Made by a program: the position numbers and the translations under genes
Shown here: one piece after another, positions 1 to 64,000 of the stretch
How positions within the stretch are numbered: position 1 is the first letter of the stretch
Layout of the letters: each line of letters starts with the position of its first letter
Notes under the pieces: model-generated
What the model was told of the DNA's origin: nothing
Databases searched by the model: none
Seen by the model: only the letters and a program-made list of their open reading frames with translations
Source: Hyphomicrobiales bacterium
GTDB taxonomy: Bacteria; Pseudomonadota; Alphaproteobacteria; Rhizobiales; CAJQND01
Reading direction: 5' to 3'
NCBI GenBank assembly: GCA_028285595.1
Contig: JANQOW010000088.1
Coordinates: 1 to 64,000, forward strand
DNA length: 64,000 nt

Positions 1-12
1 CCTTCGGTGGGC

Positions 13-97
13 CAAATCAGTCCATCTCCTGCGTTGCGAAGCTCGTCCGATGCACCACATCGCACTGCGCTTCGCGCCTTGGATATGGACTGATTTG
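13..97. repeat. Nested inverted repeat at left edge
   Basis: A perfect 13-bp inverted repeat (CAAATCAGTCCAT at 13-25 and its complement at 85-97) encloses two more matched pairs: GCGAAGC 36-42 with GCTTCGC 69-75, and CGATG 48-52 with CATCG 58-62 around a CACCA loop. The whole stretch can fold into one long stem. A minus-strand frame from ATG at 117 is open to the window edge, but its Arg/Trp-rich composition does not look like protein. I read it as a palindromic intergenic element rather than a gene. Confidence 0.6.
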
Positions 98-133
98 ACA
101 CCATCAAGCGTTTCCATATGACAAAGAACTGCT

Positions 134-505
134 CTAGGACTTGCTCCAGCGGATCACGACCATCTGCCCGGCCCACCCGGCGTCGGGCAGGTTCAACTCC
201 TGCCAGGTATCGGCCTGCCGCTCATCTGATCCCGGCTCCAGGCAATAGCAATTGACCCACACAGCAGTGGCCGGCATGTCCCGCGCCTGGATCAGGTGCG
301 GCTCATAGCTTTCCGCGTCCGGCAGGCCGCGGTCCACATCCAGGGCCAGGCGCTTGGTTTTCTTTTGGCTCCAGACCTCAACATAGAACGCGCCCGGAGC
401 GGTTTTGACGTTGGATGCGGCTTGGGTTTGGTTGATCCCAAAGAACTTGGAATCCTCCGCCTCCAGGGGTTGGACCGAGAGTTCTACGACGTGCCAACCG
501 TTCAT
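134..505 (-). CDS. Hypothetical protein
   Basis: I do not recognise this 123-residue soluble protein. The ATG at 505 is preferred over an upstream TTG at 520 because a strong GGGGGAGG ribosome site ends just before it. It has no signal peptide or membrane segment. The middle is Tyr/Glu/Asp-rich with two Cys-containing strands (VNCYCLEP), and it ends in a Val-Val-Ile-Arg-Trp strand, so a small beta-rich domain is plausible. It is divergent from acs and stands alone. Codon use is like the neighbours, which supports a real gene. Function unknown. Confidence 0.6.
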   Translation of the reverse strand: MNGWHVVELSVQPLEAEDSKFFGINQTQAASNVKTAPGAFYVEVWSQKKTKRLALDVDRGLPDAESYEPHLIQARDMPATAVWVNCYCLEPGSDERQADTWQELNLPDAGWAGQMVVIRWSKS

Positions 506-630
506 TTCGGCCTCCCCCAAAATGGTTGAATTGCCTTCTCATCTCTAAAGCAATTTCACGGCAACGCCAATTGCGGAGCGGCGGAGGCGTTAGACTTTTT
601 TCTCATGACCAAAGTCCGAGCGCACGCAGG

Positions 631-659
631 TTGCCCCAAACTTCCAGCTTGCGCATAAT
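631..659 (+). promoter_or_regulatory. Probable acs promoter
   Basis: TTGCCC (631-636), a 17-bp spacer and CATAAT (654-659) form a sigma70-type promoter, giving a start near 666 and a short leader to the acs ATG at 713. The -10 matches 5 of 6 consensus positions. A hairpin followed by six T residues (AACGCC 563-568 with GGCGTT 586-591) lies upstream and is probably outside this transcript. Confidence 0.5.
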
Positions 660-712
660 AGGGATCAACTCGTTAAACCATAGAGAACACCGAAAGAGTG
701 GGGAGCCGTTTC

Positions 713-2668
713 ATGTCTGAAGTGCACGTATACCCAGTGACCGATGAATGGGCCAAAAGAGCTCATGTGGACCGCGCCAAGTATGAAGAAATGTATCAGC
801 AGAGCGTGGATGATCCGGAAGGCTTCTGGGCCGAGCACGGCAAGCGCGTTGACTGGATGAAGCCCTTCACCAAGGTGAAGAACACGTCTTATGATTACGA
901 CAACGTGTCGATCAAATGGTTTGAAGACGGCACCTTGAACGTGTGCGCGAACTGTGTGGACCGTCATCTGGCCACCAGGGGTGATCAGACGGCCATCATC
1001 TGGGAAGGCGATGAACCCACCGATGATGCCCACATCACCTACAAAGAACTGCACGAGCATGTCTGCAAGCTGGCCAACGCCATGAAGGCCCAAGGCTGCA
1101 AGAAGGGTGACCGGGTGACCATCTATATGCCGATGATCCCGGAAGCGGCCTACGCCATGCTGGCCTGCGCCCGGATTGGCGCGGTGCACTCCATCGTCTT
1201 TGGCGGGTTCTCGCCGGACGCCCTGGCCGGGCGCATCGAGGACTGCGCGTCCACGTTCGTGATCACCGCCGATGAAGGCATTCGCGGCGGGCGCAAGATC
1301 CCGCTGAAAGACAATACCGACAAGGCCATCGAGATCGCTGCAAAGGACGGGGCCAAGGTCGACACGGTTCTGGTGGTCAAGCGCACCGGCGGCGACATCT
1401 CCATGCAGGACGGGCGCGATGTCTGGTATCACGATGCGGTTGGCGCGGCTTCTGCCGATTGCCCGCCTGAGGAGATGAATGCGGAAGACCCGCTCTTCAT
1501 CCTCTACACGTCGGGCTCCACCGGTAAGCCCAAGGGCGTGATGCACACCACGGGCGGCTACATTGTCTGGGCCTCCATGACCCACCAATATGTGTTCGAT
1601 TATCATGACGGCGACGTCTACTGGTGCACCGCCGATGTGGGCTGGGTGACCGGCCACAGCTACATTGTCTATGGCCCGCTGGCCAATGGGGCCATCACCA
1701 TGATGTTCGAAGGCGTGCCGAACTATCCGGACGCCTCGCGCTTCTGGCAGGTTTGCGACAAGCACAAGGTCAACATCTTCTACACCGCACCGACCGCGAT
1801 CCGCGCGTTGATGGGGGCGGGCGAAGAGTTCGTCACCAAGACGGACCGCTCCACCTTGCGCCTTCTCGGCAGTGTGGGCGAGCCCATCAACCCGGAAGCC
1901 TGGGAGTGGTACTACAATGTGGTGGGCGATGGCCGCTGCCCGATTGTGGACACCTGGTGGCAGACGGAAACCGGCGGCATCATGATCACCTCCCTGGCCG
2001 GGGCCATCGATCTGAAACCGGGGTCCGCCACCAAACCGTTCTTCGGTGTGAAGCCGCAACTGGTGGACAATGAGGGCAACCCGCTTGAGGGCGCCACCGA
2101 CGGGAACCTTTGCATCACCGATTCATGGCCGGGCCAGATGCGCACGGTCTACGGAGATCATGAGCGCTTCGTTCAGACCTACTTTGCCACCTACAAGGGC
2201 AAGTACTTCACCGGCGATGGCTGCCGGCGCGATGAGGACGGGGACTATTGGATCACCGGCCGGGTGGACGACGTGATCAACGTGTCCGGTCACCGGATGG
2301 GGACCGCTGAGGTGGAATCGGCTTTGGTGGCCCACGACAAGGTGTCCGAAGCGGCCGTGGTGGGCTATCCGCACGACATTAAGGGCCAGGGCATCTACTG
2401 CTATGTGACCTTGATGGCGGGTGAAGCGAGCAGTGATGACCTGAAGAAAGAGCTGGTCCAGTGGGTGCGCAAGGAGATCGGGCCCATTGCCTCGCCGGAT
2501 CTCATTCAGTTCGCGCCCGGCTTGCCGAAAACCCGGTCGGGCAAGATCATGCGCCGGATCCTGCGCAAGATTGCCGAGGACGATTTCTCCAACCTGGGCG
2601 ACACCTCAACCCTGGCCGAGCCGGCGGTTGTGGACGATCTGATCGAGAACCGCCAGAATCGCGCATAG
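713..2668 (+). CDS. acs: Acetyl-CoA synthetase
   Basis: AMP-forming acetate-CoA ligase (EC 6.2.1.1) of 651 residues, the usual length. It activates acetate to acetyl-adenylate and then acetyl-CoA in the cytoplasm. Visible motifs are the P-loop-like [11 protein letters not shown] near residue 264, TWWQTETGG near 413 and the C-terminal PKTRSGK with the adenylation-state lysine at 611; in the family this lysine is the target of regulatory acetylation. The ATG at 713 follows GGGAG at a normal distance; an in-frame GTG at 698 would add five residues and is less likely. It is transcribed alone and is followed by a dispersed repeat. Confidence 0.97.
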
Positions 2669-2687
2669 CAGGTGCGAACTCCCTAAT

Positions 2688-2784
2688 CGTCATCCCGGAA
2701 TTTTGCGCCAGCAAAATATCCGGGACCCAGAGCCGCTTGCTCACAGACGTGCCGTCCTGGGTCCCCGCGTTCGCGGGGATGACG
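2688..2784. repeat. Dispersed palindromic repeat, copy A
   Basis: About 97 bp bounded by GTCATCCC (2689-2696) and GGGATGAC (2776-2783). Inside are three further pairings: CGGAATTTTGC with GCAAAATATCCG, GGACCCAG with CTGGGTCC, and CCCCGCG with CGCGGGG. A near-copy lies at 57578-57675 in the opposite orientation. It occupies most of the 364-bp gap between acs and the thioesterase gene. The remainder holds two direct copies of GGGTGAGTGTGGGGA at 2787-2801 and 2809-2823, and no gene that I can see. Confidence 0.85.
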
Positions 2785-3032
2785 AAGGGTGAGTGTGGGG
2801 ATGGCGATGGGTGAGTGTGGGGACGACGAAGAGAGAAGCAATCTCAACCATCAAGGCCAAATAGCCCGAATTTCCCCTTCGCTTCAAAGCTTTACGCGAA
2901 ATTGGGTTCGTTTCGCAGAGTCGCACTTTTGGTGGCAAAAATCCTGAGGTGAACGCGAAGAAACGTTACAAACGCGCGCCATCGTGCTCTATTCTGTCCG
3001 CTCCCATCCTCCGCCCACCTCAGGATCCGCCC

Positions 3033-3911
3033 ATGCCTCAGACCGCCGTTGAAGAATTGCTGGAAATCCTCGATCTGGAGGAGCTGGAGGTGAACCTCTT
3101 CCGCGGCCGCAGCCCGCAGACCGGCTGGCAGCGAGTGTTTGGCGGCCAGGTGATCGGCCAGGCCCTGGTGGCGGCCCTGCGTACGGTGGACGATGACCGG
3201 CCCGTACACTCCCTGCACGGCTATTTCATGCGCCCGGGCGACCCGAAGGTGCCCATCATCTATGAGACCGAGCGTTACCGGGACGGGCGCAGCTTCACCA
3301 CCCGCCGTGTGGTGGCCATTCAGCACGGCAAACCCATCTTCACCATGGCCGCCTCGTTCCATAGGCGCGAGGACGGGCTGGACCATCAGTTCGAAATGCC
3401 CGATGTACCTCCGCCGGAAGAGCTGCCCACCGAACGCGAGCTGTTGGAGCAGCTCCAGGACAAGATGCCGGAGAGCATGAAGCGTTACTTTTCGCGCAAC
3501 CGGGCCATCGAAACGCGTCGTGCTTCGGACCGCGATTTCCTCAATCCGAAGCCCGGCGCACCCCAGCAGCACGTGTGGATCCGCGCCACCGGCGCGCTGC
3601 CGGACGACCCGGCTGTGCACCAAGCTGTGCTCGCATATGCCTCCGATATGACTCTGCTGGACACCGCACTGGTGCCCCATGGCACCTCCATGTTCGAACA
3701 GACCCAGCAAATGGCGAGCCTCGACCATGCCATGTGGTTCCACCGGGAGATCAGGGCGGACGATTGGCTGCTCTATTCCCAGGATTCGCCCACCACGGGC
3801 GGCGCGCGCGGGTTTACCAGGGGATCCATCTTCACCCGCGAGGGTGTGCTGATCGCTTCTGCCGTGCAGGAAGGGCTCATGCGGCCCCGTTCAGACAAGC
3901 CCAAGTCATAA
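3033..3911 (+). CDS. tesB: Acyl-CoA thioesterase II
   Basis: 292-residue double-hotdog thioesterase that hydrolyses medium and long acyl-CoA to free acid and CoA. The TesB catalytic network is present: Asp205 in YASDMTLLD, Ser229 (replacing the Thr of E. coli TesB) in MASLDHAMWFH and Gln279 in SAVQEGLMR. The first hotdog carries GGQVIGQALVAA and HSLHGYFMRPGDP. The ATG at 3033 follows AGGA; the open frame upstream to 2949 encodes basic low-quality residues and is not family-like. The gene sits between acs and ftsK on the same strand, though a 221-bp gap separates it from ftsK. Confidence 0.95.
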   Translation: MPQTAVEELLEILDLEELEVNLFRGRSPQTGWQRVFGGQVIGQALVAALRTVDDDRPVHSLHGYFMRPGDPKVPIIYETERYRDGRSFTTRRVVAIQHGKPIFTMAASFHRREDGLDHQFEMPDVPPPEELPTERELLEQLQDKMPESMKRYFSRNRAIETRRASDRDFLNPKPGAPQQHVWIRATGALPDDPAVHQAVLAYASDMTLLDTALVPHGTSMFEQTQQMASLDHAMWFHREIRADDWLLYSQDSPTTGGARGFTRGSIFTREGVLIASAVQEGLMRPRSDKPKS

Positions 3912-4005
3912 GTATATACATAATATTTCCACGCACGACGCGGCGCATATAGCCTGCCACCAAAGGATGGGAGAGGCGCGGAAAACCGGCAAAAATCAAA
4001 GCTGG

Positions 4006-4021
4006 TTAACCGCGTCTTAAC
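4006..4021 (+). promoter_or_regulatory. CtrA box upstream of ftsK
   Basis: TTAA (4006-4009), seven bases, TTAAC (4017-4021) is an exact match to the alphaproteobacterial CtrA consensus TTAA-N7-TTAAC. It is 112 bp before the ftsK ATG inside the 221-bp gap, where the ftsK promoter must lie. This is direct sequence evidence for a site; regulation by CtrA is inferred. Confidence 0.6.
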
Positions 4022-4132
4022 CTGGCTGCTTGTATTTTTCCAACCTGTTGATTTTGTGCGCATTTCCCCATCATCAGTGAGCGGCGACCACGCCCTGGAG
4101 GTAAGGGAAAGTATCAAAGAGTACAGGTATTT

Positions 4133-6694
4133 ATGGCCAAATCCGCCCCGCTCGAGACAGACGATTCCGCAATCCCCGCAGCCCTGAGCCGGTTCATCTC
4201 AAACCGCTTCAGCGAGCTCACCGGTCTGGGTATTCTGGCGCTGACCGCCGCCATCGCTGTTGCGCTTGCCACCTGGAACGCAGGCGACCCGAGCCTGTCT
4301 TATGCCATCGACAAGGCCCCCAAGAACGCCCTGGGCTATCCGGGCGCGGTGATTGCCGATGTGATGATGCAAGGGGTCGGCCTGGCGGTGATTGCCGTTT
4401 TGGCGCCGGTGATCGTCTGGTCGCTGCGGCTGCTCTCCCACGGGCGGGTGGAGCGGCCCTTGCGCCGGGGCTTCTTTTGGATCTTAGGCATTACCTTTAG
4501 CGCCGGGATGGTGAGCTGCCTGCCCAATCCGGATAGCTGGGTGCTGCGCACCGGTCTGGGCGGTGCCATTGGGGACATTGCGATCATCCCGCCTGTGGCG
4601 CTTTTGGATCTTCCCCTGAACAGCTTCCTGTCGCATCTCATCACGGGTCTCTTCTTTGGCTGGTGTGCCGGGGTGTTCGTGTTCCATGCCTGCAATTTCC
4701 GGGAAGGCGAGATGCAGGCCATGGGCAAAATCTTCGGTGAGGCCGGCGTGGAAACCGGGTCCAGGTTGTGGGGCTCGTTGTCTCACTCGGCCTTGTTCAT
4801 CTCCGGGGCCGTTCACCGCATGCGGGCTGAAAAGCGCTCCCGGGTGGTGAGGGCCGATGTGACCCAGCGTGACGAGGCTCTCGGCTTCATAGAGAAGAGC
4901 CGCGAGATGATCGGCTCGCTTGTGGGCAGCGACGATGAGGACGATGCACCCCTGCCGGCGCAAGTCCATGAGTATGAGGGCGGACGGAGCGAGCCTGTGC
5001 TGGAGATGCCGAACGCGTCCCCGCGCGTGGCGGAAAAGCAGACCATTGAGCCGCCTGTTGCGGCCGCGCCCGCCGGGTCGGGCCGGGTCACGCCTACCGC
5101 CAAGCCCATCAAAGCTGGTTCGCGGGCTAAACAAGAAGCCCAGCCATCGCTCTTTAAGTCTGGCAACTCTTATGAGTTGCCGCCTTTGAGCCTCCTGTCG
5201 GAACCCCCTGCGGCCAGCGCGGATTCTGAGCTTTCCGAGGAGGCGCTGGAACAGAATGCCCGGTTGCTGGAAGGGGTTCTGGAAGATTTCGGTGTGCGCG
5301 GCGAGATCATCAACGTGCGCCCGGGGCCTGTGGTCACGCTCTATGAGCTGGAGCCGGCGCCCGGCATCAAGTCTTCGCGGGTGATTGGCCTTGCGGATGA
5401 TATTGCCCGCTCCATGAGCGCGATTTCGGCCCGTGTGGCCGTTGTGCCAGGCCGCAACGCCATCGGTATTGAATTGCCGAACACCCGGCGCGAGACCGTG
5501 TTCTTCCGCGAGCTGCTCGGCTCGCAGGCCTATGAGAAGTCCAAGCACAATCTGTGTCTGGCATTGGGCAAGAACATTGGCGGGGAGCCGATTTTCGCCG
5601 ATCTGGCGCGCATGCCTCACCTGTTGATCGCGGGCACCACCGGTTCGGGTAAGTCGGTGGGCATCAACACCATGATCTTGTCGCTGCTCTATAAGATGGG
5701 GCCTGAGCAGTGCAAGCTCATCATGATCGACCCCAAGATGCTGGAACTGTCGGTGTATGAGGGCATTCCGCACTTGCTGTCACCGGTGGTGACCGATCCG
5801 AAGAAGGCGGTTGTGGCCCTGAAATGGGCGGTGCGGGAAATGGAAGAGCGCTACCGCAACATGTCCAAGATGGGTGTGCGCAATATTGACGGCTTCAACG
5901 AACGGGTGGCCCAGGCCCAGAAGAAGGGCGAGGTGCTGACCCGCACCATCCAGACCGGATATGATCCGGAAACCGGCGAGCCGATCTACGAACAAGAGGA
6001 AATGAACCTTGAGGTCATGCCCTATATCGTCGTGATCATTGACGAGATGGCTGACCTGATGATGGTGGCCGGTAAGGATATTGAGGGCGCCGTGCAGCGG
6101 CTGGCCCAGATGGCCCGGGCGGCCGGCATCCACGTGGTCATGGCCACCCAGCGGCCCAGTGTGGACGTAATCACCGGGACGATCAAAGCCAACTTCCCCA
6201 CCCGGATTTCGTTCCAGGTGACCTCTAAGATCGACAGCCGCACCATTCTGGGCGAAATGGGCGCCGAACAGCTCTTAGGTCAGGGCGATATGCTCTATAT
6301 GGCCGGCGGCGGGCGGATATCCCGTCTCCACGGGGCCTTTGTGAAGGATGATGAGGTGGAAGAGATCGTGCGCCATCTGAAGGCGCAAGGGGCGCCGGAA
6401 TATGTGCAGGCGGTGACCGAAGAGAGCGATGAGGGCGGCGGCGATCTGGGCATTCCGGGCGTGGAAATGGCCAGCTCCGGCGATGAACTTTACGACCGGG
6501 CCGTGGCCATCGTGATCCAGGACGGCAAGGCCTCCACGAGTTATGTTCAAAGACGTTTGCAAATCGGCTACAATCGGGCAGCTACGCTTATCGAAAAGAT
6601 GGAACAAGAAGGCGTGATCAGCCCGGCTAATCACGCGGGCAAACGTGAGATTTTGGTGGGCGGGGCAGATGAGACATTGCCGCCCCTTGATTAA
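4133..6694 (+). CDS. ftsK: DNA translocase FtsK
   Basis: 853-residue inner-membrane DNA pump that acts at the division septum to clear chromosome termini and activate XerCD. The first about 190 residues hold four hydrophobic segments. An acidic/Pro-Ala linker runs to about residue 340. The motor follows, with Walker A GTTGSGKS near 502 and Walker B VVIIDEMADLM near 633. The last 75 residues are the winged-helix gamma domain (QDGKASTSYVQRRLQIGYNRA) that reads polar KOPS-type sites. The linker is short compared with E. coli FtsK, as is common in alphaproteobacteria. The start is the ATG at 4133 after a weak AGG; an exact CtrA box lies upstream. Confidence 0.96.
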   Translation: MAKSAPLETDDSAIPAALSRFISNRFSELTGLGILALTAAIAVALATWNAGDPSLSYAIDKAPKNALGYPGAVIADVMMQGVGLAVIAVLAPVIVWSLRLLSHGRVERPLRRGFFWILGITFSAGMVSCLPNPDSWVLRTGLGGAIGDIAIIPPVALLDLPLNSFLSHLITGLFFGWCAGVFVFHACNFREGEMQAMGKIFGEAGVETGSRLWGSLSHSALFISGAVHRMRAEKRSRVVRADVTQRDEALGFIEKSREMIGSLVGSDDEDDAPLPAQVHEYEGGRSEPVLEMPNASPRVAEKQTIEPPVAAAPAGSGRVTPTAKPIKAGSRAKQEAQPSLFKSGNSYELPPLSLLSEPPAASADSELSEEALEQNARLLEGVLEDFGVRGEIINVRPGPVVTLYELEPAPGIKSSRVIGLADDIARSMSAISARVAVVPGRNAIGIELPNTRRETVFFRELLGSQAYEKSKHNLCLALGKNIGGEPIFADLARMPHLLIAGTTGSGKSVGINTMILSLLYKMGPEQCKLIMIDPKMLELSVYEGIPHLLSPVVTDPKKAVVALKWAVREMEERYRNMSKMGVRNIDGFNERVAQAQKKGEVLTRTIQTGYDPETGEPIYEQEEMNLEVMPYIVVIIDEMADLMMVAGKDIEGAVQRLAQMARAAGIHVVMATQRPSVDVITGTIKANFPTRISFQVTSKIDSRTILGEMGAEQLLGQGDMLYMAGGGRISRLHGAFVKDDEVEEIVRHLKAQGAPEYVQAVTEESDEGGGDLGIPGVEMASSGDELYDRAVAIVIQDGKASTSYVQRRLQIGYNRAATLIEKMEQEGVISPANHAGKREILVGGADETLPPLD

Positions 6695-6701
6695 TCTGCA
6701 G

Positions 6702-6754
6702 TGAGGTTCCAACTTCCGCCTTAATTGGCGCAGAAGTAGGGTTTTGGAACCTCA
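6702..6754 (+). repeat. Long hairpin between ftsK and lolA
   Basis: A perfect 11-bp pair (TGAGGTTCCAA 6702-6712 and TTGGAACCTCA 6744-6754) encloses a second pair, ACTTCCGCC with GGCGCAGAAGT (two-base bulge), around a TTAATT loop. No T-run follows on the plus strand, so it is not a standard terminator. It could be a processing or stability element between ftsK and lolA. Confidence 0.65.
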
Positions 6755-6804
6755 GACGTGAGTTGCGTTGAGTTCAGTTACAACAATGGCTAGGGCGCAC
6801 ACTA

Positions 6805-7506
6805 ATGCGGAATTTCCTAATGAGATCTTTTTCGGCGCGGGCACGGACCGCGCTTGTCGGCAGCCTGCTTGTGATGGGCGGTGTCGCGGGCTTTGCGAGC
6901 CACGCCGTGATGACGGCGCCGCCGGCCGAGGCGGCCAAGGACGCAAAGCTGACGTCCAAAGATGTTGAACAGATCAACAAAGTCTCCAGCTTCTTCAATG
7001 GGTTCCAGACGCTGACCGGACAGTTTGTTCAGGTGGGCCCGCGCGGTAACATCTCCAACGGCGTGTTCTACATCTCCAAGCCGGGGAAAATGCGCTTTGA
7101 GTACAATCCGCCCAGCCCGTATCTCATCGTCTCCGACGGCACCTGGGTTGTGATCATGAACCGCAAGAACAAGCGCACAGACCACTATCCGCTGTCGTCC
7201 ACGCCGCTGCAGCTTGTGCTCTCCAAGAACGTGGATCTGATCAAGCAGGCCCGCATCTTGGAAGTGAAGAACGAAGAAGGGTCGATCCACCTCACCTTGG
7301 CCGCCAAGAACAAGGCTGTTCCGGGCAGGCTGACCCTGACGTTCAATGAGAAAAAGTCGGAAATCGAACAGTGGGCCGTGATCGACGGCGAAGGCCGCCG
7401 CACCACGATCTCTTTGTCCGAGATGAGCTCCGGCGGCGACCATTCGGCCTCGTTGTTCAAGGTGAAACGGCCCAAAACACGGCGCGTGCAAGGCGACAAC
7501 CGCTAA
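6805..7506 (+). CDS. lolA: Outer-membrane lipoprotein carrier LolA-like
   Basis: 233-residue periplasmic protein of the LolA family, which shuttles lipoproteins from LolCDE to the outer membrane. A basic start, a hydrophobic stretch (LVGSLLVMGGVAGFASHAV) and a probable cleavage site near EAAKDA form the signal peptide. The mature part shows the family strands: TGQFVQVGPRGN, GVFYISKPGKMRFEY, YLIVSDGTWVVIMNRKN and the PL..VLSKNVDL segment. The ATG at 6805 has AGGG 9 bases upstream; ATG 6820 is a possible alternative. It lies downstream of ftsK, as in many alphaproteobacteria, and is followed by a structured region ending in a terminator at 7688-7723. Confidence 0.88.
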   Translation: MRNFLMRSFSARARTALVGSLLVMGGVAGFASHAVMTAPPAEAAKDAKLTSKDVEQINKVSSFFNGFQTLTGQFVQVGPRGNISNGVFYISKPGKMRFEYNPPSPYLIVSDGTWVVIMNRKNKRTDHYPLSSTPLQLVLSKNVDLIKQARILEVKNEEGSIHLTLAAKNKAVPGRLTLTFNEKKSEIEQWAVIDGEGRRTTISLSEMSSGGDHSASLFKVKRPKTRRVQGDNR

Positions 7507-7579
7507 CACACGGTTTAATCACGAAAATGTAATCGGCCGCGCATTGAAAACGGGCAGGGTTAACCACATTTAAACGTGC

Positions 7580-7723
7580 AGAACGGTTGATCATTCAGGC
7601 CTATCTGCCCTCCGCTCATTGTCGGCCTGATCAACCGGGAGGCGTCGAATTCCCCTCTCGACGCTCACATGCGCGAAACATGCGCACAAGGCCGCCCAGC
7701 TTCCCCCCTGGGCGGCCTTTTTT
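7580..7723 (+). ncRNA. Candidate small RNA with C-rich loops
   Basis: Four successive hairpins end in a Rho-independent terminator. Stem 1: GGTTGATC/CAGGCC (7585-7601) with GGCCTGATCAACC (7624-7636), loop containing GCCCTCC. Stem 2: GCGTCGA (7642-7648) with TCGACGC (7658-7664), loop ATTCCCCTC. Stem 3: TGCGC (7670-7674) with GCGCA (7682-7686). Terminator stem 7688-7699 with 7708-7719, loop CTTCCCCC. Unpaired C/U-rich motifs complementary to Shine-Dalgarno sequences are a hallmark of Hfq-dependent alphaproteobacterial sRNAs. A weak promoter (TTGAAA 7544-7549, CATTTA 7567-7572) lies upstream. It could instead be the 3' UTR of lolA, or be processed from it. Confidence 0.6.
7688..7723 (+). terminator. 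Rho-independent terminator
   Basis: AAGGCCGCCCAG (7688-7699) pairs perfectly with CTGGGCGGCCTT (7708-7719) and runs straight into six T residues (7718-7723). It would end transcripts from lolA and from the candidate small RNA upstream. Confidence 0.92.
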
Positions 7724-7864
7724 GTTGGGCTCGGACAAGTAAGCCTCGCGAGCAATCTGTGTCGTTCAGCCACATAATGCAGCTGTTTTGCAAGAAAGGG
7801 GTTCCAATCAAAGGCTTAGCATATGTGTAACCAATTGATTTTTAATATTTTTTCGTGAAATCCA

Positions 7865-7986
7865 TTGTAAGCGCATCAATTTTTTGCTATATCTCGAATA
7901 GGCAGCCATGCGCCGGAACAACCCAGAGCATTCGAGAGTCTGCAGGCGAGAGATCGCAATCATGGGCCGGGGGGCTGCCCTTTTCA
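7865..7986 (+). ncRNA. Possible second small transcript with own promoter
   Basis: TTGTAA (7865-7870), 17 bp and TATATC (7888-7893) predict a start near 7900. From there GGCAGCC (7901-7907) can pair with GGCTGCC (7973-7979), closing an RNA whose interior has the hairpin GCGA-GAGA-TCGC (7946-7957), and the 3' side continues into TTTT. The inverted repeat TCTCGAAT (7892-7899)/ATTCGAGA (7930-7937) spans the predicted start. No conserved RNA family is recognised. The 3' end touches the stop codon of the convergent DUF3800 gene, so the structure might serve that gene's 3' end instead. Confidence 0.3.
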
Positions 7987-8772
7987 TTTGAACAGCTTGA
8001 TCAGGCGTTGCTGCTCGACGCTTAAACTGATCTCCGTGTGTGCAGGATAAAAACTCAGGCCGTAGCTGAAATAGTCTCCCTGTCGATTATAGATGATCGG
8101 CTTGAGGATTTCCGCATAACGGCTCTCGCAGTTTCCATAACGGTCGGGCTCAACCCCACCGGCAATAGCTGAGGCCACAGTATCGACCAGTTGGAGCCCT
8201 GCTCGCGTCGAGTGATCTCTGGCCAAAATGCCGTCCACATCGATGACCGGCCAATGGACTTCATTGTGTTCATTCAGTTTGAGCCATTGCATGTACGCGC
8301 GAAAGTCGCCGTACGACATGTGCCCTCTTCGGGAAAAGGTGATCTCCAGCCTGCCATCTCCTTCAGGCGCTTCTGGGCGCAGGTCTCTGCTAAGCCACGA
8401 AAGCCGCTCAATCAGGCGTCTTGCGAGATCGAAGTACAGTTGGTTCTTTTCCGTGTAAGTCCCATCAGCAATATTCGGTTTGTGCGCGACCACGCTGACA
8501 GCCTTGACGGGATAGCTGGCGATCTTGCGCACAGCGAAGAGCTTTTGACCGTGGTTCAGGTTTGCAAAGTGCAGGTGCCGGCTTTTCTTTTCTGGCATTC
8601 TCTTGGTGATCTGATCACGCCAACTTACCGCATCCAGATCGTGAGCTTTACGGAACAAGAGCGCTGAAAGGACCAGCCAGTTTGATGCACCTCCGCGTGC
8701 ACCGGGTTGTCGAAAATTCCCTAAACCGTCATCCCCCGATTCATCGATATACGCAACAAACGTATGACCCAT
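7984..8772 (-). CDS. DUF3800 domain protein
   Basis: 262 residues with the signature N-terminal YIDESGDDG (Asp10, Glu11, Asp14) and a conserved Asp in LQLVDTVASA near residue 202, as in DUF3800 proteins. That family is widespread on variable DNA; an RNase H-like catalytic fold has been suggested, but the activity is not settled. The ATG at 8772 has a GGGGGG stretch just upstream. It is lower in GC than the neighbouring genes and is flanked by AT-rich DNA (7780-7900 and 8800-8870), suggesting later insertion between the lolA and ffh regions. It is transcribed alone, convergent with the candidate RNA on its left. Confidence 0.8.
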   Translation of the reverse strand: MGHTFVAYIDESGDDGLGNFRQPGARGGASNWLVLSALLFRKAHDLDAVSWRDQITKRMPEKKSRHLHFANLNHGQKLFAVRKIASYPVKAVSVVAHKPNIADGTYTEKNQLYFDLARRLIERLSWLSRDLRPEAPEGDGRLEITFSRRGHMSYGDFRAYMQWLKLNEHNEVHWPVIDVDGILARDHSTRAGLQLVDTVASAIAGGVEPDRYGNCESRYAEILKPIIYNRQGDYFSYGLSFYPAHTEISLSVEQQRLIKLFK

Positions 8773-8800
8773 GAAACCCCCCGGCTCAATCGAAATGCAA

Positions 8801-8829
8801 CTATTTCGTGAGTCTTATAATTGTGTCAA
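8801..8829 (-). promoter_or_regulatory. Possible DUF3800 promoter
   Basis: On the minus strand a perfect -35 TTGACA (8829-8824) is followed after 17 bp by AAATAG (8806-8801), a poor -10. It is placed correctly for the gene starting at 8772. Confidence 0.35.
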
Positions 8830-8871
8830 TTTTTGAGATTAATAAAGTTCACTGACCTTGTACAGTTTGGC

Positions 8872-8900
8872 TTGAATGGAACGGCCCAGATCGCTATAAG
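8872..8900 (+). promoter_or_regulatory. Strong promoter ahead of ffh
   Basis: TTGAAT (8872-8877), a 17-bp spacer and TATAAG (8895-8900; 5 of 6 consensus bases) predict a start near 8907, about 137 bases before the ffh ATG. Confidence 0.65.
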
Positions 8901-8906
8901 ACCGGC

Positions 8907-9009
8907 CATCCTAAAGACTTAACCGTCCTTAGGCCGCTCTGCACATGGCTTGGTCCGGGAGGCAGAGGGGTTACCACCCGTCAGCGATGTTCGCCCGCGG
9001 GTGCTTTTT
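8907..9009 (+). ncRNA. Structured ffh leader or small RNA
   Basis: Between the predicted start and ffh the RNA can form three hairpins: CCTAA/TTAGG (about 8910-8932), CTCTGC/GCAGAG (about 8937-8967) and CACCCG (8975-8980) with CGGGTG (8998-9003), the last followed by C and TTTTT (9005-9009). That is terminator-like, 35 bases before ffh. It may attenuate ffh, or end a ~100-nt RNA of its own. The conserved SRP RNA core with its GGAA loop is absent, so this is not called as 4.5S RNA. Confidence 0.4.
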
Positions 9010-9043
9010 GCGTTGGGCATTTGGATCTTTGAGCCGAAGTTGA

Positions 9044-10594
9044 ATGTTTGAGACCCTTTCAGACCGCCTTGGCGGCATCTTCGACAAGCTGACACGGCGC
9101 GGTGCGCTGTCGGAGGCTGATGTTGATGCCGCCATGCGCGAAGTGCGCCGGGCCCTGATTGAGGCCGACGTGGCGCTGGAAGTGGTGCGCGGGTTCATCG
9201 ACCGGGTGAAGTCCGAAGCCGTCGGCCAGGAAGTGGTCAAATCCGTGACCCCCGGCCAGATGGTGGTCAAGATCGTCAACGACGCCCTGGTGGACGTTCT
9301 GGGCTCCGATGCGGACCCCATCAACCTGTCGGCCGCCCCGCCCGTCACCATCATGATGGTGGGCCTGCAAGGTTCCGGTAAGACCACCAGCTCGGCCAAG
9401 ATCGCGCTGCGCCTGAAAGACCGGGAGCGCAAGAAGGTCCTGATGGCCTCGCTCGATGTGCGCCGCCCGGCAGCCCAAGAGCAGCTTGAGATTCTCGGCA
9501 AGCAGATCGGCGTGGACACGCTGGAGATCATTGCCGGCCAGAACCCCTATCAGATCACCGAGCGTGCCCAGAAAGAGGCCCGCACCGGCGGCTATGACGT
9601 GGTCATTCTCGATACGGCAGGGCGCCTGCATATCGATGAAGAGCTGATGGCCGAAAATGAGAAGGTGGCCGAGATTGCCAGCCCTCATGAGGTTCTGCTG
9701 GTGGCCGATGCGCTGACCGGCCAGGACGCGGTCACCATGGCCCGGGCGTTCGATGAGCGCTTTGCGGTGACCGGCATGGTGCTCACCCGGGTGGACGGCG
9801 ATGGCCGCGGCGGCGCGGCGCTCTCCATGCGGGCGGTGACCGGCAAGCCGATCAAGCTGATCGGCACGGGCGAGAAGATCGACGCCCTGGAAGAGTTCCA
9901 CCCGGACCGGATTGCCAACCGCATTCTGGGTATGGGCGATGTGGTTTCGCTGGTGGAGAAAGCCGCTGAGACCATCGATGCCGAAGAGGCGGAGAAAATT
10001 GCCCGCAAGATGAAGAAGGGGACGTTCGATCTGGACGACCTTGCGGCGCAACTGAACCAAATGAAGAAGATCGGCGGCATGTCCGGCGTTCTTGGCATGC
10101 TGCCCGGCATCGGCAAGATGAAGAAGCAGCTTGAGGACAGCGACCTCGACAATGTGATCATCAAGCGCCAGCTGGCCATCATCTCCTCCATGACGAAACA
10201 GGAACGCGCCCAGCCGAAGGTGATGAATGCCTCCCGGCGCAAGCGTGTTGCGGCCGGGTCTGGCACCGAGGTGCAGGATGTGAACCGTCTTTTGAAGATG
10301 CACCGTCAGATGGCGGACATGATGAAGAAGATGGGCAAGAAGAAGGGCGGCATGTTCGGCAGCCTGATGGGCGGCGGCATGCCCGATGCAGCCGAGATGG
10401 AAAAGCTGCAAGCCGAAGTGGGCGCGGAAATGGGCGCCGATGGCTTGCCGCCGGATTTGAAAGATTTGGCCAAGGGCGGCCTGCCGAAAGGCCTGCCCAA
10501 ATTGCCGGGCCTGGGCGGCGGCGGATTGCCGGGCCTTGGCGGAGGCGGTTTGCCGCCTGGCCTGCCGGGCCTTGGCAAAAAGGGCCGGAAGTGA
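9044..10594 (+). CDS. ffh: Signal recognition particle protein Ffh
   Basis: 516-residue SRP54 GTPase that binds 4.5S RNA and signal peptides and hands ribosomes to FtsY. The N domain is followed by the G domain with GLQGSGKT (about 107-114), DVRRPAAQEQL, DTAGR (about 190-194) and TRVDGDGRGG (about 248). The Met-rich M domain covers about 300-435. It is some 60 residues longer than E. coli Ffh because of a low-complexity Gly/Leu/Pro tail built from repeats of GLPGLGGGGLP and ending GKKGRK. The ATG at 9044 gives the family N-terminus MFETLSDRL. It heads the row ffh-rpsP-rimM-trmD-rplS. Confidence 0.97.
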   Translation: MFETLSDRLGGIFDKLTRRGALSEADVDAAMREVRRALIEADVALEVVRGFIDRVKSEAVGQEVVKSVTPGQMVVKIVNDALVDVLGSDADPINLSAAPPVTIMMVGLQGSGKTTSSAKIALRLKDRERKKVLMASLDVRRPAAQEQLEILGKQIGVDTLEIIAGQNPYQITERAQKEARTGGYDVVILDTAGRLHIDEELMAENEKVAEIASPHEVLLVADALTGQDAVTMARAFDERFAVTGMVLTRVDGDGRGGAALSMRAVTGKPIKLIGTGEKIDALEEFHPDRIANRILGMGDVVSLVEKAAETIDAEEAEKIARKMKKGTFDLDDLAAQLNQMKKIGGMSGVLGMLPGIGKMKKQLEDSDLDNVIIKRQLAIISSMTKQERAQPKVMNASRRKRVAAGSGTEVQDVNRLLKMHRQMADMMKKMGKKKGGMFGSLMGGGMPDAAEMEKLQAEVGAEMGADGLPPDLKDLAKGGLPKGLPKLPGLGGGGLPGLGGGGLPPGLPGLGKKGRK

Positions 10595-10645
10595 CTTTGA
10601 GAATTCATTGAACAAACTGGAATGAAAGACTGGAGACCATAAGAC

Positions 10646-11071
10646 ATGGCACTGAAACTGAGACTGTCCCGGCACGGGGCTAAAAAGCGCCCCTTTTACC
10701 GCATCGTGGTGGCTGACAGCCGCGCACCGCGCGATGGCCGGCACATTGAGATCCTCGGCACCTTCAACCCGCTGTTGCCGAAAGATTCCGAAGAGCGCGT
10801 GAAGCTGAAAGAAGACCGCGTGAAGCATTGGATCGGCGTTGGCGCACAGCCCACCGACCGGGTGCACCGGTTCCTGGATGCGGCCGGCATTCTGAAGCGC
10901 GATGCGCGCAACAACCCGCAGAAAGCTCTGCCGGGTAAGAAGCGCCAGGAGCGTGAAGAAGCTCAGCGTCAGGCTGAAGAGGATGCCAAAGAGGCTGCCG
11001 AGGCAGAAGCAGCAGCAGCCGCTGAAGCCCCTGCCGAAGAGGCCCCGGCTGAAGAGGCTGCTGCCGAGTAA
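10646..11071 (+). CDS. rpsP: 30S ribosomal protein S16
   Basis: 141 residues; the first about 85 are standard bS16 ([31 protein letters not shown]), a small-subunit assembly protein. The rest is an extension: a basic segment ([19 protein letters not shown]) followed by Ala/Glu-only repeats such as [22 protein letters not shown], probably a charged helix leaving the ribosome surface. Extended S16 is common in alphaproteobacteria. GGAG lies upstream of the ATG at 10646. rimM begins 8 bases after its stop. Confidence 0.97.
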
Positions 11072-11079
11072 GGCGTGCC

Positions 11080-11589
11080 ATGTCCGGCGATCTGCTTTTG
11101 ATGGGCGTCATTGTGGGCGCCCATGGGATCAAGGGGGAGGTCAAGATCAAGACCTTCTCCGAAACACCGGAAAGCCTCTCCGCCTATGGCTCGCTGCAGA
11201 GCAAGACGGGCTCTGAGCGGTTCAAGATCAAGCGGCAGCGGGTGGCCAAGGGGGTGGTCATCGCCAAGCTGATCGGCGTCAACGACCGCAACGCGGCCGA
11301 AGCGCTGAAGGGCACCGAGCTCTTTGTGAGCCGGGACGATCTGCCGGACCTCAGCGATGCCGACGAGTTCTATCATGCTGATCTCGTGGGCCTGAGAGCG
11401 GAGGATCCGGAGGGTCAATTGGTGGGCACCGTGGTGGCCCTGCAGAACTTCGGGGCCGGCGACATGGTGGAGCTTCAGCCGGAGGGCGGCGGCGAAACCC
11501 TGTTTGTGCCGTTCACCCATGAGGCGGTGCCGGACGTGAACATTGAAGAGGGACGGATCGTGGTGGTGCGTCCTGAGGAGATTGAATAA
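11080..11589 (+). CDS. rimM: 16S rRNA processing protein RimM
   Basis: 169-residue ribosome maturation factor that binds S19 and helps 30S head assembly. The N-terminal RimM barrel ([22 protein letters not shown]) is followed by a PRC-barrel domain ([23 protein letters not shown]). It lies between rpsP and trmD, the classic ribosomal-maturation order. The ATG at 11080 is 8 bases past the rpsP stop, with AAGG overlapping that stop as ribosome site, so translational coupling is likely. Confidence 0.96.
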
Positions 11590-11609
11590 GGGCCTGTGAA
11601 GGAAAACCA

Positions 11610-12308
11610 ATGAGTTGGGCGGCAACCGTTTTGACCCTCTACCCGGAGATGTTTCCCGGGCCCTTGGGTCATTCGCTCGCCGGTCGGGCCTTGGAAGAGG
11701 AGATTTGGAGCTTAGAGACCGTAAACATCCGTGACCATGCCACCGACAAGCATGCCTCGGTTGACGACACGCCCGCAGGGGGCGGCGCTGGAATGGTGCT
11801 GAAACCTGATGTGCTGGCGGCCGCGATCGATGCAAGCGCCGGCGAGACGGAGCGCCCCAGGCTTTTGATGAGCCCGCGGGGAGCGCCGCTGACGCAGAGC
11901 CGAGTGGCCCAGTTGGCCGAAGGGCCGGGCGCCGTTCTCATCTGCGGGCGGTTTGAAGGGGTCGATGAACGGGTGATTGAGGCCAGGAACCTGGAAGAGG
12001 TCAGCATTGGAGATTATGTGCTGTCCGGCGGCGAGCCCGCTGCCCTGGTTCTGCTCGATGCGGTGGTTCGCCTGTTGCCCGATGTGATGGGCAATGCGCT
12101 TTCGGGCGAGGCGGAGAGTTTTAGCGGAGGGCTTCTGGAATATCCGCACTACACCCGGCCGCGGAGCTGGGAAGGCCGGGACATTCCAGAGGTTCTCTTG
12201 AGCGGAGACCATGGCCGCATCGCCAAATGGCGGGCGGAACGGTCTGAAGAGCTCACCCAATCAAGGCGCCCGGATCTCTGGGCGGCACGCAGACACACCA
12301 CCGACTAG
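11610..12308 (+). CDS. trmD: tRNA (guanine37-N1)-methyltransferase
   Basis: 232 residues. TrmD methylates G37 of tRNAs reading CNN/GGN codons and prevents +1 frameshifting. The SPOUT trefoil knot is plain: [25 protein letters not shown] and [15 protein letters not shown] bind S-adenosylmethionine, and the C-terminal tRNA-binding part carries [20 protein letters not shown] precedes the ATG at 11610, 20 bases after rimM. Part of the rpsP-rimM-trmD-rplS operon. Confidence 0.97.
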
Positions 12309-12347
12309 GCAAGCAATTGCCCTTCAGTGGTTGAATTTTAACCAGAA

Positions 12348-12366
12348 GGCGGGTATAGGCCCCGCC
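12348..12366 (+). promoter_or_regulatory. Hairpin in front of rplS
   Basis: GGCGGG (12348-12353) pairs with CCCGCC (12361-12366) around TATAGGC, followed by AGTTTT; the rplS ribosome site AAAGGA comes just after. It could be a weak terminator or an autoregulatory site for L19. Only the fold is seen; the role is unknown. Confidence 0.35.
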
Positions 12367-12389
12367 AGTTTTGAAAAAGGAACAGTCCG

Positions 12390-12854
12390 ATGAATGTCAT
12401 CGAGAAACTGGAAGCCGAACAGGCTGAAAAGATCGCAGCCAAGCGGCCCGTGCCGGAGTTTAGCCCGGGCGACACGGTGAAAGTCAACGTGCGCGTGGTG
12501 GAAGGCACCCGCGAGCGGATCCAGGCCTATGAAGGCGTGTGCATCAGCCGCAACGGCGGTGGCCTCAACGAGAGCTTCACGGTGCGCAAGATCTCTTACG
12601 GTGAAGGTGTGGAACGTGTGTTCCCGGTGTTTTCGCCGCTGATCGATTCCATTGAGGTTGTGCGCCGCGGTAAAGTGCGCCGCGCCAAGCTCTACTACCT
12701 GCGTGGCCGCCGCGGTAAATCTGCCCGTATCTTCGAGGCCACCAACGTGCGGACCCGCAAGCTCAACGATGCGGACAAGCAAGTGGCTGCCGATGCGCGC
12801 AAGAAAAAAGCCGAAGCCAAGCAAGCTGCTGCCGCTGAAGCCGAAGCTGAATAA
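12390..12854 (+). CDS. rplS: 50S ribosomal protein L19
   Basis: 154-residue bL19, which sits at the 30S-50S interface. The core includes [26 protein letters not shown], the conserved [12 protein letters not shown] and [24 protein letters not shown]. coli L19 is about 115 residues; here an added 35-residue Lys/Ala/Glu tail ([20 protein letters not shown]) parallels the S16 extension. AAAGGA lies upstream of the ATG at 12390, and a terminator follows the gene. Confidence 0.97.
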
Positions 12855-12885
12855 GCTTACCTTCAGGCATCTTTAGCGGAATTGA

Positions 12886-12916
12886 GCGCGGGTTCGGCTG
12901 AGCCCGCGCAAATTTT
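12886..12916 (+). terminator. Terminator after rplS
   Basis: GCGCGGGTTC (12886-12895) pairs with GAGCCCGCGC (12900-12909, one G-U) around GGCT, followed by AAATTTT. It closes the ribosomal operon before leuC. Confidence 0.75.
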
Positions 12917-12977
12917 GCGCGAGAGAGCGAAGTGAGCGACATGAGGTCAAAAACAAACCCCAAGGGAGGGATGCGCC

Positions 12978-14378
12978 ATGGCTAAGACCCTTTATGACAA
13001 GATCTGGGACGACCATCTGGTCCACGAAGCAGACGACGGCACGTGCCTTCTGTATATCGACCGGCATCTGGTTCACGAGGTCACCAGCCCGCAAGCGTTC
13101 GAAGGTCTGCGCATGGCCGGGCGCAAGGTGCGGGCACCGGAGAAGACCCTTGCGGTGGTCGACCATAACGTGCCCACCACGGACCGCTCCAAAGGCATTG
13201 ATGATCCAGAATCCAAGCTGCAGGTGGAAACCCTGGCCCGCAACGCGGCTGAGTTTAACGTCGATTATTTCGATGAGAACGACAAGCGCCAGGGCATCGT
13301 TCACATCATCGGGCCGGAACAGGGCTTCACCCTGCCGGGCACCACGATTGTCTGCGGCGACAGCCACACCTCCACCCATGGCGCATTCGGTGCGCTGGCC
13401 CACGGCATCGGCACCTCAGAGGTGGAGCACGTTCTGGCCACCCAGACGCTGATCCAGAAGAAAGCCAAGAACATGCGGGTGACCGTCAATGGCGCACCGC
13501 CCGAAGGTGTGGGCGCCAAGGACATCATCCTCGCCATCATTGGTGAAATCGGCACGGCCGGCGGCACAGGCCATGTTATCGAATATGCCGGCGAGGCGAT
13601 CCGCGCGCTCTCCATGGAAGGGCGCATGACGGTCTGCAACATGACCATCGAAGGCGGCGCGCGCGCCGGCCTGATTGCTCCGGACGAGAAGACCTTTGAC
13701 TATCTCAAAGACACCCCCCGCGCACCGAAGGGCGCGGACTGGGATGCTGCGGTGGCCTACTGGAAGACGCTCTATTCCGATGAGGACGCGGTCTTCGATG
13801 TGGAGATTGAGCTGGATGCCGGCAACCTGCCGCCGACCGTCACCTGGGGCACCAGCCCCGAAGATGTGATCCCGATCCACGGTGAGGTGCCGAACCCCGA
13901 CAATGTGGACGATGCCGGCCGCAAACAGGCGATTGAGCGCTCGCTCAAGTATATGGGCCTGACCCCCGGCACCAAGATCACCGATGTACCGATCGACCGG
14001 GTCTTTATCGGCTCGTGCACCAATGGACGGATTGAAGATTTGCGCCAGGTGGCTGAAGTGGCCAAGGGCCGCCAAGTGGCCGACAGTGTGAACGCCATGG
14101 TGGTGCCCGGCTCCGGTCTGGTGAAGGCGCAAGCCGAGGCAGAGGGCATCGACAAGGTGCTGACCGAAGCCGGTTTTGAATGGCGCGAGCCAGGATGCTC
14201 CATGTGCCTGGCCATGAATGCCGACAAGCTGGCGCCGGAAGAGCGGTGTGCCTCCACCTCGAACCGCAACTTTGAGGGCCGGCAAGGACGCGGCGGGCGG
14301 ACCCATCTGGTGTCTCCGGCCATGGCCGCTGCGGCCGCAATTGCCGGGCGCTTTGTTGATGTGCGCGAGCTGGGCTGA
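12978..14378 (+). CDS. leuC: 3-isopropylmalate dehydratase large subunit
   Basis: 466-residue aconitase-family subunit that isomerises 2- to 3-isopropylmalate in leucine synthesis, with LeuD. The three cysteines holding the [4Fe-4S] cluster are Cys347 (IGSCTNGR), Cys407 and Cys410 ([10 protein letters not shown]), at the same numbers as in E. coli. [12 protein letters not shown] and the N-terminal LYDKIWDDH are also typical. AGGGAGGG precedes the ATG at 12978. A small membrane protein and leuD follow on the same strand. Confidence 0.97.
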
Positions 14379-14391
14379 CGGACGTAAGTGA

Positions 14392-14622
14392 ATGGCGCAG
14401 TCGCCGCGCGAGCGTGAGGCAGAAGCAGAACGGGCCAGACGCGATCTGGCCCGGATGCAAGAGCAGTCTGAGAAGCTTCTGGGACCCGGCGATCAGGCGG
14501 GCCCGGGCGGCGGCGAAGAGGATTACGCGGAAGTTTGGGGCAAACGGATCGGCAGAGGATTGGGCATTGCGTTTGCCCTCTTTCTGATTGTCTATTTGCT
14601 CAACACATATGTTTTCAAATGA
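14392..14622 (+). CDS. Small single-pass membrane protein in leu operon
   Basis: 76 residues, not assigned to a family. The first 40 are highly charged and helical ([25 protein letters not shown]), then a Gly/Pro-rich hinge, and the last 25 form one membrane segment ([22 protein letters not shown]) ending in Lys. It lies 13 bases after leuC and 13 before leuD, so it is co-transcribed with leucine genes, although nothing in it suggests a part in leucine synthesis. The tail resembles AtpI/FtsL-sized bitopic proteins only in shape. Confidence 0.7.
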
Positions 14623-14635
14623 AGGAGCTGGTGTG

Positions 14636-15241
14636 ATGGATAAGTTCGACAAATTGACCGGTGTTGGCGCCCCCTTGCCGATGATCAATATCGATACGGA
14701 TATGATTATCCCCAAGCAGTTCCTCAAAACCATTGAGCGCACCGGCCTTGGCAAGCATCTGTTCGATGAGATGCGCTTCAACACCGACGGCAGCGAGAAA
14801 GAGGATTTCGTCCTCAACAAGCCGGCCTACCGGAACGCTGAGATCCTGGTGGCGGGCGACAATTTCGGCTGCGGGTCCAGCCGCGAGCATGCGCCGTGGG
14901 CGCTGAAGGATTTCGGTATCCGCTGTGTGATCGCCACCAGCTTCGCCGATATTTTCTATAACAACTGCTTCAAGAACGGCATCCTCCCTATTGCCCTGCC
15001 GCAAGAGGATGTGGACAAGCTGATGGATGATGCCGAGCGCGGCTCCAACGCGGTGATCACCGTTGACCTCGAGAAACAGGAAATCAGCGGCCCGGACGGC
15101 GGCACCATCACGTTCGACATCGATCCCTTTAAGAAGCACTGTCTGCTGGAAGGGCTGGACGATATTGGTCTGTCCCTCCAGAAGAAAGACGATATCGACG
15201 CCTTTGAGAGCAAGCAGGGCGAAGACAAGCCCTGGCTTTAG
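14636..15241 (+). CDS. leuD: 3-isopropylmalate dehydratase small subunit
   Basis: 201-residue swivelling-domain partner of LeuC. Family motifs are [20 protein letters not shown] at the start, [15 protein letters not shown] and [26 protein letters not shown] at normal spacing fixes the ATG at 14636; an open frame back to 14588 overlaps the preceding gene and is not family-like. A short hairpin of a local repeat family follows the stop. Confidence 0.97.
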
Positions 15242-15251
15242 CCAACCGCTC

Positions 15252-15267
15252 CCCTGCTTTCGCAGGG
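15252..15267. repeat. Short hairpin repeat, copy 1
   Basis: CCCTGC-TTTC-GCAGGG after leuD, convergent with the M23 peptidase gene. Related hairpins occur twice after leuB (17564-17621). Confidence 0.6.
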
Positions 15268-15289
15268 ACTTGGGAGTAGGGCGCGCCGG

Positions 15290-16285
15290 TTAGCGCATAT
15301 GCAGCACCTCGCGGTGCTGCACCACGCGCTTGCCGTCCCGGATCAGGGACATCTCCGACACGTATAGGCCGGCCTCCCAGCCCCCCTTTGGGCGCTGTTT
15401 GCCGGTATATTGCACATATTGAGACCGGTGCCGCTTCATGGGCTTGCTGGTTTGGGACGCGATAATCCCTTTGGGGCCTGTGAGCTGCGTGAAGACGCGG
15501 TCCCCCTCCTGCACATTGATCAACCAGGCATAGGAGACCAGCGCTTTGGAATTGGAGGCAATCTCGGCATTGTCCGGAAGCCGCCAGATCACCGAGTCCT
15601 TCGACACCCGTCCGGCCGAAAAGCCCGCAGCCAGCAGCTGTCCGCGCCTGTAGTTGAGCTGGGGGCGGACGTCTGCACGCCACAGACCTTTGGCCTCGTT
15701 GGCCTCGCAGCCCTCGGGGCTTTCGGTTCCGGTGAACGGGTCCACCTTCTTGCCATCTTTCGTTACGCCCAGATGCACATGCGGAAACTGAGCGAAGCCG
15801 GAGAAGCCCACCAAGCCTAAGGGCTGGCCGCGCTTCACCTTCTGACCCTTGCGCACCTGGATGGAGCCCTTTTGCATGTGGCAATAGCGGGTTTCCCAGC
15901 CATCGCCATGGTCCAGGACAACCGCATTGCCGCAGAACACATTCTGAACGGCGATCCCGTCTTTGGCGGTTCTCACGATCCTGTCGGTCAACTGGTCGCG
16001 CACGATTGAGACGGTGCCCGGCGCGGCCGCCAGAACGCGTACTCCGCGTTTGACATCTTCAAGGGTGCGCACCCGGAAATCCGTGCCGGAGTGCTTGTTG
16101 TAGGCCGCCGCACCGCACTTATAGTCTTTGATGCCCGAGCCCGGATCCACGTCCACATAGTGCTGGATGAAGCAGCTAATGCCGACCTTGCAGTCAATGG
16201 GCAGGGAAAGCTGTGGGGCATCCGCGGCCGCAGGGCTTCCGATTGCGCTTAATGCGGCACCTACGCAAACAATCAATGCTCTCAT
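15290..16285 (-). CDS. Secreted M23 family metallopeptidase
   Basis: 331 residues from the ATG at 16285, which gives a clean signal peptide ([23 protein letters not shown]); a longer frame starting at 16339 would bury it. The LytM/M23 zinc site is complete: His65 and Asp69 in HSGTDF, His136 in TRYCHM, and His169/His171 in HVHLG. Six cysteines in the export domain suggest disulfides. About 150 further residues after the peptidase domain form a beta-rich region that I do not recognise. The likely role is cleavage of peptidoglycan cross-links or activation of an amidase in the periplasm. Divergent from leuB. Confidence 0.88.
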
Positions 16286-16421
16286 ACGCGTTCCCGTTAG
16301 ACCCAAGCACTTTCTTAATACGGCAAACCCGGCTTGCATGAAAGCTTGTCAAACTCGTGCCAAGAGGTTAGCAATCGCCGGTCTTTTTCATCTCCTGAAT
16401 TATACTAAAAGGACGGACGCA

Positions 16422-17534
16422 ATGGCGACCCACAATCTGTTTATGCTGCCAGGCGACGGCATTGGCCCTGAAGTGATCGGCCAGGTGCGCCGGGTGTTGG
16501 ACTGGTTCAAAGAAAGCGGGATCGCCACGTTTAATGTGGACGAAGGCCTGGTGGGCGGCTCGGCCTACGATGCCCATGGAGCCGCCATCTCCGATGCGGA
16601 TATGGACAAGGCCATGGCGGCCGACGCGGTTCTGTTTGGCGCCGTGGGTGGGCCGAAATGGGACGGGGTGGCCTATGAGGTGCGCCCGGAGGCCGGCCTT
16701 CTGCGCCTGCGCAAGGATCTGGGCCTGTTTGCCAACCTGCGCCCGGCCATCTGTTATCCGGCATTGGCCGACGCCTCTTCGCTGAAGCGCGATATTGTGG
16801 AAGGTCTCGACATCCTCATCGTGCGCGAGCTCACCGGCGGGGTCTATTTCGGTGAGCCAAAGCAGATCACCGATATCGGCAACGGCCAGAAACGGGCCGT
16901 GGACACGCAAGTGTACGACACCTACGAAATCGAGCGCATTGTGCGCGTGGCCTGTGAACTGGCCCGCACCCGCAACAAGAAAGTGTCTTCGGCGGAAAAA
17001 CGCAATGTGATGAAGTCAGGCGTGTTGTGGAACGAAGTGGCGACCCGGATCGGCGCTGAAGAATATCCCGATCTGGAGTTTGAACACGTGCTGGCCGACA
17101 ACTGCGCCATGCAGCTCGTGCGCAATCCCAAGCAATATGATGTGCTGGTGACCGACAACCTGTTCGGCGATGTGTTGTCGGACATTGCGGCCATGCTCAC
17201 CGGCTCTCTGGGTATGCTGCCCTCTGCCTCTTTGGGGGCGCCCGATGAGAAGACCGGCGTGCGCAAAGCGCTTTATGAGCCCGTGCATGGTTCCGCGCCC
17301 GACATTGCCGGCCAGGGTCTTGCCAATCCCATTGCCATGATCGCGTCCTTCGGCATGTGCCTGCGTTACTCGTTCAACATGGGTGAGGCGGCTGACATGG
17401 TGGATCAGGCGATTGCAAACGTCCTGGCCAAAGGCCTGCGCACCGGCGACATCATGCAGGACGGCATGACCGAAGTGGGCACGGACCAGATGGGTGATGC
17501 GGTGATCGAAGAGCTGGGTGCGCTGGCGGGCTAG
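16422..17534 (+). CDS. leuB: 3-isopropylmalate dehydrogenase
   Basis: 370-residue NAD-dependent enzyme that oxidises and decarboxylates 3-isopropylmalate. Motifs include [10 protein letters not shown] at the start, [15 protein letters not shown] for the substrate, [29 protein letters not shown] and [18 protein letters not shown] for NAD. AAAGGA upstream and the family length choose the ATG at 16422; the frame is open to 16167 but overlaps the divergent peptidase gene. Confidence 0.97.
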
Positions 17535-17563
17535 CGGCGAAGTTCGTTTCCTTGGATGAGAAG

Positions 17564-17621
17564 GTCCCTGCTTGCGCAGGGACGCGTTCGTTGTACTTCC
17601 GCTCCCCTGCGAAAGCAGGGG
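17564..17621. repeat. Two short hairpin repeats after leuB
   Basis: GTCCCTGCTTGCGCAGGGAC at 17564-17583 is an 8-bp stem with a 4-base loop. CCCCTGC-GAAA-GCAGGGG at 17604-17621 is its near-relative in the opposite orientation. Copy 1 lies at 15252-15267. They may act as a bidirectional stop between leuB and the convergent lysR gene, though no T-runs follow. Confidence 0.65.
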
Positions 17622-17654
17622 TCCATACCTCTGAGCCTCATCGCTTGCCTTGCT

Positions 17655-18512
17655 CTAACCAACAGCAGCAACAATCGCCTCCGACATGGCCGAGGTGAGC
17701 TCATCGGGCGCGTCCGAATTGACCAGTATGGCCCGCTGTGACGCCGGCAGGGGCGGAAACCCCTCGCGCTTGCCCATAATCTTCATCGACGGCTCCAGCG
17801 TGTTCTTCGGCACCACGCCAATCGCAAGTCCTGAGCGGATGGCGGCGCGGACGCTGGCAAAGCTCTCGCTTGAATAGGCCAAGGTCCACGAGCGCCGGGC
17901 CTCATCAAGGGCGGTTGTGGGAATGTCGCGCCACCAGCACGTGCGCTCCAGAATAGCCAGCGGCACGGGCGCGCCTGGCGCCAGCTCAAGCGTTTGCGCA
18001 GCGGCCCAGACATTGGGCTCTGAGGAGAGCGGTTGGCCCTCGCCCATGGAGGGTCCGGAGCAAACGGCTATGTCGAGCTTGCCGGTCTTCACCGCTTGCG
18101 CGAACTTGGAGGTGCAGCCGGAATGGGCGAAGATCTCCACCTCCGGGTGGCGCCGGGCAAACTCCACCAGCAGCTTTTCCAAAATCGTGTCGTCATAGTC
18201 ATCGGGGATGCCGATGCGGATGCGCCCGCGTAAGGGGTCTGCGAAGAGGTCTCCCACACGCTGGATCTCTTCCATGGCCCGCCGCGCTGCGGGAAGCAGT
18301 TTGCGCCCCTGCTCGGTGAGCACCACCCCGCGTGCCTGGCGTTGAAACAGGCGGGCGTCCAGGGTTTCCTCCAACTGCTTGATTTGCACGCTGATGGTGG
18401 ACTGGGTGCGGCCCAGAATGGTGGCCGCGTGGGTGACATTGCCGCTGTCCACCACGGTGAGGAAAGTGCGGAGGTGACCGCTGGAGGCCATTAAGCGTTC
18501 GAAATTTTGCAT
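17655..18512 (-). CDS. LysR-type regulator (beside TauE/SafE)
   Basis: 285 residues from ATG 18512, the usual LysR length. The winged helix (LRTFLTVVDSGNVTHAATILGRTQSTISVQIKQLEE) is followed by an effector domain with GRIRIGIPDDYDDTILEKLL and SGLAIGVVPKNTLEPS. A much longer frame to 18734 runs across the neighbouring exporter gene and is rejected. Divergent from the TauE/SafE gene with a 79-bp gap, so it probably controls that exporter. Ligand unknown. Confidence 0.9.
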   Translation of the reverse strand: MQNFERLMASSGHLRTFLTVVDSGNVTHAATILGRTQSTISVQIKQLEETLDARLFQRQARGVVLTEQGRKLLPAARRAMEEIQRVGDLFADPLRGRIRIGIPDDYDDTILEKLLVEFARRHPEVEIFAHSGCTSKFAQAVKTGKLDIAVCSGPSMGEGQPLSSEPNVWAAAQTLELAPGAPVPLAILERTCWWRDIPTTALDEARRSWTLAYSSESFASVRAAIRSGLAIGVVPKNTLEPSMKIMGKREGFPPLPASQRAILVNSDAPDELTSAMSEAIVAAVG

Positions 18513-18591
18513 GGAGTATATCGTAACTATTCGTTTCTTCGATTGCAACAGGGTCCCTAAGCTCCCGCGGATCAAGCAAAGGAGATCTGTT

Positions 18592-19359
18592 ATGAGCCTG
18601 GAGACTGTGGCGTTTCTCGTGTGCATTGGACTGTTCGGCGGGGCCTGGAATGCGGTTGCCGGCGGCGCCACCCTGTTCACCTTTCCCGCCCTGATGGCGG
18701 CCGGCCTGCCGCCTGTTGTGGCCAATGCGACCAACTATCTGGCCATGCTGCCGTCTAACGCCGCGGCTCTGCCGGCCTATCGGCGCGAGCTGGCTGGTGT
18801 GGGCTCCGCCATTTGGCCGCTGATCATTGTCTCCGGGTTGGGGGCAATCGCCGGCTCGTTGTTGCTGCTTGTGTCGGGGGAAAAACTGTTCGAGGCGCTG
18901 ATCCCTGCCCTGGTGTTGGCGGCGACCGCTTTGTTTGCGTTCGGTGAGCGCATCCGGGCAGCCTTGGTGGACGGCCTGAAGGGCGCCTCAACCGGCCTGC
19001 TGCTTTACGCTGCGCTCTTCGCGTTCTCCATCTATGGCGGCTATTTCGGCGCCGGGTTGGGGATCATCCTTCTGGCGATCGTGCAGATTATGGGGTTCTC
19101 GTCCTTTCACGTGGCCAACAGCCTGAAGAACCTGCTGGCCACCAGCTTCACCATATTGAGCATCGGCGTGTTCGGCGTGAGCGGGCTGATTGCCTGGCCG
19201 GAAGCTGTGGTGGTGATGTGCGGCAGCACGTTAGGCGGGGACTTCGGGGCGCGCTGGGCCCGGCTCGTCAACGAGCGCTACTTAAGAGCTGCCGTCATCT
19301 GCTTTGGCCTTACGTTGGCCGGGATCTATATCGCGAAGGCCTTCGGTCTCTGGGCTTAG
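18592..19359 (+). CDS. TauE/SafE family membrane exporter
   Basis: 255 residues, nearly all in about eight hydrophobic segments, with the family features GGAWNAVAGGATLFTFPAL, a Pro-rich break before NATNYLAMLPSNAAA and a matching second-half GYFGAGLGIILLAI. The family moves sulfite, sulfoacetate or related anions; the substrate here is not known. AAAGGAG fixes the ATG at 18592. Its stop codon overlaps the stop of the convergent lysE-like gene by two bases, so there is no intergenic space. Confidence 0.9.
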   Translation: MSLETVAFLVCIGLFGGAWNAVAGGATLFTFPALMAAGLPPVVANATNYLAMLPSNAAALPAYRRELAGVGSAIWPLIIVSGLGAIAGSLLLLVSGEKLFEALIPALVLAATALFAFGERIRAALVDGLKGASTGLLLYAALFAFSIYGGYFGAGLGIILLAIVQIMGFSSFHVANSLKNLLATSFTILSIGVFGVSGLIAWPEAVVVMCGSTLGGDFGARWARLVNERYLRAAVICFGLTLAGIYIAKAFGLWA

Positions 19360-19946
19360 AACAGCATGGGCGCGAGCGAGGCCACCAGCAGGAGTGCCAT
19401 GGAGATGTTGAAGACACGCAGCTGGAGCGGATTGGTGAGGAACCGGCGCATCTGTTGGCCAAGGATGGTCCAGGAGCCAACGGATGGCAGGTTCACCAGC
19501 CCGAACACCAGCGCCACCAGCGCAATGGCTGCAAGGCTCTGGGAGGGCGCATAGACGGTGACCGCCGTGAGGGCCATAGCCCAGGCTTTCGGGTTCACCC
19601 ACTGAAACAATGCGGCCTGGAGGAAGGTCATGGGGCTGGCCGAACGGCCGGCCTCGCCCGGTGCGGAAGAGTTCGCGATCTTCCAGGCCAGATAGAGCAG
19701 GTAGGCCACACTGAAGACCTTCAGAACCGTGTAGCTCACCGGATAGGCATCGAACACCCCCACCAGCCCGGCGCCCACCAGGATCACCATGATGACAAAC
19801 CCCAGCCCCACACCCAGCATGTGCGGGATGGTGCGGCGGAAGCCGAAATTGGCGCCTGATGTCATCAGCATCAGATTGTTGGGCCCCGGCGTGATGGAGG
19901 TCACGAAGGCAAAGGCGGCCAGTGCGGTGAGAAGGTCATAGGTCAT
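19356..19946 (-). CDS. LysE/RhtB family amino-acid exporter
   Basis: 196 residues with six hydrophobic segments and the family signature VTSITPGPNNLMLMTSGANFGFRR at residues 13-36. These carriers export amino acids such as lysine, homoserine or threonine. The ATG at 19946 gives the typical start MTYDLLTALAAF; the longer frame crosses the divergent Lrp gene. The divergent Lrp regulator 74 bp away matches the usual regulator-exporter pair. Confidence 0.9.
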   Translation of the reverse strand: MTYDLLTALAAFAFVTSITPGPNNLMLMTSGANFGFRRTIPHMLGVGLGFVIMVILVGAGLVGVFDAYPVSYTVLKVFSVAYLLYLAWKIANSSAPGEAGRSASPMTFLQAALFQWVNPKAWAMALTAVTVYAPSQSLAAIALVALVFGLVNLPSVGSWTILGQQMRRFLTNPLQLRVFNISMALLLVASLAPMLF

Positions 19947-19981
19947 GGCCGCAAGGGTTGCCGATTTGGCATCGAATTTGG

Positions 19982-20019
19982 TTGCAATCTCGCTCGTAAA
20001 ATCACAAAATTTGCAATCT
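19982..20019. promoter_or_regulatory. Direct repeat in lysE-lrp intergenic region
   Basis: TTGCAATCT occurs at 19982-19990 and again at 20011-20019, directly against the lrp ATG, 29 bp (about three helix turns) apart. The spacing on one DNA face and the position between divergent exporter and regulator genes suggest an Lrp operator. Confidence 0.4.
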
Positions 20020-20472
20020 ATGGTCAAGTTAGATGCGATAAACGAAAGAATATTGCGCGAACTCACCACCGATGGTCGCACCAGCAATCTGGAGCTGGCC
20101 GAACGGGTGGGTCTGTCTCCGTCGGCCTGCCTGCGCCGGGTGCAGGAGCTGGAGCGGTCCGGGGTGATCAAAGGCTACCGTGCCGTTTTGGACCGCGGCG
20201 CCATGGGCGTGGGGTTTGTGGCCTATATTGCGGTGGGCCTGTCTGATCACTCCAAGGCGTCGCAGGAGGCCTTTGAGCGTTCCATCTCCCGGGCACCGGA
20301 GGTGGTGGAGTGCCATAACATCACCGGAACCATGGAATATCTGCTGCGGGTGGAGGTCTTGGACCTTGCCAGCTACAAGATTTTTCACACCGAGGTGCTT
20401 GGCACGCTGCCTCAGGTGAACTCGATCACGTCCTACGTGGTGATGGGCTCTCCTAAAGACGAACGGGCCTGA
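20020..20472 (+). CDS. Lrp/AsnC family regulator
   Basis: 150 residues: a helix-turn-helix (INERILRELTTDGRTSNLELAERVGLSPSACLRRVQELE) and an RAM ligand domain (VECHNITGTMEYLLRVEVLDLASY). The ATG at 20020 is the normal family start. Divergent from the LysE-type exporter, which it probably activates in response to an amino acid, as Lrp-like regulators of LysE exporters do. An inverted repeat, GAGCGCT (20471-20477) with AGCGCTC (20515-20521), starts at its stop codon. Confidence 0.92.
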   Translation: MVKLDAINERILRELTTDGRTSNLELAERVGLSPSACLRRVQELERSGVIKGYRAVLDRGAMGVGFVAYIAVGLSDHSKASQEAFERSISRAPEVVECHNITGTMEYLLRVEVLDLASYKIFHTEVLGTLPQVNSITSYVVMGSPKDERA

Positions 20473-20529
20473 GCGCTATAATTCATTGACTCTTGATCAA
20501 TTCCCTTTAGATAGAGCGCTCAAACGAGG

Positions 20530-20649
20530 ATGAAGTTCACTGTGATGGCACGGCTTGACACAGCATTGATGATCGGGACCACGGCAACCGCCGTGGCCAA
20601 ACCGTCCTCTACGTGCAAACGCACGACCAAAACCACCACGAAATCTTAA
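20530..20649 (+). CDS. Putative Thr/Lys-rich leader peptide of asd
   Basis: A 39-codon frame starting ATG 20530 and ending TAA 20647-20649, 99 bp before asd. Eleven of 39 residues are Thr, and the last ten codons before the stop read KRTTKTTTKS. Thr, Lys and Met are end products of the pathway that Asd feeds, which is the logic of a leader peptide. Hairpins lie within it (CCACGGC 20579-20585 with GCCGTGG 20590-20596; CGTGC/GCACG 20612-20625). GAGG abuts the ATG with no spacer, a poor ribosome site; ATG 20545 (15 bases after GAGG) is an alternative. No homologue is known to me. Confidence 0.45.
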   Translation: MKFTVMARLDTALMIGTTATAVAKPSSTCKRTTKTTTKS

Positions 20650-20654
20650 TTCGT

Positions 20655-20727
20655 CCTCCCCGATCATTTCTCTCCCTTCGGGGAGAGGCGAGATCAGCAA
20701 CCTGCCGGGCCAAGAGCCTTGAAGGGA
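20655..20727 (+). promoter_or_regulatory. Mutually exclusive hairpins before asd
   Basis: CTCCCCGA (about 20656-20663) can pair with TCGGGGAG (about 20679-20686). CTCTCCC (20670-20676) can instead pair with GGGAGAG (20681-20687), and the wider TCTCTCCCTTC can pair with GAAGGGAGAGA (20721-20731) just ahead of the asd ribosome site AAAGGAG. These choices exclude each other, as in an attenuator or a translation switch. No clear T-run follows, so control of translation initiation is the more likely mode. Confidence 0.45.
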
Positions 20728-20748
20728 GAGAGGCAAAGGAGAAGAGCG

Positions 20749-21789
20749 ATGGGCTACAAAGTCGCTGTTGTTGGCGCCACAGGAAATGTGGGCCGTGAAA
20801 TGTTGTCGATTCTGGCTGAGCGGGAGTTTCCCGTCTCTGAAGTGGTCGCCCTGGCCTCGCGCCGTTCGCAAGGCACTGAGGTGAGCTTCGGCGATGAGAC
20901 GCTGACCTGCAAGACCTTGGAATCTTACGATTTCTCCGACACCGATTTCTGCTTGATGTCGGCCGGCTCGGCCATCTCCAAGGAATGGTCGCCCCGTATC
21001 GGCGCCCAGGGCTGTTTGGTGATCGATAACTCCTCATGCTGGCGTTATGATCAGGACGTGCCCCTGGTGGTGCCGGAAGTGAATGCCCATGTGCTGGAAG
21101 GCTACATGGCCAAGAACACCCGCAAGAACATCATTGCCAACCCCAACTGTTCCACCATTCAGATGGTCGTGGCGCTCAAACCTCTGCATGACGCCTTCAA
21201 CATCAAACGGGTTGTGGTCTCCACCTACCAGTCCGTCTCCGGCGCCGGCAAGGACGCCATGGAGGAGCTTTGGGGCCAGACCAAGGGCATCTTCGTCACC
21301 GATGCGCCGGAGCCTGAAAAGTTCACCAAGCAGATCGCGTTCAACGTGATCCCCCATATTGATGTGTTCATGGAAGACGGCTCCACCAAGGAAGAGTGGA
21401 AAATGGTGGCCGAAACCAAGAAGATCCTGGATCCGAAAATCAAGGTTACGGCCACATGCGTGCGTGTGCCGGTCTTTGTGGGACACTCCGAGGCGATCAA
21501 TCTGGAGTTCGACAAGTCGGTTACGGCTGACGAAGCGCGCGATGTGCTGCGCGAAGCTGCCGGGTGCCTGGTGGTCGATAAGCGCGAGGATGGGGGCTAT
21601 GTGACCCCGGTTGAAAGTGTCGGCGAGTTTGCCACCTTTATCAGCCGCATCCGCGAAGACATCACGATTGAGAACGGTCTCAACATCTGGGTGGTGTCGG
21701 ACAATCTGCGCAAAGGCGCAGCGCTCAACACCGTTCAGATTGCAGAATCGCTGATCAACCGCGGTCTGATGACCCAGAAGGCGGCTTAA
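20749..21789 (+). CDS. asd: Aspartate-semialdehyde dehydrogenase
   Basis: 346-residue NADPH enzyme that reduces aspartyl phosphate to the semialdehyde, the branch point to Lys/diaminopimelate, Thr and Met. The Rossmann motif is VVGATGNVGREML; the catalytic cysteine is Cys134 in IANPNCSTIQM; SVSGAGKDAMEEL and VRVPVFVGHSE are family segments. AAAGGAG fixes ATG 20749; a frame back to 20719 has no ribosome site. A 10-bp hairpin overlaps its stop codon. Confidence 0.97.
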   Translation: MGYKVAVVGATGNVGREMLSILAEREFPVSEVVALASRRSQGTEVSFGDETLTCKTLESYDFSDTDFCLMSAGSAISKEWSPRIGAQGCLVIDNSSCWRYDQDVPLVVPEVNAHVLEGYMAKNTRKNIIANPNCSTIQMVVALKPLHDAFNIKRVVVSTYQSVSGAGKDAMEELWGQTKGIFVTDAPEPEKFTKQIAFNVIPHIDVFMEDGSTKEEWKMVAETKKILDPKIKVTATCVRVPVFVGHSEAINLEFDKSVTADEARDVLREAAGCLVVDKREDGGYVTPVESVGEFATFISRIREDITIENGLNIWVVSDNLRKGAALNTVQIAESLINRGLMTQKAA

Positions 21790-21800
21790 CGCCGCCTTCT
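21776..21800 (+). terminator. Hairpin overlapping asd stop
   Basis: AGAAGGCGGC (21776-21785) pairs perfectly with GCCGCCTTCT (21791-21800) around TTAAC, which contains the TAA stop. The region after it is T-rich but broken by C. It probably acts as a bidirectional terminator with the convergent cyclase gene. Confidence 0.6.
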
Positions 21801-21814
21801 AACGGCTCTTCTCT

Positions 21815-23062
21815 CTATTCGGCAGGCTCGTACACAAGTTGCTTGCTGGGCACGCCTCTGAGGTAGTGCGTGCCTGCCGGAATGAACTCCACGATATTGT
21901 TGATACGCTCGCGGAAGTCGCCGGAGACCAGGAGCGTGCGCTCCAGCTTGCCGCACAGCGTGGACAGCCGGCTGGCGATGTTTACGTCGCGGCCGATGAC
22001 CGTGAAGTCGAGGCGCTCGCCGGAGCCCACATTGCCATAGGCCACTTGCCCGAAGTGCAAGGCGACCTTGATGGAGAACTTAGGCCCGGGTCCGCTGTTG
22101 CGCTCACGGTTCACGGCGTCCATCACATCACGGGCCGCCTCCAGAGCGCGCAAACAGGCTTGCGCTGCGCCTTTGCCGCCGGTGCGGAACACGGCCAAAA
22201 CGCCGTCGCCCACAAACTTCAGCACCTGCCCGCCATGGGCCTCAATCGACGGCACCAGGCAGTCATAGTAGCGGTTGAGAAAATCCGCCAGTTCCTGAGC
22301 GCCCATGTTCATGGACAGTTGGGTGAAGTTGCGCATGTCAATGAACATGACCGCAGAGCGGATCCTCACCACCTCGCCGCGGTGGATGTCGCCGGCGAGA
22401 ATGCGCTTTTGAGGCTCTTCGCCCACATAGGTTTTGAGCACGGTTCTGACCCGGAAGTTCAAAGCCATGACTTCCGCCACCAGTTTGAAGGTCGGCATCA
22501 CGCGCTTCAACAGCGCCACATGCTGGGGTGCAAAGCCGCCCGGGCTGCGCGTGGCAAACGACATGCCGTTCTTCTGCGTAGAGTCAAAAGGCATGGGCGC
22601 GCAGATATAGTCCGTGAACCCGGCCTCTTTCAGTTCCGGGATGATGCCGAAGCGATCGCTGGGGGTTTTGCAAATGTCGATGTAGAGCCACTGACCGGTC
22701 TGGTGCACCCAGGCAAAGGGGCTGCGCAGATAGATGTCTTCGCGCATGGCACCATAGGGGAATGTCTGCAGATCGGTTCCGTTGCCGGCTTCCCAGAACC
22801 AGCCCAAACCCGATTGCTCGGCGTGGCGGGTTTCAATCGCAAGCGACGCTCTGTCCAAAGGCACGCCGGCGTCCTGGATGCGCTCGCAGAACGCGCTGAA
22901 CATTTCCGTGGTGCCGGCCATGCTGCGTGCATCGGTCACCAGCCAGGCGGCAATTTCATTGGCCTCGGACTTCAGATGTTCGCATTGTTCCGGCGTAATC
23001 TGCGCCGGACGTGGAGCTTCTATCGTTTCAAGTGAAAGCACGGGTCGTACCCCTTTTTCCAT
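21815..23062 (-). CDS. Class III adenylate/guanylate cyclase
   Basis: 415 residues. The C-terminal cyclase domain (about 225-400) has the two metal aspartates in VMFIDMRNFTQ and KFVGDGVLAVF, and the transition-state pair in GRDVNIASRL. The N-terminal about 200 residues form a sensor-like domain without membrane segments, with a Trp-rich part (LGWFWEAGNGTDLQTF) seen in rhizobial soluble cyclases. It should make cAMP (or cGMP) in the cytoplasm. ATG 23062 is the only good start; GCAGG abuts it. Neighbours give no clue to the signal sensed. Confidence 0.9.
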   Translation of the reverse strand: MEKGVRPVLSLETIEAPRPAQITPEQCEHLKSEANEIAAWLVTDARSMAGTTEMFSAFCERIQDAGVPLDRASLAIETRHAEQSGLGWFWEAGNGTDLQTFPYGAMREDIYLRSPFAWVHQTGQWLYIDICKTPSDRFGIIPELKEAGFTDYICAPMPFDSTQKNGMSFATRSPGGFAPQHVALLKRVMPTFKLVAEVMALNFRVRTVLKTYVGEEPQKRILAGDIHRGEVVRIRSAVMFIDMRNFTQLSMNMGAQELADFLNRYYDCLVPSIEAHGGQVLKFVGDGVLAVFRTGGKGAAQACLRALEAARDVMDAVNRERNSGPGPKFSIKVALHFGQVAYGNVGSGERLDFTVIGRDVNIASRLSTLCGKLERTLLVSGDFRERINNIVEFIPAGTHYLRGVPSKQLVYEPAE

Positions 23063-23160
23063 CCTGCCAAGGTTCTACGATATGGTGACGGATACGGTCG
23101 CTTTGACCTGTCGGACCAACACAAAAGTGTGAGAGTCGCTTGATTTCTCGGGTTGCTGCC

Positions 23161-23934
23161 TTACGAGGCCATCCACCCGCCGTCGACCATCAGGTTTTCG
23201 CCTGTGATGTATGTGGCGTCTGGACTGGCCAGAAACAAGGCCGCCGAGGCAACATCTTCAGGCTGGCCGAGGCGCGGCCACGGGGTGCGGCTGGTGGCAT
23301 AGGCCAGTTGATCGGGCGTCGGCACGTGACCGCCCATGTCGGTGAGGATCTTGCCGGGGGCTATGGCGTTGCAGACGATGCCATCAGCGGCATAGTCGGC
23401 AGCGATTTGGCGGGTCATATAGACCACGCCGGCCTTGCTGACCCCGTAAGCCAGGTGGTTTGGGGACGAGATCATGCCATGTTGGGACGAGATGTTGATG
23501 AGGCGCCCGCGCACTTCACCGCGCGGCTCTTGGCCGAGCATTTGCTGGGCGGCGGCCTTGCAGCCCAGGAACACGCCCTTCAAATTCACCGCCATGGTGT
23601 CGTCCCACTCGTCCTCTGTGGTGTCGGTCAGCCGGCCGCCTTTGCCGATGGCAGCATTGTTGACCATGATGTCCAGCCGGCCGTGCCGGGCGGCCACATC
23701 AGCGACGCAGGCGCTGAGATTGGCCCAGCTGGCCACATCGGTTTGGCGGAAATCCGCCGCCCAACCAGCCTGCCGGATGAGGTCCAAAGTCGTGGCGTCA
23801 CCGGTGCGGGGGGTCTCGGTGGTGTCAGCCAGAAGCACATAGGCGCCCTCGCTGGCAAAGCGCAGGGCAATCGCCCGGCCAATGCCGTTGGAGGCGCTGG
23901 TGATGATGGCTGTGTGGTTCTGAAGCCGTGCCAT
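23161..23934 (-). CDS. Short-chain dehydrogenase/reductase
   Basis: 257-residue classical SDR. The cofactor loop is TSASNGIG (Ser in place of the first Gly of TGxxxGIG), with an acidic ADTTE after strand 2 that favours NAD. NNAA, INISSQHG and the catalytic YGVSK are present, and the C-terminus ends ITGENLMVDGGW. It begins 6 bases downstream of the beta-lactamase-like gene stop, so the two form an operon. Substrate not known. Confidence 0.88.
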   Translation of the reverse strand: MARLQNHTAIITSASNGIGRAIALRFASEGAYVLLADTTETPRTGDATTLDLIRQAGWAADFRQTDVASWANLSACVADVAARHGRLDIMVNNAAIGKGGRLTDTTEDEWDDTMAVNLKGVFLGCKAAAQQMLGQEPRGEVRGRLINISSQHGMISSPNHLAYGVSKAGVVYMTRQIAADYAADGIVCNAIAPGKILTDMGGHVPTPDQLAYATSRTPWPRLGQPEDVASAALFLASPDATYITGENLMVDGGWMAS

Positions 23935-23940
23935 CCGGGA

Positions 23941-25155
23941 TCAGCCGGTGAGGGCCGCGTGCACCAGCGCTTTGAGTTCAGGCCGGTTGGCATAGGCGCT
24001 TGAGGGGATAAGCTGTGTGAAGAAGATGACCGTGAGCTGCTCCACCGGATCGGTCCAGAAAATGGTGCTGGCCATGCCGCCCCAGCTATAGTCGCCCACC
24101 GACCCGGGCGCACGCATGCGCCCCGGATCCAGAACCACCGAGCCGCCAATGCCAAAGCCGACGCCGTCCATGGGCATCTCGGCGAAGGATTTGGGGCCAA
24201 GGGAGGCGATGTCCCCGTTCAGGTGGTTGCGCCGCATAAAGGCAACCGTGCGCGGAGAGAGCAGGCGTTCGCCCTCAAGCGCGCCGCCCAAGCGGATCAT
24301 CTCGGCGAAGCGGAAATAGTCCGCCAGCGTGGACACCAGCCCGCCGCCGCCTGAGAAGGTGTCGACCTTGTCTTCCAAATACTGTGTGTTGGCGGGCTCA
24401 TCCACCAGGCGCAGGGGGTCTTTTTCGGTGAGGAAATAGCAACTGGCGAAACGCTCCAGTTTGCTTTCCGGAATGGAGAACGCGGTGTCGGCCATGCCAA
24501 GCGGCTCCAAGATCTCCTCATGGAAGAATTGCTCCAGAGACTTGCCGGAGACCACTTCCACCAGACGCCCCAGAATGTCGATGCTCACCGAATACTCCCA
24601 GCGCGCGCCGGGTGCGAAGGCCAGGGGCAGTTTGGCGACGTTTCGGCTGGCGGCCTCCAACCCTCCGGCATCTTTGTTGAAGTCCGCTTTCAGCTCCAGA
24701 TACGCATCGGCGAGTGGGCCCTCGTTGAAGCTGTAGGTGAGCCCGGATGTGTGCACCAGAAGCTGGTGGATCGTGGGCGGTGGGCAGCTTTGGGTCTGGT
24801 CGAGCGACGTGGCGCCATCGATCAAGGCCCGGCATTCGCTGAACTCCGGCAGAAACCGGCTGATCGGCGCGTCCAGGTGGAAATGGCCACGCTCCGCCAG
24901 CATCATGACCGCCACTGACGTTATGGGCTTGGTCATGGAGTAGATGCGAACGATGGTGTCGAGCTCATAGGGCAGCGCATTTTCGATGGAGCGGTGGCCG
25001 GCTGTGGCCAGATGGGCGATCTCGCCATGGCGGGCCACCAGAACAGAGGAGCCCGGAAACTTGCCCTCGTCCACATAGCGCTGCATCCAGATGTCGATAT
25101 TCTCAAGACGCTTGGCATCGAAGCCCAAGGCGGCGGGATCGCTGACGGCCTGCAT
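23941..25155 (-). CDS. Serine hydrolase of the beta-lactamase family
   Basis: 404 residues, cytoplasmic by lack of a signal peptide. The class C-like SxxK motif is IYSMTKPITS, with HTSGLTYSF downstream and the Tyr motif in WEYSVSIDILG; the late HxG motif is unclear. Proteins of this group (esterases EstB-like, LACTB) hydrolyse esters or amides more often than antibiotics. GGGGAG upstream sets ATG 25155 over a longer frame. Co-transcribed with the SDR gene and 28 bp downstream of uvrD. Confidence 0.85.
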   Translation of the reverse strand: MQAVSDPAALGFDAKRLENIDIWMQRYVDEGKFPGSSVLVARHGEIAHLATAGHRSIENALPYELDTIVRIYSMTKPITSVAVMMLAERGHFHLDAPISRFLPEFSECRALIDGATSLDQTQSCPPPTIHQLLVHTSGLTYSFNEGPLADAYLELKADFNKDAGGLEAASRNVAKLPLAFAPGARWEYSVSIDILGRLVEVVSGKSLEQFFHEEILEPLGMADTAFSIPESKLERFASCYFLTEKDPLRLVDEPANTQYLEDKVDTFSGGGGLVSTLADYFRFAEMIRLGGALEGERLLSPRTVAFMRRNHLNGDIASLGPKSFAEMPMDGVGFGIGGSVVLDPGRMRAPGSVGDYSWGGMASTIFWTDPVEQLTVIFFTQLIPSSAYANRPELKALVHAALTG

Positions 25156-25183
25156 GCTTTTCACTCCCCAACTGCTGCTGCGG

Positions 25184-27565
25184 CTATCCGCGGGTGACGA
25201 AACTGTCGAGCACCCGTTTGCGCCCGGCGTTCTCAAACTCAATGGTCAGCTTGTTGCCCTCCACATGGGTCACCACACCGGGGCCGAATTTTTCATGATT
25301 GACGATCTCGCCCTCCACAAAGCGCTCTGCACTGGGCTCGGCCGTGGTCACCAGTTCGCCCTCGATGAGCGAGGGGCTGGAGCGCATGGCCTGGCCTGAG
25401 GAGTGACGCTCCTTGGCGCGCTGCCAGCCTGGTGTGGAGTAGGTGTTGTTGAAGGGTTCAAAGTTCTCAAAGCGGCTTTCGCCCAAGCCCGAGCGCCCGC
25501 CCCCGCCGCCGCCTGAACCCGCGCCCCATCCAAAGCCGCCGCCATAGCTGGAGGGGCTTTCGGCCACCTCCACATTGGCTTCCGGCAGTTCATCCAGGAA
25601 GCGTGAGGGCAGAGCGTTTTGCCATAGATTGTGCACCCGCCGGTTCTGGGCAAACGAGAGCACGGCTTTGCGCTTGGCCCGGGTGATGCCCACATAGGCG
25701 AGGCGGCGTTCTTCCTCCAGACCTGCCCGGCCGTTTTCATCCAGCGAGCGTTGATGGGGAAACAGACCCTCTTCCCAGCCGGGGAGAAACACCGTGTCGA
25801 ACTCCAAACCCTTGGCGGAATGCAGCGTCATCAGGTTGACCTTCTGATCGGTCTCGGCCCGCTCCACATCCATCACCAGGGCAATATGTTCCAGGAACCC
25901 GGCCAGGTTCTCAAACTCCTCCATGGAGCGCACAAGTTCTTTCAGGTTCTCCAGGCGTCCGGGCGCCTGCGGGCTCTTGTCGTTCTGCCACATCTCCGTA
26001 TAGCCGCTCTCATCGAGGATCATCTCGGCCAGTTCCGTGTGGGGCATGGCATCGATCAGCGAGCGCCAGCGGGAGAACTCCTCCACCACCTTGCGCATGG
26101 CGCCGCGGGGTTTGGCGCTCAACTCGTCGGTTTCCACGATCATCCGCGAGGCGCGGTAGAGCGAGCAGCCGTTGGCCGAAGCAATGGCCCGGGCCTTGCG
26201 TACGGTGACATCACCCAAGCCCCGTTTGGGCACGTTGATGATGCGTTCAAACGCCAGATCATTATCGGGCTGCGCGGTGACCTTCAGATAGGCAAGGGCA
26301 TCGCGGATCTCGGCGCGCTCATAGAAGCGTGGGCCGCCGATCACCCGATAGGGCAGGCCAAGGGTGATGAAGCGGTCTTCCATCGATCGCATCTGAAAGG
26401 AGGCGCGCACCAGAATGGCGATCTCGTCCAGATTCTCCTGGCGCCGCTGGGCCTGTTCCAGATCCTCACCGATAGCGCGGGCTTCTTCGTCATCATCCCA
26501 GTGGCGGCGCACGAGAAGGGGTTCGCCATCTTCCCGGTCCGTGTGCAGCGTCTTGCCGAGGCGCCCTTGATTGTTGGCGATCAGGCCGGAGGCGGCGGCG
26601 AGGATGTGGGGCGTGGAGCGGTAATTGCGTTCAAGGCGGATCACCTTGGCGCCTTCGAAATCCTTCTCAAAGCGCAGGATATTGTCCACCTCCGCGCCGC
26701 GCCAGCCATAGATGGACTGGTCATCATCGCCCACGCAGCAGATGTTCTTGTGGCCACCGGCCAGAAGGCGCAGCCAGAGATATTGCGCCACGTTGGTGTC
26801 CTGGTACTCGTCCACCAGCATGTATTTGAACTTCTTGCGGTAGATCTCCAGAACGTCAGGGTTCTCCAGGAAGAGGCGCAGGCACTCCAGCAGAAGATCC
26901 CCAAAGTCGGCCGCGTTCAGGACCTTCAGGCGCTCCTGATACTCTCCATAAAAGAGGGCGCCCTTGCCGTCCGCATAGGCATGGGCCTCGCCTGCCGGCA
27001 CCTTGTCCGGCGTCAGGCCCCGGTTCTTCCAGCCATCAATGTGGGACGCCAGTTGGCGTGCCGGCCAGCGCTTTTCGTCGATCTCATGCGCCTGGATAAT
27101 CTGTTTCAGGAGCCGGATCTGATCGTCCGTATCCAAGATGGAGAAGTCGGATTTCAAGCCCACCAATTCGGCATGGCGCCGCAGGATCTTCACACCGATG
27201 GAGTGGAACGTGCCGAGCCACTGCATGCCCTCCACGATGCCGCCGATCAGGGTGCCGATGCGGTCCTTCATCTCGCGGGCGGCTTTGTTGGTGAACGTGA
27301 CGGCCAGGATCTGCCCCGGCCAGGCGCGGCCCGTGTTCAGCAAATGAGCAAGGCGCGTGGTCAGCACCCGGGTTTTGCCTGTGCCGGCGCCGGCCAGCAC
27401 CAGAACCGGCCCGTCCAGGCTTTCCACCGCCGCGCGCTGCTCAGGGTTCAGCGACGCCAGATAAGGCGCCTCGGTGGTGAGGCCTGCTCGGGCGGCAATA
27501 CCGCCTTCCTTGGGCACGTAGCCCAAATCATCGTCGCTGAACTCTTCCAGAGGATCGCTGGTCAT
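25184..27565 (-). CDS. uvrD: UvrD/PcrA-type DNA helicase
   Basis: 793-residue superfamily 1A 3'-5' helicase for excision and mismatch repair and replication-conflict clearing. Motif I AGAGTGKT is at 58-65; motif II LVDEYQDTN, motif III CVGDDDQSIYGWRGA and motif VI VGITRAKRK follow. A Gly-rich linker (FGWGAGSGGGGGGRSG) leads to a C-terminal Tudor-like domain (VNHEKFGPGVVTHVEGNKLTIEFENAG) of the kind that binds RNA polymerase. ATG 27565 is chosen; the open frame upstream to 27730 overlaps the divergent gene and lacks helicase-like sequence. Confidence 0.95.
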   Translation of the reverse strand: MTSDPLEEFSDDDLGYVPKEGGIAARAGLTTEAPYLASLNPEQRAAVESLDGPVLVLAGAGTGKTRVLTTRLAHLLNTGRAWPGQILAVTFTNKAAREMKDRIGTLIGGIVEGMQWLGTFHSIGVKILRRHAELVGLKSDFSILDTDDQIRLLKQIIQAHEIDEKRWPARQLASHIDGWKNRGLTPDKVPAGEAHAYADGKGALFYGEYQERLKVLNAADFGDLLLECLRLFLENPDVLEIYRKKFKYMLVDEYQDTNVAQYLWLRLLAGGHKNICCVGDDDQSIYGWRGAEVDNILRFEKDFEGAKVIRLERNYRSTPHILAAASGLIANNQGRLGKTLHTDREDGEPLLVRRHWDDDEEARAIGEDLEQAQRRQENLDEIAILVRASFQMRSMEDRFITLGLPYRVIGGPRFYERAEIRDALAYLKVTAQPDNDLAFERIINVPKRGLGDVTVRKARAIASANGCSLYRASRMIVETDELSAKPRGAMRKVVEEFSRWRSLIDAMPHTELAEMILDESGYTEMWQNDKSPQAPGRLENLKELVRSMEEFENLAGFLEHIALVMDVERAETDQKVNLMTLHSAKGLEFDTVFLPGWEEGLFPHQRSLDENGRAGLEEERRLAYVGITRAKRKAVLSFAQNRRVHNLWQNALPSRFLDELPEANVEVAESPSSYGGGFGWGAGSGGGGGGRSGLGESRFENFEPFNNTYSTPGWQRAKERHSSGQAMRSSPSLIEGELVTTAEPSAERFVEGEIVNHEKFGPGVVTHVEGNKLTIEFENAGRKRVLDSFVTRG

Positions 27566-27650
27566 TTGCTCATTTGAAGTTCTCGATTCGTCACTTATCC
27601 GTTCTATATAACACTGAAAGCGGCGGGTACGACGACCCCTAGGAACAATT

Positions 27651-28490
27651 ATGAGCGATAACAAACAAGAACGTCTCCTAAAAATGGGACTGCGCACCGT
27701 AACCGGTGAGGCGAGGGAGGGTTTTTTCATTCCCTACCGCTATGCGGCGGCGGTGCCCCGACGGGTTGAGGCCTATGAAGCGCTGATGCCCATCTTCAAG
27801 GCTTCTGCAGATGCCATGGGGCGGGTTTTGGAGACCATGGATGCGTTGGGCCCGGATCTGAAGGCCATTGACGGCACCGGCGAGGAGCATGCGCGCTGGG
27901 ACCAGTACTGGTATCCGCGCATGGATGCCGCGGCGGCCTACACCCTGGTGCGCACGCATGGACCCGCCCGCATTGTGGAGATCGGATCTGGCCATTCCAC
28001 CCGGTTTATGTCTCGGGCGGTGGCGGACGGAGGCCTTGAGTGCACAATCACGGCGATTGACCCGGCGCCGCGGGCCAACATTGGCTCACTGGACATCGAG
28101 GTGCAGCGCGAGACCCTGCAGGAGGCCGATCTTTCCGTGATTTCAAGTCTTAGCGCCGACGACTTTCTGTGTGTGGATTCCAGCCACATCCTGATGCCGG
28201 GAAGTGATGTGGATATCGTCCTGAACCGCATTCTGCCGGCCCTGGCGCCGGGTGTTGTGGTGGCGTTTCATGATATCTTCCTGCCGTTTCCCTATCCGCC
28301 CGATTGGGACTGGCGCAACTATAATGAGCAAAACGGGGTTGGCGTTCTACTCCAGGGCGGCTATGAGCTTGTGTTCGCCAGCCACTATGCTGTGAGAGAG
28401 ATGAGCGCCGTCTGGTCAGGCGGGGTACTTGAGACTTTGCCCCTTCTGGCGGGCGCCCATGAGTGTGGTGTTTGGTTGCGGAAAACTTGA
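27651..28490 (+). CDS. Class I SAM methyltransferase-like protein
   Basis: 279 residues. A Rossmann-type motif I (RIVEIGSGHSTRFM, about 105-118) and motif II (CTITAIDPAPR) indicate S-adenosylmethionine binding, and a helical 90-residue N-terminus precedes it. The post-core part (FHDIFLPFPYPPDWDWRNYNEQ) resembles the Methyltransf_24 group. The target is unknown. AGGAA precedes ATG 27651. Divergent from uvrD; the chorismate mutase gene starts 8 bases after it. Confidence 0.8.
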   Translation: MSDNKQERLLKMGLRTVTGEAREGFFIPYRYAAAVPRRVEAYEALMPIFKASADAMGRVLETMDALGPDLKAIDGTGEEHARWDQYWYPRMDAAAAYTLVRTHGPARIVEIGSGHSTRFMSRAVADGGLECTITAIDPAPRANIGSLDIEVQRETLQEADLSVISSLSADDFLCVDSSHILMPGSDVDIVLNRILPALAPGVVVAFHDIFLPFPYPPDWDWRNYNEQNGVGVLLQGGYELVFASHYAVREMSAVWSGGVLETLPLLAGAHECGVWLRKT

Positions 28491-28498
28491 GGCAACGG

Positions 28499-28798
28499 AT
28501 GAGATCAATGAAAGAAGAAGACAAAAACCAATTGGAAGACTTCCGCCGCAGTATCGATAATCTCGACGCCGCATTGATTTATCTGGTGGCCGAGCGCTTC
28601 CGGCTGACCCAACAGGTGGGCGAATATAAGCGTGCCAACAGCCTTCCGCCTGCAGATGAGAAACGCGAAGCGGAGCTGATTGCCAGATTGCGCCAACTGG
28701 CCAGCGACAGCCACCTGGACCCGGATTTTGCCGAGCGCCTGATCCGTTTCATCATCGATGAAGTTGTGCGCAACCATGAGCGCATTCGGGCATCCTAG
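28499..28798 (+). CDS. Chorismate mutase, AroQ type
   Basis: 99-residue all-helical mutase that converts chorismate to prephenate for Phe/Tyr synthesis. The AroQ pattern is visible: FRRSIDNLDAALIYLVAERFRL with the first active-site Arg, VGEYKRANSLPPADEKRE with the Lys and the Asp/Glu pair, then a final helix. Like most alphaproteobacterial forms it stands as a single domain. GAGG with 6-base spacing favours ATG 28499 over ATG 28508. It is probably translated with the preceding methyltransferase gene. Confidence 0.9.
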   Translation: MRSMKEEDKNQLEDFRRSIDNLDAALIYLVAERFRLTQQVGEYKRANSLPPADEKREAELIARLRQLASDSHLDPDFAERLIRFIIDEVVRNHERIRAS

Positions 28799-28970
28799 GC
28801 GCCGGCTTGCTCGTTCAAATTTTCATGTTTCTGTTCGTCTGTGGTTAACGCCACCGCCAAGTTCCGCTGAAAAAGCCGGCTTCCGGGCTTACACTCGTGC
28901 CTGGCAAGCTCTTTGCAGGGCTGGCCAAAGAGGTTCACCGGGTAGATCTGGACCTCAACAGGAGGCGGAA

Positions 28971-29333
28971 ATGAAACAGTTGGCACTGGTTCTCGGCATG
29001 TTTGCGGCGGCACTCATGGTGAGCCCCGCACACGCACAGTCGGCCAAACCCCTTCCTGCAGGGGAATATGTGACCAAAGCGGGCCTGGCCCAACTCTTTC
29101 CGGGTACGTTCATGGCCCGGTTCAAGAAATACAAAGTGCGGTTCACCGCATCGTCCAACGGTAAGATCACCGGCAAGTACCGGCTGTTCTCCGACAAGGG
29201 CAAATGGTGGCTGCGCGACCGGAAACTGTGTATCCGGCTGAGCAACTGGTTCAAAGGCAAAACCAAGTGCAGCTACGTCATCAAGTATGGCCCGGTCTAT
29301 GTGGCCAAGGATGTGGTGTTCAAGAAGCTTTAG
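28971..29333 (+). CDS. Secreted hypothetical protein
   Basis: 120 residues: a signal peptide (MKQLALVLGMFAAALMVSPAHAQ), then a basic, aromatic mature domain of about 95 residues with two Cys and repeated short beta strands (GKITGKYRLFSDKGKWWLRDRKLCIRL). It resembles small periplasmic beta-sandwich proteins of rhizobia in general shape, but I cannot name a family. AGGAGG precedes ATG 28971. It stands alone, 172 bp after the chorismate mutase gene. Confidence 0.75.
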   Translation: MKQLALVLGMFAAALMVSPAHAQSAKPLPAGEYVTKAGLAQLFPGTFMARFKKYKVRFTASSNGKITGKYRLFSDKGKWWLRDRKLCIRLSNWFKGKTKCSYVIKYGPVYVAKDVVFKKL

Positions 29334-29441
29334 CCCCCCGCTGAAACACAGCTCAACCATATGACCGGAAAGTGCTCGACACCAAAGGTGGGCGCACTTA
29401 AGACAAGGCTCGGGAACGTTCCATAACCCTTCCGGGCCCTG

Positions 29442-31436
29442 ATGCACACATACCGTCCAGACATTGATGGATTGCGCGCCGTAGCCATCCTGCCGGTGCT
29501 GTTTTTCCATGCCGGGATCGGCGCGTTCGCCGGCGGGTATGTGGGCGTTGATGTGTTCTTTGTGATCTCGGGGTTTTTGATCACGCGCATCATTCATTCC
29601 GAAATTGAGGCCGGGTCTTTCTCCATCCTCAGATTCTACGAGCGCCGGGCCAGGCGCATTCTGCCGGCCCTGTTTGCGGTGTGCCTGTTTTCAGCGGTGG
29701 CGGCCTGGTGGCTGTTTGTGCCGCTGGACTTCAGGGATTTTGCGCACTCGCTCACCGCGGCCATGTTGTTTGTCTCCAACTTCCTGTTCATGGGCGAGAC
29801 CGGCTACTTTGCCCAGCCGTCCGAGATCAAGCCGTTGCTGCACACCTGGTCCCTTGCGGTGGAGGAGCAGTATTATATCGTTTTCCCGCTCTTCCTCATG
29901 TTTGTGGCGCGGTTTCTGCGCAACTATCTGGGCCTGCTCGTCGTTCTGGGCACTCTGGCGTCCTTTGCGTTTTGCGTCTGGGCTACCGGCTATCGCCCGG
30001 TCTATGCCTTCTTCCTATCGCCCAGCCGCGCCTGGGAGTTGTTGATCGGCTCCATCCTGGCCTTGGGGATCGTCCCCCTTGTGAGCAACAAACAGGTGCT
30101 CAATGCCTTGTCCGTCTTGGGATTGGGGCTCATCCTGGTGGCCATTTTCACCTATACGGCCGATACGGATTTCCCCGGCTGGCAGGCTGCCGTCCCCTGT
30201 GTCGGGGCCGCTCTGTTGATCTACGCCAATGGGCAGGGCGAGACCGTCGGCGGGCGCATCTTGAGCTTCAAACCGCTGGTCTGGGTCGGGCTCATTTCCT
30301 ATTCGCTTTATCTCTGGCACTGGCCGCTGATTGTGTTTGCCAAGTATCACGTGGGTGGTGAGCTGCCGGCGATCGTGCTGTGGGCGCTTATCGCTCTTTC
30401 GTTCGCGGCAGCTTGGGCCTCGTGGCGGTGGATTGAGCAACCCTTCCGGCGCAAGACCGGAACCTTTGCCAATGTGCGCAAGTTCGCCCCCGCCTGCCTT
30501 GCGGTGGGCCTGTTGCTCACTGGCGCGGGCGTATCGGGTCATGTGACCAACGGCTTCCCGGAGCGCTGGTCAGCGGAGGTGCGCCGCTTTGCCAGTGCGC
30601 GCGAAGACATCAACCCGCGCTCGCGCGAATGCCATCACCGCAAACCCGCTGAGCTGGCCAGCGCTCCGCCGTGCCGGTTCGGGCCCGACGAAGGCGAACC
30701 TCAATTCATCGTCTGGGGCGACAGTCATGCCGACGCCATCATGCCCGCCTTCACGGCGCTTGCCGAGCGCTATGGTGTGCCCGGATGGTTTGCCAGCTAT
30801 GGCGGGTGCCCGCCGCTGTTGACAGCCTACAGGATCGACCGGACCCGGCGTCACCAATGCCGCGCGTTCAACGACACGGTGGCCAAGCTGATTGCCGACA
30901 ACAAGATCAAGACGGTCTTCCTGATTTCGCGCTGGACGGTCTATTCCGATGGTCACAATGAAGACGGTCCCCAGTCTTCGAAGCGCACGTTCATCGGCAG
31001 CGCGAGCCATCAGGACCGGACCCGGGTGAGCAGCCAGAACGCCTTCGCCGAAGGGCTTGAAAAAACCCTTGAGGCGATCCGCGCGGCCGGTGCCACGGCA
31101 ATCCTGGTGGAACAGGTGCCCGAGCATAATGCGCTGGTGCCGACCCTGTTGGCCCGCGGTGTGGCAGCCGGGATCGACCCTGCCGACATTGCGCTGCCGC
31201 TTGAAGAGCATCTGGCCCGGCAGAGCTATGTGGTCTCTCAGTTCGACCGGCTGGCGAAGGCACCTGACGTGGTGCGTCTGGACCCTGCTGCGCGGCTGTG
31301 TTCAGAGGCCGGCTGTAAGGTGGTGAGCGGCACCACGACGCTCTACAATGACTATCAGCACCTCACCGCCAGTGGTGCGGAATGGATTGCTGGCTTGTTT
31401 GAGCCTGTGTTTGACGAGATGGCCAAGCGCCGGTAA
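29442..31436 (+). CDS. Membrane O-acyltransferase with SGNH domain
   Basis: 664 residues. The first about 350 are an acyltransferase-3 domain of ten or so membrane helices, opening with the family motif YRPDIDGLRAVAILPVLFFHAG (catalytic His) and VFFVISGFLIT. The C-terminal periplasmic SGNH esterase-like domain has WGDSHADAIMP near 425 and the His block NDYQHLTASGA near 637. This OafA/OatA-type architecture O-acetylates cell-surface sugars such as lipopolysaccharide or peptidoglycan. No ribosome site is clear before ATG 29442, but the family start fits. Confidence 0.9.
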   Translation: MHTYRPDIDGLRAVAILPVLFFHAGIGAFAGGYVGVDVFFVISGFLITRIIHSEIEAGSFSILRFYERRARRILPALFAVCLFSAVAAWWLFVPLDFRDFAHSLTAAMLFVSNFLFMGETGYFAQPSEIKPLLHTWSLAVEEQYYIVFPLFLMFVARFLRNYLGLLVVLGTLASFAFCVWATGYRPVYAFFLSPSRAWELLIGSILALGIVPLVSNKQVLNALSVLGLGLILVAIFTYTADTDFPGWQAAVPCVGAALLIYANGQGETVGGRILSFKPLVWVGLISYSLYLWHWPLIVFAKYHVGGELPAIVLWALIALSFAAAWASWRWIEQPFRRKTGTFANVRKFAPACLAVGLLLTGAGVSGHVTNGFPERWSAEVRRFASAREDINPRSRECHHRKPAELASAPPCRFGPDEGEPQFIVWGDSHADAIMPAFTALAERYGVPGWFASYGGCPPLLTAYRIDRTRRHQCRAFNDTVAKLIADNKIKTVFLISRWTVYSDGHNEDGPQSSKRTFIGSASHQDRTRVSSQNAFAEGLEKTLEAIRAAGATAILVEQVPEHNALVPTLLARGVAAGIDPADIALPLEEHLARQSYVVSQFDRLAKAPDVVRLDPAARLCSEAGCKVVSGTTTLYNDYQHLTASGAEWIAGLFEPVFDEMAKRR

Positions 31437-31443
31437 GGCCGGC

Positions 31444-32226
31444 TTACAGGTGGGCGCTCACCCAGGCTTCCGGGTCGTCCAGGCGGAAGCGCCCTTCCAT
31501 ATAGCCATCAATGATCTCGCGCATGCGGTCCGGCCCCATGGAATCGTAGTGGCCGCCATGGACCACATCCACCGGCAACTCTCTCAATCGTTGTAGACTC
31601 TCCCGATAGACCGCGCGGTCTGAGTGGTAGACTGTATCAAACAGGTCGTTGTTGTAGACCACATCGCCTGAGAAGAGGGTTTTGGTTTTCGTCTCATAAA
31701 GCGCGATAGAGCCGGGCGAATGGCCGGGCAGGTGGAAGATGGCAAACTGGCGGTCGCCCAGATCCACCACGTCGCCTTCATCCAGATAGCCGGTGAGTGG
31801 TGCCGCCTTCACGGTGTAGTGGCTGGCTTCGAAGCCCTCATAGGGCGCGGCCAGAAACGTCTCGGCGCGCACGAAGGCATCCCAGCCCCCAGTGTTGTAC
31901 TCATCAGGTGCGGCATGGATGTGGGCCTCGCTCTTGTGGCCCAAGCGGCAGTCAAACTCGTGCGCGCAGCCGATGTGGTCAAAATGGGCGTGGCTGGAGA
32001 CGGCGATCACGGGTTTTTCGGAGAGCTGCGCCACTTCGGCTTTCAGGGGACGCACGCCCATGCCGCTGTCGATCAAGAGGTCCTTGTCGCGCCCGCGCAC
32101 ATGCCAGATGTTGCAGCGCAGCCAGGTGGCCACATGGGTCTCCCGGATCAGGCTGATGCCGTCGGAGATGGTGTGGACCTCGTACCATTTGTCCGCCACC
32201 GTTTGGTATTGACCCTGGAGTGTCAC
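31444..32226 (-). CDS. MBL-fold metallohydrolase
   Basis: 260 residues with the di-metal site SSHAHFDHIG (His79, His81, Asp83, His84), PGHSPGSIAL, the bridging Asp in LFSGDVVYN and a last His in VHGGHYDSM. It is a cytoplasmic hydrolase of unknown thioester, lactone or ester substrate. The start GTG overlaps the SDR stop (GTGA), so it is translated in step with the SDR and thiolase genes. Confidence 0.88.
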   Translation of the reverse strand: MTLQGQYQTVADKWYEVHTISDGISLIRETHVATWLRCNIWHVRGRDKDLLIDSGMGVRPLKAEVAQLSEKPVIAVSSHAHFDHIGCAHEFDCRLGHKSEAHIHAAPDEYNTGGWDAFVRAETFLAAPYEGFEASHYTVKAAPLTGYLDEGDVVDLGDRQFAIFHLPGHSPGSIALYETKTKTLFSGDVVYNNDLFDTVYHSDRAVYRESLQRLRELPVDVVHGGHYDSMGPDRMREIIDGYMEGRFRLDDPEAWVSAHL

Positions 32227-33053
32227 CAGAAGGCTCCCGCACTGACTTGGATGTCTTCCATGGTAATCCCGGCGGCCTCATCGCGGCACAGGAAGGCGGC
32301 CATGGCGGCAAGCTCGCCCACCTGCACCACGCGCTGTTGCGGATTGCGCTGGCGGGTTTCCTCCCACATGTCATCTGCACTGCGCCCGGTTGGATCTTCC
32401 TTGGCCAGCAGCTCCATGCTCTGGCGCATCATCTTGGTTTCCACCCAGGTGGGGCTCAGCGCCACGCAGGTGACCCCATGGGCGGCGCCTTCAAGTGCGG
32501 TCACCCGCGTCAGTCCCACCAGGCCCGACTTGGAGGCGCAGTAGGCGGCATACTCTACATGGCCGGTGCGGGCGGCTGTGGAGGCAATGTTGATGATCCG
32601 GCCCCAGCCGCGCTCCATCATGCCGGGCAGCAGCGCGCGGGTCATGCGGAAGGCACCGTTCAGGTTGGTGTTGATGACGGTGAGCCAATCGTCTTCGGAA
32701 TGTTCTGAGATCAGGCTTTGGATGCTGGTGCCCGCAGAGTTCACCAGAATGTCCACCGGCCCAAGGGCGGCCTCGGTCTCGCCGACGAAGGTGTTCACCG
32801 CCGCACTGTCGCCCACGTCAAGGTGGCCCGCATACACAGTGCCGGATCCGCTTTTCAGCGCGGAGCGGATCTCAGAGGCTTCCTCGGCCCCGAGATAGTA
32901 GGCCTTATCGGTCGCTCCCTCCGGACGGTTGCCGATGCGCGATCCTATGGCAACGTTGGCGCCGCGGCTCAGCAGTTCTTCGGCAATGGCCAGGCCAATG
33001 CCGGTAAAGCCGCCCGTGACGAGAGCGGTGCGGCCCTCCAGATAATGCTCCAC
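32223..33053 (-). CDS. Short-chain dehydrogenase/reductase
   Basis: 276-residue classical SDR: TALVTGGFTGIG cofactor loop, NSAG, INIASTAAR and catalytic YCASKSG. There is no ATG in the useful region; GTG 33053 places the Rossmann strand 8 residues in, with GAGG 11 bases upstream and the thiolase stop 13 bases away. A long segment between strands 2 and 3 (SRIGNRPEGATDKAYYLGAEEA) is unusual. Middle gene of a thiolase-SDR-MBL operon, so it may reduce or oxidise a 3-hydroxy/oxoacyl compound. Confidence 0.85.
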   Translation of the reverse strand: MEHYLEGRTALVTGGFTGIGLAIAEELLSRGANVAIGSRIGNRPEGATDKAYYLGAEEASEIRSALKSGSGTVYAGHLDVGDSAAVNTFVGETEAALGPVDILVNSAGTSIQSLISEHSEDDWLTVINTNLNGAFRMTRALLPGMMERGWGRIINIASTAARTGHVEYAAYCASKSGLVGLTRVTALEGAAHGVTCVALSPTWVETKMMRQSMELLAKEDPTGRSADDMWEETRQRNPQQRVVQVGELAAMAAFLCRDEAAGITMEDIQVSAGAFW

Positions 33054-33066
33054 CGGGAAACGGGCC

Positions 33067-34248
33067 TCAGTGGGCTTGATAGAGGGTGACGACGCAGGCG
33101 CCGCCGAGGCCCAGATTGTGCTGCAAGGCCGTGCGGGCCCCGTCCACCTGGCGGGTGCCAATTGTGCCGCGCAGCTGGTTCACCAGCTCGTAGCACTGGG
33201 CAAGGCCGGTGGCGCCCAGAGGATGGCCCTTGGACAAAAGACCGCCGGAGGGGTTGGTGACCACCTTGCCGCCATAGGTGTTGTCATCGTCGGCGATGAA
33301 ACCCTCCGCATTGCCTTCCGAGGTGAGGCCCAGCGCTTCGTAGGTGATCAGCTCGTTGGTGGTGAAGCAGTCGTGCAGCTCCACCACATCCACATCCTCA
33401 GGTCCGATGCCGGCCTGGTTGTAAACCTGGGCGGCGGCCTGTTTGGCCATGTCGTAACCCACCACTTTCATCATGTCCTCTTCTTCAAAGGTGGACGGAT
33501 AGTCGGTGGTCATGGCCTGGCCGGCGATGCGCACGCCCGTGCTAATGCCATGTTCCCTGGCGAATGTCTCTGAACAGATAATCGCCGCGCCGGCCCCACA
33601 TGTGGGCGGACAGCATTGCAGCCGGGTCAGCACGCCGAAGATGGGAGGCGAGGCCAACACATCATCCACACTCAGCTCGCTGCGGAAGATGGCCTTGTCA
33701 TTGTGCACCGCATGGCGGCTCGCCTTGGCGCGGATCTTGGCAAAGGTTTTCTGCTCCGTGCCGTATTTGCGCTGGTGCTGTACGCCGGCTCCGCCAAAGA
33801 TTTTGAGCGCCACAGGAACATCGTTCTCGCCCATCATCTCATCCACGAGGCCGATGAACTTTTCCAGAGGGTTGGGCCGGTCGGAGAACACTTCGCCGAG
33901 CGCTCCGGGCACCATCTGCTCAAAGCCGAAGGCCAGTGCACAGTCCACCACGCCCGCCTCAACCGCTTGGCGGGCGAGGAACAGAGCGGTGGAGCCGGTG
34001 GAGCAATTGTTGTTCACATTGATGATGGGGATCCCGGTCATGCCCACATCGTAGAGCACCCGCTGGCCCGCCGTGCTGTCGCCATAAACATAACCGGCAT
34101 AGGCCTGCTGAACCGCATCATAGCCGATCCCGGCATTGGCCAGAGCCATGCGGATGGCGTCAGCGCCCAGTTCCGGATAGGCGGCGCTTTCAGTGGGTTT
34201 GACGAACGAGGTCATGCCGACGCCCGCAACAACAACCTTGCTGCTCAT
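33067..34248 (-). CDS. SCP-x-like thiolase
   Basis: 393-residue thiolase-fold enzyme of the lipid-transfer/SCP-x type. The nucleophile is Cys82 in NVNNNCSTGSTALF; the late motifs are SGGLLSKGHPLGATG (His) and GLGGACVVTLYQ. Members cleave or make 3-oxoacyl-CoA of branched or sterol-like acids. AGGAGTG before ATG 34248 decides the start. It heads the operon with an SDR and an MBL hydrolase, which fits breakdown of an acyl-CoA, though the acid is unknown. Confidence 0.9.
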   Translation of the reverse strand: MSSKVVVAGVGMTSFVKPTESAAYPELGADAIRMALANAGIGYDAVQQAYAGYVYGDSTAGQRVLYDVGMTGIPIINVNNNCSTGSTALFLARQAVEAGVVDCALAFGFEQMVPGALGEVFSDRPNPLEKFIGLVDEMMGENDVPVALKIFGGAGVQHQRKYGTEQKTFAKIRAKASRHAVHNDKAIFRSELSVDDVLASPPIFGVLTRLQCCPPTCGAGAAIICSETFAREHGISTGVRIAGQAMTTDYPSTFEEEDMMKVVGYDMAKQAAAQVYNQAGIGPEDVDVVELHDCFTTNELITYEALGLTSEGNAEGFIADDDNTYGGKVVTNPSGGLLSKGHPLGATGLAQCYELVNQLRGTIGTRQVDGARTALQHNLGLGGACVVTLYQAH

Positions 34249-34456
34249 GGGATGCACTCCTGATATCAGGCGTGCATCATGGCGCGTTGCCGGCGAATTT
34301 GCAATTGATGGCCATGCACGCGGCTGATGGACTTTTGGAAACAAACATCTACGTCTGCCGGCAGTACGCGGCAGCTTGGCCGTGCGGTAATGTGCTTACC
34401 TAACTGACAGGGCCCCCGCCTGGGTGCGGGAACGGCTCAAGGAGATCGTTTAGCGT

Positions 34457-34633
34457 CTAAGCGGCTTCTCTAGCCTGCAATCTGACAATCTCATCCTTGA
34501 TGCGGAGCTTCCGGCGTTTAAGCTCGGTGATCAACAAACTGTCCGCTGAGGGACTCATCATTTCGGCCTCGATCTCGGCCTCCATGGCTTTATGCTTTTC
34601 GCTTAATTCATGCAGATGAGCCTCTAGGTTCAT
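34457..34633 (-). CDS. DUF465 (YdcH-like) small protein
   Basis: A 58-residue gene, too short for many gene callers. The product begins MNLEAHLHELSEKHKAMEAE and has the DUF465 pattern: an antiparallel helical hairpin with the turn around MMSPSADSLLI and the conserved LKRRKLRIKDEIVRL. GAAGGAA lies 8 bases before ATG 34633. A second DUF465 gene is divergent 190 bp away. The family's function is unknown; the proteins are abundant small coiled coils in alphaproteobacteria. Confidence 0.85.
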   Translation of the reverse strand: MNLEAHLHELSEKHKAMEAEIEAEMMSPSADSLLITELKRRKLRIKDEIVRLQAREAA

Positions 34634-34730
34634 GAGCAGTTCCTTCCATCATTGGTTGAAACAACAGAGCTGATTCTTACATAAATATGACATTTTGTCG
34701 AATTTTCCAGAGGTCCGCTGGGGACGACGG

Positions 34731-34745
34731 TTAACGAAGATTAAC
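34731..34745. promoter_or_regulatory. TTAAC repeat between DUF465 genes
   Basis: TTAAC at 34731-34735 and 34741-34745 gives TTAA-N6-TTAAC, one base short of the CtrA consensus spacing. It lies between the two divergent DUF465 genes. It may be a degenerate CtrA site. Confidence 0.25.
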
Positions 34746-34823
34746 AAAATCGGCGCGGACCCTTGCATTTTTACCTCCTTCAGCCTCACAATACTCCTCT
34801 CAAGGAATTGGCAGGAGGACAGC

Positions 34824-35027
34824 ATGTCAGAGGATAGCGAAGTCGATGCTGAGGCAAAGCTTGAAGATCTGAAAGCGCAACACCAGGCCTTGCACGATGA
34901 GATTGAGAAGCTTGAAGAGCATGGCGGAGACCCCCTCAACCTCACGCGGATGAAGAAAGAAAAGCTTCAGCTGAAAGACCAAATCACGGTGCTGGAAGAC
35001 AGCATCTTGCCCGATATTATCGCTTAG
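34824..35027 (+). CDS. DUF465 (YdcH-like) small protein
   Basis: 67 residues, helical: an acidic start (MSEDSEVDAEAKLEDLKAQH) then EIEKLEEHGGDPLNLTRMKKEKLQLKDQITVLE, the DUF465 hairpin with its LKxEKLxLKDxI core. AGGAGGAC precedes ATG 34824. It is a paralogue of the gene at 34457-34633, sharing helix pattern but little identity. Its last 11 bases overlap the end of the convergent GGDEF gene. Confidence 0.85.
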   Translation: MSEDSEVDAEAKLEDLKAQHQALHDEIEKLEEHGGDPLNLTRMKKEKLQLKDQITVLEDSILPDIIA

Positions 35028-35631
35028 GGCCCGATTGATAGTCCGGACTGACCTGTCCGCCAGACTGTTTCATCTCATACATGCGGCGGTCAGCAGTTCT
35101 GATGATGGCTGACACAGGGCCATCGCCCGCGCCGCCCGCAACCCCATAGGACACTGACAGGACGACTTGGCGCGCTCGGGCCTTAATGCGCGTATCAGCC
35201 ACCAATTGAGCCAGTTCGGCCGCCTTGCGGCGGGCTGCGCCGGTATCGGCTTGCACCATGACCACGCCAAACTCATCTCCGCCCAACCGGCCGGTGAGAT
35301 CAGACTGCCGGCAATTGTCGCGCAGCACCTTGGCCACCGATCTCAGCGCCTTGTCGCCGGCGTCGTGACCCAGTTCATCGTTGATCTGCTTCATGTTGTT
35401 GAGATCGAGGTAGATCAGCGAGACCGGGTAGTTATAGCGTTTGGCCGCCGACCAGGCCCGGGTAAACTCCCGCTCGAAGGCTCTGCGGTTTAGAAGGGGC
35501 AGCAACATGTCCTGGTCCACCATGGTCTTCAAGGTGGCGATTTCTCTCTCCCGCGCCTCCAGCTCGCCCTGAAGCCTGGCAATCTCGGCTTTCAGAGTGT
35601 GGATTTCGTCTTGTCGATCTGAGTGGTTCAC
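35017..35631 (-). CDS. GGDEF domain diguanylate cyclase
   Basis: 204 residues. A 35-residue coiled coil (IHTLKAEIARLQGELEAREREIATLK) leads to a complete GGDEF domain: YLDLNNMKQINDELGHDAGD, the active site RLGGDEFGVVM and, five residues before it, RQSD matching the RxxD inhibitory site. It should make cyclic di-GMP in the cytoplasm and be product-inhibited. No sensor domain is present. GTG 35631 is taken because further extension enters purE sequence; its ribosome site is weak. Confidence 0.88.
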   Translation of the reverse strand: MNHSDRQDEIHTLKAEIARLQGELEAREREIATLKTMVDQDMLLPLLNRRAFEREFTRAWSAAKRYNYPVSLIYLDLNNMKQINDELGHDAGDKALRSVAKVLRDNCRQSDLTGRLGGDEFGVVMVQADTGAARRKAAELAQLVADTRIKARARQVVLSVSYGVAGGAGDGPVSAIIRTADRRMYEMKQSGGQVSPDYQSGPKR

Positions 35632-35722
35632 GGCAATTCGTGTCTTGCGCGGGGGGCGCTCATCCCTATAATCCGCGCCTTTCCCGGCACGGGGAGCGTG
35701 GCCGGTGATCTTGGGCGGAACA

Positions 35723-36232
35723 ATGGCTGATACTAACACATCGAAGGCACCTGTGGTTGCCATCATTATGGGTTCTAACTCTGACTGGCCCACCATGAGC
35801 CATGCCGCAGAGGTGCTGGATGCCCTGGACGTGCCGTATGAAGCGCGGATCATCTCCGCCCACCGCACGCCGGACCGCATGTACGCCTTTGCCAAGGGCG
35901 CCAAAGAAGCCGGCTTCAAAGTGATCATCGCGGGCGCGGGCGGGGCGGCGCACCTGCCGGGCATGACGGCCTCTCTGACCCCGCTGCCGGTGTTTGGCGT
36001 GCCGGTGGAATCAAAGGCCTTAAGCGGTCAGGACAGCCTGCTCTCCATTGTGCAGATGCCGGGCGGTATTCCCGTGGGCACCTTGGCCATCGGCAAAGCG
36101 GGCGCGAAGAATGCCGGGCTCCTGGCCGCCGCCGTGTTGGCCGTGAGCGATGACGCGCTGGCGGCGCGGCTCGATGCCTTGAGGGCAGAGCAGGAAGCCT
36201 CGATCGCCGAATTCCCGTCCTCGGAAAGCTGA
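35723..36232 (+). CDS. purE: N5-carboxyaminoimidazole ribonucleotide mutase
   Basis: 169-residue class I PurE, which moves the carboxylate of N5-CAIR to C4 in purine synthesis. Motifs are [11 protein letters not shown], the active-site [21 protein letters not shown] and [20 protein letters not shown] precedes ATG 35723. purK begins 9 bases after its stop, as expected for the PurE/PurK two-step route. Confidence 0.97.
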
Positions 36233-36241
36233 TTGAAAGCT

Positions 36242-37327
36242 ATGAGCGAACCCCTCTCACCAGGCGCAACGATCGGTATATTGGGCGGTGGGCAGCTGGG
36301 GCGCATGCTGGCGCTCGGTGCGGCGCCCCTGGGTCTGAAGTGCCATATCTATTGCCCGGATGAGGCAAGTCCTGCGTTCGATGTGAGCAGCCGGCACACC
36401 TGCGCAGCCTACGAGGATCTGGATGCGTTGGCGGCCTTTGCCGCGTCGGTGGATGTGGTGACCTATGAGTTTGAGAACGTGCCGGACGCCACCGCCGCTC
36501 AGCTCTCCTCGCAAGTGCCGGTCTATCCGGACCCTTCAATCCTCGCCATCACACAAGACCGGGCGAGTGAGAAGCGGTTCTTGGAGAACCTGGGCGTGGT
36601 CGTGGCCGACTGGGCCGAGGTGGACAGTCTGGAAGATCTTGAAGCGGCGGTAGCGAAGATCGGCCGCCCCTCGATCCTCAAGACCCGACGTTTCGGGTAT
36701 GACGGCAAGGGCCAAACCACGATTGGCCCCGAAAGCGATCTGGCGGAAGCCTATGAGACGATCGGCAAGGCGCCGGCCGTGCTGGAGGCTATGGTTCCGC
36801 TCACATGCGAGGTTTCTCTGATCGGTGCGCGCACGCCGTTCGGGGCGTTCAAGGCGTATGATGTGGCGGAGAACCTGCACGAGAACCACATTCTGAAGAC
36901 CTCAACGGTGCCGGCCTCTATCTCTCCGGACCTTCAGGTGGAAGCCTTTGAAATGGGTCAGAAAATCGCAGAGGCCTTCGATTATGTGGGGGTTCTGGGC
37001 GTGGAGCTGTTCGTCACCGGCGAGGGCGATGAGGCCCGGATCCTGGTGAATGAAATTGCCCCCAGGGTCCACAATTCGGGCCATTGGACGCAAGACGCCT
37101 GTGCAGTGTCCCAGTTTGAGCAGCACATCCGGGCGATAGCCGGCTGGCCGTTGGGCGACACCGCGCGCCACAGCGATGTGGTGATGACCAACCTATTGGG
37201 CGATGAGGCGAACGGCTGGGCCGATCTCGCCACCCACGCGGCTACGGGCGTACACCTTTATGGCAAGGCAGAGGCCCGTCCGGGGCGGAAAATGGGGCAT
37301 ATAAACGCCCTCTCGCGCATGAGATAA
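36242..37327 (+). CDS. purK: N5-carboxyaminoimidazole ribonucleotide synthase
   Basis: 361-residue ATP-grasp enzyme that carboxylates AIR with bicarbonate to N5-CAIR for PurE. The N-terminal IGILGGGQLGRMLALGA, the ATP-grasp loop RRFGYDGKGQ and EIAPRVHNSGHWT are family hallmarks. ATG 36242 gives the usual N-terminus; an in-frame TTG sits right after the purE stop. A terminator follows at 37414-37436. Confidence 0.97.
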   Translation: MSEPLSPGATIGILGGGQLGRMLALGAAPLGLKCHIYCPDEASPAFDVSSRHTCAAYEDLDALAAFAASVDVVTYEFENVPDATAAQLSSQVPVYPDPSILAITQDRASEKRFLENLGVVVADWAEVDSLEDLEAAVAKIGRPSILKTRRFGYDGKGQTTIGPESDLAEAYETIGKAPAVLEAMVPLTCEVSLIGARTPFGAFKAYDVAENLHENHILKTSTVPASISPDLQVEAFEMGQKIAEAFDYVGVLGVELFVTGEGDEARILVNEIAPRVHNSGHWTQDACAVSQFEQHIRAIAGWPLGDTARHSDVVMTNLLGDEANGWADLATHAATGVHLYGKAEARPGRKMGHINALSRMR

Positions 37328-37413
37328 TTTCTGCCAAAATGCCCAGAATCGCTGGACTTTCCTAACCGTATCTGTTATCTGGCGTCCAAGTCTGCGCCTA
37401 GTGCTGGCGCGGG

Positions 37414-37436
37414 GCGGGTTTTTGTACCCGCTTTTT
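37414..37436 (+). terminator. Terminator between purK and rpsU
   Basis: GCGGGT (37414-37419) pairs with ACCCGC (37426-37431) and is followed by TTTTT (37432-37436). It ends purEK. If rpsU is read from a promoter upstream of it, the hairpin would also attenuate rpsU. Confidence 0.75.
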
Positions 37437-37480
37437 AGACATCATCGATAGATTGAACACTACGGAACAGGATCAACTCT

Positions 37481-37717
37481 GTGCAAGTCATCGTACGCGA
37501 CAACAATGTAGATCAGGCGCTCAAGGCCCTGAAAAAGAAGATGCAGCGCGAAGGCGTCTTCCGGGAAATGAAGCTTCGCGGACACTACGAAAAGCCATCA
37601 GAAAAGAAAGCCCGCGAAAAAGCGGAAGCTGTGCGCCGCGCGCGCAAACTGATGCGTAAAAAGCTGCAGCGCGAAGGTCTTCTGCCTTCCAAGCCGCGCA
37701 CCGCACGGGGTCGCTAG
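37481..37717 (+). CDS. rpsU: 30S ribosomal protein S21
   Basis: 78-residue bS21 with the conserved basic helix [30 protein letters not shown]. It contacts the 16S 3' end near the anti-Shine-Dalgarno. The start is GTG 37481, with AGGA seven bases upstream; no ATG is suitable. Monocistronic between two terminators. Confidence 0.95.
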
Positions 37718-37772
37718 AATCCCAGCGGGTGCCCCGGCCCAAGTCCGGGGAGGAAACCTTAAAAAATTGACG

Positions 37773-37800
37773 AGCCGGCCGAAATATCGCGCCGGCTTTT
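37773..37800 (+). terminator. Terminator after rpsU
   Basis: AGCCGGC (37773-37779) pairs with GCCGGCT (37791-37797), then TTTT. Confidence 0.8.
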
Positions 37801-37873
37801 CGCATTTTAGGCTCGACTTGCGCGCGGTCGCTTTCTAACGTCCCTCACAAAAAACAAGTGGAGGTTGGAAACA

Positions 37874-38683
37874 ATGAGTGTGCTTGAATTAGGCCCGTCC
37901 CGTTCGCTCTATTACGAGCATGACCCGTCGGCCAGCGGCAAACCCACCTTTGTGTTCGTCAACGCGCTGACCGGCAGCGTCGCCGCCTGGCAGGCAGAGC
38001 TTGGTCCTGCCCTAAGAGACGCCGGGTTCGGCACCTTGGCCTGGAACTTCCGCGGTCAGGCCGACAGCGCCTACGCGGCTGACGACACGCTGGACGAAGC
38101 CACCATTACCGCCGACCTGATGCGCCTGTTGGAGGAAGTCTCGCCAGACCGGCCCATTCTCACAGGCCTTTCCATTGGCGGGCTTTATGCCGCAAACGCT
38201 TATCTTCGCGGCTCCAACGCTGCCGCTCTCGTTTTCATGAACACGCTGCGTAAATCCGGCACCCATCTGAACTGGATCAACGAGGCGGTCACGCGTCTTG
38301 CGAAGATTGGCGGCGGACAATTGATGATGGACGCCAACCTGCCCCATCTGGCCGGTCCTGCTTTTCTGGAGAAGATGCGCGCCAATGCTCTGCCCGATGA
38401 GGCGGCCTATCAGGGCCTTGAGGAGAGCGATCCGATCTATCAGCTTCTGTCTCAGGCCCGCGGGGCCGATTGGGACATTGCCTATGAGAAGCTTGATCTT
38501 CCGGTCTTGTCGCTCACGGGCAAATGCGACCGGGTGTTCTACAACCAGGCCAATGTGGCTGAGCTCATGGGGCGCATGCCCAACGTGAGAGAGGTGGTGT
38601 TTGACGATATTGGCCACCTCATCCCCATGGAGGATGCCGGGCGCACGGCTGAAGCGTTGATCGCGTTTGCGGAGACGCTGTAG
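37874..38683 (+). CDS. Alpha/beta hydrolase
   Basis: 269 residues. The nucleophile elbow is GLSIGG with Ser100; the acid is likely Asp in LTGKCDRVFY near 216, and the His is in DIGHLIPMED near 246. HG-type oxyanion residues are replaced by NALTGS after strand 3. GGAGGTTGG precedes ATG 37874. It lies 6 bases before a LysR gene on the same strand. Similar to 3-oxoadipate enol-lactonase-like hydrolases in size, but the substrate cannot be told. Confidence 0.85.
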   Translation: MSVLELGPSRSLYYEHDPSASGKPTFVFVNALTGSVAAWQAELGPALRDAGFGTLAWNFRGQADSAYAADDTLDEATITADLMRLLEEVSPDRPILTGLSIGGLYAANAYLRGSNAAALVFMNTLRKSGTHLNWINEAVTRLAKIGGGQLMMDANLPHLAGPAFLEKMRANALPDEAAYQGLEESDPIYQLLSQARGADWDIAYEKLDLPVLSLTGKCDRVFYNQANVAELMGRMPNVREVVFDDIGHLIPMEDAGRTAEALIAFAETL

Positions 38684-38689
38684 GACCCA

Positions 38690-39571
38690 ATGAATCTCCG
38701 CCAGCTCAGAACCCTTGTGGCCATTGGCGAGCATGGTTCGTTTGCGGCGGCCGGTAAGGTGATCGGGCTCAGCCCCTCTGCGCTCAGCCTGCAGGTGAAG
38801 GGTTTGGAGGAAGAACTGGGCGAGGTGCTGTTCGACCGGACCTTGCGCCCGCCGGTGCCCACCCGGGTCGGGCGCCGACTGATCGGCCGGGCGCAAGCCA
38901 TCTTGCAGCAAATCGATGAGCTGGGCGGCACGAGCGATGAAGAGCGCATCACCGGCCACCTTACTGTGGGGGCGGTGCCCACCACGCTATCCGGCATTGT
39001 GCCCAAGGCCTTGGGCGAGCTGAGGGAGCGCCATCCCGATCTCGCCATCACCGTGGTGAACGGGTCCTCCTCCATGCTGGCGGACCAGACCTATAAGCGC
39101 GAGCTGGATGTGGCCGTGATCACCCAGCCGCCTCAAAGGCTCGCCGGGCTGGTGTGGCGCGAGGTGGCCGAAGAGCCGTTTTTGGTGATTGCGCCCGCGG
39201 ATGCCGAAGGCGCCACGGACCGGGAGCTCCTGACCCGCAACCCGTTTATCTGGTTCAACCGGCAGACCTGGGCCGGCCAGCAGATCGAGCGCCATTTGAA
39301 CCAGAAGAATATGGCCGTGGATGCCCGCATGGAGATCGATTCTCTGGATGCCATCCGTTCCATGGTATCGGCCGGCTTGGGCGTCTCAATCATACCGGAC
39401 TGTATTGGCGCAGAACCGTTGCCGGCGAACGTGCGGGTGGTGCCGTTTGGCCAGCCGCCCAGCTCGCGCACCATTGGGCTGGTGCACCGGCAGCAAAATG
39501 CCGATGAGCTGCTGGTGGGCACATTTCATGATGCCTTGAGAGGCCTCGCCGCACGGCTCGCGGAAGGTTGA
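38690..39571 (+). CDS. LysR-type regulator
   Basis: 293 residues with winged helix LRTLVAIGEHGSFAAAGKVIGLSPSALSLQVKGLEE and a two-lobed effector domain (LTVGAVPTTLSGIVPKAL; SMVSAGLGVSIIPDCIG). Starting 6 bases after the hydrolase gene, it is probably co-transcribed with it. The inverted repeat over its stop codon and the next operon's leader suggests that it controls the acyl-CoA dehydrogenase-like operon downstream. Confidence 0.92.
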   Translation: MNLRQLRTLVAIGEHGSFAAAGKVIGLSPSALSLQVKGLEEELGEVLFDRTLRPPVPTRVGRRLIGRAQAILQQIDELGGTSDEERITGHLTVGAVPTTLSGIVPKALGELRERHPDLAITVVNGSSSMLADQTYKRELDVAVITQPPQRLAGLVWREVAEEPFLVIAPADAEGATDRELLTRNPFIWFNRQTWAGQQIERHLNQKNMAVDARMEIDSLDAIRSMVSAGLGVSIIPDCIGAEPLPANVRVVPFGQPPSSRTIGLVHRQQNADELLVGTFHDALRGLAARLAEG

Positions 39572-39602
39572 GAAAAATCAAACTTATGCTTTTGATCTTC
39601 TC
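39570..39602. promoter_or_regulatory. Imperfect inverted repeat at lysR stop
   Basis: GAGAA (39570-39574) and ATCAAA (39577-39582) pair with TTTGAT (39591-39596) and TTCTC (39598-39602). It overlaps the lysR stop and lies 66 bp before the next operon. A regulator site or a weak terminator are both possible. Confidence 0.3.
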
Positions 39603-39667
39603 GTTATGAAATTGGAAAAAGTAAATGTATGGTGCGCGCAAATCGCTCTAAAGGAGGGCTTCCCCTT

Positions 39668-40924
39668 ATGAATTTCATCAATCAGGAAATGGCCGCGAGC
39701 GTCAGCGCATCCGGTCCCGTGTTTGAACTTTCCGATGCCCAGCAGGAGCTGAAGGCGCGGGCGGCCAAGCTGGCCGAGGAACATGTGGCCAAGCGGGCTG
39801 CGGAAGTGGACCGCACCGAGAAGTATCCCTGGGACACCATCGAGCGTTTCACTCAGGAAGGCTTCATGGGCATGACCGTGCCGACCGAGCTGGGCGGCGC
39901 CGGGCGCTCCTATCTCGATGCGGTGCTGGTGATTGAGGAAATGGCCAAGCGCTGCGGCATTTCCGGACGCATCGTGGTGGAAGGCAATATGGGCGCGATC
40001 GGCGCCATCACGGCTTATGGCAACGAAGAGCAGCGCAAGCTTGCCGCAGACCATGTGCTGGGCGGCGATAAGCCGGCCATCTGCATCACCGAGCCTGGCG
40101 CAGGCAGCGCGGCCACGGAGATGACCACCACCGCGGTGAAGGATGGCGAGACTTATGTGATCAACGGCACCAAGCACTGGATCACCGGAGGCGGGGTGTC
40201 CAAGCTCCATCTGATCTTTGCCAAGCTGATCGAGAATGGCGAGCCGCAAGGCATTGCCGGCTTCATCGCGCTTCGCGGCGAGAAAGGGCTCGACATCGGC
40301 GAGCGCGAATATGCCATGGGCCTGCGCGGCATTCCGGAAACCAAGGTGCACTTCAACGATTTGCGTCTTGGCGCCGACCGGCTGATCGTGCCGCCGGAAG
40401 GCGTCAAGCGCGGCTTTGCCGGGCTGATGAATGCCTACAATGCCCAGCGCGTGGGCGCCGGTACGGTGGCGCTGGGCGTGGCCCAGGGCGCCTACGAAGT
40501 GGCGCTTGAATATGCCAAGAGCCGCGAGCAGTTCGGCCGGCCCATCGCCGAGTTCCAGGGCCTGCAATGGATGTTTGCCGATATGGCCATTGGTCTGGAT
40601 GCGGCGCGTATGATGATCTGGCGGGCTGCGGCCAGTGCGGAGACAACCGGTTCCGGTTTCCCCGATCCGCTGCTGGCGGCGCAAGCCAAGATCATTGCCT
40701 CGGAGACCGCCATCAAGGTGGCCAACGATGCGCTGCAGATCCATGGCGCCATGGGCTATTCACGCAACCTGCCGCTGGAGCGCATGGCGCGGGATGCGCG
40801 CATGTTCACCATTGGCGGCGGCACGGCGCAAATGCTGCGCAACATGGTGGCCGGCAAGATCTTGGGCATCAAGACGCCGCAAACCCGCGATGGCTATTTG
40901 AAGCTTGCAGAGAAAGACGGCTAA
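39668..40924 (+). CDS. Acyl-CoA dehydrogenase homologue lacking catalytic Glu
   Basis: 418 residues with the full acyl-CoA dehydrogenase fold: ITEPGAGSAA and HWITGGGVS for FAD, SREQFGRPIAEFQGLQ and LQIHGAMGYSR. Both known positions of the catalytic base are changed: the YEGT-type Glu is Gly (TIGGGTAQM, about 384), and the isovaleryl-type Glu before Arg is Gln260 (NAYNAQRVGAG). Acyl-CoA desulfinase Acd of Advenella is a known base-less member with Gln at the second position, so dehydrogenation is doubtful. AGGAGGG precedes ATG 39668. Its stop overlaps the next start by one base. Confidence 0.85.
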   Translation: MNFINQEMAASVSASGPVFELSDAQQELKARAAKLAEEHVAKRAAEVDRTEKYPWDTIERFTQEGFMGMTVPTELGGAGRSYLDAVLVIEEMAKRCGISGRIVVEGNMGAIGAITAYGNEEQRKLAADHVLGGDKPAICITEPGAGSAATEMTTTAVKDGETYVINGTKHWITGGGVSKLHLIFAKLIENGEPQGIAGFIALRGEKGLDIGEREYAMGLRGIPETKVHFNDLRLGADRLIVPPEGVKRGFAGLMNAYNAQRVGAGTVALGVAQGAYEVALEYAKSREQFGRPIAEFQGLQWMFADMAIGLDAARMMIWRAAASAETTGSGFPDPLLAAQAKIIASETAIKVANDALQIHGAMGYSRNLPLERMARDARMFTIGGGTAQMLRNMVAGKILGIKTPQTRDGYLKLAEKDG

Positions 40925-42546
40925 TGGACGCCAGCGTTTCCACCATGAGCGCGGCTCAGGCCATTGCCGAGCGGCTCTATGAGGCGGGCAGCCGCCATGC
41001 GTTCGGCATTCCGGGCGGCGAAGTGTTGGCCCTGATGGATGCGCTTGAGCAGACCGGCATCAAGGTCACTCTGGTGAAGCATGAGAACTGTGCCGGGTTC
41101 ATGGGCGAAGGGGCCTGGCATGGGGGCAAAGGTCCGGCGGTGCTCTTTGCCACCATCGGGCCGGGTGTGGCCAACGCGGTGAACGCCATTGCCAATGCCT
41201 GGCAAGACCGGGTGCCCATGATCGTGCTCACCGGCTGTGTGCCCGCTGTGGAGGGCCATACCTATACACACCAGGTGTTCGACCATGTGGCCCTGCTGGA
41301 GCCCATCACCAAGGCGAGCTTCCGGGTGGAGCCGGGCACGGCTGCGGTGGTGATCGACAAGGCCGTGGCCATCGCCACCTCGGGGCGTCCGGGACCGGTG
41401 GTTCTGGATGTTCCAATCGACGTGCAACGCGAGAGCTCGGCGGCCTGGCATCGGTCCGCCCACACCGTGCAGCAGGCCATGGCGCCGTCCGGCCCAGCGC
41501 TGGAGGAGGCCCGCGGCTGGCTTGCAGAGGCTGAGCGTCCGCTGGTGATTGCCGGTGTTGATGTGATCACCCAAGGGGGTGAGGCGGGCGTTGACGCGTT
41601 TTGCCGGCGGTTCAATGCGCCGCTGATTGCGACCTATAAAGCCAAGGGTATTGTGCCGGAGGACGATCCATTGGCGCTGGGTGGAGCCGGCCTCTCGCCG
41701 ATTTGTGATGCAGAGCTGTTGCCGCTGGTGAAGGCGTCCGATTGCGTTGTGCTGGCAGGCTATGATCCCATTGAGATGCGCATTGGCTGGCGCGATCCGT
41801 TTGAGCCGGACCAGCGAGTGATCGACATCACGGCTGAGCCCAACACCCATTACATGCACCAGGCCCCTCTCAACTTTGTGGGCGATGTGGCCGCCTCTCT
41901 GGAGGCTATTGGCGCTGGCCTTGAGCCCCGCGCCACGTGGCCCGGTGGCGAACCGGCCGCGGCGAAAGCGCTGTTGAAGAAAAAGCTGCAATCCGATGAA
42001 GACTGGGGACCGGCGGCGGTGATCGATGAGGCGCGCAAGGCGTGCCCACGCAATGCGGTTGCCACCGTGGACAGTGGAGCCCACAGGATCGTGCTGAGCC
42101 AGATCTGGGAGTGTTATGAGCCGCGCGGTCTCCTGCAGTCCACGGCGCTCTGCACCATGGGCTGTGCGGTGCCGCTTGCTATTGGGCGCAAGCTTGCCGA
42201 GCCCGACCGGCCCGTGATTGCCTTTATCGGCGATGCCGGACTTGAGATGTTCCTTGGGGAGCTGGCAACGGCCCGGGATCTGAAGCTGGGCATTCCGATT
42301 GTGGTGTTCGTGGATGAGCAGTTGGGGCTGATTGAGCTGAAGCAGCGCGGCTTGCAAATGCCCAATGTTGGCGTCGATTTTGCGGCCACGGACTTCACCG
42401 CCGTGGCCAAAGCCATGGGAGGCCATGGCGTGGTGGCGTCCGATCGGGCGAGCCTCAACGCCGCCATTCAAGAATCATTCGCGCGTGATACATTCACGCT
42501 GATCTCCGCACCGATCGGGAGAAGGGCGTATGACGGGCGCATCTGA
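40924..42546 (+). CDS. Acetolactate-synthase-like ThDP enzyme
   Basis: 540 residues with three domains of the ThDP decarboxylase/synthase family. The cofactor-activating glutamate is Glu54 in VKHENCAGFMGEGAW. The metal-ThDP motif is altered: GDA (436-438) in place of GDG and Asp-Glu (464-465, VVFVDEQLGLI) in place of Asn-Asn. No regulatory subunit gene is nearby. It is therefore not a plain acetolactate synthase; the substrate is probably a 2-oxoacid or acyl-CoA. Start ATG 40924 shares its first base with the stop of the preceding gene. Confidence 0.87.
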   Translation: MDASVSTMSAAQAIAERLYEAGSRHAFGIPGGEVLALMDALEQTGIKVTLVKHENCAGFMGEGAWHGGKGPAVLFATIGPGVANAVNAIANAWQDRVPMIVLTGCVPAVEGHTYTHQVFDHVALLEPITKASFRVEPGTAAVVIDKAVAIATSGRPGPVVLDVPIDVQRESSAAWHRSAHTVQQAMAPSGPALEEARGWLAEAERPLVIAGVDVITQGGEAGVDAFCRRFNAPLIATYKAKGIVPEDDPLALGGAGLSPICDAELLPLVKASDCVVLAGYDPIEMRIGWRDPFEPDQRVIDITAEPNTHYMHQAPLNFVGDVAASLEAIGAGLEPRATWPGGEPAAAKALLKKKLQSDEDWGPAAVIDEARKACPRNAVATVDSGAHRIVLSQIWECYEPRGLLQSTALCTMGCAVPLAIGRKLAEPDRPVIAFIGDAGLEMFLGELATARDLKLGIPIVVFVDEQLGLIELKQRGLQMPNVGVDFAATDFTAVAKAMGGHGVVASDRASLNAAIQESFARDTFTLISAPIGRRAYDGRI

Positions 42547-43918
42547 TTGCCGGGGCATTCCGGTATCCTATCCAGTAGCGAGTGCCATTGAGGGGTTGGA
42601 CCGGGCCCAGGAAATGTCCCTGGCCTTCCGCGGCGACGCCATTGCCGAGATCGACAAGGTGATTGCCGAGCATCCCAGCTTCATTATGGCCCATCTGTTC
42701 AAGGCGGCCTGGCTGACACAGGCCATGGAAACGCGCATCTATGGAGACATGGTGAAAGCCGTGCAGGATGCGGAGGCCCTGATCGCCAACGGCAATGATC
42801 GGGAAAAGGGCCATCTGGCCGCCGTGCAATGCTGGATCAACGGGGACTTCTTCGGCGCGGTGCAAAAATGGGAAGCGGTGCTCACGCAGTATCCGCTGGA
42901 CCTGTTTGCCCTGCAGCTCGTGCATTTTACCGATGTGCTGCTGGGCGATGTGGTGGGCCAGCGCGATGTGGTGGCCAGGGTCTTCAATCTTTGGGACGAA
43001 GGCATTCCGGGCTTTGAATTTGTGCTCGGGTTCTACTCGTTCGGCCTGGAAGAAAACCGCGACTTCATGCATGCCGAAGAGATGGGGCGCCGCGCGCTCG
43101 CCATGCGGCCGGACAACCCTTACGCCGTTCATGCGGTGGCGCATGTGATGGAAATGAAGGGGCGCCATTCCGGCGGCATCCGCTTTATGAACGATCATGC
43201 CGTGCGCTGGGGCACGTCCAACTTCGCCAACCATCTGTGGTGGCACACGTCATTGTTCCATCTGGATATCGATGAGATCGATCAGGTCTTTGAGATCTAC
43301 GACAATCATCTGCGCTCCAAGGATGCCAGCGGCGATAAGTATGAGGAGCTCGATGCCTCCGCTTTGCTGTGGCGGCTGCAGCTTCTCGACGTGGATGTGG
43401 GCGCGCGTTGGAAGGATCTTGCCGACAAGTGGGAAAGCTCGGCCACGGACACGCTCTATGCGTTCAACGATGTGCACGCCATGATGACCTTTGCCTCCGA
43501 CAACCGGACTGAGGCCGCAAAGACCCTGCTCACCGCCAACGAGCGCTATGTGGAAAACGCATCTGACGCCAACGTCGCCATGAGCCGGGAAATGGGCATT
43601 CCGTTCTGTCTGGCGATCCAGGACTTCAAGGCCGGCAAGTACAGCGATTGCGTGGACCGGCTGTTGCCGGTGCGCTACATGACCCACCGGCTGGGCGGGA
43701 GCTTTGCGCAGCGCGATGTGATCGGCTGGACGTTGCTGGAGGCGGCCTTGCGCGCGCGCCAGTATGACCTGGCTCTGGGGCTTGCCAATGAACGGGCGGC
43801 TTTGAAACCCACATCGGTGCAGAATTGGCGCTATGTGGCCCGTGCCTTCAGAGGGCTGGGTGACCGCGGCAATGCGGACCGGGCTGACGCCAGGGCGCAA
43901 TCACTGCTCGCGGCTTAA
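42530..43918 (+). CDS. TTC38-like tetratricopeptide protein
   Basis: 462 residues of helical repeats, similar to the TTC38 family of eukaryotes and bacteria. Typical parts are AHLFKAAWLTQ, HAVAHVMEMKGRHSGGIRFM and NHLWWHTSLFHLDI, with several conserved His and Trp in the middle third. No signal peptide. It overlaps the ThDP enzyme gene by 17 bases, so it is tightly coupled to it. The function is unknown; conserved His/Trp beyond TPR needs suggest a ligand or catalytic site. Confidence 0.85.
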   Translation: MTGASDCRGIPVSYPVASAIEGLDRAQEMSLAFRGDAIAEIDKVIAEHPSFIMAHLFKAAWLTQAMETRIYGDMVKAVQDAEALIANGNDREKGHLAAVQCWINGDFFGAVQKWEAVLTQYPLDLFALQLVHFTDVLLGDVVGQRDVVARVFNLWDEGIPGFEFVLGFYSFGLEENRDFMHAEEMGRRALAMRPDNPYAVHAVAHVMEMKGRHSGGIRFMNDHAVRWGTSNFANHLWWHTSLFHLDIDEIDQVFEIYDNHLRSKDASGDKYEELDASALLWRLQLLDVDVGARWKDLADKWESSATDTLYAFNDVHAMMTFASDNRTEAAKTLLTANERYVENASDANVAMSREMGIPFCLAIQDFKAGKYSDCVDRLLPVRYMTHRLGGSFAQRDVIGWTLLEAALRARQYDLALGLANERAALKPTSVQNWRYVARAFRGLGDRGNADRADARAQSLLAA

Positions 43919-44809
43919 GCCGAAAAGACCATCCAACGCCTCTCTTGTGATCTGGGGTTTAAGGGCGATGGCCACCAGGCGCGTGCCCTCGCCGGAGAGG
44001 TGGGGTGTAATGCTCCACCGGGACCCGACACATTGAACCGCCCAAGCGCCGGCCTCACCGGCCAGGGTAACGATCCCCTTCAGGCGCAGCACGCCGGAGG
44101 GCAGCGCGGCCAAGGCGCTCTCCAGATCTGCCCGTCGGAGCGGCTCGCTGCTCTGCCACGACCAGCGGATGTACTGATCTTCGTGACTGTGCCCCGGTGC
44201 AGGATGCGGGGGGTCCGTGGGGCTCTCCGACCCGGCCAATATCTCAGGGGAGATCTGGGCCATCCGGCAGCGCGTGTGCCGCAGACCTGGATAGCTCTCC
44301 TCCACCCAGCGCTCCGTTGCCGCTAAGCTTTCAGGCGCGGCAAGGTCCGTCTTATTCAGCAAGAGCAGATCGGCTGAAGACAGTTGCGCCTGCACCGCTG
44401 ACCCGATCAAAGGGTTTTCGGCCTGGCTCCTGACGGCTGCGGCGTCGGCCAGCACCACGATGGCTCTCAGCTCAAGGTCGCGCTCTGCCCGCGCCATGTT
44501 GGCAATGCGGGCAGGCTCGGCCACGCCGCTGGCTTCTATCAGGAGGTGGTCAGGCAGAGGATCCAGATTGAGCACATCCATAAATGCGCCCACCAGGTCC
44601 GCGCCGATGGAACAACAGATGCAGCCGTTGGCCAAGGTGATGGTGTTGCCGTCTTGGCTTTCAATCAGGTCTGCATCTATGGGCAGTTCGCCAAAGTCGT
44701 TGACCATCACCATCAAGCGTGTTCCGCCGGCGTTGCGCAGCAGGTGGTTGATGAGGGTGGTCTTGCCGGCCCCAAGATAGCCGGAGATGAGCGTGACCGG
44801 GAGCGCCAT
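43901..44809 (-). CDS. CobW/COG0523 GTPase, metal chaperone
   Basis: 302 residues. Walker A SGYLGAGKTTL (9-19), the metal motif CICC (63-66) in ANGCICCSIG and LLNKTD for guanine are plain, and a CobW C-terminal domain follows with a His-rich linker (HPAPGHSHEDQ). Such GTPases insert Zn or another metal into client enzymes. Its ATG overlaps the stop of the upstream amidohydrolase gene (TGATG), which makes that enzyme a likely client. It overlaps the convergent TPR gene by 18 bases. Confidence 0.9.
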   Translation of the reverse strand: MALPVTLISGYLGAGKTTLINHLLRNAGGTRLMVMVNDFGELPIDADLIESQDGNTITLANGCICCSIGADLVGAFMDVLNLDPLPDHLLIEASGVAEPARIANMARAERDLELRAIVVLADAAAVRSQAENPLIGSAVQAQLSSADLLLLNKTDLAAPESLAATERWVEESYPGLRHTRCRMAQISPEILAGSESPTDPPHPAPGHSHEDQYIRWSWQSSEPLRRADLESALAALPSGVLRLKGIVTLAGEAGAWAVQCVGSRWSITPHLSGEGTRLVAIALKPQITREALDGLFGLSREQ

Positions 44810-46440
44810 CAGATGACCGGCTGCACCACGCCGCCCAGCACCGTGCCCCAGACCGGCACGTCCTTGAGCGCTTCCGGTGCCACCTTGGTGGGATCTTCCT
44901 CCAGCACGGTGAAGTCTGCCCGTTTGCCCACTTCGATGGAGCCGATTTCATGGTCGAGCTTCAAGGTGTAGGCCGCGCCCAGTGTGATCGCGTGCAGGGC
45001 TTCCGCCACGGTGATGCGTTCCGCTTCGCCCAACACTTCGCCGGTGCCGGTAAGCCGGTTGACGGCCGCCCAGGCGGTGGTGAGCGGGGCCAGAGGGGTG
45101 ACCGGCGCATCGGAGTGAATGGCGAGCGGCACGCCCATATCGAGCGCCGTGCGGCAGGCGTTCATGCGCCGGGCCCGATCAGGGCCCATGGTGATGGCGG
45201 CGTGCTGATCGCCGAAGTAGTAGAGGTGGTTGGCGAACAGATTGGCGCAGAGGCCGAGGGCCTTCATCCGGGCAAACTGGTTGGGCCGCGCCATCTGCAC
45301 ATGCTGCAATACATGGCGGTGGTCGGGTTGATTGTGGCGCCCAAGGGCCTTCTCGATGGCGTGCAAGGTCACCTCGGTGGCCTCGTCACCGTTGGTGTGG
45401 ATGTGCATCTGGATGCCGGCCGCCACCAATTTTTCCACGAGCACATCAAGGGCCTCCGGCGCGATGTTCCAAATGCCGTTGGGCGCACCGGAATAGTAGC
45501 CGGGCGCAAGGAGGCGCGCGGTGAATGCCTGGATGGAACCATCCGTCATGAGCTTCACCTGACCCAGGCGCAGCTTGTCGGTGCTCCGGTCGCGCAATTC
45601 AAGAGCGCGGCTCACGATCTCGTCCGGCGGAGCGGAAAGTGTGTTGAGAGCCGGCACGATGCGCACCGGAAAATCCGGCTCTGCCGTGACGGTGAGAAGG
45701 GTCTGCAGGTCTTCTTCCGGCAGGCTATTGTAGAGATCTGTCGCCGTGGTGACACCGGCGCGGATACAGGCCTTGCCGAACAGATAAAGCTCGGGCCGGT
45801 GGCGGGCGAGGTCTCGGAAGTCCACGCCCACACGCCGCATCACCGGGAACATGGCCGCCATCTCCTGAAGCTCCCCACTGGGGCGCCCATCGTCTCCGCG
45901 CACCAGGCCCTCCATGTCCAGGTCATCGGGAAAGGCTGCCAGGTCCAGCGCGGCCGTGTTGGCCGTGAGCACGTGGAAGTTGGAATGGATCATGACAATG
46001 GGCCGGGTGGTGGAGACCTGGTCAAGATCGTGCCGGGTCGGCCGCCGGGCCCCCAGAAAGATCGGATCAAAGCCCCAGGCGATCAGGGCTTCGTCCGGGC
46101 TCAGCTCCGCGTCGAGCTCCTTCATACGCGCAATCACGCCCTCAATGGTGCCGATGCCGTCCCAGTGCCGGCCGTTCGGGTCGATGCGCGGATGGTAACC
46201 GGTGTAGAGATAGCGCCAGATGCCGCCCTCCGGAAGATGGCAGTGGCCTTCGACGAAACCCGGCATCAGCACCTTGTCGGCAAGGCTGGTGTCGAGCTCG
46301 TAAGGCCCCCAGCCGGACACCTCCTCTAAGGTCCCCACGGCAAGGATCTGGCCGTCCCGCACTGCCACATGGGTGGCTTCCGGCCGATGCGGCGTCATGG
46401 TGATGATATTCTTGGCTTGGAATATGATGATGGTGCCCAT
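44809..46440 (-). CDS. Amidohydrolase family protein (YtcJ-like)
   Basis: 543 residues of the amidohydrolase-3/YtcJ group. The metal site opens with MPGFVEGHCHLPEG; further ligands are expected in IQMHIHTNGD, HRHVLQHVQM and IHSDAPVTPLAP. A Lys in LRLGQVKLMTDGSIQ may be the bridging residue. Members hydrolyse amide, formyl or ester bonds of varied small molecules. ATG 46440 yields MGTIIIFQAKNIITM; the frame upstream is Ser-rich and rejected. Translationally coupled to the CobW gene. Confidence 0.88.
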   Translation of the reverse strand: MGTIIIFQAKNIITMTPHRPEATHVAVRDGQILAVGTLEEVSGWGPYELDTSLADKVLMPGFVEGHCHLPEGGIWRYLYTGYHPRIDPNGRHWDGIGTIEGVIARMKELDAELSPDEALIAWGFDPIFLGARRPTRHDLDQVSTTRPIVMIHSNFHVLTANTAALDLAAFPDDLDMEGLVRGDDGRPSGELQEMAAMFPVMRRVGVDFRDLARHRPELYLFGKACIRAGVTTATDLYNSLPEEDLQTLLTVTAEPDFPVRIVPALNTLSAPPDEIVSRALELRDRSTDKLRLGQVKLMTDGSIQAFTARLLAPGYYSGAPNGIWNIAPEALDVLVEKLVAAGIQMHIHTNGDEATEVTLHAIEKALGRHNQPDHRHVLQHVQMARPNQFARMKALGLCANLFANHLYYFGDQHAAITMGPDRARRMNACRTALDMGVPLAIHSDAPVTPLAPLTTAWAAVNRLTGTGEVLGEAERITVAEALHAITLGAAYTLKLDHEIGSIEVGKRADFTVLEEDPTKVAPEALKDVPVWGTVLGGVVQPVI

Positions 46441-46634
46441 GCGGTCATTCTTAGAGTGGCGCGCCCTTGATGCAAGCGCCATCTGGCACTTTCCGGAGCT
46501 TGAAAAACTGCTTGATGATCTCAATTCGGCTGGTAGGATTTCGACCGAGTGGAGGAACCGGGATTTTATTGAGGGCTAAAGCGAGCGGATGGCTGCGCCG
46601 TCCCGCCAATACAAACTTACAAAAGGGAGACATC

Positions 46635-47585
46635 ATGACCAAACTACGTTCACTTTTCGCTGGGGCTGCTTTCCTGGCGGCCAGCACGGTGGGAGCGCTT
46701 GCCGCATCGAGCGATCCCATCAAGATCGCCATCAACGAATGGACCGGCCAGCACATCTCGGCCCACATTGCCGGCCAACTTTTGGAGAAGGCGGGTTATA
46801 AGGTTGAGTACGTGACCGCCGGCGCCGTGCCGCAATTTGCGGCCATCGCCCAAGGCAACCTGCACCTGCAGCCGGAAACCTGGGACAACAATGTGGGCGA
46901 CATTTACCCCAAGGCTGTGAAGTCGGGCGACATCGTAGAAGTGGGCCCGTTGGGCCTGGCGCCGAAAGAAGGCTGGATGTATCCGGCCTACATGGCTGAG
47001 AAATGCCCCGGCCTGCCCGCTGCCGATGCGCTGATGAAATGTGCGCAGGCCTTTGGCAATGCCGAGACGTTCCCCAAGGGGCGCCTCATCACCTATCCGG
47101 CCGACTGGGGCACGCGGTCCAAAGACCTGGTGAACAATGCCGGCCTTCCCCTGGCGCCGATTGCCGGTGGCTCTGAGGGCGCGATGATTGCCGAGCTGAA
47201 AAGTGCTTATGCGGCTAAGGCCCCCATGCTGATGATGTTCTGGGCCCCGCACTGGATCCATGCTGAGCTGAAGTTCGACTGGATTGAGCTGCCGGCGGCG
47301 CATGCCGACTGTGGCACCGATCCCAAGCATGGCTTCGACCCCAACAAAACGGGCGACTGCGGTTTTGCGCAAGCCAATATCGGCAAAGTCGTCTGGAAGG
47401 GCTTCAAAGACAAGTGGCCCGGCGCTTACAAGCTCGTTGAAATGATGAGCCTCGATAACAACACCCAAAACGTGATGATGCTTGAAATCGACAATAAGAA
47501 GCGCAAGCTGGAAGAGGTTGTGGCCGAATGGGTCAACGCCAATGAAGCGACTTGGAAGCCTTGGGTAGAGGCCGCCAAAAAGTAA
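46635..47585 (+). CDS. Glycine-betaine-type ABC substrate-binding protein
   Basis: 316 residues: a signal peptide (MTKLRSLFAGAAFLAASTVGALA) and an OpuAC/ProX domain (IKIAINEWTGQHISAHIAGQLLEKAGYKVEYV), rich in Trp (ETWDNN, WAPHWIH, EATWKPW) as expected for aromatic cages that hold quaternary amines. AAAGGGAG sets ATG 46635. A 10-bp stem terminator separates it from the ATPase gene, so it is probably made in excess over the membrane parts. Confidence 0.92.
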   Translation: MTKLRSLFAGAAFLAASTVGALAASSDPIKIAINEWTGQHISAHIAGQLLEKAGYKVEYVTAGAVPQFAAIAQGNLHLQPETWDNNVGDIYPKAVKSGDIVEVGPLGLAPKEGWMYPAYMAEKCPGLPAADALMKCAQAFGNAETFPKGRLITYPADWGTRSKDLVNNAGLPLAPIAGGSEGAMIAELKSAYAAKAPMLMMFWAPHWIHAELKFDWIELPAAHADCGTDPKHGFDPNKTGDCGFAQANIGKVVWKGFKDKWPGAYKLVEMMSLDNNTQNVMMLEIDNKKRKLEEVVAEWVNANEATWKPWVEAAKK

Positions 47586-47615
47586 TGCGTCTGGCGCATA
47601 GTTGACACGAACAGT

Positions 47616-47666
47616 GAAGGCCGGGTGCTGCTGAGACAGGCAAAGCCCGGCCTTCTTCGTTTTTTA
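47616..47666 (+). terminator. Intra-operon terminator after binding-protein gene
   Basis: GAAGGCCGGG (47616-47625) pairs with CCCGGCCTTC (47646-47655), then TTCG and six T. Leaky termination here would give more binding protein than ATPase and permease. Confidence 0.8.
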
Positions 47667-47698
47667 AGGACCAAAAGCTGAGTGGGGTAGCGTTCGCC

Positions 47699-48799
47699 AT
47701 GGCGACGAAAAAGGCAAATGGGGCAAGCGGGTCGAAAACCGTCAAGGTGTCGTGCCGCAACGTGTGGAAGGTGTACGGCGAGGCGCCGGCGCAGTTCTTC
47801 TCTGCCGGGTCCGGGAGCGTGGGCGATGCCGACGCTCATGCCGCCAAGATCCGCGATACCGGTCATATCGTGGCTGCCGCCAATGTGAGCTTCGACGTGC
47901 ATGTGGGGGAGATCTTCGTCATCATGGGCCTGTCCGGCTCAGGTAAATCCACCATGGTGCGCTGCCTGTCACGTCTGGTGGAACCCACGGCCGGCGAGAT
48001 CCTTTTGGACGGCGAGGACCTGCTCAAGAAGTCCCCCACCGAGCTGATCGACATTCGGCGTCACAAGATGGGCATGGTGTTTCAGAGCTTCGGTCTGTTG
48101 CCCCACCTCAATGTGTTCGACAACATTGCTTTCCCGTTGAAGCTTCAGGGCATGGGGCTCTCAGAAAGGCGCGAGCGGGCCAGCCGGGTCATAGAGCTGG
48201 TGGGCCTTGAGGGACGCGAGGCGAGCTATCCGCGTCAGCTATCCGGCGGTCAGCAGCAGAGGGTGGGCATTGCCCGCTCGCTCGCCGTGGAGCCGGAGTT
48301 GTGGTTTCTGGACGAGCCGTTCTCCGCGCTCGATCCGCTCATTCGCCGGCAGATGCAAGACGAGTTCCTGCGCATTCAAAACCAGCTCCAGAAGTCTATT
48401 GTGTTCATCACCCACGATTTTCTGGAGGCGCTGAGGATCGCAGACCGCATGGCCATCATGCGCGATGGGGCGGTGGTGCAGATCGGAACGCCGGCCGATC
48501 TGATCATGAACCCGGCCGATGACTATGTGAAAGAGTTCACCGGCGATGTGCCCATTGCCCGGGTGCTGACCGCCTCCACTGTGGTGGACAAAACCAAGAA
48601 GGCCACGGCGCGCATGCCGCGGGTGTCCGCCGATACCTCTGTTGAAACCCTTTTGCCGCAACTGGCCGACCACAAAACCGGCATTGCCGTGGAGAACGCA
48701 TCGGGCAAGGTGATCGGTGTGGCGACCGCTCAGAATGTGGTCAATGCGCTGGCCTCCGAGGCGGCCAAGCGGCCCGACGCTGAAGAGGCATCGGCGTGA
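47699..48799 (+). CDS. Quaternary amine ABC transporter ATPase
   Basis: 366 residues of the ProV/OpuAA group: Walker A MGLSGSGKST, Q-loop MVFQSFGLLPHLNV, signature LSGGQQQR, Walker B LWFLDEPFSALD and the H-loop ITHDF. A 40-residue insert rich in Gly/Ala (FFSAGSGSVGDADAHAAKIRD) precedes Walker A. The C-terminal about 60 residues look like one CBS-type half-repeat rather than the pair seen in ProV. Its stop overlaps the permease ATG (TGATG). Confidence 0.93.
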   Translation: MATKKANGASGSKTVKVSCRNVWKVYGEAPAQFFSAGSGSVGDADAHAAKIRDTGHIVAAANVSFDVHVGEIFVIMGLSGSGKSTMVRCLSRLVEPTAGEILLDGEDLLKKSPTELIDIRRHKMGMVFQSFGLLPHLNVFDNIAFPLKLQGMGLSERRERASRVIELVGLEGREASYPRQLSGGQQQRVGIARSLAVEPELWFLDEPFSALDPLIRRQMQDEFLRIQNQLQKSIVFITHDFLEALRIADRMAIMRDGAVVQIGTPADLIMNPADDYVKEFTGDVPIARVLTASTVVDKTKKATARMPRVSADTSVETLLPQLADHKTGIAVENASGKVIGVATAQNVVNALASEAAKRPDAEEASA

Positions 48800-50874
48800 T
48801 GGAACGGATCGACCGGACAACCTGGATTTGGATCGGCCTTCTGGCCGCGACGCTTCTGATGCTGGCTCTGCGCGACAAGGCGGGTTGGCTGATTGTCTAC
48901 CCCACCGATTGGGTGGTGCCGCTCAAAGGCATGCTGAACACGGCCATGGCCTGGTTCGAGGCCACGTTCGGTTTCATTTTCCGGGGCATATCCGCCGTGC
49001 TGGATGTGCCGCTGAAAGCCGTTCAGGTGCTGCTGCAGTGGCTGCCCTGGCCGGTGACCATCGCGCTTTGTGCCGTGGCGGCCCATGCGGCGGCGGGCTG
49101 GCGGCTGGTGATCTTCACCGTAGCGGCCATGTTTTACATGGTGCTGGTGGGCTATTGGACCGAGAGCATGAACACCCTGTCGCTGGTGGCCATCTCGGTG
49201 CCGTTGGCGATCTTCATTGGCTTTGTCACGGGCGTGGCGGGCTATTACTTCCCGCGCTCTGAACGGTTGATCGTCACAGTCTTGGATCTGCTGCAGACCG
49301 TTCCGGCGTTTGCCTATCTCATTCCCATTATCATGCTGTTCGGTTTTGGCCCGGTGGTGGGGCTGATCGCCAGCCTGATCTATGCCTTCCCGCCCATGGT
49401 GCGCAACACCATGCTGGGTCTTAGAAGCGTGCCGGCCGAAGTCATCGAATCCGGTCTCATGTCAGGGGCCACGGGCTGGCAATTGTTCTGGCAGGTGCAG
49501 ATCCCCACGGCAGCGCGCCAACTGCTCTTAGGGGCCAACCAGACCACCATGGCGGCTCTGTCCATGGTGATCATCGCGTCCATCATCGGGGGCACGGCGG
49601 ATATCGGCTGGGAGGTGATCTCCAAAGTGCGCAAGGCGGAGTTTGGCGAAAGCCTTCTGGCGGGCATTGTGATTGCGCTGATGGCCATGGTGATGGATCG
49701 CATCACGGCGGGCCTGGCGCTCAAGGATCGCAGCGACTTTGAGCAATCCACCAGCTTCACCGATCGCTATTGGTATTGGCTTGTGGCGGCGGCGCTGGCG
49801 ATTGGCCTGTTTCTCGCCGCCCAGGTGTTCCCGCTGTTCAGGAGCTTTCCGGAAGGCTGGGAGTTCTATCCGGCCGAGGCCATGAATGAAGCGCTGGAGG
49901 GGTTTGTGCTGGCCTTCCGCGGTGTGATTGAAAGCGTGAAGAGCTTTGCGTTTTTCTTCATCATGCTGCCGGCGCGGATCGGCTTGGAGCAGACCATATC
50001 GCCCTACTCCTGGGGCTTTGAATTCACCACGCCCTTGAAGATCGCCTATCTGGTTTTGGTGGCTGGTCTTGCGGCCTGGGCTTGGGTGCGGGGCAGTGTA
50101 AACCTGGCCCTGACGATCGCGTTCTTTGGCATCCTGTTCTTCTTCGGCCTCACCAAGCTGCCCTGGCCGGCCCTGCTGGCAATGGTGACGTTTCTGGCCT
50201 GGTGCGTGGGCGGGCGCGGGCTTGCCATCGGCGTTGCGCTCAGCATGGCCTTCATTCTGGTCACTGGCATTTGGCCGCAAGCCATGTTGTCGGTCTATCT
50301 CTGCGGCTTGGCCGTGGTCATTTCGTTTGGCTTTGGGGCCTTGCTGGGGATTGCCGGGGCGCACAGCGACCGGGTTTCGGCGATCCTGAGACCCATCAAC
50401 GACACCATGCAGACCATGCCGCTGTTTGTGATCCTCATTCCGTTCGTGATGATCTTCAAGATCGGTGAGTTCACCGCGCTGTTGGCGATCATCGCTTATG
50501 CCTTTGTGCCGGCCATCCGCTATACCGAGCATGGCCTGCGCAACCTGCCGGCCGATGTGATCGAGGCGGCCACCTGCATGGGCTGCACCAAGTGGCAGCT
50601 TCTGTGGCAGGTGAAGCTGCCGCTCGCCCTGCCGGTGATCATGCTTGGGCTGAACCAGACGATCCTCTACGGCATCGCCATGTTGGTGATTGCCGCCTTG
50701 GTGGGCACCAACGGTCTGGGCCAGCAGGTGTATATCGGCCTTGGCGATGGCGATTTCGGCGTGGGGATCATTGCCGGGATCGGCATGGCGATCATTGCCA
50801 TGGTGGCGGATCGCCTGATCCAGGCCTGGTCGAAATCGCGCCAGGAAGCCTTTGGGCTCACCGCACAGCAGTAG
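48799..50874 (+). CDS. Fused double permease of betaine ABC transporter
   Basis: 691 residues, about twice ProW. Each half carries a full permease domain with the EAA-type coupling loop: GLRSVPAEVIESGLMSGATG in the first half and GLRNLPADVIEAATCMGCTK in the second, each followed by WQLxWQVxxP and a final pair of helices. The two halves are similar throughout, a tandem duplication and fusion that would supply both halves of the membrane channel. Roughly 14 or more hydrophobic segments. Part of the importer operon. Confidence 0.92.
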   Translation: MERIDRTTWIWIGLLAATLLMLALRDKAGWLIVYPTDWVVPLKGMLNTAMAWFEATFGFIFRGISAVLDVPLKAVQVLLQWLPWPVTIALCAVAAHAAAGWRLVIFTVAAMFYMVLVGYWTESMNTLSLVAISVPLAIFIGFVTGVAGYYFPRSERLIVTVLDLLQTVPAFAYLIPIIMLFGFGPVVGLIASLIYAFPPMVRNTMLGLRSVPAEVIESGLMSGATGWQLFWQVQIPTAARQLLLGANQTTMAALSMVIIASIIGGTADIGWEVISKVRKAEFGESLLAGIVIALMAMVMDRITAGLALKDRSDFEQSTSFTDRYWYWLVAAALAIGLFLAAQVFPLFRSFPEGWEFYPAEAMNEALEGFVLAFRGVIESVKSFAFFFIMLPARIGLEQTISPYSWGFEFTTPLKIAYLVLVAGLAAWAWVRGSVNLALTIAFFGILFFFGLTKLPWPALLAMVTFLAWCVGGRGLAIGVALSMAFILVTGIWPQAMLSVYLCGLAVVISFGFGALLGIAGAHSDRVSAILRPINDTMQTMPLFVILIPFVMIFKIGEFTALLAIIAYAFVPAIRYTEHGLRNLPADVIEAATCMGCTKWQLLWQVKLPLALPVIMLGLNQTILYGIAMLVIAALVGTNGLGQQVYIGLGDGDFGVGIIAGIGMAIIAMVADRLIQAWSKSRQEAFGLTAQQ

Positions 50875-50912
50875 GTGCGAGCCTACCGGGAGAACGCCGC
50901 CGGTTCACCGGC

Positions 50913-51854
50913 TTACGAGCTGATCATCGACCAGCGCGTGTCGAATGCCAGTGCGGACATCACCGCCCTGACCTGGCGCGCGGCCTCACGAACAAGCGGC
51001 GTCAGCGGGCGGCGACGGGCGACATACATGGACAGTTTTCTGGTGAGGACAGGCTCGACGATCTCAGCGGCCGCGAGCCCCAAGCGCTGGCGCTTCTGGG
51101 CAATGATGCTGTAGGGCATGATCGTAAAGCCTTCCCCTTCCAGTATCAGGTCCAGCAGAGGAGCATTCGCATCGATTTCAATGCGCGCGCTTGGGCTTTG
51201 GCCGAGAGACTGAAAGGCTTCGTCAATCAAGGTTCGGAACCCGCCCGGCATTGCGTTGAGAATGAGCGGGAGCTTGGCCGCCTGAGCCAGGGGTATTGTG
51301 GGAGGGCGAACCTCCTTTGACCGCTCGGTTCCAATCAGAAAGAACCGTTCCGTACAGAGATCTTCGCATGTTCCGCCGGGCGCCGGATGGGTGTTGGCGA
51401 TGATACCAATGTCAATGGTCCCGGCCTCCAGCAGAGGAGGGATGGAGGCGCTGAAGGCGGCCATGGCGCGAATTGCCGCTTCGGGATGGGTCTCCTGAAA
51501 CTGTCTGATCAACGGTGCGAAAAGATTGTCGCTGACGCTTTCCGGCGCCGCGATGCGGACTTCTCCGACCAGCTTGCCACGGATGTCCTGCAGTTTGGCG
51601 TAGGCCAGGTCATGGAAGTGGAGCGCCTGCTCCGCATTCTGGAGGAACACCTTCCCGGCGTCTGTCAGGGAGACACCATCTGCCGTGCGGGAAAACAGGT
51701 GAACGCCTGCCGTCGCCTCGATCCGCCCCACCAGCCGGCTCACCGATGGTTGAGGCAAAGAGAGCGCTGAGGCGGCAGCGGACATGCTTCCATGCCGGGC
51801 GATCGACGCGAACACCCGCATCTGATGGATTGAGAATTCAGGTTCAGATGCCAT
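50913..51854 (-). CDS. LysR-type regulator of dioxygenase cluster
   Basis: 313 residues: winged helix (MRVFASIARHGSMSAAASALSLPQPSVSRLVGRIEA) and effector domain (GEVRIAAPESVSDNLFAPLI; LILEGEGFTIMPYSII). Divergent from the dioxygenase-aldolase-enolase cluster, with two overlapping palindromes at 51853-51880 touching its own start codon. It probably represses itself and controls the cluster; the inducer is likely a cluster intermediate. Confidence 0.92.
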   Translation of the reverse strand: MASEPEFSIHQMRVFASIARHGSMSAAASALSLPQPSVSRLVGRIEATAGVHLFSRTADGVSLTDAGKVFLQNAEQALHFHDLAYAKLQDIRGKLVGEVRIAAPESVSDNLFAPLIRQFQETHPEAAIRAMAAFSASIPPLLEAGTIDIGIIANTHPAPGGTCEDLCTERFFLIGTERSKEVRPPTIPLAQAAKLPLILNAMPGGFRTLIDEAFQSLGQSPSARIEIDANAPLLDLILEGEGFTIMPYSIIAQKRQRLGLAAAEIVEPVLTRKLSMYVARRRPLTPLVREAARQVRAVMSALAFDTRWSMISS

Positions 51855-51880
51855 GCTTTAAAAAGCATATAAGATATGCT
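51853..51880. promoter_or_regulatory. Overlapping palindromic operators
   Basis: ATGCTTT-AA-AAAGCAT (51853-51868) and AGCATAT-AAG-ATATGCT (51864-51880) are two perfect inverted repeats sharing AGCAT. They overlap the lysR start codon and lie about 78 bp before the dioxygenase gene, as expected of LysR binding sites (T-N11-A type). Confidence 0.6.
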
Positions 51881-51957
51881 GCTAGAGGCAATAGGCACAG
51901 AACCGGACCTCCATAGAATATGGCCCCAGTCAGCGAGATTATTGGAGGATGATGGCC

Positions 51958-53157
51958 ATGGCCTTGGCTCAGCTCAGGGATGTAAGCGAGCAAGCAATTG
52001 AAGCTTATGAGGATACCGGCACTGGCCTTCGCCTCACCTGGAACGATGGCCACGAGAGCTTCTACCATTACATTTGGTTGCGTGACTGCTGCCACTGCGA
52101 TGAGTGTGGGGATTGTTATTCAAGCAAGCGCTTTCTTGTGCCGTGCGACTTGGATTTGAACGTCCATCCAAGACGCGTCAACATCTCTCCAGACGGAACC
52201 CTTGAGGTGACCTGGTCGCCGGACGATCACCAATCGGTCTACCAGCCGGCCTGGCTTCGGCAGAATGGCTACGATGCCGAGAGCCGCCGCGCACGGCGGC
52301 ACAGGCCCGAACTTTGGGACCACCGGATTTCAGCGGAGCTTCCCAGCGTCGACTTCGAACGCGCGGCGGAAGATGACGCCACGCGACTGGAGCTGTGCCG
52401 CATGCTGCGGGACTGGGGATTTGTCGTTGTGACCGGTGGCGCGGCAGAGCCCGGTGCCGTGGCGAAGGTTGCGAACCTCATTGGCGATCTCGGCGAGTCT
52501 GCCTATGCCAAGATTTTCGACCTCTCGCCCTCCAGCAAGGTCCGAACCATGGGCAACACCACGCGGCCTGTCCCGCCACATACGGATGAACCGTTCCGCT
52601 ATACACCTCCCGGCGTGATGGCGCTGGGCTGCGTGCGCATGGCCGATGATGGCGGCGACACGGTTCTTGTGGACGGCTTCCATCTGGCACACACCATGCG
52701 GAATAATCATCCGGACCAGTTCAAACTCCTGTGTGAGTTCAGCCAGCCCTTTATCCGGCGCCATGAGGGCACATTGTTTCAAGAGGTCCGTGTCCCAATG
52801 TTCGCCACCGATGATGAAGGCGAGATCTGCGGCGTGCGCATTCACACCCGCTCTGCCGGTCCGATGGATCTGCCCGGCGAGTTTGTTGAACCGTACTACG
52901 CCGCCCATCACCGCCTGACCCAACTCATGATGGCGGATGAGAACCAACTGCGTCTCCGTCTGAAGCCGGGCGAGGCCGTGCTGTTCGACAACCACCGGAT
53001 TCTGCACGCCCGGACCCATTTCACGGACCCGAACCGGTTCTTGCAGATCTGCAGCGTGCCGCGCGAAGACTTCCATCAGCGCCTGCGCCTTCTGCTGGAG
53101 GATCAGGGGTTTGAAGAGGAAGCGCGCTTAGTGCTGGCCGCGGGCGCCATTCGGTAG
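51958..53157 (+). CDS. Gamma-butyrobetaine-hydroxylase-like dioxygenase
   Basis: 399-residue Fe(II)/2-oxoglutarate oxygenase. The N-terminal zinc domain has C-x-C-x2-C (Cys45, 47, 50) with His91, as in gamma-butyrobetaine hydroxylase; the TauD-like catalytic domain has His208-x-Asp210 (PPHTDEPFRY) and a distal His350 (HRILHARTHF). Family members hydroxylate gamma-butyrobetaine or trimethyllysine. GGAGG lies 9 bases before ATG 51958; ATG 51949 and 51952 are too close to it. First gene of a three-gene operon next to a betaine-type importer. Confidence 0.9.
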   Translation: MALAQLRDVSEQAIEAYEDTGTGLRLTWNDGHESFYHYIWLRDCCHCDECGDCYSSKRFLVPCDLDLNVHPRRVNISPDGTLEVTWSPDDHQSVYQPAWLRQNGYDAESRRARRHRPELWDHRISAELPSVDFERAAEDDATRLELCRMLRDWGFVVVTGGAAEPGAVAKVANLIGDLGESAYAKIFDLSPSSKVRTMGNTTRPVPPHTDEPFRYTPPGVMALGCVRMADDGGDTVLVDGFHLAHTMRNNHPDQFKLLCEFSQPFIRRHEGTLFQEVRVPMFATDDEGEICGVRIHTRSAGPMDLPGEFVEPYYAAHHRLTQLMMADENQLRLRLKPGEAVLFDNHRILHARTHFTDPNRFLQICSVPREDFHQRLRLLLEDQGFEEEARLVLAAGAIR

Positions 53158-53188
53158 TTACAATGACATCATCAGGGAACGGACACTC

Positions 53189-53962
53189 ATGAACACCCAG
53201 CTTTCAACGGAAGATTTCAAGCACGCTGACGGCGTCATCGCCACCAGCCCGGAGGAACATAAGGTGCGGGTTGACCTCGCCGCCATGTTCCGTCTCACCG
53301 CAATGTTCGGCTGGGATGACACGGTTTGGAACCACATAACCGCCCGTGTCCCCGGCTCTGACCACAATTTCCTTATGCACCGGTTCGGTCTGCTCTATGA
53401 GGAGGTCACCGCCTCCAACTTGATCAAGGTGGACGAGAACGGAAATGTGCTGGAAGGCCCCAGCGATGTTAACACCGCCGGCTTCGTCATTCACAGCGCG
53501 ATCCATCTGCATCATCCGAACCACAGGTTTGTGTTCCACGCTCATCCCCCGGTGGCGATCGCGGCCACCGCGTTCAAGGACGGCATTCCCCACCTGATCC
53601 AGGATTCCTCCATGCTCTACGGCGAGATCGCCTATCACGATTGGGAAGGTCTGTCGGTCGATCTGGATGAGCGTTTCAGGATTGCGGAGAATTTGGGCGA
53701 CAAGAAGTGCCTCATCATGCGCAATCATGGCTTCCTCACTGTGGGCGAGACGGCAGGCGAAGCCTTCATGAACATGTACTATCTGATCCGTATGTGCCAG
53801 ACAGCCCTGGCCGGCCAAGGTTCAGGCCTGGAGCTTGATGCGGCCTCCCCGTCCCTCTGGGAGCTTTCGCGCAAGCAATACAATGCGTTTGCGCCCGGGC
53901 AATACGAATGGCCGGCGCTTTTGCGACGGTGCGACCGGCTTGATCCGTCTTACAAGCACTAA
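53189..53962 (+). CDS. Class II aldolase/adducin family protein
   Basis: 257 residues. The zinc-binding HxH is His117/His119 in FVFHAHPP, and a third His is in MRNHGFLTVG. Class II aldolase-fold enzymes cleave or decarboxylate hydroxyl-bearing substrates. It follows the dioxygenase by 31 bp and so may cleave the carbon chain at the hydroxyl that the oxygenase introduces, as trimethyllysine hydroxylation is followed by aldol cleavage in carnitine synthesis. That enzyme is PLP-dependent, so this would be a different solution. Confidence 0.88.
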   Translation: MNTQLSTEDFKHADGVIATSPEEHKVRVDLAAMFRLTAMFGWDDTVWNHITARVPGSDHNFLMHRFGLLYEEVTASNLIKVDENGNVLEGPSDVNTAGFVIHSAIHLHHPNHRFVFHAHPPVAIAATAFKDGIPHLIQDSSMLYGEIAYHDWEGLSVDLDERFRIAENLGDKKCLIMRNHGFLTVGETAGEAFMNMYYLIRMCQTALAGQGSGLELDAASPSLWELSRKQYNAFAPGQYEWPALLRRCDRLDPSYKH

Positions 53963-53989
53963 GGCGAGAGGAGAGACAACGGACCCCGC

Positions 53990-55096
53990 ATGACGTCTCG
54001 TATTGCTCAGATCGATCCCTACCTCATACCGGCCGATCGCGATCCACATGCCTGGTGGTCGCACAAGCCGTACCTCCTGGTTCGCGTGGAAACCGACGAT
54101 GGCATCGTCGGGTGGGGCGAGTGTCACATGTTGAGCGACCGCGAACATGCCCTGGCCGCGATGGTTCGTACTGTTGGGGACAGGCTATGTGGCCGGTCCG
54201 CCACCGATATCAGACGTGTACACGCAGAAGCTTTTGGCGCTTTCGGCCAGCAACGTCCGGGACTGGAGGTGTACAGCGCCTATGCGGGCATAGAGATCGC
54301 TCTGTGGGATGCGCTGGGCAAACGTCTTGGCGCGCCGGTCTATCAGCTTCTGGGCGGTGCGTGCCATGACGCGGTTCCCGTCTACGCCAACATCTTTTCA
54401 CCGAACCCGCAGACACCTGATGCGTTTGCCGAGATGGCGGCACGTCAGGTTGCGGCCGGTCACCAGACCATCAAGCTCTATCCGTTTACCCTGAACACCA
54501 CCATGGACGAGGGCGTTGCTGTGATGTCGGCGGTCCGAGACGCGGTTGGACCGGAGATTGGTCTGGCTGTGGATCTCTGGCGGCACGCCACTCCGGCCCG
54601 GGCGATCCAAATTGCCAAGGCCCTTGAGCCTTACGACCTGGTATGGCTGGAAGATCCGTTCGCGCCGAGCGATGCTGCGAGTATGCGCTATGTCAGGACC
54701 TCCATCACGCAACCGCTCTTGACGGGTGAAACGCTGCCATCACGCCGGGAGTTTGAAGCGCTGTTTGCCGAACGTGCGGTCGACATCATCAACCCCGACA
54801 TCTGTCAATCCGGCCTTCTGGAAATGCAGGCGATCGCGTCGATGGCTGAACCGTATTTCGTAACCGTCTCACCGCATAACTCAAACAGCATGGCTCTCGG
54901 CACGGCCGCAGCCGTTCACAGTGCACTGGGGCTGCCCAATCTGGGACTGACGGAGTATTTCCCTCTTTTTGAGGGGGCATTGGACAGTCTTTGCACAGGC
55001 CGGATGCCCGTTCGGCAGGGGAGCATTGAGCGTCCGTCCGCCCCTGGCCTCGGCATTGAGTTCGACACCCAGGCAATGCAGACGTTTCGCGTGTGA
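53990..55096 (+). CDS. Enolase-superfamily enzyme (mandelate racemase type)
   Basis: 368 residues. The metal ligands are Asp195 (AVDLW), Glu221 (WLEDPF) and Glu247 (TGETL); Asp270 and His296 (SPHNSNS) form the Asp-His dyad. His199 follows the first ligand. The usual KxK is reduced to Lys162-Leu-Tyr. This pattern is nearer to acid-sugar dehydratases such as galactonate dehydratase than to muconate cycloisomerases. It abstracts a proton next to a carboxylate. Third gene of the dioxygenase cluster, 27 bp after the aldolase gene. Confidence 0.88.
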   Translation: MTSRIAQIDPYLIPADRDPHAWWSHKPYLLVRVETDDGIVGWGECHMLSDREHALAAMVRTVGDRLCGRSATDIRRVHAEAFGAFGQQRPGLEVYSAYAGIEIALWDALGKRLGAPVYQLLGGACHDAVPVYANIFSPNPQTPDAFAEMAARQVAAGHQTIKLYPFTLNTTMDEGVAVMSAVRDAVGPEIGLAVDLWRHATPARAIQIAKALEPYDLVWLEDPFAPSDAASMRYVRTSITQPLLTGETLPSRREFEALFAERAVDIINPDICQSGLLEMQAIASMAEPYFVTVSPHNSNSMALGTAAAVHSALGLPNLGLTEYFPLFEGALDSLCTGRMPVRQGSIERPSAPGLGIEFDTQAMQTFRV

Positions 55097-55280
55097 GACC
55101 TTGATCTCCATGAAACAAGGTATCTGCTTCCAATAACTGGAATGTTTTATACCTAAATTGGCATAAAATCGACCGAAAGTAACCTATATGGGCTGAACTT
55201 CCGAACGAACCCAATTTCGCGTAACGCTCTGATATCAATATTAAATCAGCGCTATTTGGCCTTGATGGTTGAGTTTGGTA

Positions 55281-56072
55281 CTACGCCGCCCGGAGCCAAT
55301 CTTCCGGCCCACCCAATTCCGGGCGAAAATAACAGATCATGCGTCCGTCGGGCCCGGCTGTCGCCCCGTCGGCCCAGGGTGCCACCCCATGTAGGGCCAA
55401 GCGGTGCACCAGATAAGCCTCCCCGGGTTGGGCGGTGATTTCCACCCGCCGGCAGCTCTCAAACGCCTGCCGGCGCGCGGCCTGATAAGGCTCGGTCACA
55501 TCCACATCGCCCCAGGCTTCAGGCGGCAAATCCTGAAACACCTCACTGAACGCTGAACGCATGAGCTCGTGCGAGCCTTCCCACACCACCAGCGGCGATG
55601 CCCCGGCGCCCACTTCGGCCATGGGGATGCCCAACAGAAAGCCATGATGCTCGCGCAGGTGCCGGCGGCGGTTTGGTCCTTCCGGCAACAACCCGTCCAC
55701 ATGCGCTGCGTCCCGGTTGCGGCGGAAGCGGGCGGCCGCTTCGGTTTCCTGATCGCCGGGCTTGGGATAGCCGGGATAACAGATCGATACCTGAGCCCGG
55801 TCCCAGGTGAAGCCGGTGAGGCCCAACTCATGCGCAATGAAGTCAACTGCGGCCCCTGAAACCGCCGGGCCGCCGGCGACGGACCCGCGCTCATCGTTGG
55901 GCAACGCATTCACGCCGGCAAACCAAGTGCCGCCGCAGCGCAGCCACTCGGCCTGCTCGGGCGCGTTCAGGGTGTTGCGGGCAGCCTCCAGGCCGTGGTG
56001 CACCCAGTTTGCCAAGACCGGGTCAAACGCAAAGCGGCACCAGCCGGATCGAAAGAACTGCTCGCGCCCCAT
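55281..56072 (-). CDS. PhyH-like Fe(II)/2-oxoglutarate dioxygenase
   Basis: 263 residues. The iron triad is likely His124-x-Asp126 (AAHVDGLLPEG) and His228 (LVHRLALHGVAPW), followed by an Arg in GRMICYFRPE for 2-oxoglutarate. The structure matches phytanoyl-CoA dioxygenase-like proteins of marine Rhodobacterales and related groups. Substrate unknown. It begins 7 bases after the cupin gene and forms a two-gene unit with it. The 184-bp space on its other side holds nothing that I recognise. Confidence 0.8.
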   Translation of the reverse strand: MGREQFFRSGWCRFAFDPVLANWVHHGLEAARNTLNAPEQAEWLRCGGTWFAGVNALPNDERGSVAGGPAVSGAAVDFIAHELGLTGFTWDRAQVSICYPGYPKPGDQETEAAARFRRNRDAAHVDGLLPEGPNRRRHLREHHGFLLGIPMAEVGAGASPLVVWEGSHELMRSAFSEVFQDLPPEAWGDVDVTEPYQAARRQAFESCRRVEITAQPGEAYLVHRLALHGVAPWADGATAGPDGRMICYFRPELGGPEDWLRAA

Positions 56073-56079
56073 GGCGGTC

Positions 56080-56445
56080 TTAGGGCGCGCACATGTAGAA
56101 TTTGCGCAAATGTTCGGTCACATGCCAAACGCATGGGGTGCCCTTGGGCACGAAGAATGTGTCGCCTGCCGTGAACGTCTCTGAGGATCCATCCGGGCGG
56201 GTCAGGGTCACCGAGCCGGACAGAATGGTCATCATCTCATTGACCGGATAGCGCTTGATCTCCTCGCGGCATGGGGCGCATTCCCAGACGCCGGCTGAGA
56301 CCTGCTCATCGTCCGAGACGAAAAAATCGTGGATGCGTTCGGTCTTGTCGTCCCCGGTGAAGGCTTCGGCCTCGATCAGGTTGGAGGCGCCCATCCCGGT
56401 GTCCGGATGCCCGTCTTTCAGTAATCGTACGAACGTTTGGCCCAT
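56080..56445 (-). CDS. Cupin domain protein
   Basis: 121-residue single cupin barrel with motif 1 reduced (YPVNEMMTILSGSVTLTRPDG) and motif 2 GDTFFVPKGTPCVW. It resembles the EutQ-like/DUF861 group. The first metal motif lacks the usual two His, so metal binding is doubtful. Located just upstream of, and with, the PhyH-like oxygenase gene. Confidence 0.82.
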   Translation of the reverse strand: MGQTFVRLLKDGHPDTGMGASNLIEAEAFTGDDKTERIHDFFVSDDEQVSAGVWECAPCREEIKRYPVNEMMTILSGSVTLTRPDGSSETFTAGDTFFVPKGTPCVWHVTEHLRKFYMCAP

Positions 56446-56520
56446 GAGCGAGGCCCCTTTCTCACCATAAAGAAGAGAGGGCAGATTAGCGGCAAGGGGC
56501 GATCTGGCGCCAGCGCTTTA

Positions 56521-57396
56521 TCAGCGGGTGGGCACGGGCTCCTCGCCGCGGTAATCGTAGAAACCACGCTGGGTTTTGCGGCCCAGCCAGCCGGCTTCCA
56601 CATACTTCACCAGCAGCGGGCAGGGCCGGTACTTGCTGTCGGCCAGGCCTTCATAGAGCACCTGCATGATCGAGAGGCAGGTGTCCAAGCCGATAAAGTC
56701 GGCCAGCTCCAGCGGACCCATGGGGTGGTTGGCCCCCAGCTTCATGGCCTTGTCGATGGCTTTCACCGAACCCACGCCCTCGTAAAGGGTGTAGATCGCC
56801 TCGTTGATCATGGGCAGCAGGATGCGGTTTACGATGAAGGCCGGGAAGTCCTCGGCCACCGCAATGGATTTGCCCATGGTGGCCACACACGTCTGAACGG
56901 CCTCAAAGGTTTCCTCAGACGTGGCGATGCCGCGGATCAGCTCCACCAGCTCCATCACCGGAACCGGGTTCATGAAGTGGATGCCGATAAACTGCTCCGG
57001 CCGGTCCGTGGCAGCGGCCAGCCGCGTGATCGAGAGTGACGAGGTGTTGGAGCCCAACAGCGCTTCGGGACGCAGGACCTTGCAGACGTCATCGAAGATC
57101 TGACGCTTGATCGCCTCATCCTCGGCAGCCGTCTCCACCACCAGGTCAATATCTTCAAATTCTTCCAGGGACTGGGCAATCTGAATGCGACCCAAAGCTG
57201 TGTCGCGCTCAGCCTCTGAGATGCGGTTCGATTTGACCTGCCGGGACAAATTGCCGTTGATTGTCGCCAGGCCGGATTCGATGCGCTCAAGGCTCACATC
57301 GTTGAGTTTGACGTCATATCCAGAGAGCGCGCAGACATGCGCAATGCCGTTGCCCATCTGACCGGCGCCGATGACGCCAATCTTTTTGATTTCCAT
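56521..57396 (-). CDS. hbd: 3-hydroxybutyryl-CoA dehydrogenase
   Basis: 291-residue NAD(P) enzyme that interconverts acetoacetyl-CoA and 3-hydroxybutyryl-CoA. Motifs are IGVIGAGQMGNGIA, GSNTSSLSIT, the catalytic His in IGIHFMNPVPVMELVE and the helical C-domain (FIVNRILLPMINEAIY, HPMGPLELADFIGLD). It lies downstream of etfBA, but a terminator at 57525-57557 and a repeat separate them, so it has its own transcript. Confidence 0.96.
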   Translation of the reverse strand: MEIKKIGVIGAGQMGNGIAHVCALSGYDVKLNDVSLERIESGLATINGNLSRQVKSNRISEAERDTALGRIQIAQSLEEFEDIDLVVETAAEDEAIKRQIFDDVCKVLRPEALLGSNTSSLSITRLAAATDRPEQFIGIHFMNPVPVMELVELIRGIATSEETFEAVQTCVATMGKSIAVAEDFPAFIVNRILLPMINEAIYTLYEGVGSVKAIDKAMKLGANHPMGPLELADFIGLDTCLSIMQVLYEGLADSKYRPCPLLVKYVEAGWLGRKTQRGFYDYRGEEPVPTR

Positions 57397-57524
57397 CGTC
57401 TAACCCCATCACGGCACCCACCCCGGGTGCACTAAGCTTATCGGGAGACGAAACCTACCTGTCCTTGTTGCGGTGCACAAGAGCGTAAGGGACTGTTTTT
57501 TCATCGAGTGGAATTTGAGGCAAA

Positions 57525-57557
57525 GAAAAGGGCCGGAAGGTAAACACCCTCCGGCCC
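57525..57557 (-). terminator. Terminator of etfBA operon
   Basis: On the minus strand GGGCCGGAGG pairs with CCTTCCGGCCC (57557 to 57530, one bulge) and is followed by CTTTTCTTT. It would end etfBA transcripts that have passed through repeat copy B. Confidence 0.75.
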
Positions 57558-57577
57558 TGGTGCTTCAGTTCTCTGTT

Positions 57578-57675
57578 CGTCATCCCCGCGAATGCGGGGA
57601 GCCAGGAGCGGCGCGTTGCACGTTCTGCGGCCCTGGGTCCCGGATGTTTTACTGGTGCAAAATTTCGGGATGACG
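57578..57675. repeat. Dispersed palindromic repeat, copy B
   Basis: Reverse-complement relative of the repeat at 2688-2784, with the same ends (GTCATCCC and GGGATGAC), the same internal hairpins and mismatches mostly in the centre. It lies in the 3' region of etfA. Confidence 0.85.
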
Positions 57676-57689
57676 CCCGTGAAGATCGC

Positions 57690-58616
57690 TTAAAGCGCAG
57701 CCTCCAGCTCGGGAACAGCGGTGAAGAGGTCGGCCACCAGGCCGTAGTCAGCCACCTGGAAGATCGGGGCTTCCTCGTCTTTGTTGATGGCGACGATGAC
57801 CTTGCTGTCCTTCATGCCGGCCAAGTGCTGGATGGCACCGGAGATGCCCACGGCAATGTAAAGATCCGGGCTCACCACCTTGCCGGTTTGGCCAACCTGG
57901 TAGTTGTTGGGCACAAAGCCCGCATCCACCGCAGCGCGCGAGGCGCCAACGGCAGCGCCCAGCTTGTCGGCCACCTTCTCCAGCATGACGAAATTGTCGC
58001 CGGACTGCATGCCGCGGCCGCCGGAAATGATGATTTTGGCAGAGGTCAGTTCCGGACGGTCTGACTGGGTGAGGTCTTCGCCCACATATTCAGACAGGCC
58101 CGGATTGGCCGGTGCTGCGACGCTTTCCACCGCTGCTGAGCCGCCTTCGCCGGTGGCGGCGAAGTTGGCGGTGCGCACGGTGACCACTTTCTTGGCGTCT
58201 GAGCTTTGAACGGTTTGGATCGCGTTGCCCGCATAGATCGGACGCTCAAACGTGTCCGGGCTCTTTACAGCGGTGATCTCAGAGATCTGCATCACGTCCA
58301 GCATGGCCGCCACGCGCGGGCAGATGTTCTTGCCATTGGTGGTGGCCGGCGCCACCAGGGCGTCATAGCCGTCCATCATAGGCACGATGAGGGCTGCCAT
58401 GTTTTCCGCCAGGGGGCGCTCAAACATCGCGTCATCGCAGTGCAGCACCTTGGAAACGCCGTCCAGCTTGGAAGCCGCTTCCGCCGCAGAGCCGGAGCCG
58501 GAACCAGCCACCAGCACGTGAATGTCGCCGCCCATTTCCTTGGCCGCTGTGAGCGCCTTGGAGGTGGCTTCGTTCAGTTCGGAATTGTCGTGTTCCGCAA
58601 TCAACAGGGTTGCCAT
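57690..58616 (-). CDS. etfA: Electron transfer flavoprotein alpha subunit
   Basis: 308-residue FAD-binding subunit that takes electrons from acyl-CoA and other dehydrogenases to ETF-quinone oxidoreductase. The C-terminal FAD domain is unmistakable: [55 protein letters not shown] and [18 protein letters not shown]. It starts 2 bases after the etfB stop. Its presence fits the many acyl-CoA dehydrogenase-type enzymes in the window. Confidence 0.97.
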
Positions 58617-58618
58617 GG

Positions 58619-59365
58619 TCAGATCACTCCTGCGTCGTCTTTGAGTTTAGAGACCAGCTCGTCTACCGAGCCAACGATCACGCCGGCTTGGCGCTGCGGC
58701 GGCTCTTCGGTGCTGATCACCGTCAGGCGCGGCGCAACGTCTACGCCATAATCGCCCGGGGTTTTCTCGTCGATCGGCTTCTTCTTGGCCTTCATGATGT
58801 TGGGCAGGGACGCATAGCGCGGCTCGTTGAGGCGCAGGTCCGTGGTCATCACCATAGGCGTCTGCAGCTTCAGGGTCTGCAGGCCGCCGTCGATCTCGCG
58901 GGTCAACGAAGCGCCGCCGTTGAGGTCGAGCTTGGAGGCGAAGGTGCCTTGGGGCCAACCCAGCAGGGCAGCCAGCATCTGGCCGGTCTGGTTGCAGTCA
59001 TCATCGATGGCCTGCTTGCCCAGGATAACGAGGCCCGGCTGCTCTTCGTCCACAATGCCTTTGAGGATCTTGGCAACGCCCAGGGGCTCCACATACTCGT
59101 CATTCTTCACCAGAATGCCGCGGTCGGCGCCCATGGCCAGGGCGGTGCGGATGGTTTCCTGAGCCTGCTGCGGGCCAACCGAGACGGCGATCACCTCTTC
59201 GGCCTTGCCGGCTTCTTTCAGGCGCAGAGCCTCTTCCACGGCGATTTCGTCAAACGGGTTCATGGACATCTTGACGTTGGCCAATTCAACGCCCGATCCG
59301 TCCGCTTTGACGCGAATTTTCACGTTGTAATCAACGACCCGTTTCACGGGCACGATAATCTTCAT
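58619..59365 (-). CDS. etfB: Electron transfer flavoprotein beta subunit
   Basis: 248-residue AMP-binding partner of EtfA. Typical parts are [74 protein letters not shown] and [24 protein letters not shown], the recognition loop. First gene of the etfBA operon. Confidence 0.97.
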
Positions 59366-59445
59366 CTCTCACTTCTCCTGAGACATGTAGGATGGATACC
59401 AGCCACAGCACGCAAATCCCGCTTAAAAGGCTGATTGGCGGCAAG

Positions 59446-59474
59446 CTATGATGGCAAATGGGGCTTTGAGTCAA
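59446..59474 (-). promoter_or_regulatory. Possible etfBA promoter
   Basis: Minus-strand TTGACT (59474-59469) and TCATAG (59451-59446) at 17 bp, about 80 bases before the etfB start. The -10 is weak. Confidence 0.35.
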
Positions 59475-59521
59475 TATTCAACACGACGGTTGAGTGACAC
59501 TTGCGACGGCAAAGCGCACCC

Positions 59522-60238
59522 TTAAACTTGAGCGTCGCGTTCCTGCATTTCCCGGGTTCTGCGCAAGGAATTGGGGGCAAGGAGGAAGAGGAGGGGGATG
59601 CCGGCAACGAAACCGCCAATATGCGCCCACCATGCGACCGACTCTTTCGCCGTCCCGTCATCGGCCGCCAGGGAGAAGAATTGGAAGGCAATCCAGGCGC
59701 CAATGGCCCAAAGAGCGGGCAATCTGAAGGGAATCCGCAAGAAAAACAGCACCCAGACCTGTTGCTTGGGATGCAGCACCATGTAGGCGGACAGGACACC
59801 TGCAACAGCCCCCGACGCGCCAATAAGCGGAGCCGGTGACTGGGGACCAGCCACGGCGTGGGCGAGACCGGCAAAGACGCCGCAGCAGATGTAGAACACG
59901 GCAAAGCGCCAGTGGCCCATCGAATCTTCAATATTGTCCCCAAAGACCCAGAGGAAGGCCATATTGGAGAGCAGGTGCAGCCAGCCGGCATGGAAGAACT
60001 GATAGGTGAGCAAGGTCAACTGATCCGGCATGCGCACCAGGGTCTCCGCCAGCTCCTGATGGTTGAAGAGAGCGGCCGGGATCACGCCATAGCTGTAGAG
60101 CGCGTTCTGCTCCACGGCCGTGCCCGGACCATGGTGGTAATAGAGGAAGATGGCCACGTTGAGGGCGATGAGCGTGACCGTCACATACTGAAAACTGATG
60201 ATCTTCAGCGGGTTGCTATCTGACAGCGGCACAAACAT
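59522..60238 (-). CDS. Rhomboid family intramembrane protease
   Basis: 238 residues, six or seven membrane segments. The catalytic serine is Ser142 in GASGAVAGV, and the His is His206 in AHIGGFVAG; FHAGWLHLLSNMAFLWVFG is the conserved L1-TM2 block. It cleaves membrane helices near the periplasmic face. ATG 60238 is chosen with AGG about 10 bases upstream; the longer frame is a shadow of the adenosyltransferase gene, which ends 10 bases before. Confidence 0.92.
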   Translation of the reverse strand: MFVPLSDSNPLKIISFQYVTVTLIALNVAIFLYYHHGPGTAVEQNALYSYGVIPAALFNHQELAETLVRMPDQLTLLTYQFFHAGWLHLLSNMAFLWVFGDNIEDSMGHWRFAVFYICCGVFAGLAHAVAGPQSPAPLIGASGAVAGVLSAYMVLHPKQQVWVLFFLRIPFRLPALWAIGAWIAFQFFSLAADDGTAKESVAWWAHIGGFVAGIPLLFLLAPNSLRRTREMQERDAQV

Positions 60239-60248
60239 CAAAATCGAC

Positions 60249-60833
60249 CTAGCGGTTTGCGCCTGGAACCCAGAGCACATCGCCGTCGTGGCGGGCATTG
60301 ACCCAGCGGCTGGCCACGAAGAAGAAATCTGAGAGCCGGTTGATATATTGCAGGGCGGCTTCGCTGACCGGCTCATCGTCCTCGCCCGCCAGCTCAACCA
60401 TAAGCCGTTCGGCTCGCCGCGAAACGGTTCGGCACACATGCAAGGCCGCTGCTGCCGGGTGCCCGCCCGGCAAAACGAACGAGCGCAAGGGCTCCAGGTC
60501 CGCGTTGAGCTCGTCAATCTCCTTCTCCAGGCGGTCCACTTGTGCCGGCGAGATCCGCAACGGCTCCCACTCCAGCTTTTCACCCCGGTCCGGCGTGCAC
60601 AGGTCTGCGCCCAGATCGAACAGATCGTTCTGCACCCTGGCCAGCATCTCATCCACCTTGGCGAGATCATCGGAGCTTGTGGATTGGCGCGCCATGCCGA
60701 TGACCGCGTTCGTCTCGTCCACGGTCCCATAGGCGGAGATGCGGGTGTGGTGCTTGACCACGCGTTCACCGGTGCCGAGCGCGGTGTTCCCGCGATCGCC
60801 GGTCTTTGTGTAGATCTTGTTCAATACAACCAT
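60249..60833 (-). CDS. Cob(I)alamin adenosyltransferase, PduO type
   Basis: 194 residues. The ATP-binding N-terminus NKIYTKTGDRGNTALGTGERV, the DETNAVIG helix, and the C-terminal RRAERLMVEL and YINRLSDFFFVASRW motifs define the PduO/MMAB family, which makes adenosylcobalamin from cob(I)alamin and ATP, for example for methylmalonyl-CoA mutase. ATG 60833 gives the family start. In one strand with rhomboid, dehalogenase and HIG1 genes. Confidence 0.95.
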   Translation of the reverse strand: MVVLNKIYTKTGDRGNTALGTGERVVKHHTRISAYGTVDETNAVIGMARQSTSSDDLAKVDEMLARVQNDLFDLGADLCTPDRGEKLEWEPLRISPAQVDRLEKEIDELNADLEPLRSFVLPGGHPAAAALHVCRTVSRRAERLMVELAGEDDEPVSEAALQYINRLSDFFFVASRWVNARHDGDVLWVPGANR

Positions 60834-60940
60834 GACCGTTTGCCTAACCGTTTTAGCGGCGTCTGGCAATCATCCTGAGCCCGGTACAGACCGGCATCCG
60901 GCGCAGACGGCCGGTGCTTCGCCCTCTATACCTTCTATGC

Positions 60941-61810
60941 TCAGAAGGTCTCTAGCCAGCCAGCAATCGCCTCGGCAATTTCTGCTGACGAATCCTCTTG
61001 GATGAAATGAGCACCCTTCACGGTGACCTCGGTCTGGTTTGGCCAGGAGCGGCAGAACTCTCTTTGGTCGCCGATCAGAATAGCGCCGGGTTCTGCGTTG
61101 ATGAAAAGCTTCGGCAGATCGCTCTGGCTCAGCCACGCGCCGTACTCCTCGACGATCTCCACCACATCGGCGGGCTCACCGCCCAGAGGGATCTGCCGGG
61201 GCCAGGTGAGGGTGGGACGGCGGTCTTCGCCCGCGTCCTGGAAGGGCCGCCGGTATTCGGCCATCTCCTCATCGTCCAGATCCCGCAAAATGGATCCGGG
61301 CAACACCCGTTCCACGAAAACGTTCTTTTCCAGGACCATCTCTTCGCCGGCGGGGGAGCGGAACCCTTCAAACACCGGGCGCGCCTGCTGGTTGAACTCG
61401 TCCCACCCCATGGGTCGGACAATGCCTTCCATGTACGCAATGGCGCGGACCCGGCTGGGGTTGCGGCGGGCCCAGTCAAATCCAAGGGCTGAGCCCCAGT
61501 CGTGGATCACCAGAACCACGGGCGCATCAGGCAGGATCTGGTCAAGTATGCCGTTCAGATAGTCCCGGTGCTCCACGAACCGATAACTTTCTGGGCCCGG
61601 ATCGGGCAGCTTGTCGGAATCGCCCATGCCGATGAGATCGGGAGCAAAGCACTGATGCGTCGCCGCCAGCGGTGTCATGATGTTGCGCCAGAGGAACGAA
61701 GAGGTCGGGTTGCCGTGGAGGAACAGAATGGGGTCGCCTTCGCCCATCTGTTTGTAGGCCATGGAACGGCCCTTTACCGTGACAAACCGTTTATCATCTT
61801 TCCAAGCCAT
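60941..61810 (-). CDS. Haloalkane dehalogenase
   Basis: 289-residue alpha/beta hydrolase that replaces a halogen on an alkyl carbon with hydroxyl. The catalytic set of the HLD-II (LinB/DhaA) group is complete: nucleophile Asp104 with halide-binding Trp105 (VIHDWGSALGFDWA), Asn34 in HGNPTSS as the second halide ligand, acid Glu128 (AIAYMEGIV) and His268 (KGAHFIQED). Each is four residues earlier than in LinB. ATG 61810 follows GGAAAGAG. No halogen transporter or regulator is nearby. Confidence 0.93.
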   Translation of the reverse strand: MAWKDDKRFVTVKGRSMAYKQMGEGDPILFLHGNPTSSFLWRNIMTPLAATHQCFAPDLIGMGDSDKLPDPGPESYRFVEHRDYLNGILDQILPDAPVVLVIHDWGSALGFDWARRNPSRVRAIAYMEGIVRPMGWDEFNQQARPVFEGFRSPAGEEMVLEKNVFVERVLPGSILRDLDDEEMAEYRRPFQDAGEDRRPTLTWPRQIPLGGEPADVVEIVEEYGAWLSQSDLPKLFINAEPGAILIGDQREFCRSWPNQTEVTVKGAHFIQEDSSAEIAEAIAGWLETF

Positions 61811-61829
61811 AACTCTTTCCCGTGCTGGT

Positions 61830-62021
61830 TTAAGAGGATTGCGATAGCCAAATGGCACCCATGATGACGCAGATGGCGACGAACTGAAGGATCACGCGCC
61901 ACCGCATGAGGGTTTGGGAGCGGTTCGAACTGCCGCCGCGCATCATGTTCCAAAGGCCTAAAATCAGGACGATGAACACTGCGCCGATGGCAACAGGGAC
62001 CAGGTATTCAAGAACGTTCAT
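61830..62021 (-). CDS. HIG1 domain twin-membrane protein
   Basis: 63 residues: two membrane segments (EYLVPVAIGAVFIVLILGLWNMM and VILQFVAICVIMGAIWL) around a basic loop with SQTLMRWRVILQ, the (Q)RxxxxxxQ signature of hypoxia-induced HIG1 proteins. In alphaproteobacteria and mitochondria such proteins associate with cytochrome oxidase. It is commonly found beside the adenosyltransferase gene, as here. Confidence 0.85.
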   Translation of the reverse strand: MNVLEYLVPVAIGAVFIVLILGLWNMMRGGSSNRSQTLMRWRVILQFVAICVIMGAIWLSQSS

Positions 62022-62030
62022 TTGGCTTGT

Positions 62031-62870
62031 CTATTCCTTACCGGACGCAAAGAGCAAAAACCGGTCAAGCAGCCGCTGAGGCAGGATGCGCCGGAGGGTT
62101 GCCAACAGGTGTGTCGGAAACGTCACGTAGTAATGAGCCTTGGGCCATGGGCTTTCAAGGGCCCAAATCAGTTTGTCGCACACCGCTTTGGGCTCAAGCT
62201 TAACGCGCGAACTTGTGCCGCCGGCTTCCAACATCTTCAGGTGCTTGCCGTACGCCTCCCGGTGCACGGAGTTCTTCAGGTCAATATGCGCCCTAAGTTT
62301 CTTGGCGGAATTGGCAGGAAACTGGCTCGTGATCGGTCCCGGTTCGATCGTGATCACATGAATGTCCGTGCCGCGCAGTTCCAGGCGCAAGGTGTCGGAA
62401 AGGGCTTCCAGGGCGAACTTTGAGGCCACATAAGCCCCGCGCCATTTCATCGCCACCAGGCCAAGGACGGACGAATTCTGGACGATCCGTCCATGTCCCT
62501 GGGCCCGCATGATGGGCAGGACCTGAACGATAAGCTCATGCCAGCCCAGGACGTTCACTTCGAACTGAGCTCTGAGCGCCTCCACGGGCAGATCTTCCAC
62601 GGCGCCGGGCTGGCCATAGGCGCCGTTGTTGAAGAGGGCATCGAGCGTTCCGCCGGTGCGGTTTGTCACCTCGTTTACGCAGGCGGTGATGGACGTGTGA
62701 TCGGCATAGTCCAGGTGGAGCGCCTCGAAACCCTCACTGTTCAGCCGGTCCACATCCTCCGCCTTCCTGGCTGTGGCGAAGACGCGCCAGCCATGCTCTT
62801 TCAACGACCCGGCGCAATAGTGGCCGATGCCCGTGGAGCAGCCCGTTATGAGGATAGACCGCGCGCTCAT
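62031..62870 (-). CDS. SDR family oxidoreductase (tandem copy 2)
   Basis: 279 residues: SILITGCSTGIG cofactor loop with Arg after strand 2 (ATARK, suggesting NADP), NNGAYGQPGAVED in place of NNAG, SSVLGL and catalytic YVASKFALE. Its start codon is directly joined to the stop of the upstream paralogue (TAGATG). C-terminal FPTHLLATLRRILPQRLLDRFL is amphipathic and may touch a membrane. Substrate unknown. Confidence 0.88.
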   Translation of the reverse strand: MSARSILITGCSTGIGHYCAGSLKEHGWRVFATARKAEDVDRLNSEGFEALHLDYADHTSITACVNEVTNRTGGTLDALFNNGAYGQPGAVEDLPVEALRAQFEVNVLGWHELIVQVLPIMRAQGHGRIVQNSSVLGLVAMKWRGAYVASKFALEALSDTLRLELRGTDIHVITIEPGPITSQFPANSAKKLRAHIDLKNSVHREAYGKHLKMLEAGGTSSRVKLEPKAVCDKLIWALESPWPKAHYYVTFPTHLLATLRRILPQRLLDRFLLFASGKE

Positions 62871-63713
62871 CTAGTGGTCCGAGAAATAGGAGAGCATGGG
62901 GTCCAGCAGCCGGTGCGGCAGAACGCGGCGCAGGGCAGCCATCACATGGGTGGGGGTGGTCACGTAGTAATGCGCTTTCGGGTTCTGGGCCTCCAAAGCG
63001 CTCACGAGACATTTGAGAACCGCGTCCGGGCCCAGCCTGAACCGGCTTCCTGCGGTTTGGGACGTGCCTTCCATGCGCGCAAGCTGGGTCTTGTAAAGCT
63101 CTGTGTGCGCCGATCCCTCCAGATCGATGTGTTTGCGGAAATGCTCCAGGGAGGTGTCCACGAACTTGGTCTTGATCGGGCCCGGTTCAATCAGCACCAC
63201 GTGAATGCCGGTGCCCTCCAACTCCAGGCGCAAGGTATCGCTGAGGCCTTCAATGGCAAATTTCGAGGCGTTGTAGGCACCGCGCCACTTCAAGGCGACC
63301 AGTCCCAAAACGGACGAGTTCTGGATAATCCGCCCCGCTCCGTTTCGGCGCATGGCCGGAAGCAGGCGGCGGGTCAGGTCGTGCCAGCCGAACACGTTGG
63401 TTTCCAGTTGGCGCCTCAGCACATCCGTAGACAGGTCCTCAACAGCTCCAGGCTGGCCATAGGCTCCGTTGTTGAAAAGCGCGAAGAGCTTGCCCTGGGT
63501 GTGCTGAAGCACATGTTCGGCACAGTGGGCGATGGATTTGGCGTCCGCATAGTCCAGGTAGACGGTTTCCAGACCCTCGTATTTGAGGCGGGCGAGGTCT
63601 TGCGGTTTGCGCGCCGTTGCGAACACGCGCCAGCCGCGCTCCTTCAAACCGTGCGCGCAATGATAACCAATGCCGGAAGAACACCCGGTGATGAGGATAG
63701 ACTTTTCAGACAC
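62871..63713 (-). CDS. SDR family oxidoreductase (tandem copy 1)
   Basis: 280 residues from GTG 63713. This start makes the N-terminus (SEKSILITGCSSGIG) line up with the paralogue downstream (SARSILITGCSTGIG); a TTG 18 bases earlier is less likely. The two proteins share NNGAYGQPGAVEDL, SSVLGLVA-KWRGAY-ASKFA and the HYYVT-PTH tail, so this is a recent tandem duplication. Confidence 0.87.
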   Translation of the reverse strand: MSEKSILITGCSSGIGYHCAHGLKERGWRVFATARKPQDLARLKYEGLETVYLDYADAKSIAHCAEHVLQHTQGKLFALFNNGAYGQPGAVEDLSTDVLRRQLETNVFGWHDLTRRLLPAMRRNGAGRIIQNSSVLGLVALKWRGAYNASKFAIEGLSDTLRLELEGTGIHVVLIEPGPIKTKFVDTSLEHFRKHIDLEGSAHTELYKTQLARMEGTSQTAGSRFRLGPDAVLKCLVSALEAQNPKAHYYVTTPTHVMAALRRVLPHRLLDPMLSYFSDH

Positions 63714-63801
63714 CGCACCCAAAACTCGCAATGGGCCACCCCAAGAGATCTGTGCATAGCACGTCCGGCGGGCGGCCTCATAGCCCTTTGGGCATAAGAT
63801 C

Positions 63802-64000
63802 TCAGTTGGCGCCGTCCAAAAGCCGCCTGGCGATCACCTGGGCCTGGATTTCGCCAGCACCTTCAAAGATGTTCAAGATCCTCGCATCGCACAGCACCCG
63901 GGAGATCTCATATTCCAGCGCAAAGCCGTTGCCGCCATGGATCTGCAGCACATTGTCAGCCGCCGACCAGGCCACCCGGGCGGCGAGCAGCTTGGCCATG
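63802..64000 (-). CDS. Acyl-CoA dehydrogenase, C-terminal part (runs off window)
   Basis: The visible 66 codons are the end of an acyl-CoA dehydrogenase: LLAARVAWSAADNVLQIHGGNGFALEYEISRVLCDARILNIFEGAGEIQAQVIARRLL. The FEGAGEIQ segment keeps the catalytic Glu of the YEGT-type position, unlike the homologue at 39668. The frame is open at the right edge; the Met at 63999 is internal. Confidence 0.9.
   Translation of the reverse strand, partial: MAKLLAARVAWSAADNVLQIHGGNGFALEYEISRVLCDARILNIFEGAGEIQAQVIARRLLDGAN

Follow-up and report, generated by a model that had tools for sequence, protein, structure and literature searches.

A threonine- and lysine-rich leader upstream of asd in the Hyphomicrobiales is probably an attenuator with a candidate pseudoknot

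Introduction

Biosynthesis of lysine, threonine, methionine, isoleucine and the diaminopimelate of the cell wall branches at asd, and both threonine and lysine derive from the asd product. The closest described relative of the system analysed here comes from Sinorhizobium meliloti, in which a translated small ORF, SEP5, carries six threonine and three lysine codons near its 3' end (PMC10117765). SEP5 lies in the 5' untranslated region of a gene named 'aspartate dehydrogenase', was called 'possibly a leader peptide' and was reported as conserved in Sinorhizobium only (PMC10117765). It is the one report of such an asd leader that we found in the open literature; the attenuator survey of Vitreschak et al. 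(2004) may also mention asd. A second system, the leuA LEU element of the Actinobacteria, combines a leader ORF of regulatory codons with a conserved pseudoknot and an alternative hairpin and has no terminator; Rho has been proposed to act on terminator-less leader peptides in that phylum (PMC1262725).

Here we describe a leader frame upstream of asd in a 64,000-nucleotide stretch of DNA from a Hyphomicrobiales bacterium; this whole stretch is called the window. An initial annotation, made from the letters of the window, had read the frame and the hairpins behind it as an aspartate-pathway attenuator and had added that no such leader was known for asd. The last statement is too broad, as SEP5 had been put forward in 2023 as a candidate leader peptide. 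We compared the locus with other asd loci of the order and of other alphaproteobacterial orders.

Results

The leader frame and its surroundings

The features of the region are collected in Table 1. As the initial annotation had it, the leader ORF holds 11 threonines in 39 codons and ends in KRTTKTTTKS directly before its stop, and the Pfam domains of the downstream gene bear out its naming as asd. Nine of the 12 codons of the leader tail, TCKRTTKTTTKS, are for threonine or lysine, and these cluster at the 3' end of the ORF. The frame is short and many of its codons specify end products of the asd pathway; its stop lies 99 nt before the asd start.

Table 1. Features of the asd leader region, in window positions
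Feature	Position	Strand	Remarks
-35-like hexamer TTGACT	20486-20491	+	kept in same-genus genome; TTGAC class enriched upstream of leaders
-10-like hexamer TAGATA	20508-20513	+	kept in same-genus genome; 16-nt spacer (TTGACT-16-TAGATA)
Leader ORF	20530-20649	+	39 codons from ATG 20530; 34 codons from ATG 20545
Segment 1, 5' strand of stem S1 (CUCCCCGA)	20656-20663	+	pairs with 20678-20685
Segment 2, 5' strand of stem S2 (UCUCUCCCU)	20669-20677	+	pairs with 20723-20731
Competing 2:3 hairpin CUCUCCC-UUCG-GGGAGAG	20670-20687	+	sequence; weaker co-variation
Segment 3, 3' strand of stem S1 (UCGGGGAG)	20678-20685	+	as segment 1
Segment 4, 3' strand of stem S2 (AGGGAGAGA)	20723-20731	+	as segment 2
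asd ribosome-binding site AAAGGAG	20735-20741	+	sequence
asd, aspartate-semialdehyde dehydrogenase	20749-21789	+	Pfam PF01118 (Semialdhyde_dh) and PF02774 (Semialdhyde_dhC)

The same-genus comparison consists of one genome with asd (G001), whose Asd protein is 92% identical to that of the window. ATG 20530 is not kept in this genome, where a 1-nt deletion breaks the frame. The frame from GTG 20542 or ATG 20545 is open to the same stop with one 3-nt indel, so the breakage by indels that the initial annotation had raised as an objection does not affect it. The start region kept in the relative is that of ATG 20545, and TCKRTTKTTTKS is the leader end in both genomes.

The two hexamers upstream of the frame suggest a transcription start near 20520, just ahead of the leader. 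Of 86 leaders, 76 have such a sigma70-like promoter (TTGAC plus a -10-like hexamer) ahead of them, where shuffled sequences would give 5.0.

An Rfam search of 20480-20760 placed no family, known amino-acid leaders included, above its gathering cut-off. The whole window has two Rfam matches above cut-off, both on the + strand and both away from the asd leader: a DUF3800-VII RNA (RF02967) at 7901-7984 and, about 1 kb from it, an ffh sRNA (RF01793) at 8960-9011. Directly upstream of the leader, in 19356-20472, are a gene for an Lrp/AsnC-type regulator (Pfam) and, divergent from it, a membrane protein frame on the - strand that by eye looks like a LysE/RhtB-type amino-acid exporter. It is possible that this pair forms a second amino-acid-responsive unit next to the asd leader.

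Recurrence of the leader in the Hyphomicrobiales

We scored a locus as having a leader when a frame with at least seven threonine plus lysine codons among the last 12 before its stop ended 60-170 nt upstream of asd. This test was passed by 60 of 129 non-redundant Hyphomicrobiales asd loci (46.5%), by none of 13,978 random windows and by none of 473 regions upstream of other ORFs in the same loci. The threonine/lysine tail is thus far above chance. The tail KTTTKTV is typical of Mesorhizobium, Brucella/Ochrobactrum and Phyllobacterium; Devosia has KTKTTKTTR and TKTTKTA, Chthonobacter TKTTTTT and Aureimonas TKTTITI. In Aureimonas and relatives (L083, L090 and L097) isoleucine stands beside threonine and lysine (TKTTITI, TKTTIII and STIKTAIS), as if isoleucine might be sensed too.

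The N-terminal part of the leaders is conserved neither in length nor in sequence, and the shortest leaders have 12 residues (MKPAKTTKTKKS and MNISTKTKTKTV). This bears on the idea that the frame is a gene for a small protein with a role of its own, its threonine and lysine richness being unrelated to asd control. A stable product would fit that idea, and S. meliloti SEP5 was stable enough to be detected as a tagged protein (PMC10117765). However, only the tail recurs, and the frame stays tied to asd with structured RNA behind it; we consider an independent protein very unlikely.

Codon choice in the tails is also distinctive. In 86 loci the leader tails encode lysine by 198 AAA and 23 AAG, and the asd genes of these loci show the opposite bias (214 AAA and 1676 AAG). 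The preference for AAA may restrict decoding to a single isoacceptor or prevent pairing of the RNA.

The leader is specific to asd in our sample. Among 12 genomes (11 for hom), the regions upstream of lysC, hom and thrC reached a maximum of five threonine plus lysine codons in 12, and a wider leader regulon of these genes was rejected for the genomes scanned. Mapped on a tree of 131 Asd proteins, the presence and absence of the leader call for 18 changes, whereas shuffled labels call for 41.7, so its distribution is clustered but patchy. About one third of the Hyphomicrobiales loci are without a leader by the test used, the nearest sister lineages of the window on this tree among them. In two of these sister lineages (L004 and L006) the leader is gone and a frame that by eye is leuB-like ends directly before asd; this arrangement fits the loss of a separate promoter, as if asd had joined the neighbouring operon.

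RNA segments behind the leader

The three complementarities listed in the initial annotation are exact in the window: CTCCCCGA (20656-20663) with TCGGGGAG (20678-20685); CTCTCCC (20670-20676) with GGGAGAG (20681-20687), closed by a UUCG loop; and TCTCTCCCTTC (20669-20679) with GAAGGGAGAGA (20721-20731), adjoining AAAGGAG. GC-rich genomes contain many hairpins of this general kind, which lends some initial plausibility to a chance frame followed by a dispersed palindromic repeat. However, the hairpin has one match at up to three mismatches in the 5.96-Mb genome and is single copy in the window, so the genome-wide repeat that the initial annotation had feared is absent. As none of the 13,978 control windows reaches the leader score either, we regard chance plus a repeat as exceedingly improbable.

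Four segments recur in the Hyphomicrobiales. Segment 1 lies just past the leader stop, segment 2 at about +18 and segment 3 right after segment 2, while in almost every locus 13-30 nt separate the end of segment 4 from the asd start. To measure co-variation we used a swap test, in which the helix formed by a locus's own strands is compared with helices formed by strands exchanged between loci, on 37 cluster representatives and with ungapped helices. The 1:3 pairing gave z -4.6 and the 2:4 pairing z -4.4; 2:3 was weak (z -2.8) and 1:4 did not co-vary (z -0.45). With non-overlapping boundaries the values were -3.2/-2.4 for 1:3, -4.3/-3.6 for 2:4 and -2.3/-2.0 for 2:3, with 1:4 not significant. 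Among 12 very distant representatives the 2:4 signal stays (-2.5/-1.9) and 2:3 stays weakly, and the 1:3 signal fades (z -1.4 and -0.25). A version of the test with long gapped duplexes was uninformative, because any C-rich stretch will pair with any G-rich one.

The alignment of relatives proposed in the initial annotation gave the same picture: the frame and its threonine and lysine codons are kept, and so is the pairing, with compensatory changes. In an alignment of 14 relatives 1:3 and 2:4 together have 15 double-sided changes, against 5.9 in shuffles (0 of 500) and at most 5 when slid; 1:4 has three and 2:3 has one. Examples at the 2:4 position are UCCCCCG/CGGGGGA (L120), UCUCCCG/CGGGAGA (L116) and UCGCUCU/AGAGCGG (L033). 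Just before segment 4, an extra local hairpin with changing paired bases is seen by eye in L033, L036 and L112-L121.

The comparison yields two crossing helices, short loops and compensatory change, the features of an H-type pseudoknot. With moderate confidence, the order 1-2-3-4 with 1:3 and 2:4 can be read as such a pseudoknot next to the asd ribosome site. In the window S1 would have 8 bp and S2 9 bp, with a 5-nt loop between segments 1 and 2 and with segment 2 abutting segment 3. The initial annotation had described three competing hairpins. The pairings do exist; however, 1:3 and 2:4 can coexist, and it is the 2:3 hairpin, with its weaker co-variation, that would compete with both.

Thermodynamic folding was less informative. 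The window RNA exceeds shuffled sequences in stability only slightly (z -1.3). Its nested minimum fold differs from the pseudoknot, and in it segment 1 is paired with the ribosome site and the start region of asd. By energy alone a nested 1:4 plus 2:3 fold looks equal to the pseudoknot, but we rejected it for its lack of 1:4 co-variation and its few double changes. An RNAalifold consensus of a 29-sequence clade alignment was weak and missed crossing pairs. When the leader end was masked in 85 loci, nested folding gave no consistent change in the exposure of the asd ribosome site. The suggestion in the initial annotation that a stalled ribosome frees asd translation thus finds no backing in ordinary nested folding, where masking barely shifts this exposure.

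Leaders in other alphaproteobacterial orders

In a class-wide sample, five of 60 loci had a leader with at least seven threonine plus lysine codons. With a looser cut of six, two of these orders had leaders in 8 of 16 readable loci and in 11 of 19, respectively. A strong intrinsic terminator, a hairpin followed by a U-tract, was present in 13 of 22 distinct leaders outside the Hyphomicrobiales; the other nine mostly have a similar hairpin by eye, with the U-tract weak or absent. The 5' arm of those 13 terminators also pairs with the segment immediately past the leader stop, as in L200: GCGGCC (after the stop) : GGCCGC : GCGGCC-TTTTTGTTTTT. This pairing implies that in the terminator-type relatives a free segment 1 means that asd is ON.

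The same test found a strong intrinsic terminator between leader and asd in 0 of 86 Hyphomicrobiales loci, the window included. A classical transcription attenuator of the trp/thr type was rejected for the window's order, as no GC-rich hairpin with a U-tract was found in these loci. This leaves room for a leader of the same kind whose output depends on Rho: transcription would end in the untranslated stretch ahead of asd, and the pseudoknot or hairpin would mask or uncover a C-rich site at which Rho enters. C-rich segments right past the leader stop and the missing U-tract terminators would suit this, and there is the precedent proposed for the Actinobacteria (PMC1262725). On the other hand, the co-varying helices abut the ribosome site, suggesting control of translation. 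We treat Rho-dependent control of asd as a live rival of low probability.

Discussion

Comparison across genomes argues for a leader frame with its own promoter, for its specificity to asd, for two co-varying helices behind it and for classical attenuators at the same gene in other orders. The leader's recurrence, promoter, asd specificity and co-varying helices support the aspartate-pathway attenuator reading of the initial annotation, and we have high confidence that it is a threonine/lysine leader attenuator of asd. We put the probability of an amino-acid-responsive asd leader at roughly 0.9.

We propose a model in which the translating ribosome would sense charged tRNA-Thr and tRNA-Lys and the leader peptide would attenuate asd. 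A short transcript would start about 10-25 nt ahead of the leader ORF, which ends in threonine and lysine codons. If both amino acids are plentiful, the ribosome would get to the leader stop and cover segment 1 while the downstream RNA is being synthesized; the local 2:3 hairpin would then form and asd would be low. If threonine or lysine is scarce, the ribosome would stop a few codons earlier and leave segment 1 free to pair with segment 3. Segment 2 would then pair with segment 4, and the resulting pseudoknot beside the asd ribosome site would turn asd up.

The direction of this switch is taken from the terminator-type relatives. Because a free segment 1 appears to mean ON in them, starvation in the Hyphomicrobiales should favour 1:3 plus 2:4, and plenty should favour 2:3. 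Furthermore, as segment 1 of the window pairs with the asd ribosome site in the nested fold, drawing it into the pseudoknot would free that site; this is suggestive and comes from one sequence only. We infer the order of events, the pseudoknot as the ON state and control on translation rather than through Rho. The specific scheme, with the 2:3 hairpin in plenty and the pseudoknot in starvation, has in our view an even chance of being right. Several points count against it: the read-out of the other orders, the intrinsic terminator, is absent from the 86 Hyphomicrobiales loci; nested folding responds to masking of the leader end with no clear change; the window RNA is little more stable than shuffled sequences and its minimum fold is another one; the 1:3 signal fades among very distant representatives; and about one third of the loci of the order are without the leader. 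Our confidence in how the switch is read out is low, translation control of asd being the best guess.

The same leader could also work with the opposite sign. Here the 2:4 helix would pin the region of the ribosome site, as the closeness of segment 4 to that site would allow, and a ribosome at the leader end would break 1:3 and open the site. However, a ribosome stalled at the threonine and lysine codons would reach to about +3/+4 past the stop, so that most of segment 1 would stay free. To cover segment 1 the ribosome has to be terminating, which gives the wrong sign, and the logic of the terminator-type relatives is also contrary. We therefore think it unlikely that the pseudoknot is the OFF state, and prefer it as the ON state.

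These observations would extend beyond one locus. The asd leader spans nitrogen-fixing symbionts, Brucella relatives and many environmental Alphaproteobacteria, and a leader that reads two end products together would give the pathway a general point of control that annotation has missed. It is conceivable, at slightly less than even odds in our judgement, that the Alphaproteobacteria share a threonine/lysine-sensing asd attenuator and that one order swapped the terminator for a ribosome-controlled pseudoknot, keeping the sensor and changing the output. With the same leader followed by a terminator in some orders and by a putative pseudoknot in another, the evolution of a regulatory read-out is directly testable.

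How does the asd leader compare with known systems? Like SEP5, it is a short frame in a 5' untranslated region with threonine and lysine codons clustered towards its 3' end, and both the window and its relatives match this description. The tail KTTAKTTTKTV of Mesorhizobium and Nitratireductor has exactly six threonines and three lysines. As this composition matches the SEP5 counts, SEP5 is very likely an asd leader of the present type, the S. meliloti 'aspartate dehydrogenase' being taken as asd. The SEP5 report gave no RNA structure, relatives in other families or orders, or mechanism.

The terminator-type leaders of other orders precede the same gene, have the same kind of tail and carry segment 1 directly past the leader stop. 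However, they use a classical antiterminator and terminator with a U-tract, and the Hyphomicrobiales leaders do not. The Escherichia coli thr attenuator (thrL) is similar in that a leader peptide with threonine codons controls aspartate-pathway genes, but it controls thrABC, uses threonine and isoleucine codons and has an intrinsic terminator, whereas the Hyphomicrobiales leader uses threonine and lysine codons, precedes asd alone and has no terminator.

Two further systems resemble it in RNA structure. Asano and Mizobuchi reportedly described, in 1998, a pseudoknot switch at repZ of the IncI-alpha plasmid ColIb-P9. There too an upstream leader ORF is followed by a pseudoknot right before the ribosome site, which raises translation; unlike the asd leader, repZ involves antisense RNA control and plasmid replication and has no amino-acid codons. 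The LEU element shares the ORF with a codon run, the pseudoknot and the alternative hairpin without a terminator. It differs in gene, phylum and amino acids, and its codon run pairs with the ribosome site, whereas the 1:3 and 2:4 helices of the asd leader lie wholly downstream of the stop. What is new against all of these is the terminator in other orders versus 0 of 86 Hyphomicrobiales loci, together with the co-varying 1:3 and 2:4 pairings, a candidate pseudoknot, in that order.
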